DNA of 40,119 nucleotides from Fusobacterium perfoetens (GTDB lineage: Bacteria; Fusobacteriota; Fusobacteriia; Fusobacteriales; Fusobacteriaceae): positions 1 to 40,119 of the forward strand of contig NZ_JADYTX010000018.1 of the NCBI RefSeq assembly GCF_021531475.1, written 5' to 3'. The translations under genes and the position numbers were made by a program. This document shows, piece after piece, positions 1 through 40,119 of this stretch (within the stretch, counting starts at the first letter, position 1; the number at the start of each line of letters is the position of its first letter). A model generated the notes under the pieces. That model was given only the letters and a program-made list of their open reading frames with translations, did no database searches and had not been told where the DNA came from.

Positions 1-77
1 TGTGATGCATTTTTTTAAATTAACAAATTTATTTAATTTTTTTATTTTTGACTTGACATTTAATAGTTAGTCTTAAA

Positions 78-317
78 TTAAAGTTTTCCTTTCCAACTTC
101 CCTCTTCTAAAATCTCAGCAACTACATAATTTTTTCCTAAATCCACAATAACATCTCTTAAATCATCTTTAAAATTATCTGTAGTTATTATAGTAAGAAG
201 TCCCTCTTTAGCATTTGTAGTTCTAACTACTCCAAGCCCCTCATAAGCTTCTATAATTTTATTAATAAAATCTATATCTTCTTTTCTGCTTTTTACAATA
301 AATTCATAACTTTCCAT
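78..317 (-). CDS. DUF4911 family small protein
   Basis: A 79-residue acidic protein that I recognise as a DUF4911-type small protein; its function is unknown. The frame is open further upstream, but the ATG at 317 has a GGGAG ribosome binding site six bases upstream, so the protein should begin MESYEFIVKS. It has no membrane segment and no cysteine; the pattern of alternating strands and helices suggests one small alpha/beta fold of ACT-like size (inference). It lies 10 bases downstream of rsmA and is the last gene of the hpt-rsmA unit, so it is probably co-transcribed with the 16S rRNA methylase. I see no strong terminator between it and the window edge. Confidence 0.75.
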   Translation of the reverse strand: MESYEFIVKSRKEDIDFINKIIEAYEGLGVVRTTNAKEGLLTIITTDNFKDDLRDVIVDLGKNYVVAEILEEGSWKGKL

Positions 318-327
318 ATTTCTCCCT

Positions 328-1122
328 CTATCTCTCTTCCAATAATTTAGCCAATTCAATAAACTGCTCAATAGAAAGATTTTCAGCTCTCTCGTTAAAA
401 GATATTCCTAACTCTGTCAATACCCCTTGAATTTTATCTTTTGATATTCCAAGAGTGGCAAGGTTATTTACAATATTTTTTCTTTTATTTGAAAAAGCTC
501 CTTTTACATATTTAAAGAATAGATTTTCATCTATAATACTCTCAAATCTTCTGTCTTTATAGAATTTTATTCCGATAAATCCTGAGTCAATCTTTGGTAC
601 TGGTGTAAAAAATTCCTTAGGTATTGTAAAAAGATATTCTGCTTCCCCAAAATATTCCACTGCCAATGTTAAAACACTTCTCTCTTTTCCAGAAGTTGCA
701 CAAACTCTTTCTCCAACCTCTTTTTGTACCATTAGATACACTTCATCAATAAGATCTCTATGCTCAATAAGTTTGTTTATAATAGGAGATGTTATATAAT
801 AAGGAATGTTTGCAACTACTTTTGTATTAGCTCCTATTATCCCCCTTAAATCTGCCTCTAGTATATCTCCCATATGAAGATTAAACTTTGGATTGCTGTC
901 AAATTTTTTTCTAAGTATTTTTTCTAAATCTGTATCAATCTCTACACAGTTTACTTTTTTTGCCCTTTGTAAAAGAAGCTCCGTAAGAGCTCCTTCACCA
1001 GGTCCTATCTCTAAAACTTCATCATCTGATGAAACTTGAGATACTTCCATTATTCTTTCTAAAACTGTATTTTGATCATTTAAAAAGTTTTGTCCATATT
1101 TTTTCTTATGCTTAAATGACAT
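328..1122 (-). CDS. rsmA: 16S rRNA (adenine1518-N6/adenine1519-N6) dimethyltransferase RsmA (KsgA)
   Basis: RsmA dimethylates two adjacent adenines in the 3'-terminal hairpin of 16S rRNA during late 30S assembly, using S-adenosylmethionine. The 264-residue length is normal for the family. Visible motifs are the N-terminal GQNFL (10-14), the SAM-binding loop EIGPGEGALT (38-47), the acidic ribose ligand in EID (61-63) and the catalytic NIPY (105-108), the NLPY variant usual in this family. The start codon lies one base beyond the hpt stop, with the GGGGA ribosome binding site inside the last hpt codons, so translation is probably coupled to hpt. The C-terminal helical domain is complete. Confidence 0.96.
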   Translation of the reverse strand: MSFKHKKKYGQNFLNDQNTVLERIMEVSQVSSDDEVLEIGPGEGALTELLLQRAKKVNCVEIDTDLEKILRKKFDSNPKFNLHMGDILEADLRGIIGANTKVVANIPYYITSPIINKLIEHRDLIDEVYLMVQKEVGERVCATSGKERSVLTLAVEYFGEAEYLFTIPKEFFTPVPKIDSGFIGIKFYKDRRFESIIDENLFFKYVKGAFSNKRKNIVNNLATLGISKDKIQGVLTELGISFNERAENLSIEQFIELAKLLEER

Positions 1123-1123
1123 C

Positions 1124-1651
1124 TTATTCCCCTAAAGTAAGCACACCAACGAATGGTAGGTTTCTATAATGTTCAGCATAATCAAGTCCATATCCTATAA
1201 CGAAAGCGTCTGGAATTTCAAATCCAACGTACTCAGCTTTTACATCAGCTTTTCTTCTGCTTGGTTTGTCTAAAAGAGTACAGATTTTGATTGAGTTAGG
1301 TTTTTTCTTCCACATAAATTCTTTTACATTTGCAAGAGTAAGTCCTGTATCAACTATATCTTCTATTAAAAGTACATCTTTTCCAGTAACTTCTTCATCA
1401 ACATCTTTTAATATTTTTACAATCCCTGTTGAGTCAGTTCCATTTCCATAGCTAGACACTTTCATAAAATCTATTTTTAAATCTAAATTTATAGTTTTTA
1501 TTAAGTCAGTCATAAATACAACAGACCCTTTTAAAAGTCCTACACATATTAAATCTTTTCCTTGATAGTCTTTCTCTATTTGTTTTCCAAGTTCAGCAAC
1601 ACGAGCTGCAAGTTTTTCTTCAGAAATTAAAGTTTCTATTTTATTTGCCAT
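1124..1651 (-). CDS. hpt: Hypoxanthine phosphoribosyltransferase
   Basis: This cytosolic purine-salvage enzyme converts hypoxanthine (and usually guanine) plus PRPP to IMP or GMP. It has 175 residues, typical for bacterial HPRT. The PRPP-binding loop reads LLIEDIVDTGLT at about 94-105 with the paired acidic residues E97 and D98, and the LLKGSVVFM segment at 39-47 matches the pyrophosphate-contacting loop. The ATG is preceded by AGGAGG. It is the first gene of the minus-strand hpt-rsmA-DUF4911 unit, behind a well-formed promoter in the gap shared with the divergent PASTA gene. Confidence 0.95.
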   Translation of the reverse strand: MANKIETLISEEKLAARVAELGKQIEKDYQGKDLICVGLLKGSVVFMTDLIKTINLDLKIDFMKVSSYGNGTDSTGIVKILKDVDEEVTGKDVLLIEDIVDTGLTLANVKEFMWKKKPNSIKICTLLDKPSRRKADVKAEYVGFEIPDAFVIGYGLDYAEHYRNLPFVGVLTLGE

Positions 1652-1689
1652 TTGTTCCTCCTAAAAATTTTGTCAATTCTACACAGGAT

Positions 1690-1718
1690 ATTTTATCATT
1701 TACACTATATTTTATCAA
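1690..1718 (-). promoter_or_regulatory. Promoter of the hpt-rsmA unit
   Basis: On the minus strand TTGATA (1718-1713) and TAAAAT (1695-1690) are separated by 17 bases and lie just upstream of the AGGAGG of hpt. It is a close match to the sigma-70 consensus in a divergent intergenic region. Confidence 0.6.
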
Positions 1719-1742
1719 GAATAAATTATTTTTATTTTGATT

Positions 1743-1762
1743 AAATATTTGATCAAATATTT
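1743..1762. promoter_or_regulatory. Perfect 20-bp palindrome between divergent promoters
   Basis: AAATATTTGA followed directly by its exact reverse complement. It lies between the -35 boxes of the hpt promoter and the PASTA-operon promoter, where a dimeric regulator could act on both. AT-rich palindromes can arise by chance, so a role as an operator is inference. Confidence 0.35.
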
Positions 1763-1783
1763 TTGTTTTTTTAGGTTATTTTG

Positions 1784-1812
1784 TTGATATTTTATTTTGT
1801 TTATGGTATCAT
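1784..1812 (+). promoter_or_regulatory. Promoter of the PASTA-rsgA-rpe operon
   Basis: TTGATA (1784-1789) and TATCAT (1807-1812) with a 17-base spacer, about 40 bases before the first gene. A further TATAAT-like sequence follows at about 1815 but has no well-placed -35 box. Confidence 0.5.
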
Positions 1813-1849
1813 TTTATAATAAGTATGTTTTATTTTCTTAGGAGGATTA

Positions 1850-2557
1850 ATGAAAAAAACTCTTTTAGTTGTAGTCAGTTGTTTTATATCAATAATCGCT
1901 ACAACATATTTTTTAGGTTACTATACTTTGGATAAATATTTCAATAAAAACTTTTATTATACACCTAATCTTGTGGGACTTACTCCTAGCGAAGTGAAAG
2001 GTTTAGCTGACAAAGATATTATAGAAGTCAAAGTGGTAGGACGGGATTTCTCATCTCTACCTGAAGGGCAAATCTTTATGCAAGAACCAAAGGAAAGACA
2101 CGTAATAAAAAAAGGTAGAACTATAAAAGTTTGGGTAAGTATGGGAGAAAACTACTTCCAAGTACCAGATTTTAAAGGACAACAACTTTTTACTGTTAAA
2201 AATCTTTTAGAAGAGAAAAGAATTAAGATAAATAGAATTTCAAGAACTGACTCTCCTCTATCATATAACTGTATCATCGGAACAAATCCTAGTACAGGTG
2301 AGAATGTAAATATAAAAGATGGTATCTCTCTTTTAGTCAGTGGACGTTCTCAAAATAAGATTGTTAAAGTACCTGATGTCATAGGATATACTTTAGTTGA
2401 AGCTGAGAGATTTTTAAAAGAAAATTCTATCTTTATTGGAAAAGTTGAAAAGGTAAAAGTAGAGGGACTTGAACCAAATGTTGTGGTTGACTTAAGTGTT
2501 GGTGTTAACAGTAGAATTTCTGCTGGATCTAGTATAAATATTACTATCACAGAATAA
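1850..2557 (+). CDS. Membrane-anchored protein with three PASTA domains, no kinase domain
   Basis: A 235-residue protein with one N-terminal membrane segment (about 4-24) and then three consecutive PASTA-like repeats at roughly 37-98, 102-165 and 172-234. Each repeat has the typical pattern of an early VPD/TPN plus GL or G, a helix, and a closing strand (KVWVSMG, SLLVSGR, NITITE). PASTA domains bind peptidoglycan fragments or beta-lactams in known families, so the protein should face the periplasm. It starts at ATG behind AGGAGG. It heads an operon with rsgA and rpe, the position held by the PASTA kinase PrkC in Firmicutes, but there is no kinase domain here or in the flanking DNA. Its role is therefore structural or sensory by inference. 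Confidence 0.85.
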   Translation: MKKTLLVVVSCFISIIATTYFLGYYTLDKYFNKNFYYTPNLVGLTPSEVKGLADKDIIEVKVVGRDFSSLPEGQIFMQEPKERHVIKKGRTIKVWVSMGENYFQVPDFKGQQLFTVKNLLEEKRIKINRISRTDSPLSYNCIIGTNPSTGENVNIKDGISLLVSGRSQNKIVKVPDVIGYTLVEAERFLKENSIFIGKVEKVKVEGLEPNVVVDLSVGVNSRISAGSSINITITE

Positions 2558-2568
2558 TAGGAGATGAT

Positions 2569-3465
2569 ATTATCAAGGGAAATGTTATAAATAAAATCCA
2601 AGGATTTTATTATGTAAAAGTAGGTGAAGATATTCACGAATGTAAACTAAGAGGAATTTTAAAAAGAAAGGATAAAAAAGATAATTGTATCGTGGGAGAT
2701 ATTGTAGAGATCTCTGAAGATAATTCAATAATCCAAATCTATCCTAGAAAAAATATGATAAATAGACCTCTGGTTTCTAATGTTGACTATCTAGTTATAC
2801 AGTTTGCTGGGAAAGACCCAGAAATAGATTTAGATAGACTTAATACTTTGATACTTAATAGTACTTACTATAAAATAGATCCTATTGTGGTCATAAATAA
2901 AATAGATCTTTTGACTGAGGAGGAAAAAATCTCCCTTACTGAAAGATTAAGTTTTTTAAAAAAAATAAATATCCCTCTATTCTTTGTATCAACATACAAA
3001 AATATTGGGGTAGATGAGGTTAAAAATTTTATAACTAATAAGACTGTGGCTTTTGGAGGTCCTAGTGGAGTTGGGAAATCTAGTATTCTTAATATGCTAC
3101 AAGATGAGGAAGATTTAGTCGTTGGTGAAACTAGTAAAAAATTAAAAAGAGGAAAACATACAACCAGAGATTCTAAATTTATCCCGTCTAACTGTGGTGG
3201 ATATGTTATCGATACTCCAGGATTTTCATCTATTGAACTTCCTCCAATAAAAGATTTTGCTGAGCTTATATCAATGTTTAAGGAGTTTACACTTCCAGAT
3301 GATGCTCACTGCAAATTCTTAAACTGTCACCATATAAGTGAGCCAGGTTGTCTTATAAAAAATATGGTAGAAGATAATAAAATTTCAAAAACAAGATATG
3401 ATTTTTATAAAAAAGTATATGAAAAATTAAAGGTTGAAAGGTGGAATAATTATGAAAAATATTAA
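2569..3465 (+). CDS. rsgA: Ribosome small subunit-dependent GTPase RsgA (ATT start inferred)
   Basis: RsgA is a circularly permuted GTPase that checks late 30S maturation. Numbered from the ATT at 2569 it has 298 residues, the usual size. The permuted motif order is visible: NKID (110-113), then the P-loop GPSGVGKS (164-171), then DTPG (215-218). The C-terminal zinc knuckle is C248, C253, H255, C261. The N-terminal OB domain ([16 protein letters not shown]) is encoded upstream of the first conventional start, a GTG at 2692, which would delete most of that domain. Between the in-frame stop at 2530 and that GTG there is no ATG, GTG or TTG. ATT at 2569 lies five bases after AGGAG, and ATC at 2572 is the alternative. 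It overlaps rpe by 14 bases. Confidence 0.9.
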
Positions 3466-4093
3466 AATAGCTCCTTCTATTTTATCGGCTGATTTTAGTA
3501 GATTAGGAGAAGAGGTAGAAAGTATCGATAGAGCTGGGGCTGATTGGGTACATATTGATGTTATGGACGGTATATTTGTTCCTAATATTACTTTTGGACC
3601 TCCTGTAATAAAAGCTATTAGAAATAAAACTAAATTAGTTTTTGATGTGCATTTAATGATAACTAACCCTGAAAGATATATAGAAGATTTTGTAAAAGCT
3701 GGAGCTGACATAATAGTAGTTCACGCAGAATCAACTATTCATCTTCATAGAGTTATCCAACAAATAAAATCTTATGGTGTAAAAGCTGGAGTTTCTCTAA
3801 ATCCATCTACTTCACACGAAGCTTTAAGATATGTGATAGATGACTTAGACTTAGTTTTAGTTATGAGTGTTAACCCAGGATTTGGTGGACAATCATTTAT
3901 AGAAAGCTCTGTTGAAAAAATAAAAGAAATCAGAAAAATGAACCCTACTGTTGATATTGAAGTTGATGGTGGAATAAACGATAAAACAATAGACAGATGT
4001 ATTGAAGCTGGAGCTAACGTTTTTGTAGCTGGTTCTTATGTATTTGGTGGAGATTACCAAGAAAGAATATCAAGTCTTAAAAAGGAGAACTAA
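3452..4093 (+). CDS. rpe: Ribulose-phosphate 3-epimerase
   Basis: This enzyme interconverts D-ribulose 5-phosphate and D-xylulose 5-phosphate in the pentose phosphate pathway. It is a 213-residue TIM barrel of normal length. Motifs are the N-terminal [10 protein letters not shown], the metal/catalytic HIDVMDG (34-40), the HLM near residue 67 and EVDGGI near the C-terminus, which holds the second catalytic aspartate. A TTG 18 bases upstream is open, but the ATG at 3452 with AGGTGG seven bases before it fits the family N-terminus. It overlaps the end of rsgA, and the rsgA-rpe pairing is a widespread arrangement. Confidence 0.95.
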
Positions 4094-4771
4094 ATGGCAA
4101 AATATGTTGATGAATTAAATGACGTTTTTGAAAAATTTTATAAATTATTTTATGAATCAGAAGACATGGCTCTAAAAAATGGTATCAAATGTTTAACTCA
4201 CACAGAGTTACACATCATCGAAGCCATTGGAGAAGATTCTCTTACAATGAATGAGCTTTCTGATAGACTTGCTATAACAATGGGAACTGCAACAGTGGCT
4301 ATCACAAAACTTGGAGAAAAAGGATTTGTATCAAGAGTTCGTTCTGATGCAGATAGAAGAAAAGTATATGTATCCCTTTCTAAAAAAGGTATGCAAGCAC
4401 TAGATTATCATAACAACTATCATAAAATGATAACACTTTCTATAATAGAAAAATTAGAAGAAAAAGAAGTTCGTGAATTTTTAGGAACTTTCAAAAAACT
4501 TCTTAAAAACTTAAAAAATAAAACTGAATTTTTAAAACCACTTCCTGTAACAGATTTCCCTGTTGGAAGTCGTGTATCTGTTGTAGAGATAAAAGGTACT
4601 CCTATCATTCAAGATTATTTCTTAGATAGAGGTATTGGACATTACAGCATAATAGAAGTTTTAAAAAGTAAAGATGAAAATAATGTGGCTCTTAAGAAAG
4701 ATGACGGAACTATCTTAGAAGTTAACTTATTAGATGCTAAAAATATAATAGTTGTAAAGGCTGAGGATTAA
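4094..4771 (+). CDS. MarR-family winged-helix regulator fused to a FeoA domain
   Basis: A 225-residue two-domain protein. Residues 1-140 are a MarR-like winged helix: a TMNELSDRLAITMGTATVAI recognition region (51-70) and a wing with DADRRK (85-90). Residues 149-223 form a FeoA/SH3-like domain, with the typical FPVGSRVSVVEI start and a DRGIGHYSIIEV core. FeoA-like domains occur in FeoB-associated proteins and at the C-terminus of DtxR-type metal regulators, so a metal-linked regulator is plausible, but this is inference. The ATG follows the rpe stop directly, with AGGAGA inside the rpe tail, and the stop overlaps the rqcH start as TAATG, so it is tightly embedded in the operon. Confidence 0.85.
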   Translation: MAKYVDELNDVFEKFYKLFYESEDMALKNGIKCLTHTELHIIEAIGEDSLTMNELSDRLAITMGTATVAITKLGEKGFVSRVRSDADRRKVYVSLSKKGMQALDYHNNYHKMITLSIIEKLEEKEVREFLGTFKKLLKNLKNKTEFLKPLPVTDFPVGSRVSVVEIKGTPIIQDYFLDRGIGHYSIIEVLKSKDENNVALKKDDGTILEVNLLDAKNIIVVKAED

Positions 4772-6396
4772 TGTTTTATTTAGATGGGGTTTCTCTATCA
4801 AAAATAAAATTAGAGCTTAAAGAAAATTTATTAAATAAAAAAGTTGGGAAGATTTTTCAAAATTCTTCCCTTTCTTTAACACTTCATTTTGGAAAAAAAG
4901 CTCTATTTTTTACTTGTAATCCGTCAATGCCCCTTTGTTACATAAATGAAGATAAAGAGGAAAATCTTCTTGAAGAAAGTTCAAATTTTTTATTAATGAT
5001 TAGAAAATATCTTGTTAACTCTGCTCTTGTAGACTTAGAACAACTTGGACTTGATAGAATACTAAAATTTTCCTTTTCAAAAATAAATGAGCTTGGACAA
5101 ATTCAAAATAACTATCTTTTCTTTGAAATAATGGGAAAATATTCAAATATTATCTTGACTGATAGTGATGAAAGAATTATTTCAGTCCTTAAAAAGAAAT
5201 CAATAGAGGAAAATTCCATAAGAACTCTTTTTAGTGGAGAGAAATATTCACAACCAATAGTATCACAAAAGAAAAATCCATTTGAAATAACTGAAACAGA
5301 ATTTAATACAATTATTTCAAATGGTAATATTATTGAAACCCTTGAAGGAATAGGAAAATTAACAAAAAATGAAATAAAAAATTATCAAGATTTTAGAAAT
5401 ATTTTAACTTCTGAGTTAGCTCCAAAAATTTATTTCAATAAAAAAATACCTGTCCTTGCAACAGTTCTGGAAGTAAAACCAAAAGAATATGATGAGGTTA
5501 TCAACTATCCAAACTTTTGTGAAATGATAAACTTCTATATAAAAAGCAAATCTCTTTCAAATAGCTTTAATCTTTTGAGAGAACAGCTTATCTTTTGTAT
5601 AGAAAAAGAAAAAAAGAAATCAGAAAAAATAATTAAAAATATAAAAAAAGATATTGAAATAATGAAAGATTACAATAACCCCAAAGAAATCGGAGATATT
5701 TTAGCCTCAGTTCTTTATAGTATCAAAAGAGGGGATAGCACAGTAAAAGCCTATGACTTTTACAATAACTGTGAAATAAATATTTCACTTGATCCACTTC
5801 TTTCACCGCAATCAAATCTTGAGAAAATCTATAAAAAATCCTCTAAGATGAAAAGAGGTTTGGAAATTTCTAAGCAAAGATTAGAGGAATTTCAAAATAA
5901 ACTTTTCTATTTTGATAGTGTGGCAACATTTATTCAAAAAAGTAAAACTTTTGAAGAATTAAAAAATATTGAAACTGAACTTATTGAAGAAAAATATCTA
6001 AAGAAAAAAGTAAATAAAAAGCCTAAGAAAAAATCAGTTGAACAACCATATGGAACTATTGAAATAGATGGAAAGGTTATCTATTTTGGTAGAAATAACA
6101 AGGAAAATGATTATCTGACATTTAAGTTTGCCAAAAAAGATGATATGTGGTTCCATATAAAAGATATTCCCGGTTCTCACTTCATTGTGAAAAAAGAGGA
6201 TTTTGAAAACTCAGATGAATTTATTTTAAAAATCGCAACACTTTCAGCTTTTTATTCAAAAGCAAATGCTCACGAAAAAGTAGTAGTTGACTATACTTTG
6301 AAAAAAAATCTAAATAAACCAAAAGGAGCACCTTTAGGATTTGTCACATATAATGTTTGGGACTCTGTTACAGTTGTTACACCTAGTGAAATATAA
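4771..6396 (+). CDS. rqcH: NFACT-family ribosome quality control protein RqcH (FbpA/Rqc2 homologue)
   Basis: RqcH binds 50S subunits blocked by peptidyl-tRNA and adds C-terminal alanine tails that mark the stalled chain for degradation. The 541 residues show an NFACT-N domain (1-190) with the conserved Asp-Arg pair D95-R96 in QLGLDRIL, a central helical/coiled-coil region rich in Lys and Glu (about 270-420), and an NFACT-R domain (about 425-541) with PYGTIEIDG, GRNNKENDYLTF, DMWFHIKDIPGSH and the C-terminal APLGFVTYN. The start overlaps the stop of the MarR-FeoA gene by one base. Older annotations call this family fibronectin-binding proteins. Confidence 0.92.
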   Translation: MFYLDGVSLSKIKLELKENLLNKKVGKIFQNSSLSLTLHFGKKALFFTCNPSMPLCYINEDKEENLLEESSNFLLMIRKYLVNSALVDLEQLGLDRILKFSFSKINELGQIQNNYLFFEIMGKYSNIILTDSDERIISVLKKKSIEENSIRTLFSGEKYSQPIVSQKKNPFEITETEFNTIISNGNIIETLEGIGKLTKNEIKNYQDFRNILTSELAPKIYFNKKIPVLATVLEVKPKEYDEVINYPNFCEMINFYIKSKSLSNSFNLLREQLIFCIEKEKKKSEKIIKNIKKDIEIMKDYNNPKEIGDILASVLYSIKRGDSTVKAYDFYNNCEINISLDPLLSPQSNLEKIYKKSSKMKRGLEISKQRLEEFQNKLFYFDSVATFIQKSKTFEELKNIETELIEEKYLKKKVNKKPKKKSVEQPYGTIEIDGKVIYFGRNNKENDYLTFKFAKKDDMWFHIKDIPGSHFIVKKEDFENSDEFILKIATLSAFYSKANAHEKVVVDYTLKKNLNKPKGAPLGFVTYNVWDSVTVVTPSEI

Positions 6397-6408
6397 AGGA
6401 GTGATACT

Positions 6409-7056
6409 ATGTTTCATAAAATAGATTTTGAAACTTGGGAAAGAAAAGAACATTTTAAGTATTATATCAATCTTATCAAAACAAATTATAATCTTACAGC
6501 TGAACTTAATATCAGTCAACTTATGGAAAAAGTAAAAGAAAAAAAATTAAAATTTTTCCCAACAATGCTTTACTGTATAATAAAAGCTGTTAACCAAAAC
6601 AAAGAGTTTAGAATGGACTACGACAAAGAAGGAAATCTTGGGTATTGGGACTATGTAGTCCCATCATATACTATTTTCCACGATGATGATAAAACTTTTT
6701 CAGATATTTGGAGCGAATATGATGAGAATTTTGAAAAGTTTTACACAAATGTAGTTGAGGATATAGAAAAATACAAAGATATAAAAGGTGTTAAAACAAA
6801 ACTTGGACGTGGAGATAACTTTTGTCCTATCTCTTGTATCCCTTGGCTTAGCTTTACAGGTTGTGCAAATGATACCTACTCTGAAGCAAAAATGCTTTTC
6901 CCTGTTATCGCTTTTGGAAAATATTTTAAACGTGATGAGATGACTATGATACCTATCTCTGTCTTTGTAAATCACGCTGTGGCAGACGGCTATCACACTT
7001 GTAAACTTATAAATGATATTCAAAGTATTATCAATGATATTGAAAATTGGGTATAA
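6409..7056 (+). CDS. Type A chloramphenicol O-acetyltransferase-like protein
   Basis: A 215-residue trimeric-acetyltransferase-type protein aligned end to end with CatP/CatQ-like enzymes, which transfer acetyl from acetyl-CoA to chloramphenicol. The family landmarks KFFPTMLYCIIKAVN, VPSYTIFHDDD and the active-site segment NHAVADGYH (188-196) are present. The catalytic His189 and Asp193 are retained; the preceding residue is Asn instead of the common His, and the Cys of HHAVCDG is Ala. It sits 12 bases after rqcH with its own AGGAG, has the same AT-rich composition as its neighbours and has no mobile element beside it, so it looks resident rather than recently acquired. Activity on chloramphenicol is not proven by sequence. 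Confidence 0.85.
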   Translation: MFHKIDFETWERKEHFKYYINLIKTNYNLTAELNISQLMEKVKEKKLKFFPTMLYCIIKAVNQNKEFRMDYDKEGNLGYWDYVVPSYTIFHDDDKTFSDIWSEYDENFEKFYTNVVEDIEKYKDIKGVKTKLGRGDNFCPISCIPWLSFTGCANDTYSEAKMLFPVIAFGKYFKRDEMTMIPISVFVNHAVADGYHTCKLINDIQSIINDIENWV

Positions 7057-7073
7057 ATTTTTAAAAAAAATTC

Positions 7074-7102
7074 TTGACAAAGAGAAAACAATTTTATACA
7101 AT
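7074..7102 (+). promoter_or_regulatory. Promoter of the leader peptide/M20 transcription unit
   Basis: TTGACA (7074-7079), a 17-base spacer and TACAAT (7097-7102), about 30 bases upstream of the leader ORF. It is one of the best consensus matches in the window. Confidence 0.75.
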
Positions 7103-7131
7103 GTACAAAATAAAATTTTTAGGAGGAAACA

Positions 7132-7200
7132 ATGATGCTATTAAGGAGGAGACAATTAAATATCAATTTTAAATATTTATATTGTCTTTCTGTAAACTAA
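7132..7200 (+). CDS. Candidate 22-residue leader peptide with Arg-Arg-Arg and a late Cys codon
   Basis: A short ORF with AGGAGG five bases upstream of its ATG, placed between a consensus promoter and an intrinsic terminator. It begins MMLLRRRQLN and ends YLYCLSVN. The three Arg codons are AGG AGG AGA, and with the preceding base pair they form an internal Shine-Dalgarno-like AAGGAGGAG (7143-7151). The single Cys codon (TGT, 7183-7185) lies five codons before the stop. The last codons and following bases (7194-7206) can pair with 7251-7260 at the foot of the downstream terminator. This layout suggests ribosome-dependent attenuation sensing arginine or cysteine charging, or translation rate; which one is inference. 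A second ATG at 7135 is an equally possible start. Confidence 0.65.
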   Translation: MMLLRRRQLNINFKYLYCLSVN

Positions 7201-7243
7201 GATAGCATATATTTCTTTTTGACGTACATAGATAAAAAAAGAT

Positions 7244-7287
7244 AAAACCAGCTATAGTTTTTTAAGGAAGACTAGGCTGGTTTTTTT
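7244..7287 (+). terminator. Intrinsic terminator in the leader of the M20 gene (attenuator)
   Basis: AAAACCAGC (7244-7252) pairs with GCTGGTTTT (7276-7284), extended by a partial TATAG/CTA match, and is followed by a T7 run. It lies after the leader ORF and before the M20 ribosome binding site, so it can stop transcription of the two downstream genes. Confidence 0.75.
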
Positions 7288-7311
7288 GATACAATTTTTT
7301 AGGAGGAGATT

Positions 7312-8490
7312 ATGGAGATATTAAACAAATTAGAAAATAAATTTAGTGAGATTTTTGAAGACTTAAAAGAGTTAAATGAATATATATACAAAAATCCTGA
7401 ACTTGGAAGAAAAGAGTTTAAAGCTTGTGAAGCTCATAAAAATCTTTTAAAAAAATATGGATTTGATATTGAAGAAAACTATATTGGAATACCTACAGCA
7501 TATTTAGCAAAATATTCATCTGGAAAAAAAGGAATAAAAATAGGATATTTAGCTGAATATGATGCTCTTCCAGAGATTGGTCACGGTTGTGGTCATAATA
7601 TTTTAGGAACAACAAGTATCGGAGCAGGAATTTTATTAAAAGAATATATTGATGAATTTGGTGGAGAGGTTTTAATATTCGGTACTCCTGCAGAGGAAAC
7701 TTTTGGAGCTAAAGTTGATATGGCAGAGGCTGGTTGTTTTGATGATATAGATGTGGCAATGATTTCTCACCCAACTGGAAAAAATCACGAAAAAAGTGGA
7801 ACATCTCAAGCAATGGAAGCTTTACAATTTACTTTCAGAGGAAAAACAGCTCACGCAGCTGGTGACCCATACAATGGAATAAATGCTCTTGATGGTGTGA
7901 TACAATTTTTCAATAGCATTAATGCATTAAGACAACAAACAAAAACAAGTGCAAGAATCCACGGTATAATCTCAAATGGTGGAGAGGCTGCAAATATTAT
8001 TCCAGATTTAGCAGTTGCAAATTTCTATGTAAGAGAAGCTACAACAAAAGAGATGTTAAAACTTAGTGAGCGTGTAAAAAATTGTGCTAAGGGAGCTGCT
8101 CTTGCCACTGGTACGTCTTTAGAAATAGAAAATTATGAATATACTTTCAAACATCTTGTAACAAATGAAAAATTATCAAGTATATATACAAAAAATCTTG
8201 AACTTCAAGGGATAAAAGATATTCCAATGTCTGACCCTACTGGTTCTAGTGACTGTGGAGATGTAAGTCATCATTGCCCAACAATTCATACTTATTTCCC
8301 AATATCTAAGTGTGAACTTACTGGACACAGCATTGAATTTGCAAAAGCTACAATTACAGAAGAAGCTTATCAAGGAATGAAAGAAGCTATATTTGCCCTT
8401 GTGATGACTGGAAAAGATATTTTAGAAAATGAAAATCTTTTAAAAGAGATAAAAGATGAATTTAATCAAATGAAAAAAACTTTAATATAA
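7312..8490 (+). CDS. M20 family metallo-amidohydrolase (PM20D2/AbgB-like)
   Basis: A 392-residue two-domain zinc amidohydrolase that should cleave an N-acyl or dipeptide amide bond of an amino-acid derivative in the cytosol. The first metal site appears in GYLAEYDALPEIGHGCGHN (78-96), with H91, H95 and the preceding acidic residue, and the catalytic/metal pair is in PAEET (126-130). The inserted dimerisation domain begins near 165 (EALQFTFRGKTAHAAGDP), and the closing motif is DPTGSSDCGDVSHHCPT. The ATG follows AGGAGG. It is the first structural gene after the leader peptide and terminator, and is followed 22 bases later by a binding protein, so the pair may recover an imported acylated amino acid. 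The substrate cannot be read from the sequence. Confidence 0.88.
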   Translation: MEILNKLENKFSEIFEDLKELNEYIYKNPELGRKEFKACEAHKNLLKKYGFDIEENYIGIPTAYLAKYSSGKKGIKIGYLAEYDALPEIGHGCGHNILGTTSIGAGILLKEYIDEFGGEVLIFGTPAEETFGAKVDMAEAGCFDDIDVAMISHPTGKNHEKSGTSQAMEALQFTFRGKTAHAAGDPYNGINALDGVIQFFNSINALRQQTKTSARIHGIISNGGEAANIIPDLAVANFYVREATTKEMLKLSERVKNCAKGAALATGTSLEIENYEYTFKHLVTNEKLSSIYTKNLELQGIKDIPMSDPTGSSDCGDVSHHCPTIHTYFPISKCELTGHSIEFAKATITEEAYQGMKEAIFALVMTGKDILENENLLKEIKDEFNQMKKTLI

Positions 8491-8512
8491 CTTTTTAAGG
8501 AGGAGTATAATT

Positions 8513-9247
8513 ATGAAAAAATTTCTAGTTTTAATGTTATCTTTAATTTTATTTGTATCTAGCTTTGGTGCTAAAAAGCTTTATGTAGGAACAAATGCTG
8601 AGTTCAAACCTTATGAATATCTTGAAGGAGATAAAATAGTTGGTTTTGATATTGAGCTTATGGAAGCAATGGGAAAAGAAATGGGATATGAAATCAAATG
8701 GAATAATATGACTTTTGATGGACTTTTACCAGCACTTCAAATGGGAAAAATTGATGCTGTAATAGCTGGAATGTCGCCTACTGCTGAAAGAAAAAAAGCT
8801 GTAGACTTCTCTAAACCATACTTAAACTTCCAAACTGGTCACTCTGTTATAGTAAGAATAAATGAAACTGCTATTGTGAAAAAAGAAGATTTAAATGGAA
8901 AAACTGCTGGAGTTCAACTTGGAACAAAACAAGAAGAATTAGCAAAAGCTTTAGGAGCTAATATAGTTCGTTATGATTCATTCACAGGAGCTTTACTTGC
9001 ACTAAAACAAAGTAAAATAGATGCTGTTGTATTAGATGAACAAGCAAGTGCTAAATATTTAAAAACTATGCCTGAAGTTAAAGTTGCTGATACTATCTAT
9101 GATGAAGATCCTGGAGAATCAATAGCTGTTAAGAAAGGAAATAAAAAATTAATAGAAGAATTAAACAGTGCTTTTGATAAAGTTGTAGAAAATGGTACTT
9201 ATGCAAAAATATTAGAAAAATATTTCCCTGAAAAAGTATCTAAATAA
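8513..9247 (+). CDS. Amino-acid ABC transporter substrate-binding protein (family 3)
   Basis: A 244-residue periplasmic solute-binding protein. The first 19 residues are a signal peptide (MKKFLVLMLSLILFVSSFGA) with no lipobox cysteine. The mature domain opens with LYVGTNAEFKPYEY and GFDIELMEAMG, followed by MTFDGLLPALQMGKIDAVIAGM, the signature of HisJ/ArtJ/FliY-type polar amino-acid binders. It follows the M20 amidohydrolase by 22 bases with its own AAGGAGG and ends at a strong terminator. No permease or ATPase gene lies nearby, so it must use a transporter encoded elsewhere. The ligand (basic amino acid, cystine or a conjugate) is unresolved. Confidence 0.88.
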   Translation: MKKFLVLMLSLILFVSSFGAKKLYVGTNAEFKPYEYLEGDKIVGFDIELMEAMGKEMGYEIKWNNMTFDGLLPALQMGKIDAVIAGMSPTAERKKAVDFSKPYLNFQTGHSVIVRINETAIVKKEDLNGKTAGVQLGTKQEELAKALGANIVRYDSFTGALLALKQSKIDAVVLDEQASAKYLKTMPEVKVADTIYDEDPGESIAVKKGNKKLIEELNSAFDKVVENGTYAKILEKYFPEKVSK

Positions 9248-9262
9248 TTTAATAAAAAATTA

Positions 9263-9300
9263 AGACCTGATGCGTATAATTTACGTTTCAGGTCTATTTT
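9263..9300. terminator. Bidirectional terminator between the binding-protein gene and the diguanylate cyclase gene
   Basis: AGACCTGA (9263-9270) pairs with TCAGGTCT (9288-9295), with an inner CGTA/TACG stem, followed by ATTTTTATTT on the plus strand. The genes on either side converge here; the A-rich left flank lets it also act for the minus strand. Confidence 0.8.
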
Positions 9301-9303
9301 TAT

Positions 9304-11178
9304 TTAGTTATTATCTATAAAATAACTTCCTTTTTTGCTATTTTTAACACGATAAAGAGCATTATCCGCTTTCTTATAAATCTCTTTAAAATTCATATCT
9401 TTTTTTATAATTACTCCACCAATAGAAGCACCTACTGTAACAGATTTATTATTTTCTATATAAGTTTTATTAAGAATATCATTTAACTGCTGAGCTATTT
9501 CATTTAATTTTTCTATATTAGAAACTTCTTTCACTAAAAGTGCAAACTCATCTCCACCAAATCTTGCAAAAACTCCAACATCTTTTGCAACAAGTTTAAT
9601 CTTAGCAGCACTTTCTTGTAAAATTTTATCTCCCATATCATGTCCAAAAGTATCATTAGCCTTTTTAAAATTATCTAAATCTATGATGAAAAATGCACTT
9701 ACTCCTTCTAACTCTTTGTCACTATTTAAAAATAAATTCATCTCTTTTTCAAAGTTTTCACGATTATAAAGTTTTGTAAGAAAATCATATTTTGATTTTT
9801 TACTTATTATCTCCAGTTCTTGTTCTTTTATTTTTTCCTCTGTACAATTTTCTAAAATTCCAACTGTACTTTGAGAATCTACAATTATTGAATTAATCCT
9901 AAACCATTTCCATTCAGAATCTTTTTTCTTCAGAGGAATTACAATATTTTCTATACTTTTACCAAGTGTAATATTGTTATAAATTTCATCATAAACTTTA
10001 AAAAACTCCGGTTTAGTAACTACAAATTTTTCAATCTTAGTAGGGTGAATCTCATCGAAAGGAATAGTTAATTCTTGTTTTTCCTCTTTTCCATAATAAT
10101 TGTAAACAACAACTTTTCTCTCTAATAAATTAACTTTAAAGATTATATCCTCTGTTTTATGAAGCAACATTTTAAACATTCTATTCTTAACAGCAATAAT
10201 CTGACTATCATTTTTGATAACTTTATATGTATAGTAAAATATTCCTAAAATAACCGAAACTATAACAATCATAAATTCTATTAAAACCAACAACATCTCA
10301 TTTGATATTTCTTTTACTTCCATTGTGTGAAAAACAAGCTTTTCACGAGTGAGAGCAGAAAAAACATACCAATTTTTTATTCCAAGAGGATCGTAAATTA
10401 TATAACGTCCAGCATCTCCATATTCAAAATAATATGTTCCTGTTCTTTTATTTTCTACATCATCTTTTATTTTTTCTACTGTAATTCCATCAAAATATCT
10501 GTATCTTTCAATTTCGTCCCAAAAAAGCAATCCCTTTTTTCCAGAAAAAGAATAACTACTATTAGAACTGCTTATATATCTTCCTGTTGTATCTACTATC
10601 TGAAAATATTGTCTAGAATCTTTAGAAAAATTGGTCAAACTCTCAAAATGTGATATTGAAAAATATCCAAATAATGCTTTTGTTTTTCCATCTTTTGTAT
10701 TTAAAGGAATTGCTATCAAAATTTCAGAACTTTCTGTGTCGTCCTCAACAAGAATATCTGAAATATATCTTTTATCATTTTTTAGTGAATCATCTAAATT
10801 TATATCTCTAATATCCCATTTATGTCCATCAGAATCTGAGGTTTTTCCATCAGAATAAATTATTCCAAGTGACTTAAAATGTCCTTTATTTTCAATTCCT
10901 TTAAGTTTTTTTAAAACCTCTTCTGCAGTCAACTCTTCTAAATTTTCTGTTTCTATAATAGTTCCTAATATATGAGAAGAGTGTCCTATCTCTTTATAAA
11001 TAATGTTTTTTATCTGAGAAGAAAGCTCATGGATACGCTCCATATTATTTTGTAATACTTTATTTTTTATCTTTTCTTGATATTTAGAAAAAGATGATAT
11101 CACAACTATGGCATTAATAAAAACAATCAATCCCACAATTACTGAAACGATTTTTCCTTTTAAATTATAAACTTTCAT
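9304..11178 (-). CDS. Membrane diguanylate cyclase with extracytoplasmic sensor domain
   Basis: It makes cyclic di-GMP from two GTP. The 624-residue protein has a membrane segment at about 8-30, a large extracytoplasmic region (31-295) of dCACHE-like character, a second membrane segment (296-318), a PAS-like region (about 335-450) and a GGDEF domain with intact RFGGDEF (signature at 541-545) and IDLDNFKKANDTFGHDMGD. No RxxD inhibitory site lies five residues before the signature, so product feedback through that site is not expected. An ATG five codons further upstream is open, but GGAG lies nine bases before the ATG at 11178, which I prefer. It has its own consensus promoter and is monocistronic. 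Confidence 0.9.
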   Translation of the reverse strand: MKVYNLKGKIVSVIVGLIVFINAIVVISSFSKYQEKIKNKVLQNNMERIHELSSQIKNIIYKEIGHSSHILGTIIETENLEELTAEEVLKKLKGIENKGHFKSLGIIYSDGKTSDSDGHKWDIRDINLDDSLKNDKRYISDILVEDDTESSEILIAIPLNTKDGKTKALFGYFSISHFESLTNFSKDSRQYFQIVDTTGRYISSSNSSYSFSGKKGLLFWDEIERYRYFDGITVEKIKDDVENKRTGTYYFEYGDAGRYIIYDPLGIKNWYVFSALTREKLVFHTMEVKEISNEMLLVLIEFMIVIVSVILGIFYYTYKVIKNDSQIIAVKNRMFKMLLHKTEDIIFKVNLLERKVVVYNYYGKEEKQELTIPFDEIHPTKIEKFVVTKPEFFKVYDEIYNNITLGKSIENIVIPLKKKDSEWKWFRINSIIVDSQSTVGILENCTEEKIKEQELEIISKKSKYDFLTKLYNRENFEKEMNLFLNSDKELEGVSAFFIIDLDNFKKANDTFGHDMGDKILQESAAKIKLVAKDVGVFARFGGDEFALLVKEVSNIEKLNEIAQQLNDILNKTYIENNKSVTVGASIGGVIIKKDMNFKEIYKKADNALYRVKNSKKGSYFIDNN

Positions 11179-11242
11179 CACAATATTCTCCATTTAAAAT
11201 TATTATATAAACTATGATGTTAAACAATAATCTAGCAACTCA

Positions 11243-11270
11243 ATTATACCAAAATAATATCTAATGTCAA
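11243..11270 (-). promoter_or_regulatory. Promoter of the diguanylate cyclase gene
   Basis: On the minus strand TTGACA (11270-11265), a 16-base spacer and TATAAT (11248-11243): both boxes are perfect consensus. Confidence 0.8.
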
Positions 11271-11293
11271 GGAAAACACTTAAGCTTTTTTTC

Positions 11294-11335
11294 CAAAAAA
11301 TGGGTATTCTTGCTATTTTCTAGCTTTGAATACCC
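11294..11335 (-). terminator. Terminator of cca
   Basis: Read on the minus strand, GGGTATTC pairs with GAATACCC (11335-11328 with 11309-11302), with an inner GCTA/TAGC stem, and is followed by ATTTTTT. It ends the flavoprotein-cca unit before the cyclase promoter. Confidence 0.85.
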
Positions 11336-11341
11336 CAATTT

Positions 11342-12673
11342 TTATTTTTTATAATTTATTGCAAGATTTATAAGAGTCTCATAGTTATTTAGATTTTCAT
11401 CTTCTAAAACTTTTTCCATAAGATAATCTAAAATCTCTCCTATTATTTTTCCTTTTGAAACTCCCACTTTTAATAAATCTTTTCCAGATATTTTTAAATC
11501 TTTTATTGATAATGGAGGTTTAGTTTCTTGGATTTTTTTTAAAATATTTTTTATTTGTTCTAAATCCTCAAGATTACAAACATCATTGTTGTGAGTTCTT
11601 CTATCAGCTTCTACAACTTCCAAATATCTATATAAATCCTCTTCACCAAACCGATTTAACATTTTTTTTACAAATATTTCATCAATGTTTTGTCTATAGA
11701 GAGAGTGGTATTTTATAATTTTACAAACTCTTTCTGTATCTAGTTTACTAAATTTAAGATTTAACATCAGTTTTTCAGCTATCTCAACAGAATATTTTTC
11801 GTGTCTATAAAAATGCCCTTGATTGTCCTCTCCAAAAGTATAACATCTAGGCTTTCCTATATCATGAAATAAAACTGCAAGACGTGTTATTAAATCCCTG
11901 CTAGAAAATTCTAAACTTTTTAGAATATGCTCATCAACAGTATAGATATGGTGTATATTTTTTTGGTCAAAGCCTATGGTCTTGCTCCACTCTGGGATTA
12001 TCTCCTCTAAAATTTTATTTTCTGACATCACTTTTAAAACTTTATAGGCATTTTTCCCTGTGATTATCTTGCTAAACTCATCTCTTATTCTCTCTGCTGA
12101 AAGATTTTGTATAAGGTTTTTAGATTTTTTTATCTCCTCAATAGTTTCTGGAAAATATTTTAAATCCTTTGTTGCAAGAAATCTAAAATATCTTAAAATT
12201 CTCAAAGGGTCTTCTTTAATTCTCTGTGTGCAATCTCCTACAAATCTTAAAACTTTATTTTCTATATCCTCTTTTGATTTTTCTCCAAAATAAAATTTTT
12301 CCCCATCATAGGCTATTGCATTTATTGTAAAATCTCGCCTTTTTAAATCATCATAGATATTTTTGGTAAACTCTACCTTTTGGGTTTTTCTATCTAGAGG
12401 TGTTCCTATATCTTCCCTCAGCTTTGCAATCTCATAAGGAATACCGTCCATTTTTATTTGAATTATTCCAAAATGTTTTCCCATCTCTTTAGGCTTAAAA
12501 TTTTTAAAAATCTCTTTTAATCTCTCATACTCTATATCTGTAACAAAGTCACAATCTTTTGGATCAAGTCCTAAAAAAATATCTCTTACAAATCCACCTA
12601 CAATATATCCTTGCCCCTCTTCCTTAAGAAGATTCAGTATAAATTCTATATTGTAGTTTAATTTTATCTCCAT
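11342..12673 (-). CDS. cca: CCA tRNA nucleotidyltransferase with HD domain
   Basis: This enzyme adds or repairs the 3'-CCA of tRNA without a template. The 443-residue protein starts with the nucleotidyltransferase head: GGFVRD (26-31) and the two-metal carboxylates of D40-C-D42, then RRDFTINAIAYD (112-123) and EDPLRILRYFRF (144-155), which form the neck and nucleotide-recognition region. The C-terminal half carries an HD phosphohydrolase-like domain with H270-D271 in LFHDIGKP. The HD domain together with this length resembles the bacterial class II enzymes with HD. It lies 14 bases downstream of the flavoprotein gene and ends at a strong terminator. Confidence 0.93.
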   Translation of the reverse strand: MEIKLNYNIEFILNLLKEEGQGYIVGGFVRDIFLGLDPKDCDFVTDIEYERLKEIFKNFKPKEMGKHFGIIQIKMDGIPYEIAKLREDIGTPLDRKTQKVEFTKNIYDDLKRRDFTINAIAYDGEKFYFGEKSKEDIENKVLRFVGDCTQRIKEDPLRILRYFRFLATKDLKYFPETIEEIKKSKNLIQNLSAERIRDEFSKIITGKNAYKVLKVMSENKILEEIIPEWSKTIGFDQKNIHHIYTVDEHILKSLEFSSRDLITRLAVLFHDIGKPRCYTFGEDNQGHFYRHEKYSVEIAEKLMLNLKFSKLDTERVCKIIKYHSLYRQNIDEIFVKKMLNRFGEEDLYRYLEVVEADRRTHNNDVCNLEDLEQIKNILKKIQETKPPLSIKDLKISGKDLLKVGVSKGKIIGEILDYLMEKVLEDENLNNYETLINLAINYKK

Positions 12674-12687
12674 ATCATCTCTCGTTT

Positions 12688-13233
12688 CTATACAAATTTT
12701 TTATATAACTCTTTAAGTTGTGATACTTTTTCGCTATCTTTTGCTAAATCAGATTTTTCAGTGGCAGAAATATATTTTTCAACTATTAAGTCCCATCTTA
12801 AATATTCACTTATACATTTGAATTGTTTTCCAATTATTTCATATTCAGGGTCATCTAAAGTTGCAGAACCAACTGCAAGAACACCGATTTTTTTAGGTTT
12901 TTGAACTAACAATGCACCTTTCATATAAACTCTATCTATTGCAGTCTTAAGTTGTGAAGAAATTCCCCACCAATAAACAGGAGAACCAAATATAACTACA
13001 TCTGCCTCAACAACTTTGTCAGCTACAACTTGTCCATCATCTTTTGTTGCACAAGTTCCGTTAGTTGTTTTACAATAATCACAACCTTTACAACCAACTA
13101 TTTCACATTCTCTTAAATTTATCATTTCCACTTGAGCATCTGTGTTTTGTAAAAATCCTTCTTGAATAGCATTTAAAGCTGTGTCAGTATTTCCTCCAAC
13201 TCTCGGACTTCCATTTAATAATAAAACTTTCAT
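12688..13233 (-). CDS. NADPH-dependent FMN reductase / iron-sulfur flavoprotein-like protein
   Basis: A 181-residue flavodoxin-fold protein. It begins MKVLLLNGSPRVGGNTD, the FMN-phosphate loop of this family, and has the second flavin-binding segment FGSPVYWWGISSQLK near 88-102. A cysteine cluster C43, C48, C51, C54 and C61 (GCKGCDYC) resembles the cluster-binding motif of iron-sulfur flavoproteins, so a [4Fe-4S] centre is plausible. Such proteins shuttle electrons or reduce quinones and oxidants. Start at ATG behind AGGAGG. It precedes cca in one transcription unit, though the two functions are unrelated as far as I can see. Confidence 0.85.
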   Translation of the reverse strand: MKVLLLNGSPRVGGNTDTALNAIQEGFLQNTDAQVEMINLRECEIVGCKGCDYCKTTNGTCATKDDGQVVADKVVEADVVIFGSPVYWWGISSQLKTAIDRVYMKGALLVQKPKKIGVLAVGSATLDDPEYEIIGKQFKCISEYLRWDLIVEKYISATEKSDLAKDSEKVSQLKELYKKFV

Positions 13234-13274
13234 ATTTCTCCTCCTTTTGAAACTTTTTTCCTACCTCTATGTTA

Positions 13275-13303
13275 AACTTATCACTTTTTGACTCTAAAGT
13301 CAA
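13275..13303 (-). promoter_or_regulatory. Putative promoter of the flavoprotein-cca unit
   Basis: On the minus strand TTGACT (13303-13298), a 17-base spacer and TAAGTT (13280-13275). The -35 box is one arm of an inverted repeat TTGACT-N4-AGTCAA (13288-13303) that could be an operator or a weak hairpin after the ABC gene. Confidence 0.4.
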
Positions 13304-13307
13304 GCTA

Positions 13308-15020
13308 TTAATTATTAAACATTGATGAATAAAGCTTGTAATAAATACCTTTTGTTTCTAAAAGTTCATTATGATTTCCTTTTTCTTTTATATTTCCATT
13401 TTGTATAACAAAAATTTCATCAGCATTTTTTATTGTAGAAAGTCTGTGAGCTACCACCAAAGTAGTTCTACCTTTTGAAAGTTCCTCCAACTCTTTTTGA
13501 ATAAATATCTCTGTTGTATTATCAAGTGCAGAAGTAGCCTCATCTAAAATTAAAATAGTTGGATTTTTTAGGAAAACCCTAGCAATAGAAAGTCTTTGCT
13601 TTTGTCCTCCAGAAAGTTTTACCCCTCTTTCTCCAATCTCTGTATCATAACCTTTTTCCAAACTCATAATATAGTCGTGGATATTTGCTTTTCTACTAGC
13701 CTCAAATACCTCTTCATCTGTGGCATTTGGATTTCCATATAAAATATTTTCTTTTATTGTTCCACCAAAAAGATATACATCTTGTTGAACTATTCCAATA
13801 TTTTTTCTTAGAGATTCCAACGTAATATCATTGATATTTATTCCATCTATTGTTATTTCTCCAGAATTAATCTTATAAAAATTTGGTATCAAATGACAAA
13901 TAGTAGTTTTTCCCTCTCCACTTGGTCCAACAAGAGCGATTTTTTTACCAGCTGGGACTTTAAAAGATATTCCTTTTAAAATTTCCTTAGAGTCATTATA
14001 TGAAAAATGTACCTCTTTAAACTCAATCTCCCCTTTTATATTTGAAATGTCCTTGGCATTTTCTCTATCTTTTTCAGGAACTTCATCAATAATTTCCAAA
14101 AATCTTTTAAACCCAGTTATTCCATTTTGATATTGTTCTGTAAAATCTATAAGTTTTGTAAGAGGAGTTATAAAAAGATTTATTGAGATTATAAAAGTAG
14201 CATAATCTCCACCGTTTATCTTTCCTTGAAATAAAAACACTCCCCCTGCAATAAGTACCACTACATTAAAAAAATCTGTGATAAAGTTTGTTGATGAGAA
14301 AAATTGTCCCATAGCTTTATAAGCTTTTCTTTTTGATTCTACAAAAGCGTTATTCCCTACATCAAATTTTTTCTCCTCAATGTGAGAATTATTAAAAGCT
14401 TTTGTAACTCTTATTCCTGAGATACTACTTTCAAGTGAGGCATTAATCACAGCTACATTTTTTCTACTTTCCATAAAAGCATCTCTCATTCTATTTTTAA
14501 AAGTGGCTGATACCAAAAGCATAGCAGGTACACAAGCAAAAATAATAAGAGTTAAAGTTTTTTCTATTGTCAAAAGATAGATAAATGACCCCACTATCAT
14601 TATCCCAAAAATAAAAAAGTTTTCAGGAGCGTGGTGAGCTAACTCGCTTATATCTTGCAAATCGTTTGTCATTCTTGACATTATTTTTCCTGTTTGATGA
14701 TTATCATAATATGAGTAAGGAAGAGTTTGGATTCTTTTAAACATCTCTTTTCTCATCTGAGCTTGCATCTTAACTCCCATAATATGTCCATAGTATTGTA
14801 CAAAAAATCTTAGAAACATTCTTGTAACATAGATTACCAAAAGAAAAGCCCCAAAAATATATATCATTTTATAATTTTTTTCTGGAATAAGTTTATTTAA
14901 CATCACCCTTGTAGTTATAGGATAAAGCATTCCTAGACAAGCTATAAGAAATGATGCTATCATATCCAAAATAAATATTTTTTTATAAGGTTTATAATAA
15001 CTTATAAATCTTCTTATCAT
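13308..15020 (-). CDS. ABC exporter half-transporter (MsbA/LmrA type)
   Basis: A 570-residue fusion of one six-helix exporter membrane domain (about 1-310) and one nucleotide-binding domain, so it should act as a homodimer in the inner membrane. The ATPase part has Walker A GPSGEGKT (365-372), the Q-loop near VQQDVYLF, signature LSGGQ (469-473), Walker B ILILDE (489-494) and the switch histidine in VVAHRLS. The start has GGGGGGAG seven bases before the ATG. It lies 20 bases after the NUDIX gene on the same strand. Whether it moves lipid, drug or peptide cannot be told from sequence, and no obvious substrate gene is beside it. Confidence 0.88.
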   Translation of the reverse strand: MIRRFISYYKPYKKIFILDMIASFLIACLGMLYPITTRVMLNKLIPEKNYKMIYIFGAFLLVIYVTRMFLRFFVQYYGHIMGVKMQAQMRKEMFKRIQTLPYSYYDNHQTGKIMSRMTNDLQDISELAHHAPENFFIFGIMIVGSFIYLLTIEKTLTLIIFACVPAMLLVSATFKNRMRDAFMESRKNVAVINASLESSISGIRVTKAFNNSHIEEKKFDVGNNAFVESKRKAYKAMGQFFSSTNFITDFFNVVVLIAGGVFLFQGKINGGDYATFIISINLFITPLTKLIDFTEQYQNGITGFKRFLEIIDEVPEKDRENAKDISNIKGEIEFKEVHFSYNDSKEILKGISFKVPAGKKIALVGPSGEGKTTICHLIPNFYKINSGEITIDGININDITLESLRKNIGIVQQDVYLFGGTIKENILYGNPNATDEEVFEASRKANIHDYIMSLEKGYDTEIGERGVKLSGGQKQRLSIARVFLKNPTILILDEATSALDNTTEIFIQKELEELSKGRTTLVVAHRLSTIKNADEIFVIQNGNIKEKGNHNELLETKGIYYKLYSSMFNN

Positions 15021-15040
15021 AATTTTTCTCCCCCCCTATT

Positions 15041-15607
15041 CTAATAATACTTTTTTACTTTTTCAGTTAATTTTGAATAAATATTATCAATAAACCATTT
15101 TTCACTTGATTTTTTTGAAATATCTTCTACATTTATCCAATCTAATCCACTATTTTCATCAGGCTTTACAAAAAGTTTCTCCTCTGTGTCCCCTTCCAAT
15201 AAAAATGTCAAATTCAAATGAAGATGTGAAGAAACATATTTTCCTTTTTTTATATGCCCATTTACTGTAAGAATTTCCATTGAAAAAATATCTTTTGTTA
15301 AAAATTTTATATTTTTAATTCCACTTTCTTCTTCTATTTCTTTTAACACAACATTTCTTAAATTACTATCTCCGTCAGCGTGTCCTCCAAGCCAAGCCCA
15401 AGAGTTATAGATATTGTGATAGCACATCAAAACTTTTTTTCTAGAACTATCTACTATCCAAGCTGATACTGTAAAATGGCATTTTTTATTATCTCTTGTT
15501 AAAATATCTTTTTCATTTTCTAATAATTCAAGAATAATCTCTCTGTCTTTTTCCTCTTGCTCATTAAAAGGAATATAATTTTTTATCTCATTTTTTAAAT
15601 TTTCCAT
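15041..15607 (-). CDS. NUDIX hydrolase
   Basis: A 188-residue protein with a Nudix box at 75-97: G, five residues, then NLRNVVL and KEIEEESGI. The second position of the box is Ser where Glu is common, and the RE pair is KE, but the EExGI metal-binding core is intact. Nudix enzymes hydrolyse nucleoside diphosphates linked to another group. The surrounding ILELLENEKDIL and WAWLGGHADGD segments match a family of about 180 residues often annotated simply as NUDIX domain protein. It precedes the ABC exporter by 20 bases. Substrate unknown. Confidence 0.85.
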   Translation of the reverse strand: MENLKNEIKNYIPFNEQEEKDREIILELLENEKDILTRDNKKCHFTVSAWIVDSSRKKVLMCYHNIYNSWAWLGGHADGDSNLRNVVLKEIEEESGIKNIKFLTKDIFSMEILTVNGHIKKGKYVSSHLHLNLTFLLEGDTEEKLFVKPDENSGLDWINVEDISKKSSEKWFIDNIYSKLTEKVKKYY

Positions 15608-15665
15608 TTTTACCTCTACAAAATTTTTCTTTCCTAAATTATATCATAAAATTTTATTTTAATTA

Positions 15666-15700
15666 ATAAAAAACCTCAGTACAATATTTGTACCAAGGTT
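15666..15700 (-). terminator. Terminator of the ankyrin-protein gene
   Basis: Plus-strand AACCT-CA-GTACAA pairs with TTGTAC-CA-AGGTT (15672-15700), and the minus strand continues into TTTTTT. It separates the ankyrin gene from the NUDIX gene. Confidence 0.75.
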
Positions 15701-15722
15701 AAATTATTTCTATTTGTATATT

Positions 15723-16091
15723 TTAATCTTCTTCGATTTCTTCTATCTCTCTTAAAACTCTTTTACTAGAATTTTCTAAAGCAATATCTTTAGGAGTTCT
15801 TCCCTTGTAGTCCTCTTGTTCTAAATCTGCTCCGTATTCCCAAAGTAATTTAAAAATTTTGTGAAAATCTTTTTTGGCTGCTATATGTAGAGGTGTTTCA
15901 TGATTTTTATTTTCTACATTTGGATCAGCTCCGTGATACATTAAAGCATCAACAAACTCATATTTTCCCTCTTGAACAGCTAAATGCAGAATAGTGAATC
16001 CTTTTGAATCCTTTTCTTCAACAGTAATAATACTCAAATTTTCCTCAAAATTTTCAATGTCATCGCTTTCCAAAAATGTTAATAATTCCAT
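15723..16091 (-). CDS. Ankyrin repeat protein
   Basis: A 122-residue soluble protein built from about three ankyrin repeats: a degenerate first unit, then FTILHLAVQEGKYEFVDALM with YHGADPN, then TPLHIAAKKDFHKIFKLLW with EYGADLE, and a capping unit KGRTPKDIALEN. It has no signal peptide and a strongly acidic C-terminus (EIEEIEED). Ankyrin repeats mediate protein binding; no partner is evident. The nearest AAGGAG is 17 bases before the ATG, an unusually long distance, and no better in-frame start is present. It stands alone with its own promoter and terminator. Confidence 0.85.
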   Translation of the reverse strand: MELLTFLESDDIENFEENLSIITVEEKDSKGFTILHLAVQEGKYEFVDALMYHGADPNVENKNHETPLHIAAKKDFHKIFKLLWEYGADLEQEDYKGRTPKDIALENSSKRVLREIEEIEED

Positions 16092-16149
16092 TTTTTTTAA
16101 ATTAATTTCTCCTTCTTTCTAAAATTTTCCTAACTTGCCGTTATTGTAT

Positions 16150-16177
16150 ATTATACTATATTTTTTTTAAATTTCAA
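16150..16177 (-). promoter_or_regulatory. Promoter of the ankyrin-protein gene
   Basis: On the minus strand TTGAAA (16177-16172), a 16-base spacer and TATAAT (16155-16150). Confidence 0.65.
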
Positions 16178-16196
16178 GGACTTTATTTTGCTTTTT

Positions 16197-17978
16197 TTAA
16201 AATTTATCAGTCACTTTTTTTAACCAATTTAATTCTTTCTCATCTAAAAAAGTTTTTAATGTTTCAAAAATAACTTCATTATATTTATTAAGCCATTCTA
16301 TCTCAAATTTGTCTAAATATTCTACCTCTATAGCATCTCTATCAAATGGAGCAAAAGTTATAGTTCTAAACTCTAAATACTGTCCATACTCATTTTTAAA
16401 AGTTTTTTCACTTAAAATTTCATTTTCAAGTCTTATTCCATATTCTCCATCTAAATAAATTCCTGGTTCAACAGTTGTTATCATATTAGGCTCTAAAATA
16501 ACCCCACTTTTTCCTCTTAAAATATTTGGTCCTTCGTGGACACTTCCTAAATATCCAACTCCGTGACCTGTGGCACATCTATAATCAAGACCTAAATTCC
16601 AAATAACACTTCTTGCCACTGTATCAAGATTTCCACAAGTTGTACCTTTTGGAAATTTAAGTTTTGATAAATCTATCAAACTTTTTAATACATAGGTATA
16701 ATGTTTTTTCATCTCACTTGATACATTTCCTATTGCAAAAGTTCTTGTTATATCTGTACTTCCTTCAAAATAATGTCCACCAGAATCTAAAAGTAAAAAA
16801 CTTCCCTCTTCTAATGTAACGTTTGAATCAAGACTTGGAAGATAGTGCATCATTGGAGAATTTTTTCCAAAAGCAGATATTGTACTAAAATTATTTCCTA
16901 AATATCCCTCTTGCTCTTGCCTAAATTCCTCAACTTTTTTTACAATATCCATTTCTTTCATTTTGCTATAATCTTTTTGATTTTTTAGCCAGTACATTAA
17001 TTTTGTAACAGCTATCCCATCTTTTATATGAGCATTTATTGTATTTTTTATCTCTGTTTCATTTTTTATAGCTTTTAAACTCACTGTTGGATTTTCTCCG
17101 TTTATTATTTCAATATTTTTATTTATACTTTTTACAATAAAGCAATTGACGTTATCATAATCTAATAAAATTTTATTTTTTAAAAGAATATTTTCTAAAT
17201 AGTTATAAAAATCAAAATAGTCAAAAAGTTCTATATTATTTTCATTGAAATAATTTTTTATTTCAGTTGAGAATTTTGAAATATCTGTGAATAATAATAC
17301 TCTTTCCATTGAAATAATAGCATAAGCCAAAACAAATGGATTATACTCAATATCGTTTCCTCTTAAATTTAAAAGCCAACCTATATCTTCAAGAGTTGAA
17401 AGAATATGAACTGTAGCATTTTTTTCTTTCATTTTTTCTCTTAATCTTTTTAATTTGCTTTCTAAAGATTCTCCAGAAAATTTTTCATCAAGTAGATATA
17501 CTTTTTCTTTTGGAAGTGTAGGTCTTTCCTCCCATACCTTATCCAATAAATCTATCCCTGTTTTTATTCTAAAATTTTTCTTTTTAGCTATCTCTTCAAA
17601 TTTTTTATACTCATTAAAAGATACTGTTCTTCCATCAAAAGCTAAGCAATCTCCAGAATTTAATTTTTTTTCTATTATTTGGTATAGAGTATCTTCTCCT
17701 TCTACTGCCATTTTCATCATTTTTATTTGAGTGCCTTTTATCTCGTTTTCACATTGAGTAAAATATCTTCCATCTGTCCAAAGATAACAATTTTTACTAT
17801 CTACGAATATTGTTCCGTTAGATCCGATAAAACCACTTAAATATTCAACACCTTTGAAGAAATCACAAGGGTATTCGCTATTATGAAAATCTGATAAAGT
17901 TATAATATATCCATTTATATTATTTTCCCTCATAAAATATCTTAATTTTTCTATTCTATCGTCAATTAATTTTTTCAT
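16197..17978 (-). CDS. pepP: Xaa-Pro aminopeptidase (aminopeptidase P, three-domain form)
   Basis: This metallopeptidase removes an N-terminal residue that precedes proline. The 593-residue length matches the three-domain form (two creatinase-N-like domains, then a pita-bread catalytic domain). The metal ligands are visible as D398 (LLDSGG), D409 (STDITRTF), H472 (GHGVG), E504 (TTVEPG) and E518 (RLENE); H481 in VHEGPN is the proton shuttle. It is cytosolic, with no signal peptide. The ATG is preceded by GGGGGAAAG. It is divergent from the DUF1232 gene across a perfect palindrome and has no obvious operon partner. Confidence 0.92.
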   Translation of the reverse strand: MKKLIDDRIEKLRYFMRENNINGYIITLSDFHNSEYPCDFFKGVEYLSGFIGSNGTIFVDSKNCYLWTDGRYFTQCENEIKGTQIKMMKMAVEGEDTLYQIIEKKLNSGDCLAFDGRTVSFNEYKKFEEIAKKKNFRIKTGIDLLDKVWEERPTLPKEKVYLLDEKFSGESLESKLKRLREKMKEKNATVHILSTLEDIGWLLNLRGNDIEYNPFVLAYAIISMERVLLFTDISKFSTEIKNYFNENNIELFDYFDFYNYLENILLKNKILLDYDNVNCFIVKSINKNIEIINGENPTVSLKAIKNETEIKNTINAHIKDGIAVTKLMYWLKNQKDYSKMKEMDIVKKVEEFRQEQEGYLGNNFSTISAFGKNSPMMHYLPSLDSNVTLEEGSFLLLDSGGHYFEGSTDITRTFAIGNVSSEMKKHYTYVLKSLIDLSKLKFPKGTTCGNLDTVARSVIWNLGLDYRCATGHGVGYLGSVHEGPNILRGKSGVILEPNMITTVEPGIYLDGEYGIRLENEILSEKTFKNEYGQYLEFRTITFAPFDRDAIEVEYLDKFEIEWLNKYNEVIFETLKTFLDEKELNWLKKVTDKF

Positions 17979-18000
17979 TTTTATCTTTCCCCCTAATTTG

Positions 18001-18022
18001 TGGTATAATATATATTATACCA
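18001..18022. promoter_or_regulatory. 22-bp perfect palindrome holding two opposed extended -10 elements
   Basis: TGGTATAATAT followed by its exact reverse complement. Each half contains TGG-TATAAT, an extended -10 hexamer, one pointing to pepP and one to the DUF1232 gene. Neither has a good -35 box, which fits extended -10 promoters. The two promoters would overlap and exclude one another. Confidence 0.5.
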
Positions 18023-18098
18023 TAAAAAATACAAATAATTTCTTTAAAAAAAATAAAAAAATATGTATAATCTACATATGAAACTTAAGGAGGTTCAA

Positions 18099-18539
18099 AT
18101 GAAAAAATTCAAAGAAGACCCAAATGATATTATTGAGGGGGAATTTTTAGAAGAAGATATACAAAATGAAAAATTTAATACAGATGAATATAGAGCTTTT
18201 TTCAAAGAGGATTCTTTTTGGAATAAGATAAAAGATTATGCTGTAAAAATTGGTTTAAAGGGAATTTATTTTGCTTTGATTTTATATTATGTACTTCAAA
18301 AAGAAAATATTCCTCTAAAAGATAAAACTTTAATAATCGGTGCTTTAGGTTATCTTATTGCTCCAGTTGATTTTATTCCAGACCTTATCCCTGGAATGGG
18401 ATTTGTAGATGACATTGGAGCTTTAACTGTGGTTATTAAAAAAATGTCAGAACATATAGATGATAAAGTTAAAATCCAAGCAAAAGAAAAGTTACAAACT
18501 TGGTTTAAAAATATAGATGATATTGAAAAATTTTTATAA
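18099..18539 (+). CDS. DUF1232 (YkvA-type) membrane protein
   Basis: A 146-residue protein with an acidic, probably cytoplasmic N-terminal third and a DUF1232 domain from about residue 60. The domain contains hydrophobic segments around LKGIYFALILYYVLQ and TLIIGALGYLIAPVDFIPDLIP, the latter being the family signature PxDxIPDxIP. Function unknown. ATGs upstream at 18063 and 18078 are open, but AAGGAGG lies six bases before the ATG at 18099. It precedes the lolC/E-like permease by 14 bases and could share its membrane context. Confidence 0.85.
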   Translation: MKKFKEDPNDIIEGEFLEEDIQNEKFNTDEYRAFFKEDSFWNKIKDYAVKIGLKGIYFALILYYVLQKENIPLKDKTLIIGALGYLIAPVDFIPDLIPGMGFVDDIGALTVVIKKMSEHIDDKVKIQAKEKLQTWFKNIDDIEKFL

Positions 18540-18553
18540 TAAAAGGTGGATAG

Positions 18554-19717
18554 ATGTTTGAATTTTTTATAGCAAAAAAACATATACTTGAAAAGAAAAA
18601 ACAAAGTTTCATCGGAATAATTGGGATAATGATTGGGGTTACTGTTCTGATTGTTTCTATTGGTATTTCCAATGGACTTGATAAAAATATGATAGGAAGT
18701 ATATTATCACTTAGCAGTCATATAAGCGTCTACGATGTAGAAAACAAAAGTGAATATGAAAAAATTGAGAATAAAATAAAAGAGATTTCTGGAGTAAAAG
18801 GTGTTCTTCCAAAAGTTTCAACTCAAGGGCTTATAAAATATAGAGGGGTTTACGGAGATTATGTTTCAGGTGTAAAAATTGAGGGACTTGATATTGAAAA
18901 AGCAAAAACAGCTATTGATATTGAGAAAAAAATCGTTCACGGAAAAATAAATTCTGAAAAAAGAAATGGGATTTATATAGGTAACGAACTTTTTAGACAG
19001 CTTGGAGCAAATATCGGAGATAAAATCTCTCTGGTTTCAGCAGAAAATCAAGAACTTCCCTTGGAAATTACTGGGGTTTTTGAAAGTGGATATTATGACT
19101 ATGATATAAGTATGGTTATTATTCCCCTTGCAACAGCTCAGTATATGATGTATATGGGAGATAATATCACAAATCTTGAGATTACTCTCGATAATCCTTA
19201 CGACGCCGATAGGATTTCTGATATTTTATCTGAAAAATATGGACTTTTTAATAGAACTTGGGGAGACCAAAATAAAAATCTTCTGTCAGCACTAGCTCTT
19301 GAAAAAACTGTTATGATTGTGGTTTTCTCATTGATAGTAGTTATTGCTGGATTTGTAGTTTGGGTTATTATGAATATGTTAGTTCGTGAAAAAATAAAAG
19401 ATATTGGTATTATGAGGGCTATGGGATTTTCAACTCAAAATATTATGAAAATCTTTTTAATAGAGGGGATTACTTTGGGAGTAATTGGAATTTTTATAGG
19501 GGTTTTATTATCCCTTGGAATTTTATGGTATATTGAAAATTATTCTATCTCTGGAATTACTTCTATATATTATCTGAGCAAAATTCCTGTTGAGATTTCT
19601 CTAAAAGAGATTTTAATCATAGTTTTTGTAAACTTTATCGTTATATTTTTATCAAGTGTTTTTCCAGCATATAGAGCTGGTAAGATGGAAACAATGGAGG
19701 CTTTAAGATATGAATAA
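18554..19717 (+). CDS. LolC/LolE-type ABC permease (FtsX/MacB superfamily)
   Basis: A 387-residue inner-membrane subunit with the lipoprotein-exporter layout: one N-terminal membrane segment (about 20-42, [20 protein letters not shown]), a large periplasmic domain (about 45-250), then three membrane segments near 255-280, 300-330 and 350-375, ending [17 protein letters not shown] as usual for this superfamily. With the adjacent LolD-like ATPase it should release lipoproteins from the inner membrane for transport to the outer membrane. Only one permease gene is present, so the complex may be a homodimer (LolF-like), which is inference. The 3' end overlaps lolD by eight bases. Confidence 0.88.
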
Positions 19718-20393
19718 AATTTTGGAACTAAAAAATATAAATAAAACTTATAAAGGAACTAGCGAGACTTTACATATTTTAAAAGATTTAGATTTAGTTA
19801 TCAATGAGGGAGAGTTTGTTTCTATCATTGGTAAATCTGGTTCTGGAAAATCTACCCTTTTAAATGTTATTGGACTTTTGGACTCTATTGATGAGGGAGA
19901 AATTTATATTCACGGAGAAAAAGTTGATAGAACTAACCATCAAAAAATAGACTTACTAAAAAATAGGGATATTGGATTTGTTTTCCAATTTCACTATCTT
20001 TTACCAGAGTTCACAGCTTTAGAAAATGTAATGTTACCTGCTCTTTTAAATAATTTTAATGACAAAAAAAATATTGAAGAAAAAGCTAAAAAGATTTTGG
20101 ACAGCGTTGGCTTAAAAGAAAGATATAACCACAAACCAAACCAACTTTCTGGAGGAGAAAAACAAAGAGTTGCAATAGCTAGAGCTTTGATAAATGACCC
20201 AAAAATAATTTTGGCTGACGAGCCTACAGGAAATCTTGACGAGGAAACAAGTAATGAAATCCATAATCTTTTTAGAAAAATAAACAGAGAAAATAATCAA
20301 ACTATTATTGTAGTTACTCACTCAAGAGAACTTGCAAATATTACTGATAAAAGATATTCTGTAAAAAATGGAAAATTATTTTTAGAAAATTAA
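19710..20393 (+). CDS. lolD: LolD-type lipoprotein-releasing ABC ATPase
   Basis: A 227-residue ATPase with Walker [10 protein letters not shown] (41-49), signature LSGGE (146-150), Walker B IILADE (166-171) and the switch histidine in VVTHS. The Q-loop segment [21 protein letters not shown] (89-109) is characteristic of LolD rather than of the MacB ATPase. It powers the adjoining permease. It overlaps the permease gene by eight bases, so translation is coupled. A hairpin follows the stop. Confidence 0.9.
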
Positions 20394-20398
20394 ATTTT

Positions 20399-20428
20399 TT
20401 AGACAAAATTTTTTAAAATTCCGTCTAA
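20399..20428 (+). terminator. Hairpin after lolD, weak terminator
   Basis: TTAGAC (20399-20404) pairs with GTCTAA (20423-20428), with an inner AATTTT/AAAATT stem. No T tract follows, so it may be an mRNA 3' end processing hairpin or only a partial terminator. Confidence 0.4.
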
Positions 20429-20442
20429 GTGTTATAAAGAAG

Positions 20443-20513
20443 CTTCATAAAAGAAGTATCCTCAGATAGAGGTTCATATAAAAGAGTACATCATGGAATA
20501 CTTGAAGTACTAG
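20443..20513 (+). promoter_or_regulatory. Structured 5' leader of hpf with a six-codon micro-ORF
   Basis: Three small hairpins follow one another: CTTC/GAAG (20443-20456), CCTC/GAGG (20460-20472) and AGTAC/GTACT (20485-20511). The last contains ATG GAA TAC TTG AAG TAC TAG (20493-20513), whose stop abuts the AAGGAG of hpf. A regulatory role is inference; the hairpins are short. Confidence 0.3.
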
Positions 20514-20527
20514 AAGGAGTGGTGTTT

Positions 20528-21073
20528 ATGAGAATATCAGTAAACGGAAGACATTTAGTTGTAACAGACCCTATTAACGATTATACTGTAAAGAGAGTTG
20601 AAAAATTAGACAAATATTTTGACCGTATAAGCGAAATAGTAGTAACTCTATCAGCAGTAAAATTAAGAAAAGGACCTTCACACACAGCAGAAATGAGAGC
20701 TCACTTAAACTCAACTGTATTAAAAGCTGTGGCTACTGAATCTGACCTTTATGTTGCAATAGATAAAGCTACAAGTATATTAGAAGGACAAATTAAAAAA
20801 TATAAAGAAAAATTAAGAGATAATAATGATGTAGTTTCTCAAAGAGTTTTCAAATTTGACCCTACATCTAATACAGTTTCTACTGAAGCTACAAAACAAA
20901 TAGTTAAAGTTTCTATGGAATCTAAACCTATGACACTTGAAGAAGCAATACTTCAAATGGAAACTTTAGGAAAAGATTTCTACATCTTCAACAACGAAGA
21001 AACTCAAGAAATGAATGTTGTTTATAAGAAAAGAGATGGAAACTACGCTCATGTAGAACCAGCTGAAGAATAA
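20528..21073 (+). CDS. hpf: Long-form ribosome hibernation promoting factor HPF
   Basis: Long HPF binds 30S subunits and dimerises ribosomes into 100S particles in stationary phase or stress. The 181 residues show the S30AE domain (1-100; MRISVNGRHLVVTDPINDYTV at the start) and the C-terminal dimerisation domain (about 122-181; MTLEEAILQMETLGKDFYIF, EMNVVYKKRDGNYAHVEP). GTG codons at 20519 and 20522 are in frame, but the ATG at 20528 matches the family start and has AAGGAG at the right distance. It ends at a strong terminator. Regulation probably involves the structured leader. Confidence 0.93.
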   Translation: MRISVNGRHLVVTDPINDYTVKRVEKLDKYFDRISEIVVTLSAVKLRKGPSHTAEMRAHLNSTVLKAVATESDLYVAIDKATSILEGQIKKYKEKLRDNNDVVSQRVFKFDPTSNTVSTEATKQIVKVSMESKPMTLEEAILQMETLGKDFYIFNNEETQEMNVVYKKRDGNYAHVEPAEE

Positions 21074-21096
21074 ACAAAAATAATTTAATAACAATG

Positions 21097-21125
21097 GCAG
21101 GTCCTTAGTGACCTGCACTTTTTAT
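21097..21125 (+). terminator. Terminator of hpf
   Basis: GCAGGTC (21097-21103) pairs with GACCTGC (21110-21116), followed by ACTTTTT. Confidence 0.85.
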
Positions 21126-21150
21126 ATAAAAATATAAGTTGGAGGAAAAT

Positions 21151-22104
21151 ATGATAATAAAATTATTAGAACCATTAGTAGTAAAAAAAGAAGTTATTGA
21201 AAATCTTAGTAGTGAAATAAAAAAATTGGGGCATGAATTTGTTTACTATAATACAAAAACTACTGATGTTGAGGAATTAAAAGAAAGAGCAAAAGACGCT
21301 GACATTCTTATGATTGCAAATAATCCTTTACCTAACGAAGTTATAGAAGTGGCAAAAAATTTAAAAATGATATCTGTGGCTTTTACAGGATTTGACCATA
21401 TTGGAACTCTTGCAAAAGAAAGAGGGATTGTTGTTTGTAATGCTGCTGGATATGCTAATAATGCCGTGGCTGAACTTGTAATTGGACTTACTTTAGACCT
21501 TATGAGAAATATTAATAAATGTAACTCTGTTATAAGAAAAGGTGGTACTATTGCTGGACTTATCGGTGGGGAAATAAAAGGAAAAACTGTTGGTATAGTT
21601 GGTACTGGAAGAATCGGTACTATGACAGCTAATCTTTTTAAATGTATGGGAGCTAATCTTATCGGTTATGATATTACAGAAAATCCAAAAGCTATTGAAT
21701 TGGGATTAAAATATGTAGATATTGATACTTTAATGAAAACTTCTGATATAATCTCTCTACATCTTCCATTAAATGATTCTACAAGAGGATTTATCTCTAA
21801 AGAAAAATTATCTCTTATGAAAGAAACAGGAATTTTAATCAACTGTGCTAGAGGAGCTGTTGTTGATAATAATGCTTTAGCCCAAATTTTAAATGAAGAA
21901 AAAATCGCTGGAGCTGGTATAGATGTATTTGATATGGAACCACCTATCCCAAGTGATTATCCATTACTAAATGCTAAAAATACAATCCTTACTCCTCACG
22001 TTGCTTTTGCATCTCACGAATCTATGATTATAAGAGCTGAAATTGCTTTTGACAATGTTAATAAATATTTAGCTGGGACTCCAATAAATGTAGTAAAATT
22101 ATAA
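21151..22104 (+). CDS. D-isomer-specific 2-hydroxyacid dehydrogenase
   Basis: A 317-residue NAD-dependent dehydrogenase that interconverts a 2-oxo acid and a D-2-hydroxy acid. The Rossmann dinucleotide loop is GTGRIG (151-156), with acidic D174 after the second strand favouring NAD. The catalytic triad is R234 (NCARGAVVD), E263 (DMEPP) and H283 (TPHVAF). A TTG 12 bases upstream is open, but ATG at 21151 has GGAGG five bases before it. The length and motif spacing match glyoxylate/hydroxypyruvate/phosphoglycerate dehydrogenases; the substrate is undecided. It has its own unit after the hpf terminator and runs into the palindromic repeat. Confidence 0.87.
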   Translation: MIIKLLEPLVVKKEVIENLSSEIKKLGHEFVYYNTKTTDVEELKERAKDADILMIANNPLPNEVIEVAKNLKMISVAFTGFDHIGTLAKERGIVVCNAAGYANNAVAELVIGLTLDLMRNINKCNSVIRKGGTIAGLIGGEIKGKTVGIVGTGRIGTMTANLFKCMGANLIGYDITENPKAIELGLKYVDIDTLMKTSDIISLHLPLNDSTRGFISKEKLSLMKETGILINCARGAVVDNNALAQILNEEKIAGAGIDVFDMEPPIPSDYPLLNAKNTILTPHVAFASHESMIIRAEIAFDNVNKYLAGTPINVVKL

Positions 22105-22115
22105 TAATTTAATTA

Positions 22116-22337
22116 AAAAGGGCTGTCGCATTTTTTATTAAAAAGAATATAGATTAAAAATTACGGAAATTATGGAGAAAAATTAGATTTATAAAGCGAT
22201 ATTAAACGCTAAAAATCACAACTGTTTGAGCGTCAGCGAGTTTTGTGATTTTAGTGAAATGAGCTTTTAATAAATCAATTTTTCGTAATCTGTAGTAATT
22301 TTTAATCTTATATTTCTTAAATTTGTGACAACCCTTT
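22116..22337. repeat. Palindromic repeat element, copy 1 (MITE-like)
   Basis: A non-coding element whose two halves are imperfect inverted copies for about 80 bases each. The outer ends are GGGCTGTCGCA and TGTGACAACCC, an approximate terminal inverted repeat. Next inward, GATTAAAAATTAC faces GTAATTTTTAATC. The centre has an AAATCACAA/TTGTGATTT hairpin. The shared core is 22138-22320 and is about 93% identical to copy 2 at 36778-36959. It lies between two convergent genes, with no transposase. Terminal inverted repeats, small size and no ORF suggest a miniature transposable element; it could also serve as a bidirectional terminator. Confidence 0.8.
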
Positions 22338-22347
22338 TTTATATTTT

Positions 22348-22704
22348 TTATTCTACTGCTGCAGTTACTACTATTTCAACAAGAAGTTCTTTTTCTGCTA
22401 AAGCTGCTTCTACACAAGCTCTTGCAGGAGCGTGTCCAGCTTCGACCCAATTATCCCAAACTTCATTCATTTCATCAAAATAACTTATATCTTTTAAATA
22501 TATTGTCGCCATAAGTATTTTTGATTTATCACTACCAATATCTTTTAGAACTCTTTCTATATTAGCTAAAGCTTCTTTAGTTTGAGTTTGAACATCTTTT
22601 TTTCCTTCATTCTCTTCAAAACAACATTGTCCACAAAGATAAGCTACACCATTATGAATTACAGCCTCACTAAGTCTTTTTCCAACATTAAATCTTTTTA
22701 TCAT
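22348..22704 (-). CDS. ridA: RidA family reactive intermediate deaminase
   Basis: RidA hydrolyses reactive enamine/imine intermediates released by pyridoxal-phosphate enzymes such as threonine dehydratase. The 118-residue protein has the family features: GQCCFEENEGKKDVQTQT, ALANIERVLKDIGSDKSKIL, and the conserved arginine in APARACVEAALAEK with the C-terminal VEIVVTA. The first in-frame codon is a GTG at 22707, but the ATG at 22704 is five bases after AGGAGG. A candidate promoter (TTGACA at 22763-22758) lies just after the hcp stop, so it may be transcribed alone or by read-through from hcp. Confidence 0.88.
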   Translation of the reverse strand: MIKRFNVGKRLSEAVIHNGVAYLCGQCCFEENEGKKDVQTQTKEALANIERVLKDIGSDKSKILMATIYLKDISYFDEMNEVWDNWVEAGHAPARACVEAALAEKELLVEIVVTAAVE

Positions 22705-22769
22705 CACTACCTCCTCAAATATTATCTCTATTTCACTTTATAATATTTAAGAAAAATTGTCAAATTATT

Positions 22770-24395
22770 TTATCCAAAGAATTTTTCCATATCTTCTTCA
22801 ACTGTTGAAATTCCACTTATTCCAAATTGCTCAACCAATACCTTAGCAACATTTTCTGATAAAAATCCAGGTAATGTTGGACCTAATTTAATATTTTTTA
22901 CTCCTAAGTATAAAAGTGCTAATAAAACTATTACAGCCTTTTGTTCATACCAAGAAATATTATAAATTATTGGCAGATCATTAATATCATTTAATTCAAA
23001 AATTTCTTTTAATTTTAAGGCGATTAAAGCTAAAGAGTATGAGTCATTACATTGTCCAGCATCTAAAACTCTTGGTATTCCTCCAATATCTCCTAGATTT
23101 AATTTATTATATCTATATTTTGCACAACCAGCAGTTAAGATAACTGTATCTTTAGGAAGATTTTTTGCAAATTCTGTATAATAATCTCTCTTTGTACTTC
23201 TTCCATCACAGCCACCCATTACCACAAATTTCTTAATAGCTCCACTTTTTACAGCCTCTACTATCTTATCTTTTAATGCAAATACTTGTTCGTGAGCAAA
23301 TCCCCCTATAATTTCCCCTGTTTCTATCTCCTTTGGTGGTAGACATTTTTTAGCTTGTTCTATCACTTGAGAAAAATCCTTTTCTTCCCCTTCTATATGT
23401 TTGCAACCATCAAAAGAAACTAAACCTGTTGTATAAATTCTATCTTTATAGCTCTGTTTTGGAGTAACTATACAGTTAGTTGTCATCACTATTGGACCAT
23501 TGAAACTTTCAAATTCATCTTGTTGTTTCCACCAAGCATTTCCATAGTTTCCTACAAAGTTTTTATACTTTTTAAATTTTGGATAATAGTGAGCTGGTAA
23601 CATTTCAGAGTGAGTATATACATCTACACCAGTTCCTTGAGTTTGTTCTAGTAACATTTCTAAATCTTTTAAATCATGTCCTGATATTAATATTCCCGGA
23701 TTTTTTCCAACCCCTATATTAACTTTTGTGATCTCTGGATTTCCATAATTTTTAGTATTAGCTCTATCTAAAAGTTCCATTCCAAAAACTCCATACTTTC
23801 CTGTTTCCATTACTAATCCTAAAGCATCTTCAACAGTTAAATTTTTATCTAAAGTTTTTGCTAAAGCTCTTTGTAAAAATATATCTATCTCTTCATTATA
23901 TTCATTTAAAACATTTCCGTGAGTTACATAAGCTGATAACCCCTTCAATCCATAGATTACCATCTCTTTTAAACTTCTTAAATCTACATTTTTTTCATTT
24001 AAAATACTTATTCTCTCATCTCTTGTTAAATAATCTTTTCTCTCAATAGAAAATTCACTAGCCTCAGATAACATCTCTTTATTTTTTAATCTTCCATATA
24101 GATCTCTCTTGATTTCTAAAGATTGCTCTATTCTATCCTCTATATTTCCCTCTGAAAAGTTTACATTTGTAATTGTAGTGAAAAGATTATCCAAAACAAC
24201 TTTATTTATTTCAGAAGATATAACCTCTCCCTCTTCTCTTAATCTTGTAGTGATCTCACAAATTCCTTTTGTTATATATACTAATAAATCTTGTAGGTAG
24301 GCAACATTTGCTGTTTTTCCACAAACTCCAGCCACACTACATCCTTTACAATTTAAAGTCTCTTGGCATTGCCAACAAAACATTTTATTTTCCAT
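22770..24395 (-). CDS. hcp: Hydroxylamine reductase / hybrid cluster protein Hcp
   Basis: Hcp carries a [4Fe-4S] and a hybrid Fe-S-O cluster, and acts on nitric oxide and hydroxylamine under anaerobic nitrosative stress. The 541 residues are normal for the family. The N-terminal cluster motif is [20 protein letters not shown] (6-25). The hybrid-cluster ligand regions are recognisable in [58 protein letters not shown] and [11 protein letters not shown]. The ATG follows AGGAGGG. It is divergent from a Crp/Fnr-type regulator and is preceded by a GTTGC-N4-GCAAC palindrome at -41.5, so it is very probably activated by that regulator. Confidence 0.96.
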
Positions 24396-24428
24396 CTATT
24401 TTAACCCTCCTCTTTTTTCTTTTTTTAC

Positions 24429-24470
24429 ATTATATATAATTTTTTCTATATTTTATGTTGCTTATGCAAC
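24429..24470 (-). promoter_or_regulatory. hcp promoter with HcpR-like operator
   Basis: The palindrome GTTGC-TTAT-GCAAC lies at 24457-24470. The minus-strand -10 box TATAAT is 24434-24429. If transcription starts seven bases beyond the -10 box (about 24422), the palindrome is centred at -41.5, the class II activator position of Crp/Fnr proteins. There is no consensus -35 box, as expected for an activated promoter. The same site also lies upstream of the divergent regulator gene (plus-strand -10 at 24487-24492). Confidence 0.75.
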
Positions 24471-24519
24471 TTTTTTTATTTTATGATATAATTAAATATA
24501 AAACTTTTAGGAGAAAAAT

Positions 24520-25178
24520 ATGAAATACTTGAATTTATTAAAAAAATTGCCACTTTTTTTAATCTAAGTGATAATGAAATTCTATTTATATTAAAATTTT
24601 TTAATTTTTCAGAGGAAAATTTTGATAAAAATAATCTAATTTTTCAAGCTGGAAATCCTATCACTAAGATTGGAATTATTATTTCTGGAGAACTAAATGT
24701 TATAAAAGAAGACTTTTGGGGAAATAGAAATATTTTGGAAAAATTTAAATCTGGAGAAATTTTTGGTGAAGTTTTTGCTCTTTCAAAAAGAAGTACTCCA
24801 AATCTAAGTGTTGAGGCCTCACAAAACTGTAAAATTTTATTTTTAGATTTAAAAGATTTTTTAATCAATAATCCAAAAAATCCTTTTGAAATCTATAAAT
24901 TTTTAAATAATGTTTTTCAAATTTCTCTGAAAAAAAATATTCTACTAACTCAAAAAATAGAACACATCACTAAAAAATCTCTAAAGGAAAAAATTATTTC
25001 CTTTCTATCTGCTGAGGCTTTAAAAAATAAAAGTAACTCTTTTGATATTAAATTTGATAGACAAGAATTAGCTGATTATCTATCTGTTGATAGAAGTGCT
25101 TTATCCAGAGAGCTTAGCACTTTAAAAAAACAAAAAATACTGGACTATAATAAAAATCATTTCACACTTTTTAAATAA
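24520..25178 (+). CDS. Crp/Fnr family regulator (HcpR-like), reading frame broken at a T7 tract
   Basis: A Crp/Fnr-type regulator of hcp. From the ATG at 24520, six bases after AGGAG, the frame reads MKYLNLLKKLPLFLI and stops. One extra T in the T7 run at 24554-24560 would restore MKYLNLLKKLPLFFNLSDNE and the family consensus through to the stop at 25178, giving 219 residues. The cyclic-nucleotide-binding-like domain (KIGIIISGELNVIKEDFWGN, FKSGEIFGEVFALS) and the C-terminal helix-turn-helix (RQELADYLSVDRSALSRELSTL) are intact. No ATG, GTG or TTG opens the second frame before about 24715-24735, which would lose half of the sensor domain. This could be a homopolymer sequencing error, phase variation, slippage, or a true pseudogene. 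Confidence 0.8.
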
Positions 25179-25185
25179 TTTTTTA

Positions 25186-25227
25186 GTTGCCAATGCAACA
25201 TATTTTTTATAATTTTTATATTATAAT
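25186..25227 (+). promoter_or_regulatory. Promoter of the ferredoxin gene with HcpR-like operator
   Basis: GTTGC-CAAT-GCAAC at 25186-25199 has the same arms as the hcp operator. The TATAAT at 25222-25227 predicts a start near 25234, putting the palindrome at -41.5, exactly as at hcp. Confidence 0.75.
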
Positions 25228-25261
25228 CTACATATAATTTAAAAGTTTTTAGGAGGATTTT

Positions 25262-26011
25262 ATGATAAGAAAGGTTATAAAAATAGATGAAAATAAGTGT
25301 GATGGTTGTGGTGCTTGTGTAAAAGCTTGCCACGAGGGAGCTATTGGACTTGTAAATGGAAAGGCTAAACTTTTAAGAGATGATTATTGTGATGGACTTG
25401 GAGATTGTCTACCTTCTTGTCATACTAACGCCATCTCTTTTGAAGAAAGAAAGGCTCTTCCTTATGATGAAGAGGCTGTAAAATTAAATATGGCTCAAAA
25501 AAAGAAATCTGATTGTTCTTTTGGTAGTTATCCGGAAAATCAAATAAAAGTTATTAAATCTCATTTTGGTTGCCCTGGATCAAATTTAAAAACAATAAAA
25601 GTTTCTTCAAATGAAAAAGAAAATTTTGAAGAGAATATTATACAAAGTAAACTGCAACAATGGCCTGTACAGATAAAACTTGTACCTATAAATGCTCCTT
25701 ATTTTGATGGAGCTAATCTTTTAATTGCTGCTGATTGCACGGCTTTTGCCTACGGTAATTTCCATAATGAATTTATAAAAAATAGAATAACTCTTATAGG
25801 TTGTCCTAAGTTAGACTCTGGAGATTATGAGGAAAAATTAACAGAAATTATTAAAAATAATAATATAAAATCTTTAACAGTTGTAAGAATGGAAGTTCCT
25901 TGTTGTGGTGGAATCGAAAGAGCTTCTGTAAATGCTTTAAAAAATAGTGGTAAATTTATCCCTTGGCAAGTTGTTACTATCTCTATTGATGGTAAAAAAT
26001 TTGATATATGA
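25262..26011 (+). CDS. Ferredoxin-domain protein linked to hcp
   Basis: A 249-residue protein with an N-terminal ferredoxin domain and a C-terminal domain with several cysteine pairs. Cluster 1 has the full CxxCxxCxxxC set (C13, C16, C19, C23). Cluster 2 has C43, C49 and C53, but the expected cysteine at 46 is Leu, so it may hold a [3Fe-4S] or a three-cysteine cluster. Downstream cysteines occur in FGCPGS, AADCTA, IGCPK and EVPCCGGIERA. It probably passes electrons to Hcp, replacing the NADH-dependent Hcr of enterobacteria (inference from shared operator and position). The ATG follows AGGAGG. It is transcribed alone and ends at a strong terminator. Confidence 0.85.
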   Translation: MIRKVIKIDENKCDGCGACVKACHEGAIGLVNGKAKLLRDDYCDGLGDCLPSCHTNAISFEERKALPYDEEAVKLNMAQKKKSDCSFGSYPENQIKVIKSHFGCPGSNLKTIKVSSNEKENFEENIIQSKLQQWPVQIKLVPINAPYFDGANLLIAADCTAFAYGNFHNEFIKNRITLIGCPKLDSGDYEEKLTEIIKNNNIKSLTVVRMEVPCCGGIERASVNALKNSGKFIPWQVVTISIDGKKFDI

Positions 26012-26020
26012 GTCTGTGAA

Positions 26021-26049
26021 AAAAGTTGTAGCAAAAGCTACAACTTTTT
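26021..26049. terminator. Bidirectional terminator between the ferredoxin gene and thiE
   Basis: AAAAGTTGTAGC (26021-26032) pairs perfectly with GCTACAACTTTT (26037-26048) around an AAAA loop, with T and A runs on either side. It serves both convergent units. Confidence 0.9.
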
Positions 26050-26052
26050 CTT

Positions 26053-26685
26053 TTATTTCTCTAATTTACTTCTTAAAAATTTTACTTTTTCTTCTATATT
26101 TGGAGCTCCTACTATATCACTTACAAGACATATTCTTTTTGCTCCATGACCTATGATTTTATCAATATTATGTTCTTTTATTCCACCAATAGCAACAAAC
26201 GGAATATCTAAGTTTTTAACAGCAAAATCTAAATATTCTAAACCAACTGGAGCTGTATCCTTTGTAGTTGTTGGAAATATTGGTCCAACTCCCAAATAAT
26301 CTACATCAGGATTTTCAAAAGCTTTTTTCCCTTGTTCAGGTGAGTGAGTAGAAAGTCCAATTATTTTATCATCACCAATAAGTTTTCTCACTTCACTAGG
26401 TGGTAAATCATCTTGTCCAACATGTACCCCGTCAGCATCAACTAAAAGAGCAATATCTATATTATCATTTACTATAAACAAAACACCATTTTTTCTGCAA
26501 ACTTCTCTTAAAACTCTTGCTTCTTCTAATTTTTGTCCAAGAGATTTTTTCTTCTCTCTGTATTGAATTATTTTTATTCCACCTTTAATCATTGCCTCTA
26601 CACATTCAAGATTAGTTTTTCCATTGGCAAAATTTTCTCCAGTTATACCATATAACCCTTCTGGAATTATTATTTTATTTCTCAA
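26053..26685 (-). CDS. thiE: Thiamine-phosphate synthase ThiE
   Basis: ThiE joins hydroxymethylpyrimidine diphosphate to thiazole phosphate, giving thiamine phosphate. The protein is a 210-residue TIM barrel with IQYREK, FIVNDNIDIALLVDADGVHVGQDD, GLSTHS, YLGVGPIFPTTTKDTAP and VAIGGI, all standard ThiE segments. The frame is open four codons further upstream, to a TTG at 26697. The TTG at 26685 is preferred because GGAGG lies five bases before it; no ATG is available in either case. It overlaps the 3' end of thiF by 11 bases and is the last gene of the thi operon. Confidence 0.9.
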   Translation of the reverse strand: MRNKIIIPEGLYGITGENFANGKTNLECVEAMIKGGIKIIQYREKKKSLGQKLEEARVLREVCRKNGVLFIVNDNIDIALLVDADGVHVGQDDLPPSEVRKLIGDDKIIGLSTHSPEQGKKAFENPDVDYLGVGPIFPTTTKDTAPVGLEYLDFAVKNLDIPFVAIGGIKEHNIDKIIGHGAKRICLVSDIVGAPNIEEKVKFLRSKLEK

Positions 26686-27217
26686 AATATCCTCCAATCT
26701 CCAAAACTTTTTCAGCCATCATACAAGCAACAGCTCCTACCTTATGTGAATAAGTTTTATAAATATCTGTATCAGTTTCAAAATCTCCAACTACTGTAAG
26801 ATTTTTTCCAAATTTTCTTATTTTTATATTTTTAGTTTCAAAGCCTCCTATCCCTGAAGCTGAAACTATTTTTTTTCCTAATGGCAAAAGCTCCTCAACT
26901 AAAAGAGATTTATACTCTTTTTTATCAAATGCTTCAACCACTATATCACAATCTTTAAAAAATTCTTTGATATTATCCCTTTCAAATTTTATTATTTCAT
27001 TTTCAATTTGAATACTTGGATTTATCAAAAGAAGATTTTTGGCTAAAGTTTCACTTTTATAAAGACCCACTTGTTCTTTAAAAAAGAATTGTCTATTTAG
27101 ATTGCTCTCCTCTATTTTATCAAAATCTCCAAACTTAAAATTTTTTACACCAGCACGAACAAGATGATAAGCTACATTTGAGCCTATTCCTCCACAACCA
27201 GCAATTCCTATTATCAT
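26675..27217 (-). CDS. thiF: ThiS adenylyltransferase ThiF (short form)
   Basis: ThiF activates the C-terminal glycine of ThiS as an acyl adenylate in thiazole formation. It is a 180-residue E1-like protein with the nucleotide loop GIAGCGGIGSNVA (4-16), FGDFDKIEESNLNRQ (29-43) carrying the conserved Asp, Asn and Arg, and a C-terminal SHKVGAVACMMAEKVLE. The zinc-binding cysteines and the C-terminal extension of E. coli ThiF are absent, as in the short form common in Clostridia and Fusobacteria. Start and stop overlap its neighbours: ATGA with thiH and 11 bases with thiE. Confidence 0.9.
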   Translation of the reverse strand: MIIGIAGCGGIGSNVAYHLVRAGVKNFKFGDFDKIEESNLNRQFFFKEQVGLYKSETLAKNLLLINPSIQIENEIIKFERDNIKEFFKDCDIVVEAFDKKEYKSLLVEELLPLGKKIVSASGIGGFETKNIKIRKFGKNLTVVGDFETDTDIYKTYSHKVGAVACMMAEKVLEIGGYFEK

Positions 27218-28320
27218 ACTAATTGCTCCCAGTCTTTGAAAACAGGTTGGTAACCATTATCTCTTATAGCTTGAATTGTTTCTTCAGCACTTCTATCATC
27301 ACTTATCTCAAATTGACAAGTAGATGGATCGTTGTCTGTATATCCTCCAACATCTGTTTTTGAACCAACAGACATTTTTGTAATTCCCATATGCATTAAG
27401 TGATCTCTAAAATCAGCCACTTCTCTTGTAGAAATATTTATATCAGCTTTAACTTCAAAAATTCTATAAGCTGTCATAAATTGTACAAAAGTTACATCAT
27501 CTAGTGGATGATCTGGTTGGAATCCTCCCTCTGCTGGATTTATTCTTGGAAGTGATATTGCAAAAGATGAGTTTAAATATTTATCTGTTAAATATTTTAA
27601 GTGAAGTCCAGCCATAAAAGCCTCTTGTCTTATATCACTTAAACCAAATAATGGTCCAATTCCTATTGTTCTTATTCCAGCTTTTGCTCCTCTCTCTGGA
27701 GTGTTTAGACGGAAGTGATAATCTTTTTTCTTTCCTGATAAGTGAACTTTATCATAAATTTCTTCGTTATAAGTTTCTTGATAAACTGTTAAACCATCTA
27801 CTCCTATATCAGCAAGTTCTTTATACTCCCATTCTTCTAATGGCATAACTTCTATTGAAACAGAGTTAAAATGTTTTTTCAATACTTTTACTGCATCTTT
27901 TAAATAATCTAAAGTTACAAGACCGTGAGCTTCTCCTGTAAGCATAAGAATATGTTCTACACCTGTTTTTGCAATTTCTATTGCTTCAGCTTCTATTTGT
28001 TCAAGAGTTTGGTGTTTTCTAACTATGTGGTTTTTCTTTGAAAATCCACAGTAAGTACAGTTATTTGTACAGAAGTTTGAAATATATATTGGCATATAAA
28101 GAGAGATTATATTTCCAAAATGTTGAGTTTTAAGTTCAGCTGCTCTTTGTGCCATTCTTTCTAAATGATTTTTTGCTTTTGGTGATAAAAGATTTAATAG
28201 ATCATATTCTGTTAAATTTTCTTTATAGATACTATCAAGTACATCTTCATCTGTTACTCTTGCAAAATAATTTTCATAATCAAAATCTTTCCATTGCTCT
28301 ACAACTGAATAAAATCCCAT
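27214..28320 (-). CDS. thiH: 2-iminoacetate synthase ThiH (radical SAM tyrosine lyase)
   Basis: ThiH splits tyrosine to p-cresol and dehydroglycine, the glycine-derived part of the thiazole ring, in anaerobic organisms. The 368-residue protein has the radical-SAM cluster motif C84-x3-C88-x2-C91 in FCTNNCTYCGFSK, followed by LMLTGEAHGL, EVMPLEEWEY, GLTVYQETYNEEIY and GIGPLFGLSD, matching the family throughout. It overlaps thiG by one base (TAATG) and thiF by four. It implies oxygen-sensitive thiamine synthesis. Confidence 0.95.
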   Translation of the reverse strand: MGFYSVVEQWKDFDYENYFARVTDEDVLDSIYKENLTEYDLLNLLSPKAKNHLERMAQRAAELKTQHFGNIISLYMPIYISNFCTNNCTYCGFSKKNHIVRKHQTLEQIEAEAIEIAKTGVEHILMLTGEAHGLVTLDYLKDAVKVLKKHFNSVSIEVMPLEEWEYKELADIGVDGLTVYQETYNEEIYDKVHLSGKKKDYHFRLNTPERGAKAGIRTIGIGPLFGLSDIRQEAFMAGLHLKYLTDKYLNSSFAISLPRINPAEGGFQPDHPLDDVTFVQFMTAYRIFEVKADINISTREVADFRDHLMHMGITKMSVGSKTDVGGYTDNDPSTCQFEISDDRSAEETIQAIRDNGYQPVFKDWEQLV

Positions 28321-29096
28321 TATTTGTCACCTCTGAATAAGAAGTCTGTAAGTGGAGATGAAGCGTTAGCATATTTTGAAGTTTTAGCAAGTTTTGCTAA
28401 GTACGCCATTCTTCCAGCTTTTACTGCCATAGCAAATGCTTCTCCCATTTTTACTGGATCTTCTGCTGTTGATATTGCTGTGTTAACAAGTACTGCGTCA
28501 ACTCCCATTTCCATAGCTTCAGCAGCTTGAGATGGTGCTCCAATTCCTGCGTCAACTATTACTGGAACTCTTTTATTTTCATTTATCATTTCTATTAAAG
28601 GTTTTGTAAGTAATCCTTTATTTGATCCGATTGGTGCCCCAAGTGGCATTACTGCTGCAGCTCCAGCTTCTTCTAATCTTTTTGCAGCAATTAAATCTGG
28701 AGTCATATATGGAAGTACTATAAATCCTTCATCTGCTAAAACTTTTGTAGCTTTTATAGTTTCTTCATTATCTGGCATTAAATATTTCATATCGTTTATT
28801 ATTTCTATTTTTATAAAATCTCCACAACCAGCTTCTCTTGCAATTCTTGCTATTTTAATAGCTTCTTCAGCGTTTCTTGCTCCAGAAGTATTAGGAAGTA
28901 AAGTTATTCCTTTTGGTATATAGTTTAAAACATTTTCTTTTGGGTTTGCAAAGTTAACTCTTCTAAGAGCCATTGTTATTATATTTGACCCACTAGCTTC
29001 TAACATTGGAGCTATTAGATTTTTATCAGAAAATTTTCCTGTTCCTGTAAGTAATCTGCTTTCAAATTCATGTCCTTTTAATACTAATTTATCCAT
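28320..29096 (-). CDS. thiG: Thiazole synthase ThiG
   Basis: ThiG condenses 1-deoxy-D-xylulose 5-phosphate, dehydroglycine and the ThiS thiocarboxylate into the thiazole phosphate. The protein has 258 residues and a TIM barrel fold. Visible are [11 protein letters not shown] near the start, the Schiff-base lysine in [39 protein letters not shown] and [18 protein letters not shown], and [14 protein letters not shown]. The frame is open to 29108, but the ATG at 29096 lies five bases after GGAGG. The gene is the second of the thi operon and overlaps thiH. Confidence 0.95.
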
Positions 29097-29145
29097 CTTT
29101 TCCTCCATAAACTTTTATTTTTTATATAATATTAATTTTTTTATT

Positions 29146-29358
29146 TTATCCACCAGAAACAAAAGTTAGAACTTCTATCTCATCATTTTCTTTGATGCTT
29201 ACATCTTTCCAATTATCCCTTTTTATAAGCTCATCATTTAATAAAACAACAGCTCCAGAAAGATTAATATTTTTTTCAGAAGAAAGTTTTTCAATAAATT
29301 CGCTTATTAACATCTCTTTTTCGATATTTTCAGAAACTCCATTTAAAACTATTTGCAT
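29146..29358 (-). CDS. thiS: Sulfur carrier protein ThiS
   Basis: A 70-residue ubiquitin-like sulfur carrier beginning MQIVLNGVSE and ending EVLTFVSGG, with the obligatory C-terminal Gly-Gly that is adenylated by ThiF and thiocarboxylated. The frame is open 20 codons upstream, but those codons run through the riboswitch terminator; the ATG at 29358 follows AGGAGGG at six bases. It is the first gene after the TPP riboswitch and its terminator. Confidence 0.93.
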   Translation of the reverse strand: MQIVLNGVSENIEKEMLISEFIEKLSSEKNINLSGAVVLLNDELIKRDNWKDVSIKENDEIEVLTFVSGG

Positions 29359-29375
29359 TTTTTCCCTCCTTTTAC

Positions 29376-29405
29376 AAAAAAAATCCCTAGTATTTCTACT
29401 AGGGA
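29376..29405 (-). terminator. Riboswitch-controlled terminator before thiS
   Basis: TCCCTAGTA and TACTAGGGA (minus-strand 29405-29397 with 29392-29384) form a perfect nine-base-pair stem with a four-base loop, followed by eight T on the minus strand. It lies between the TPP aptamer and the thiS ribosome binding site. Confidence 0.9.
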
Positions 29406-29485
29406 AGTCTTTTATCAATTAATCAACCACTTTTTTATAACTTAATAGCTATCAGATGTCTGATACTCCAAGTGGAGGGTTAATT

Positions 29486-29571
29486 TTACTTCCTTTCGCC
29501 AGCATTATCTGGTTCAAGTAATAAGAGTCGAGGTCGAACCTCCTCTCAGCCAGTTACGGCTCCCCTAGTAA
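29486..29571 (-). promoter_or_regulatory. TPP riboswitch (THI element) controlling thiSGHFE
   Basis: Read on the minus strand the conserved blocks occur in order: GGGGAGCC, GGCTGAGAGG, CTTGAACC-AGATAATGC, and GGCGAAAGGAAG. P1 is TTACT (29571-29567) with AGTAA (29490-29486). The 5' part TACTAGGGGA is complementary to the first arm of the downstream terminator, so an antiterminator can form when thiamine diphosphate is absent. Binding of the ligand would close P1, release the terminator arm and stop transcription. Confidence 0.95.
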
Positions 29572-29603
29572 GTTATATTTATTTAATTTTTAGTTGATAA
29601 TGT

Positions 29604-29632
29604 ATTCTATAACTTTACAACTGTTTTGTCAA
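29604..29632 (-). promoter_or_regulatory. Promoter of the thi operon
   Basis: On the minus strand TTGACA (29632-29627), a 17-base spacer and TAGAAT (29609-29604), about 35 bases upstream of the riboswitch and right after the fadL-like stop codon. I see no terminator between that gene and this promoter. Confidence 0.7.
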
Positions 29633-29638
29633 GAGTTT

Positions 29639-31006
29639 TTATAATTTAAACTCTGCTGACATTCCTATTGTATGAACTGTTTTTTCAAAAGTTGTACTTC
29701 CTTTCTCTGCATTAGCAGTTCCATTTTCATAATCAACAAATCCATAAGATAGAGTATATTTTCTTGTTTCATTAGGTGAATATGTTACTCCAACACAATA
29801 CATATGAGCATCTAAAGCATAGTCAGTATCTTTGTAAGTTCCTTCATTTGCTCCAGTATTAGTGTATTGATATCCTGCCATTAAAGTATATTTTTCATTT
29901 AGTTTATAATCAAAACCAATTGATGCTTCGTAACCATTTGTATAGTTATCATAAGCGTGGTCTTCATTAGCTTGCTCTATAAAATAATAGTTTCCACTTG
30001 CAAGAAGTGTTAATCTATCAGTCATATCATAAGAAATTCCTAATGCCATCATTGCTGGAAGATTTCTATTTCCATCTACTAACCACTCTTTAATTACAGC
30101 CTCTTGTCTTAAAGCTCCGTCTATTCCAGCAATTGCTCCATTTATAGTTGTTTCAAGTTGCTCATGATTTGCTAACTCTTTAGACGTAGAAGTTTTTAAT
30201 CCATTTTTACCATTTTTAGCATCAAAATCTAATTCTATTTCAGATTCATATTTAAAACCGATATTTAATCTATCAGTTGGTTTATAGTTAAATCCTATTA
30301 CTCCACCTACTCCATAAGCTTCTCTCTCAGCATCTAAAGTAATATTTACTGGTACTTTAACAGGAAGTTTTCCATTAGTATCTATCTCAAAATTTCCTGT
30401 TCCTTCAAGAGCTCTTGTAGCGTATATTAATCTAATTCCTCCAGCTACTGAAAATTTTTCATTTAATTTTTGTGCCATACCAAAATTAATATTATAATAA
30501 AAAGATGACCCTTCAACAGTAGTTCCACCTAAATAATTTACTTTTGCACCTGTCAATCCCATCACAGGTAATCCTTTTTCAATTTCTTCTCCTATAACTT
30601 CAAAAGCTGAAATTCCATTATCATATTTTACAGTTCCACCACCAGCAGCTATTCCTGCGTGAGCAAAATAACTTCTATCTCCATCTTTTTTTACAAATTG
30701 AAAACTTGGAACCATTGGAGATGCAAAATCACTATTATGAACTCCATTTTGTCCATCAGATAATTTGCTTTTATGTGTATTCATTGTATAATCTTTAAAA
30801 ATTGTTTGAGCATTTACTTTGAAATAAGTTCCATCTTCCATAAATACTGTTCCTGCTGGGCTATAAAAAGCTCCAGATGTTCCGATTTTTCCTATCATTG
30901 ATGGGTGAGCAAAATATTCGGCGTCTTGTTGTGCAAGATAGTCAATACTTCCTCCATAAGCGTTTACTGAGGCTAAAAGAGCCATTAACATAAGCGTTTT
31001 TTTCAT
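29639..31006 (-). CDS. OmpP1/FadL/TodX family outer-membrane protein
   Basis: A 455-residue outer-membrane beta-barrel that should let hydrophobic compounds such as long-chain fatty acids cross the outer membrane. A signal peptide (MKKTLMLMALLASVNAYGG) is followed by the family N-terminal hatch region (YLAQQDAEYFAHPSMIGKIGTSGAFYSPAGT). The rest is a run of amphipathic strands with aromatic ends (for example GVGGVIGFNYKPTDRLNIGFKYES, YTLMAGYQYTNTGANEG, YTLSYGFVDYENG). The C-terminal strand ends SAEFKL rather than in Phe or Trp. It overlaps the upstream TetR gene by one base (TAATG), so the regulator and porin form one operon. Confidence 0.88.
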   Translation of the reverse strand: MKKTLMLMALLASVNAYGGSIDYLAQQDAEYFAHPSMIGKIGTSGAFYSPAGTVFMEDGTYFKVNAQTIFKDYTMNTHKSKLSDGQNGVHNSDFASPMVPSFQFVKKDGDRSYFAHAGIAAGGGTVKYDNGISAFEVIGEEIEKGLPVMGLTGAKVNYLGGTTVEGSSFYYNINFGMAQKLNEKFSVAGGIRLIYATRALEGTGNFEIDTNGKLPVKVPVNITLDAEREAYGVGGVIGFNYKPTDRLNIGFKYESEIELDFDAKNGKNGLKTSTSKELANHEQLETTINGAIAGIDGALRQEAVIKEWLVDGNRNLPAMMALGISYDMTDRLTLLASGNYYFIEQANEDHAYDNYTNGYEASIGFDYKLNEKYTLMAGYQYTNTGANEGTYKDTDYALDAHMYCVGVTYSPNETRKYTLSYGFVDYENGTANAEKGSTTFEKTVHTIGMSAEFKL

Positions 31007-31635
31007 TATTCCTCTCCTCTTAAAAGTTTTATATTTAAATTTTTTTCTAACTGATTTTCTGGAAGTTTATCCATCTTTAGAGCTTCTCTCATTATTAAAC
31101 CTCCAACCTCTCTTAATTCTTTTTCTATTATTTCATAAGTTGGATTATAAAATCCTGAACAAATAAGGCAAGCAAAACCATGAGTGCTCCACCAACCTCT
31201 TCTTATTAACCAATCAATAGTACTATCTTTTAAATCTTTATATTTTTCATTTTCTTTAAAACTTTTATAAACCAATCCTACCAAATCATTTGTTATCTCA
31301 TCTAAAAATTCTTTTGAAAGATTTTCTCTCATAAAAATTGCTCTAAATAAATCTTTTTCCTCTTTTGCAAAAAGACAAATTCCTATCCCAATATTCAAAA
31401 GCCCCAACTCTGTATAATTTATTTTTACCTTATCGAAAAGTTTATTTTTAGCCAAAACTGAAAGTTCATTTTTAAGCTCACTCATAGATGAAAAATTTGA
31501 ATAAACTCCTATTGTAGATATTCCTAACTCTTTTGCTATAACTCTAGCAGAAATTTTTTTCATTCCATCATGAACCAAAATTTCATAAGCTTTATCCAAA
31601 ATTTCTTCCTTAGTAAATTTTAATTTTCTCCCCAT
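31006..31635 (-). CDS. TetR/AcrR family regulator of the FadL-like porin
   Basis: A 209-residue repressor type with the N-terminal TetR helix-turn-helix: FTKEEILDKAYEILVHDGMKKISARVIAKELGISTIGVYSNFSS (about 8-51). The C-terminal half is a divergent helical ligand-binding domain with conserved-looking RRGWWSTHGFACL. It is the first gene of a two-gene operon with the outer-membrane porin. A fatty-acid or hydrophobic-ligand response is plausible by context but not shown. The promoter is flanked by repeats of CATAACACT that may be its operators. Confidence 0.85.
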   Translation of the reverse strand: MGRKLKFTKEEILDKAYEILVHDGMKKISARVIAKELGISTIGVYSNFSSMSELKNELSVLAKNKLFDKVKINYTELGLLNIGIGICLFAKEEKDLFRAIFMRENLSKEFLDEITNDLVGLVYKSFKENEKYKDLKDSTIDWLIRRGWWSTHGFACLICSGFYNPTYEIIEKELREVGGLIMREALKMDKLPENQLEKNLNIKLLRGEE

Positions 31636-31658
31636 TAAAAACTCCCTTTTAAAAATAA

Positions 31659-31797
31659 CATAACACTATTATTTAAAATAAAAAACTTATTTTTTAACAC
31701 ACTATTAAAAATTATACATTATATCCCTTTAAAAATCAAGGAATAAATATTTTTTATTTTCAAATTTCATAACACTATTATAAAATAACATTACACT
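31659..31797. promoter_or_regulatory. Repeated CATAACACT boxes around the tetR promoter
   Basis: CATAACACTATTAT occurs exactly at 31659-31672 and 31768-31781, and CATTACACT at 31789-31797. One copy lies downstream of the predicted start of transcription and two lie upstream of the -35 box. They are candidate operators for the adjacent TetR protein, which would allow autoregulation of the operon. Confidence 0.45.
31711..31739 (-). promoter_or_regulatory. Promoter of the tetR-fadL operon
   Basis: On the minus strand TTGATT (31739-31734), a 17-base spacer and TATAAT (31716-31711). Confidence 0.7.
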
Positions 31798-31843
31798 TTA
31801 TAAAATTATTAATTACATCTATTATATTATTTTTAACAAAAAA

Positions 31844-31890
31844 TAAAAAAACTGTACCATTTTTTAATTATTTAAAATCTTAGATACAGT
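31844..31890 (-). terminator. Terminator of the DUF1275-PHP unit
   Basis: On the minus strand ACTGTA (31890-31885) pairs with TACAGT (31856-31851) across an AT-rich inner region and is followed by TTTTTTT. It lies just beyond the stop of the PHP gene. Confidence 0.6.
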
Positions 31891-31905
31891 CTTTTTTTAT
31901 ATTCT

Positions 31906-32712
31906 TTATCTTATTTTTATAAAACTTGGCTCCATTTTTTCAAAAGAAGAGATATATTTAACTCCTAACTTTTCCAAAATCTCATAAGCAATTTTAAAAT
32001 CTTTAGTGATATCATCTTTTCTATGGGAATCAGAACCTATTGTTATTACTTCTCCACCAAGTTCAAAATATCTTTTTAATATTTCAAAATCTGGATAAAC
32101 TCTATCTTCTCCATATCTATAACCAGAGGTATTTATTTCTATTCCTTTTCCTTTTGAAATAATTTCTTTAAGTATTTTTTCTATTATTTCAATATGATTT
32201 CCTATATTCATTCCTCTATATTTAGGTCCACCATATCTTGTTATAAAGTCAAGATGACCATAAACATTAAATTTATTATAATTTTTTACATTTTCATAAA
32301 CTGTTCTAAAATATAAGTCTTGCATCTCATCTCTAGTTCTTCCCTCTTGTAAAATTCCAAAACTTAAATCATATCTGTCTATTCCATGACTAGATGCAAT
32401 CACAAAATCCAGTGGATATTTTTTTAATTCTTTCTCAAAATAATTTAAAGTATGAGGTTGAACTCCAACTTCCAATCCAAGTTTTAAATTTATTTCATTT
32501 TTATATTTTTCTTTTAGCCTTAAAATCTCGTTTGAATATTCATCTAAATCAATATCCCACTCTGGTCCAATATCTATCATATCTTTTTCCAAATGATCTG
32601 TGATAGCTATCTCTTTTAATCCTAAACTTATTGCTTTTTTTAAAATCTCATCTAAATCTTCTCTGGAATCTCCAGAAAATCTACTATGAATATGATAATC
32701 ACTATAAAACAT
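31906..32712 (-). CDS. PHP-domain phosphoesterase, histidinol-phosphatase (HisJ/HisK) type
   Basis: A 268-residue PHP metallophosphoesterase. The metal-binding motifs are DYHIHSRFSGDS (5-16), ITDHLE (about 38-43), the ASSHGIDRYD segment, GHLDFITRYG, and the C-terminal IGSDSH. These match histidinol-phosphatases that make histidinol in the next-to-last step of histidine synthesis, but no other his gene lies here, so the true substrate is uncertain. The start overlaps the DUF1275 gene by 11 bases, with GGAG six bases before the ATG, so the two are co-translated. Confidence 0.85.
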   Translation of the reverse strand: MFYSDYHIHSRFSGDSREDLDEILKKAISLGLKEIAITDHLEKDMIDIGPEWDIDLDEYSNEILRLKEKYKNEINLKLGLEVGVQPHTLNYFEKELKKYPLDFVIASSHGIDRYDLSFGILQEGRTRDEMQDLYFRTVYENVKNYNKFNVYGHLDFITRYGGPKYRGMNIGNHIEIIEKILKEIISKGKGIEINTSGYRYGEDRVYPDFEILKRYFELGGEVITIGSDSHRKDDITKDFKIAYEILEKLGVKYISSFEKMEPSFIKIR

Positions 32713-33388
32713 TTTTATCTCCTATCTTTTTTTCATAATCAACAAACAACATAAAAAATACCACAACCAATCCCATTGCACCGAATAATACAGCTTTTTC
32801 TAAAAATATTTTAGTTAATTCTGCACTAATCATTCCACCACCTATAAAAGATATAATTATTCCAAAATAAAGGTTGCTTTTTCTAAAAGTCTCCCTTTTC
32901 TTATCTCTCATAAATTTATATAAAAATTCACTGGTACTTCTCAGATTTCCAGTACACATTGTTGAGGCATAAACATTTCCTCTAAATTTTTTAAATGTAT
33001 CTACCTGAAGTGAACATACAAAAGATACCAAGACATTGGCTATTATATCATATTTTCCTATTGGAATAAAACTTACTCCCAAAAGAGTTACTATTTCCAA
33101 AAGTAAAATTCCCTGTCTCCAATGAAAATTTTCTTTATTACATTTTTCTCTTACAAACTCAGCTATTAAAACCCCAAGAACAAAAGCTGTTATTGGCATA
33201 AAATATTCAAAAGCACTCCACCATTTTTTCTCAATAAGACTTATCCCAAATAAAACTATATTTCCTGTCTGAACATTTGCAAAAACTTTCCCTCTACAAA
33301 CATAAGTATGAACATCTAAAAATCCACCAACCAGAGCAAGTATAATCCCTATCCGATACCTTTCAGACATCTGAACTTCTTTTTCCAA
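32702..33388 (-). CDS. DUF1275 (YoaK-type) membrane protein
   Basis: A 228-residue integral membrane protein with about six hydrophobic segments. It carries the family N-terminus: IGIILALVGGFLDVHTYVCRGKVFANVQTGNIVLFG, and later CSLQVDTFKKFRGNVYASTMCTGNLRS. Function unknown; the family is often called YoaK. Three starts are possible: GTG 33397, TTG 33388 and ATG 33370. AAGGAG lies eight bases before the TTG, so I prefer 33388. It overlaps the PHP gene by 11 bases. Confidence 0.8.
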   Translation of the reverse strand: MEKEVQMSERYRIGIILALVGGFLDVHTYVCRGKVFANVQTGNIVLFGISLIEKKWWSAFEYFMPITAFVLGVLIAEFVREKCNKENFHWRQGILLLEIVTLLGVSFIPIGKYDIIANVLVSFVCSLQVDTFKKFRGNVYASTMCTGNLRSTSEFLYKFMRDKKRETFRKSNLYFGIIISFIGGGMISAELTKIFLEKAVLFGAMGLVVVFFMLFVDYEKKIGDKNVL

Positions 33389-33454
33389 TGTTATCACTCC
33401 TTAATCCTAAAACTTACAACTAATTATATCATAATAAAAAAAATAAAAAAATAG

Positions 33455-33483
33455 TTGACAAATTTATTTTTTTTGTGTATTAT
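33455..33483 (+). promoter_or_regulatory. Promoter of metQ
   Basis: TTGACA (33455-33460), a 17-base spacer and TATTAT (33478-33483), directly upstream of the SAM riboswitch. Confidence 0.75.
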
Positions 33484-33499
33484 ACTTGCAAATAAAAAA

Positions 33500-33587
33500 T
33501 ATCCATCAAGAGAGACGGAGGGACTGGCCCTGAGATGTTTCAGCAACCTACTTTATGTGTGGTGCTAATTCCTGTAGATGGCAGATA
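33500..33587 (+). promoter_or_regulatory. SAM-I riboswitch (S-box) controlling metQ
   Basis: Conserved S-box segments are present in order: CAAGAGAGACGGAGGGACTGGCCC, then a short P3 stem and GCAACC, then GGTGCTAATTCC with the following stem. P1 can form between CCATC (33503-33507) and GATGG (33577-33581), extended by TATC/GATA. A terminator follows. SAM binding should stop transcription of the methionine-type binding protein. Confidence 0.92.
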
Positions 33588-33611
33588 CAAGCTACTATCT
33601 TTAAAATAATT

Positions 33612-33653
33612 TCTCCAAATTCTTGATCGATTTTAAGAAGTTGGAGATTTTTT
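33612..33653 (+). terminator. Riboswitch-controlled terminator before metQ
   Basis: TCTCCAA (33612-33618) pairs with TTGGAGA (33641-33647), with an inner TTCTT/AAGAA stem, followed by TTTTTT. It is located between the SAM aptamer and the metQ ribosome binding site. Confidence 0.85.
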
Positions 33654-33706
33654 ATTAAGAGTGATATTTTTTATAATTTATAAAAATTTTTCAAGGAGAT
33701 GATAGT

Positions 33707-34492
33707 ATGAAATTATCAAAAACTTTACTTACTTCTGTTTTAACTTTTGCTTTATTTGGAAATTCGACTTTCTCTAAAACTCTTAAGGTAGGAGCTTCAC
33801 CTGTTCCTCACGGAGAAATATTAGAAGTGGTTAAACCTGAACTTGCTAAAAAAGGAATAGACCTAGAAATTATTGAGTTTAATGAATATGTTACTCCTAA
33901 CTTAGCTTTAGCTGATAAAAGTTTAGATGCAAACTTTTTCCAACATATTCCATATTTAGAAAAATTCAGAGAGGAAAGAAATCTAAAAATCTCTTCTGTT
34001 GGTGATGTTATTATTTCTCCAATAGCAATCTATTCTAATAAATATAAATCTCTTGAAGAAATTCAAAAAGGAGATACTATAGCTATTCCAAGTGACCCAT
34101 CTAACGGTGGTAGAGCTTTACTTTTACTTCATAACTCTGGGGTTATAACTTTAAAAGACCCTACTGATCTTTATGTAACAGAGTTTGATATTGTAAAAAA
34201 TCCTAAAAAATTAAAATTCAAATCTATTGAAGCTCCTCAACTTCCTCGTGTTCTAAATGATGTTGATGTGGCTGTTATAAATGGAAACTATGCTTTACAA
34301 GCTGGAATTTCTCCTACAAAAGACGCTATCAAAATCGAGGGAAAAGATTCTCCTTATGTTAATGTAGTAGTTGTAAGAGATGAAAATATAAATGATCCTG
34401 ATGTTAAAGAATTAGTTAACGAATTACAATCTGAAAAAGTAAAAAAATTCGTTGATGAAAAATATCAAGGTTCTATCATCACTACTTTTTAA
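33707..34492 (+). CDS. metQ: MetQ/NlpA-type methionine ABC transporter substrate-binding protein
   Basis: A 261-residue solute-binding protein for methionine, judged by the family fold and the S-box upstream. It shows LKVGASPVPHGEILEVVKPELAKKGIDLEI, ALADKSLDANFFQHIPYLE, IAIPSDPSNGGRALLLLHNSGVI and VAVINGNYALQAG, all conserved in MetQ. The signal peptide (MKLSKTLLTSVLTFALFGNSTFS) has no lipobox cysteine, whereas most MetQ proteins are lipoproteins, so this one may be free in the periplasm. No metN or metI is adjacent. Its stop codon overlaps the stop of the convergent MerR gene. Confidence 0.9.
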   Translation: MKLSKTLLTSVLTFALFGNSTFSKTLKVGASPVPHGEILEVVKPELAKKGIDLEIIEFNEYVTPNLALADKSLDANFFQHIPYLEKFREERNLKISSVGDVIISPIAIYSNKYKSLEEIQKGDTIAIPSDPSNGGRALLLLHNSGVITLKDPTDLYVTEFDIVKNPKKLKFKSIEAPQLPRVLNDVDVAVINGNYALQAGISPTKDAIKIEGKDSPYVNVVVVRDENINDPDVKELVNELQSEKVKKFVDEKYQGSIITTF

Positions 34493-35316
34493 TTTTTACT
34501 TTCAATGGGGATAAGGACTTTAAATAGTCCCCCCACACCTTTTTCAGTTAAGATAGAAAATTCTTCGGCTATTTCAATTACATAATTTTTAGGAATAAAA
34601 TTTTCATTTATTACATATTTTTTTAAATTTTTATAGCTTTCAAACAAGCTTGTATAGGAATCACTAAAATTCATTAGAAAATGCTCTCCTATATAAAGCT
34701 CTTCACTTTTTTCTAATAAAATTTTATTTGGCACTATAATCCCGATTTTCTTTACAGGAATTATACTATCTCTACCCAATTTTTCTATATTACTTATATC
34801 TGTTATAGTTATATATTTTACTTCCTCTATTCCATTTTTCTTAGCTATTTGATGAAGTTTTTCATAATTCATAGCCATTTCTGCTTCATCTATTTGATTT
34901 TTCATTTTAAGAAAATAACAATTTATTTTTTCTATCTTTCCAAAACTTATTTTCTTTCCAATCTCCTCAGAAAATTCTTTCATATTTTTTATTTTTTTCT
35001 GAATTTTTTCTTTGGATTTTTGTAGCTCATCTATTTTTAAATCAATTTCATCTACTTTATTTTCTAAAAACTCTATACTTTTATCAGAATTTTTTAACTC
35101 TGTAAACTCTTTTATCTCCTCTAATGAAAAACCAGCTTTTTTCAAAGTCAGCAAGAAAAAAAGTTCCCAAATCTGTTCATTTGAATAATATCTATAACCA
35201 TTAATCTCATCTACAATATATGGCACTAAAATATTTTTTTTATGATAAAAAATAAGAGTTTGTCTTGATATATTAAAAATTTTCGCCATCTCTGATATCT
35301 TATATCTATTTTTCAT
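34489..35316 (-). CDS. MerR family regulator with effector-binding domain (BmrR-like)
   Basis: A 275-residue regulator. Residues 5-75 form the MerR winged helix (YKISEMAKIFNISRQTLIFYHKKNIL, GYRYYSNEQIWELFFLLTLKKAGFSLEEIKEF). A long coiled coil follows (about 80-120, ENKVDEIDLKIDELQKSKEKIQKKI). The C-terminal half is a GyrI-like/effector-binding domain of the kind that binds bulky drugs in BmrR. It is divergent from a MATE pump, with a long-spacer promoter between them, so it probably activates that pump in response to a toxic compound. It converges on metQ and the two stop codons overlap. Confidence 0.87.
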   Translation of the reverse strand: MKNRYKISEMAKIFNISRQTLIFYHKKNILVPYIVDEINGYRYYSNEQIWELFFLLTLKKAGFSLEEIKEFTELKNSDKSIEFLENKVDEIDLKIDELQKSKEKIQKKIKNMKEFSEEIGKKISFGKIEKINCYFLKMKNQIDEAEMAMNYEKLHQIAKKNGIEEVKYITITDISNIEKLGRDSIIPVKKIGIIVPNKILLEKSEELYIGEHFLMNFSDSYTSLFESYKNLKKYVINENFIPKNYVIEIAEEFSILTEKGVGGLFKVLIPIESKN

Positions 35317-35325
35317 CTTTTCTCC

Positions 35326-35357
35326 TTGACTGTATAGTTTAGTATATAGTTTATAAT
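35326..35357 (+). promoter_or_regulatory. MerR-type promoter of the MATE pump, 20-base spacer
   Basis: TTGACT (35326-35331) and TATAAT (35352-35357) are 20 bases apart, too far for ordinary RNA polymerase recognition and typical of MerR-activated promoters, which twist the DNA. The spacer contains the imperfect dyad CTGTATA/TATATAG and a direct repeat of TATAGTTTA. Confidence 0.6.
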
Positions 35358-35418
35358 ACCATAGAAAAGATTTTTTTTCACTATTTTTTAAGGAGGTATT
35401 GTTAAATCTTAATTATTT

Positions 35419-36753
35419 ATGGAAAATAAAAATATTTTAGAAAATGAAAATATAACGAAACTATTTTTTAAATTTGCTATTCCAAGTATTTTTGGAATGC
35501 TTATAGTTTCACTTCAAATTATGGTTGATGGAATGTTTCTTGGACAAAACGTTGGTCCGATGGGACTTGCTGCTGTAAATCTTTCTATGCCCCTTATCAA
35601 TTTTCTTATGAGTATAGGACTAATGATTTGTGTAGGGGGAGGAGTTATCACAAGTATTTACAAGGGAAATAAAAAAATAAAAAAATCCCGTGAAATTACT
35701 ACTATCACTTTGGGACTTTTGATATTTGTTTTAGAATTTTTATCTATTATTGTCCTTATAAAACTTGATTTTTTTATCAAAGTTTTGGGAGCTAATGAAA
35801 ATATATACCCTTATGTAAGAGCATATATGATTCCTATGATGATTGGAGCTTTTTTTTATACTGCCCCTATTTTTACAGAAACTTTTGTAAAAATAGAGGA
35901 AAAACCAAATTTTGTTTTTATTAGTGGACTTACTTGTTTAGTTTTTAATGTTATTTTAGATTATCTACTTATTGTAAGACTTAAATTAGGTATGACTGGA
36001 GGAGCTAGTGCCACTATTATAGCTTGTGCTTTTGGATTCTTTGCTCTTTTACCAAATTTACGTTTTAAACTTCCTAGAAAAAAAATTGGATATTACATAA
36101 ATGATATAAAAAATATTTTCTACAACGGAAGTTCTGAGATGCTTTCAGTAGTTTCTTCAACATTTGCTATGTATCTATTTAATCTAGTTATTATGGATAA
36201 AATTGGAGTTTTGGGAGTATCGGCTCTGACAATAGTATTTTATATCAATCAACTTTTAAATATTAGTCTTTATGGACTTTCCCAAGCTTTACAGCCGTTA
36301 GTTGCATATAATCTTGGAGCTAGACATCTAGATAAAATCAAAAAAGTTTTAAAAGTTTCTCTTATTACAGGGGGAAGTTTGGGAGTTATTGCATATGTGG
36401 GAAGTCATCTTTGGGGAACTCTTATTATTAAAATTTTTTCAAAAGGTAATCAAGAGCTTATTGAGCTAGCAGGAACAGCATTATTTTATGTGAGTTTTGC
36501 TTACTTAATTTCTTTTGCAAATATAATCTCTACATCTTTTCTGACTTCTATTGAAAAACCTTTAGAGTCAGTTATCGTTTCAATGGGAAGATCTATTATA
36601 TTTATTGCTATTCCACTATTTATTCTTCCAAATATTATTGGCTCAAAAGGGATTTGGCTTTCAATTCCCATAGCTGAGATTTTATGTTTGATAGTTAGTT
36701 TCTATCTTATGAAAAAATCTATTTTATACTTAGAAAGAAAATTAAAATATTAA
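35419..36753 (+). CDS. MATE family efflux transporter (MerR-controlled)
   Basis: A 444-residue inner-membrane antiporter with about 12 membrane segments. It opens ENITKLFFKFAIPSIFGMLIVSLQIMVDGMFLGQNVGPMGLAAVNLSMP, the usual MATE N-terminal helix pair, and has the second pseudo-repeat from about residue 235 (NGSSEMLSVVSSTFAMYLFNLVI). MATE pumps expel cationic drugs or metabolites using sodium or proton gradients. The best AAGGAGG (35390-35396) lies 22 bases before this ATG, an abnormal distance; an in-frame stop (TAA) lies shortly upstream, so no earlier start exists. It is divergent from the MerR gene and ends at repeat copy 2. Confidence 0.88.
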   Translation: MENKNILENENITKLFFKFAIPSIFGMLIVSLQIMVDGMFLGQNVGPMGLAAVNLSMPLINFLMSIGLMICVGGGVITSIYKGNKKIKKSREITTITLGLLIFVLEFLSIIVLIKLDFFIKVLGANENIYPYVRAYMIPMMIGAFFYTAPIFTETFVKIEEKPNFVFISGLTCLVFNVILDYLLIVRLKLGMTGGASATIIACAFGFFALLPNLRFKLPRKKIGYYINDIKNIFYNGSSEMLSVVSSTFAMYLFNLVIMDKIGVLGVSALTIVFYINQLLNISLYGLSQALQPLVAYNLGARHLDKIKKVLKVSLITGGSLGVIAYVGSHLWGTLIIKIFSKGNQELIELAGTALFYVSFAYLISFANIISTSFLTSIEKPLESVIVSMGRSIIFIAIPLFILPNIIGSKGIWLSIPIAEILCLIVSFYLMKKSILYLERKLKY

Positions 36754-36777
36754 TTATTGAGACTTTCATATTTTTAA

Positions 36778-36959
36778 TTAAAAAGAATATAGATTAAAAA
36801 TTACGGAAATTATGAAGAAAAATTAGAGTTATAAAGCGATATCGAATGCTAAAAATCACAACTGTTTAAGCATAGCGAGTTTTGTGATTTTAACGAGATG
36901 AGCTTTTAATAAATCAATTTTTCGTAATCTGCAGTAATTTTTAATCTTATTTTTCTTAA
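36778..36959. repeat. Palindromic repeat element, copy 2 (core only)
   Basis: It matches the core of copy 1 (22138-22320) over 182 of 183 positions with about 12 substitutions and one deletion, in the same orientation. The outer terminal repeats seen in copy 1 have decayed (GAGACTTTCAT on the left). It lies between the convergent MATE and LysR genes. One base pair in the central stem has changed on both sides: ACGCT/AGCGT in copy 1 is ATGCT/AGCAT here. Confidence 0.8.
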
Positions 36960-36961
36960 GT

Positions 36962-37879
36962 TTATAAAATATTTATTTTTTTACTATTTTTTTCTGAATA
37001 ATATTTTATCATATTTTCAAGTTCTTGTGCTGCTATACTTAGACAATGTCTTTTTCTTTTTACAAAACAAATATTTCTTTCTGGAATTTTCTCTTTCAAA
37101 TTTAATCTATATACTGTTTCTTCTGATAAATTTTCTAAAAATATTTCAGGAAGAAAACCTATTCCTAAATTAATTTTCACAAGAGGGAGTATCTGATCTA
37201 CCGTAGCCACTTCAATACTTGGAGAAAAATCAATCCCCTCTTTCAAAAAGAAATTTGAATAAAATTCATATGTTTTTGTCTGTTTGTTCATAGAGATCAA
37301 AGGATATTCTACTAATTCTGATAAAGATAATTTTCTATTTACCAATTCTAAAAAAGTCGATCCACATACAGCTATCTCTTTAAATCTTTTTATTACCATA
37401 TTCTCTAGGTTAGAGGTAATTTCAAAAGGAGAAGTTATCACAGCCATATCCACAATCCCCTCTTTTAGAGCAGTAATTGCTTGAGGAGTTGAGTAATTTG
37501 ATATACAAATTCTAACTTTCGGATATTTTTGTTTATATTCTTTTAATACAGGCAAAAGAAAAGAATGAAGAGCAATCTCACTTGCTCCAAGAAAAATTGT
37601 ACCACTTTGAAGATTTTTATTCAGAGCTATCTCTTTTTCCCCAGCCTCGATTTGTTCCACCGCTATTTTTACATATTCAAACATTTTTTCCCCCTCAGGT
37701 GTTAAATTAACTCCTTGATGAGATCTAATAAATAAAGTACAGCCTAACTCATATTCCAAAGTTTTTATTATCCTTGTAATATTTGGTTGATTATTTTGTA
37801 AAAACATAGAGGCTCGTGTTATACTTTTATATTTTGCCACATAATAAAAAACTTTATAATACTCATAATTTATATTCAT
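36962..37879 (-). CDS. LysR family transcriptional regulator
   Basis: A 305-residue LTTR. The N-terminal helix-turn-helix is NYEYYKVFYYVAKYKSITRASMFLQNNQPNITRIIKTLEYELGCTLFIR (about 4-52), followed by the linker helix and a substrate-binding-like effector domain (about 90-290). The ATG precedes a normal LTTR N-terminus. It is divergent from a MATE pump and probably controls it, as is usual for LysR genes that face their target. The effector is unknown. The 3' end abuts repeat copy 2. Confidence 0.9.
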   Translation of the reverse strand: MNINYEYYKVFYYVAKYKSITRASMFLQNNQPNITRIIKTLEYELGCTLFIRSHQGVNLTPEGEKMFEYVKIAVEQIEAGEKEIALNKNLQSGTIFLGASEIALHSFLLPVLKEYKQKYPKVRICISNYSTPQAITALKEGIVDMAVITSPFEITSNLENMVIKRFKEIAVCGSTFLELVNRKLSLSELVEYPLISMNKQTKTYEFYSNFFLKEGIDFSPSIEVATVDQILPLVKINLGIGFLPEIFLENLSEETVYRLNLKEKIPERNICFVKRKRHCLSIAAQELENMIKYYSEKNSKKINIL

Positions 37880-37912
37880 AAAATACTCCCCATACTATTT
37901 TCATATATCTAC

Positions 37913-37952
37913 AATACTAAATATATATTTTACATATGATTTTATTAGTATT
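37913..37952. promoter_or_regulatory. Inverted repeat between lysR and the second MATE gene
   Basis: AATACTAA (37913-37920) and TTAGTATT (37945-37952) are perfect inverted copies 24 bases apart in the divergent intergenic region. They could be LysR-binding half sites, although the spacing is longer than the usual T-N11-A box. Confidence 0.35.
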
Positions 37953-38024
37953 ATAATATATATAATTTTGTTTTTCAATGATTATATACAATTTAAAATT
38001 TATAATATATTATAGGAGGAAAAA

Positions 38025-39413
38025 ATGAAATCTTTGGAAAAAGAAACCCAAGATCCTAAAAAGTCAAATTCTCCAAATAAAGATTTGACAGTAGGAAAAC
38101 CTGAAACTGTATTATGGCAATTCTGTTTGCCTTTGTTTGGAAGTATTATTTTTCAACAACTGTATAATATCGCTGACAGTCTTATAGCAGGAAAATTTAT
38201 AGGAGAAAACGCCCTTGCTGCTGTAGGAAATGGTTATGAAATTACTTTAATTTTTATAGCTTTTGCTTTTGGAAGTAATATCGGTTGTTCTGTTATTGTT
38301 TCTCAATTTTTTGGAGCTAAAGATTATGGCAAAATGAAAACAACAGTTCATACTGCCATGATTTCTAGTGCTGTACTTTGTTTAAGTTTAATGGTTATTG
38401 GTATTGGATTTTGTGATTCTTTACTTCATTTAATTAATACCCCTCCAGAACTTTTCCAAGATTCAAAACTTTATCTTGATATTTATGTTTGGGGACTTCC
38501 TTTTGTATTTTTCTACAATATTGCTACAGGGATATTTTCAGCTCTAGGAGATTCAAAAACTCCATTCTTCTTTCTTGTAGTTTCATCTCTATCAAATATA
38601 GCTGTTGATATTTTATTTGTTACGACTTTCAATATGGGAGTTGCTGGAGTTGCTTGGGCTACTTTCTTATGCCAAGGAATAAGTTGTATTTTAGCTATCT
38701 CTGTTGTATTTAATAGACTAAAAAAAATAAAAACAACTGAAAAAGGACTGATTTTCTCTTGGAATATTCTAAAAAAAATCGCCTTTATTGCTGTACCAAG
38801 TATCTTCCAACAAAGTTTTATCTCAGTGGGAAATGTTATTATTCAAAGTGTTATCAATAGCTTTGGTTCTGGGGTTATTGCTGGATACTCAGCCTCTGTA
38901 AAACTTAATAATTTAGTAATAACATCTTTTACAACTTTAGGAAACGGTATTTCTAACTATACAGCACAAAATATTGGTGCTGGTAAACTTGAAAGAATTA
39001 AAAATGGATTTTTTGCAGGTCTAAAACTTGTTTGGATTTTGTGTGTTCCTCTTATTATTATATATTTCTTTGCAGGAAAATATCTTCTATATATGTTTAT
39101 GGACGAACCAACTATTGCTGCTACAAAATCAGGAATTAATTTCTTAAGAATTTTATCACCTTTCTATTTTGTTATCTCTGCAAAATTAGTTGCTGATGGT
39201 ATTCTTCGTGGAGCTGGAATGATGAATAAATTTATGATAGCCACTCTTACAGATTTAATTCTTAGAGTTGTTTTAGCAATAGTTTTAGCAAAAACATCTT
39301 TAGGATCAAATGGTATCTGGTGTGCTTGGCCTATTGGTTGGTCTGTAGCTGCAATACTTTCTATCAAATTTTATCATTCAGGAAAATGGTATTCTCAAAA
39401 GAAAAACTCTTAA
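38025..39413 (+). CDS. MATE family efflux transporter (LysR-associated)
   Basis: A 462-residue inner-membrane protein with about 12 membrane segments and a polar N-terminal extension of roughly 25 residues. It shows LPLFGSIIFQQLYNIADSLIAGKFIGENALAAVGNGYE, the MATE signature region, and the second half starts at about 245 (KKIAFIAVPSIFQQSFISVGNVIIQSVIN). It differs clearly from the first MATE gene, so the two are not recent duplicates. AGGAGG lies six bases before the ATG. It is divergent from the LysR gene and ends at an intrinsic terminator. Substrate unknown. Confidence 0.9.
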   Translation: MKSLEKETQDPKKSNSPNKDLTVGKPETVLWQFCLPLFGSIIFQQLYNIADSLIAGKFIGENALAAVGNGYEITLIFIAFAFGSNIGCSVIVSQFFGAKDYGKMKTTVHTAMISSAVLCLSLMVIGIGFCDSLLHLINTPPELFQDSKLYLDIYVWGLPFVFFYNIATGIFSALGDSKTPFFFLVVSSLSNIAVDILFVTTFNMGVAGVAWATFLCQGISCILAISVVFNRLKKIKTTEKGLIFSWNILKKIAFIAVPSIFQQSFISVGNVIIQSVINSFGSGVIAGYSASVKLNNLVITSFTTLGNGISNYTAQNIGAGKLERIKNGFFAGLKLVWILCVPLIIIYFFAGKYLLYMFMDEPTIAATKSGINFLRILSPFYFVISAKLVADGILRGAGMMNKFMIATLTDLILRVVLAIVLAKTSLGSNGIWCAWPIGWSVAAILSIKFYHSGKWYSQKKNS

Positions 39414-39460
39414 TTTTTAAAAACTTATTAATTTTTCTTTTCCATAAAGAATATATAAAA

Positions 39461-39496
39461 AAAGGTTATTGCTTTTAAACTAGTAATAACCTTTTT
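39461..39496 (+). terminator. Terminator of the second MATE gene
   Basis: AAAGGTTATT (39461-39470) pairs with AATAACCTTT (39485-39494), followed by further T; A residues before it also allow minus-strand use. Confidence 0.8.
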
Positions 39497-39828
39497 ATTT
39501 TAATTATTTTATTTCTTCTAAAAAGTATTTTATATAATATAAATATCTTTTAAATACTTCTCTTCTGTAAATTAAATCTCTTTCTCTTTTTAATTCTTTT
39601 AAATTTATTTCCTCTAAATCTATAAACAATAGTATCTATATTTTTAATTTTAAATAATCTCTCTTTTACTTCTCTACAAGTAATTTCTCTAATTCCGTAT
39701 CAATAAAAATATTTCTGCTATATCAAAAAAATTTTAAATTTCATAATTTCTAATTTTTTATAAAAATAAATATCTTCTTTATACTAAAACTTACTAAATT
39801 TTTTTATTTTCTATAAAATATATAAAAA
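39497..39828. other. Gene-free AT-rich stretch
   Basis: About 330 very AT-rich bases between the terminator of the MATE gene and the terminator of the rRNA operon. The minus strand is purine-rich and holds short open frames, the longest being about 41 codons without a ribosome binding site. I see no convincing gene, repeat or RNA. Confidence 0.6.
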
Positions 39829-39861
39829 AGTTGACTTGAAAATTAATACCTCAAATCAACT
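39829..39861 (-). terminator. Probable terminator of the rRNA operon entering from the right
   Basis: On the minus strand AGTTGA-T-TTGA (39861-39851) pairs with TCAA-G-TCAACT (39839-39829), followed by TTTTTT. It is the first good minus-strand terminator beyond the candidate 5S rRNA 3' end. Confidence 0.65.
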
Positions 39862-40095
39862 CCACTCATACAATATTTAATATTCTTGTCAGCTTTTTTC
39901 TAAAGAATATTCATTATTAAAATGAAAATAAATAATTAAAAAATAAAATCAACTCGAAATGCCAAAGAAAATGCTCCAGCTTTTAAATAACTTTATTTTT
40001 TCTATTCTTAAATAAAAAATCAACTTTATAATTCTCTTCCCATTAAAAGTCTTTCCAAAATTATCACTTTTTCCAACTTTTACAAAAAATTAAAA

Positions 40096-40119
40096 AGTTG
40101 GCAAGTTCCTATCCTCCCA
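40096..40119 (-). rRNA. rrf: 5S rRNA, 3' end only (partial, continues beyond the window)
   Basis: Read on the minus strand from the window edge, TGGGAGGATAGGAACTTGCC then AAC matches the 3' portion of bacterial 5S rRNA (E. coli has GCGAGAGUAGGGAACUGCC at this place), including the loop E/helix IV GAG-A-UAGG region and the closing GCC. Only about 24 bases are inside the window, so the call rests on a short match. A rRNA operon would thus run leftward toward the MATE gene. Confidence 0.55.

Follow-up and report, generated by a model that had tools for sequence, protein, structure and literature searches.

A putative arginine-sensing leader attenuator upstream of an M20 amidohydrolase gene in Fusobacterium perfoetens and its relatives

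The window, that is, the whole 40,119-nucleotide stretch of Fusobacterium perfoetens DNA analysed here (contig NZ_JADYTX010000018.1, forward strand), contains a gene for an M20 amidohydrolase followed by one for a family-3 solute-binding protein. As a previous reading of the DNA without database searches (the sequence-only reading) had pointed out, this gene pair is preceded by a consensus promoter, a 22-codon ORF with a strong AGGAGG and an intrinsic terminator, all of which are present (Table 1). The promoter matches 11 of 12 consensus bases and is the best-scoring site in the region; looser sites with 9 of 12 matches near the leader occur at chance frequency, and relatives carry a promoter-like site at the matching position upstream of the leader. 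The terminator was missed by a simple scanner and was found by folding and by a later window-wide scan. On both strands of the 40-kb window, this is the sole short ORF with a Shine-Dalgarno sequence and at least two early Arg codons that is followed by a terminator; it appears twice in the ORF-terminator scan because it has two in-frame ATGs. The predicted leader fold stands out from shuffled sequences (minimum free energy z = -4.7) and buries the leader's own Shine-Dalgarno sequence and start codon, its 3' strand being the antiterminator strand. The pairing of AAACT (7194-7198) and ATAGC (7202-7206) with the 5' arm of the terminator, which the sequence-only reading had described, exists as well.

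Table 1 Features of the M20 leader region and the genes behind it (window positions).
Feature	Position	Strand	Details
Sigma-70-type promoter	7074-7102	+	-35 TTGACA 7074-7079, 17-nt spacer, -10 TACAAT 7097-7102
Leader-ORF Shine-Dalgarno sequence AGGAGG	7121-7126	+	Pairs with 7212-7222 in the predicted untranslated fold
Leader peptide ORF, MMLLRRRQLNINFKYLYCLSVN	7132-7200	+	22 codons 7132-7197, stop 7198-7200
Control codons AGG AGG AGA (Arg)	7144-7152	+	Segment 1, on the 5' side of the inner leader hairpin
Cys codon TGT	7183-7185	+	Within the leader ORF
Leader hairpin (1:2)	7119-7222	+	Predicted pairs 7145-7163/7173-7198, 7135-7142/7201-7208, 7119-7129/7212-7222
Segment 2b, AAACTAAGATAGC	7194-7206	+	Overlaps the leader stop; alternative partners 7135-7142 or 7251-7260
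Segment 3, GCTATAGTTT	7251-7260	+	Antiterminator partner of 2b; also terminator 5' arm
Intrinsic terminator, AAAACCAGCTATAGTTTTTTAAGGAAGACTAGGCTGGTTTT + T-run	7244-7284	+	About -18.5 kcal/mol
M20 amidohydrolase (TIGR01891)	7312-8490	+	Relative of HmrA and Xaa-Arg dipeptidase
Family-3 solute-binding protein	8513-9247	+	Lys/Arg/Orn-Gln group; downstream of M20

Related genomes were searched for the peptide, as the sequence-only reading had suggested. The results showed that the leader ORF and terminator are kept upstream of M20 orthologues in three Fusobacteriaceae genera (g1, g8, and g13). Nineteen position-matched M20 leaders, of 22-31 codons, were obtained in full; the Shine-Dalgarno sequence, the position and the Arg codons of the window ORF are conserved across them, and all 19 carry two or more Arg codons early in the peptide, in motifs such as RRRQLNI, RKRQLNI, VRRQLNI, TRRQRNI, LRTLKLR, and KLRIR. 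The triple Arg itself is species-specific (relatives have RKR, VRRQ, TRRQR, or LRIR at this position), its bases are paired in the predicted fold, and no sign of initiation was seen there, which argues against the suggestion that RRR doubles as an internal Shine-Dalgarno sequence. The sequences of the terminators behind the M20 leaders vary by clade, with one doubtful case (L156), and a terminator lies downstream of 71 of 75 sister leaders. One further M20 leader, beyond the 19 (L112 of genome G071), is decayed in appearance. Among M20 relatives in Firmicutes, the eight upstream regions read held no such leader. Short ORFs before M20 in genera g12 and g5 (L010, L012, L120, and L009) were not counted as leaders because their M20 genes sit in operons with a leader before the ABC genes.

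A covariance model (R1), built from 12 M20 leaders only, was run on 61 Fusobacteriaceae genomes and gave 43 matches at E-values up to 0.1, in 23 genomes. The matches precede M20, a binding-protein gene with argG, an arginine-type ABC permease with its ATPase, a binding-protein gene with dimethylargininase, or argC-argJ; the context was readable for 42 of the 43 and was an operon of these kinds every time, the remaining match (L179) ending at a contig edge. Loci fetched independently of the model gave the same picture, with a leader at nine of 12 argC loci and at all 14 ABC permease loci that were read. The window's own genome has three members, namely M20 in the window, argG (L183), and ABC (L232). 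Outside the family, argG of Leptotrichiaceae has the leader in genus g21 and lacks it in genus g17. No sulfur genes were found behind the leaders, and a plasmid search gave no match. Furthermore, the C-terminal family of ArgR was detected in none of the 61 Fusobacteriaceae genomes (8 of 14 control genomes were positive); in other bacteria, genes of these kinds are under the control of the protein repressor ArgR/AhrC.

M20 also lies inside arginine operons in genera g5, g10, and g12. The cluster shared by G082 and G017 consists of leader, ABC permease, ATPase, binding protein, M20, binding protein, argH, binding protein, and argG, with one additional transporter gene in G082 compared with G017; G010 has a similar cluster, and that of G015 comprises leader, ABC genes, M20, and binding protein. 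A candidate opine (octopine-type) dehydrogenase-like gene, recognised by eye at L129 (6108-7217, minus strand) and downstream of L012, adjoins M20, binding protein, argH, and argG.

The window M20 protein is a TIGR01891 amidohydrolase, the nearest solved relatives of which are HmrA and Xaa-Arg dipeptidase; the latter (E-value near 1e-59) is the closest with a functional name. The binding protein is nearest to an ancestral Arg/Gln-type binding protein, which we take to be AncQR, and then to other amino-acid binding proteins; its counterpart in the genome's own argG operon shares 45% identity with it. Since none of the curated NCBIfam cut-offs that would mark a binding protein or permease as arginine-specific was reached, the arginine specificity of these proteins is presumptive. 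The presence of argG, argC, ABC, and dimethylargininase operons under the same device argues that the M20-binding protein pair belongs to the arginine regulon, an assignment that we hold with the same good confidence as the attenuator reading of which it is part. The pair may thus be assigned to arginine salvage, probably from Xaa-Arg peptides.

The leader peptides are rich in arginine. Arg makes up 13.6% of residues over 73 leaders, compared with 2.7% of 8,098 codons in the window genes; the leader set had passed a filter of two Arg codons, and two argG leaders, L158 and L183, fell short of it because each has a single early Arg codon. AGG accounts for 184 of the 243 leader Arg codons (76%), compared with 12 of 217 in the window genes (5.5%), the R1-found leaders being biased to AGG by the model, and the M20, argC, and protein-fetched ABC leaders not being chosen that way. 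The preference for AGG could partly be due to pairing rather than codon choice.

Covariation, proposed by the sequence-only reading as a check on the two pairings, was little informative column by column within the M20 clade, where most columns are invariant, and RNAalifold found no common fold in a simple MAFFT alignment of all 18 leader elements. Because clades differ in spacing, strands were instead exchanged between them to test the pairing. The 34 clusters used were defined by hand from operon type and clade because pairwise-identity clustering of these AT-rich leaders lumped unrelated ones. In 100,000 permutations, with clusters that are related by descent and no correction for kinship, own strands paired better than swapped ones both in the leader hairpin (z -13, 0/100,000) and in the antiterminator (z -4.0, 6/100,000), and segment 1 resembled segment 3 (54/100,000), so that the swaps favour both pairings across clusters. 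Reversed or antisense controls of the antiterminator showed no effect; the reversed-sequence control of the hairpin was not wholly flat, with a slight effect (z -1.7). In several clusters (L004, L007, L016, and L014), the antiterminator was weak or not above foreign partners.

When the nascent RNA was folded up to position 7266 under the constraint of a ribosome occupying the Arg codons, an antiterminator was predicted (7194-7199/7255-7260 and 7203-7206/7251-7254); it does not form without a ribosome or with one at the stop codon or the Cys codon. Once the transcript is full length, the terminator prevails at equilibrium in each of the ribosome states tested; therefore, the switch would have to be kinetic and depend on timing. 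Together, swap tests and constrained folding point to mutually exclusive 1:2, 2:3, and 3:4 pairings and, with the conservation, bear out the earlier proposal of a ribosome-mediated attenuator before M20 and the binding-protein gene.

We therefore consider it probable, to a degree that leaves modest room for doubt, that the window leader is a ribosome-mediated transcription attenuator which senses arginine via tRNA-Arg charging and is part of an arginine regulon. When arginine is scarce, the ribosome would stall on the AGG/AGA codons at the leader start and cover the 5' strand of the leader hairpin, thereby freeing segment 2b; the free segment would then pair with the terminator 5' arm, no terminator would form, and the M20 and binding-protein genes would be transcribed. 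When arginine is ample, the ribosome would reach the stop codon and cover segment 2b, allowing the terminator to form. If the leader is not translated, segment 2b would be paired to the start region of the leader itself, and termination would again be the outcome. The argG, argC, arginine-type ABC transporter, and dimethylargininase operons of Fusobacteriaceae would be under the same control. From the sequences and their predicted folds, we infer that the leader is translated, that the ribosome stalls, which way the switch responds, and that arginine is the physiological signal. If correct, the device offers a concrete candidate answer to how arginine genes are controlled in bacteria without ArgR, brings a further amino acid, arginine, within the reach of classical leader attenuation with an intrinsic terminator, and extends attenuation of this kind to Fusobacteriota. 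No earlier report of an arginine leader attenuator was found in the open-access literature searched, outside which most subscription journals lie.

The predicted mechanism follows the classical his/trp scheme but has a new specificity. The his, trp, leu, thr, and phe leaders likewise have a short ORF with many codons for the amino acid under control, competition among three strands, an intrinsic terminator, and operons for the same amino acid downstream; the Fusobacteriaceae leaders differ from them in their arginine signal, AGG-rich control codons, and phylum, and show no sequence likeness to them. Among Rfam leader and riboswitch families, T-box included, none matched the leader over the gathering threshold, the best being Phe_leader at 19.1 bits (cut-off 55). 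Elsewhere in the window, a TPP riboswitch (29474-29576, minus strand) and a SAM riboswitch (33500-33584, plus strand) are over the Rfam threshold. Of the cases that we found in which translation of a leader senses arginine, the nearest is the Salmonella speF leader, in which Arg codons in the upstream ORF orf34 tie expression to the arginine level, and pausing at these codons alters the mRNA fold (PMC6386406). However, speF relies on Rho termination and RNase G and has a second response, to ornithine (PMC6386406), whereas the leaders described here have an intrinsic terminator and precede genes for arginine biosynthesis, uptake, and peptidases. Attenuator-type upstream ORFs before amino-acid genes have also been discovered comparatively in recent work, namely uORFC-8-2 (cysS) and uORFC-13-1 (aroF) (PMC8632094), which concern other phyla and other genes and amino acids.

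ABC and argC leaders also carry a second conserved RNA element, UUUG-NAAA-GAUU-[stem]-AUGAG-YAUA, located downstream of the leader stop and ahead of the terminator. It has 15 invariant columns in 19 sequences (alignment A7, model R2), and its stem shows compensating changes (95.4% paired), with a covariation score reached by none of 500 shuffles. Of 98 Fusobacteriota genomes, 31 have the element, every one of them from Fusobacteriaceae, and it matches nothing in Rfam; carriers include L232, L159, L165, L215, L279, and L282. The copy in the window's genome is at G000:C14:45565-45617, and the window M20 leader lacks the element; M20 leaders of genus g13 have, by eye, an apparent degenerate copy. 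The element is also found before argH, and in L279 and L282 it stands without a visible leader ORF. In L278, L277, and L283, it precedes argH or an uncharacterised transporter gene with argH, and a very short ORF (MKLRQRHI...) lies upstream of it in L278 and L283. We regard the element as a candidate aptamer or protein site. A broader possibility, which we think somewhat doubtful, is that ArgR has been replaced in Fusobacteriaceae by a two-sensor RNA system made of Arg-codon leader peptides and this element. In ABC, argC, and argH leaders, the element sits in the loop of the predicted antiterminator, and before argH-argG and an amino-acid permease gene it stands without a visible leader ORF; in such a system it could serve as a site for a protein or as an aptamer, with arginine or a related metabolite as ligand. 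The window M20 leader would then represent a simplified version with the leader alone.

Other explanations of the window leader were weighed against attenuation by tRNA-Arg charging. The nascent Arg-rich peptide itself, rather than hungry Arg codons, might arrest the ribosome, as happens with SpeFL and the macrolide +X+ leaders; the trigger would be a small molecule, be it a drug, ornithine, or free arginine. R-X-R is indeed frequent in the leaders (LRIR, LRNR, DRNR), a similar RLR motif has been reported in an hflX leader (PMC8632094), and speF orf34 responds to both ornithine and arginine (PMC6386406). However, the C-terminal halves of the peptides are unrelated across clades, several leaders have no R-X-R (TRRQR, RNYR, KRTSYTR), and AGG is favoured although any Arg codon would give an identical peptide. 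A Pfam search with seven leaders, which are very short queries, returned no match, PF10940 of SpeFL included, apart from a spurious EF-hand. We thus consider an arrest peptide improbable.

The sequence-only reading had left the signal open between cysteine and arginine, and the codons and the regulon now support the latter. In a cysteine attenuator, the late Cys codon would control genes for the use of cystine or N-acylcysteine, and Cys does occur in 12 of the 19 M20 leaders, often at the very end. Yet it is absent from the other seven and unenriched over all leaders (1.3% of residues, compared with 1.0% of window codons); the sister leaders precede arginine genes, and the Cys codon lies in or next to segment 2b, where a ribosome yields no antiterminator in constrained folding. 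The cystine/N-acylcysteine role once suggested for M20 and the binding protein also fits poorly with a gene whose nearest named solved relative is Xaa-Arg dipeptidase and which lies inside arginine operons elsewhere. The likeness to actinobacterial Cys leader peptides, compared by their short ORF, Arg residues, and late Cys alone, is superficial, since Cys is not conserved here and sulfur genes were not found downstream. Because of conservation and geometry, we reject cysteine, leaving it only a very slim chance; the signal is very probably arginine.

It is equally hard to believe that the ORF is incidental and that the structured leader is a riboswitch-like RNA binding a ligand or protein. 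Such a reading would draw on the very stable leader fold and on the second element with its covarying stem, above all where no leader ORF is visible. But the window leader has no such element and matches no Rfam family above threshold, the Shine-Dalgarno sequence, start, and Arg codons are retained while most of the hairpin sequence changes, and the codons for S-K-L-R-I-R show synonymous changes. Finally, a constitutive partial terminator, in which ORF and hairpin set a low basal level without sensing, would accord with the dominance of the terminator at equilibrium in all states, but is scarcely credible given the conserved three-strand competition in the swap tests and the coherence of the regulon.

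At two loci of genome G013, L018/L156 (G013:C4) and L168 (G013:C6), a related insertion (ACGGCCGTATGAGTTCTACGAGCTC... and a similar sequence) separates the structural gene from the Arg leader. The inserted sequence is perhaps a small mobile repeat that might uncouple the attenuator from the gene behind it.

Follow-up and report, generated by a model that had tools for sequence, protein, structure and literature searches.

We lean towards reading the two palindromic elements that lie between convergent genes in the window, the whole 40,119-nucleotide stretch of Fusobacterium perfoetens DNA analysed here, as members of a MITE/REP-like mobile hairpin family of a new variety, with the copies here acting as bidirectional terminators. 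Such a family would consist of non-coding hairpins, about 150-250 bp long, whose tip, TGTTTGA-GC-GNA-GC-GAGTT, is near-invariant and would be recognised by a putative enzyme as single-stranded or extruded DNA, and whose stems differ completely by lineage while their pairing is kept. The copies in the source genome would have come to occupy the place of the terminator at the 3' ends of genes, where the outer stem GGGCTGTTGCA/TGCAACAGCCC and its A/T tracts may end transcription of one or both flanking genes.

The surprising part is the recurrence of the tip across phyla. Repeated palindromes are usually defined species by species, whereas the tip described here, some 20 nt long, is near-identical in unrelated phyla, and its supporting stems have changed in sequence through double substitutions that match. 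From this recurrence one may suspect a mobile structured DNA of an undescribed kind; families from different phyla were compared at the tip, and any claim of common ancestry is limited to it. As such, the tip may provide a means of detecting a widespread element, mobile or structured, and a concrete starting point in the search for its recognition protein, and the copies described here would be an example of mobile hairpins replacing terminators and located at rearrangement points.

Copies in the window and in related genomes

Copy 1 (22120..22334, + strand) has its full length of 215 bp and intact ends, and lies 15 bp after the stop codon of a 2-hydroxyacid dehydrogenase gene (21139..22104, +) and 13 bp from that of a RidA-like gene (Ribonuc_L-PSP; 22348..22707, -). 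Copy 2 (36759..36972, +; core at about 36778-36959), whose outer stem has decayed, is located between the genes for a MatE transporter upstream (35419..36753, +) and a LysR regulator downstream (36962..37879, -), and its right end touches the LysR stop codon (36962). Each copy folds into one long hairpin, and the two are near-palindromic, in the same orientation between convergent neighbours and 92% identical over 195 bp, much as the earlier note had described them. The covariance model R1 scored the apical modules of copy 1 (22201..22264, +) and copy 2 (36841..36903, +) at 81.1 and 67.7 bits, with the next match in the window at 13.6 bits. The conserved tips are CTGTTTGAGCGTCAGCGAGTTTTG in copy 1 (22222..22245, +), with a 2-bp stem GC/GC, the loop GTCA and the flanks TTTGA and GAGTTT, and CTGTTTAAGCATAGCGAGTTTTG in copy 2 (36862..36884, +). 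Rfam also places two riboswitches in the window, TPP (29474-29576, -; RF00059) and SAM (33500-33584, +; RF00162).

That the likeness of the two copies is far beyond chance is confirmed by about 30 further matches in the same genome. The source genome (2.0 Mb, 92 contigs) has about 18 copies of close similarity and a further dozen of greater divergence, and the R1 apex model matches it in 31 places. Distribution among congeners is patchy, with 4, 3 and 29 copies in some and none detected in three others; R1 likewise found no match in several close relatives of the source genome, while matching 49 of the 98 genomes of this phylum, often at numerous sites and in at least 54 places in the highest, and 20 of 398 genomes of the Natronincola phylum group. 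Copies resemble one another within a genome and their ends differ by lineage, and this distribution pattern is that of a mobile element. In keeping with a MITE, the element is short and non-coding, has terminal inverted repeats and is present in multiple dispersed copies. In a proteobacterial genome, 6-bp target duplications, scored with 5 of 6 matching bases accepted, accompany 22 of 32 copies against 1.5 expected; none was seen around the source-genome copies, in a list that also held chance pairs.

A conserved tip on covarying stems

The apex has the form CTGTTTGA-GC-GNA-GC-GAGTTTTG on a covarying stem. An exact 24-mer, ACTGTTTGAGCGTAGCGAGTTTTG, was found in 54 contigs from at least 7 phyla of the genome collection, compared with 0.002 expected, and tops a differently sequenced stem in each carrier. 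Its carriers comprise a proteobacterial MAG pair (dozens of copies), Campylobacterales, Selenomonas, Natronincola, Thermoactinomyces, Desulfuromonas, Bacteroidota MAGs and Nitrospirae MAGs, of which the MAGs may be mis-binned. Among 198 genomes of the phylum to which one Bacteroidota MAG belongs, a gapped tip pattern matched the starting genome alone, which makes the exact tip a rarity in that group. The tip is present in two viral contigs, phage and plasmid records gave no match, the element matched no curated Rfam family, and literature searches for the tip and for the element ends returned no relevant match.

In an alignment of 36 tips (A1), 85% of stem cells were paired, compared with 66% after shuffling and 33-45% after sliding, and both-side changes occurred at 13 of 14 pairs with almost no G-U, so that pairing-preserving changes exceed the controls as expected of a structured fold; RNAalifold independently recovered the same fold. 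The inner 2-bp stem alternates between GC/GC, AC/GT and GT/AC and is always paired. A second alignment (A2) of 73 distinct matches, which was fitted to the model and whose pairing thereby leans towards the structure, contains 727 Watson-Crick, 12 G-U and 5 A-C combinations at the inner pairs (columns 14-66 inward), and its tip loops are mostly GNA or GNNA, with GAA, GTA, GCA, GATA and GTAA dominating. Along the arms, G-T mismatches outnumber A-C in some families, as selection at the RNA level could also produce, and the test is ambiguous over the whole arm. With the same apex across phyla and strong covariation, a structured element is better supported than the earlier note could know.

The compensatory change which that note had seen between ACGCT and ATGCT is real, but the partner is a different base: the C of ACGCT goes with the G in TTTTAGT and the T of ATGCT with the A in TTTTAAT, that is, C22207-G22254 in copy 1 and T36847-A36893 in copy 2, a pair that by eye is Watson-Crick in 26 and G-T in 3 of 29 copies. 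The mutually exclusive central stems proposed alongside it found no support, as the ACGCT/AGCGT alternative is perfect in only 8 of the 29 copies, contains G-U in 12 and is broken in 9; the stem of the AAATCACAA/TTGTGATTT type is paired in 28 of 29, in five different sequences.

Both d(GCGAAGC) and GNA loops are known to form DNA minihairpins of exceptional stability (Hirao 1994 and Yoshizawa 1997, cited in PMC11101458; for GNA loops, also work cited in PMC6582339). Given the low G-U content and tip loops of the GNA kind that are stable as DNA, we infer that the tip structure is probably selected at the DNA level. Of the structured RNA suggested earlier, the structure stands, and the same two features point, indirectly, to DNA instead. 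Here we tentatively speculate that the copies might even belong to an undescribed class of mobile DNA spread across many phyla, whose defining feature would be neither a gene nor the ends; it would be a folded single-stranded tip, a tandem G-A beside a GNA mini-hairpin, read by a putative conserved enzyme, and the element would have been recruited as a terminator time and again.

The outer stem and the position at gene ends

The outer ends GGGCTGTTGCA/TGCAACAGCCC, which had been taken for IS-like, are mostly a terminator stem, as they are also found coreless, at many loci, in hairpins of 29-36 bp with A- and T-runs alongside, several of which have the common loop TTTTTTATTAAATTTGCAAC. We read them, from their letters and surroundings, as the stem of a terminator whose loop contains the core. 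In copy 1, the left arm GGGCTGTCGCA (22120..22130, +) is terminator-like, follows an A-run and recurs as a solitary stem at L140, L142, L158 and L162, and the right arm TGTGACAACCC (22324..22334, +) is followed by a T-run. The outer-stem letters vary by locus yet stay paired, as in GGACTG/CAGTCC, and the adjoining base also pairs (A-T 12, G-C 8 and T-A 3 among 35 rows, including a few that the search pattern assigned wrongly). The solitary hairpins may be either empty targets or deletion products, since the core has a TTAAA repeat at each edge that is compatible with both. A full IS with the same ends, which the earlier note had envisaged, was not found: among the TIR-like matches in four assemblies (G000, G001, G003 and G006; by eye) no pair bounds a transposase-sized element, and in the assemblies searched, within the limits set by contig breaks, there were neither ends bounding an element of 0.4-3.5 kb nor ends in common with an autonomous IS. 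One exceptional pair of ends, matched by eye, lies 3.8 kb apart and encloses a chance coding match.

For 28 copies of the source genome, an ORF heuristic assigned the gene context as convergent in 11, tandem in 14 and apparently divergent in 3, and the convergent share exceeds that of the window junctions (5 of 39 by hand count; p 0.0004). Most full copies lie 5-60 bp from a stop codon, and 12 of the 14 copies in tandem pairs run antisense to the gene upstream of them (p 0.013); in other genomes this bias (17 of 26) does not reach significance. As in an intrinsic terminator, a stem comes right after the stop codon and is followed by a T-run, with a loop far longer than usual; a simple terminator scan did not score the copies because of its loop limit of 8 nt. 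In several related species, the genes orthologous to those for the 2-hydroxyacid dehydrogenase, RidA and MatE end in ordinary, unrelated intrinsic terminators placed directly behind the stop codon. Judging by its placement, the element is very likely used as a terminator in the source genome, and the earlier idea of a MITE serving as a bidirectional terminator gains support in that copies abut stop codons and replace the terminators found in relatives. The copies are many, but rather than lying at random positions without pairing-preserving changes, they are found at gene 3' ends and carry such changes. In addition, the two genes beside copy 1 map to separate contigs in those congeners that matched both of them, and for copy 2 only the MatE side was matched in G001, G003 and G004, so that each of the window copies is probably located at a breakpoint of synteny.

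Known systems and alternative explanations

The SPRITE, BOX and RUP repeats of Streptococcus pneumoniae are non-coding, structured, terminator-like, clustered and nested in each other (PMC10969869). The element described here, compared by description, shares these features. ERIC and Correia elements are imperfect palindromes of about 100-200 bp, intergenic, patchy and present in many copies, which can be located at gene 3' ends and affect transcripts (PMC10969869). Our element shares with them the imperfect palindrome, the intergenic, multi-copy and patchy occurrence and the capacity to occupy gene 3' ends. To our knowledge, however, SPRITE, BOX and RUP have no cross-phylum tip, and ERIC and Correia elements are each limited to one or few families and have no such conserved apex. 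Like the hairpins of REP/RAYT systems, those described here occur near stop codons and are probably recognised as single-stranded DNA; REPs are 20-40 nt long with a GTAG-type tag, whereas our element is longer and two genomes with high copy numbers are without a Y1 transposase. The 23S rRNA intervening sequences, associated with the IVP protein (PF05635), are similar in being long hairpins within the loop of a host hairpin, but PF05635 is absent in most carriers.

A screen of partner proteins near copies identified none as the mobilising protein. The Y1 (RAYT, IS200-like) transposase was rejected as a general partner, as it is absent from G017 (24 copies) and G035 (at least 54). The hairpin was found near none of 28 other Y1 loci, and a Y1 transposase next to the repeats was seen only at L252 (2050-4000), where a RAYT (NF047646) between two hairpin copies sits among its own GTAG-type REPs (GTAGGGGCGAC...GTCGCCC). 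The IVP protein of 23S intervening sequences was also discarded, being never beside a copy, and GxxExxY proteins were not found near copies.

A structured RNA, namely a 3' UTR or small RNA whose tip is the binding site of a conserved RNA-binding protein or RNase and whose mobility is incidental, would account for the strong covariation, the copies at gene 3' ends and, in some families, a slight excess of G-T over A-C mismatches in the loop strand. We nevertheless consider it unlikely, as G-U makes up only about 1.6% of the inner pairs, Rfam offers no match, the distribution is patchy and multi-copy, and the antisense orientation of 12 of the 14 tandem copies implies that the tip would be present in the mRNA as its complement. 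A still smaller chance is given to a classical MITE, derived by internal deletion from a DDE insertion sequence that has the ends GGGCTGTTGCA and with a hairpin that is junk, which would explain the terminal inverted repeats, the multiple copies and the 6-bp duplications of the proteobacterial family. It is disfavoured by the conserved tip, as the ends vary by lineage while the tip is constant and junk would not retain it; moreover, the ends occur alone as terminators, and in the assemblies searched they bound no element of 0.4-3.5 kb, leaving aside the 3.8 kb pair.

Mobilisation of a REP-type hairpin by a Y1 transposase appears quite improbable: repeated intergenic hairpins are typical of REPs and the RAYT at L252 does lie between two copies, but that enzyme has REPs of its own around it, neither high-copy genome has a Y1_Tnp match and the 28 other Y1 loci have no hairpin nearby. 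We give very little credence to ordinary terminators that converged, with repeats spread solely by homologous recombination, for although the terminator position and the synteny breakpoints of both window copies relative to congeners would fit, the 24-nt tip is identical across phyla and one family has target duplications.

Several minor features of the copies were also observed. At L026 / L145 (1048-1340), a type-2 core lies within the arms of a type-1 copy, as in a nested or chimeric element. The proteobacterial element occurs in deletion forms of 115 bp (L170, 515-629) and 67 bp (L168, 2438-2504) and in an expanded form of 562 bp (L055, 5277-5838), and two of these three variants have intact target duplications. 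A second hairpin, such as GGTTACTTTTC...GAAAAGTAAC, is present just 3' of the element in several lineages (L263-L282 of G036, L085, L100, L101, L061 and L089), and in the G036 copies (L263-L282) the hairpin follows a stretch of about 200 bp made up of CACGAATGGACAC / CACAGAGGACGCAGAG repeats.
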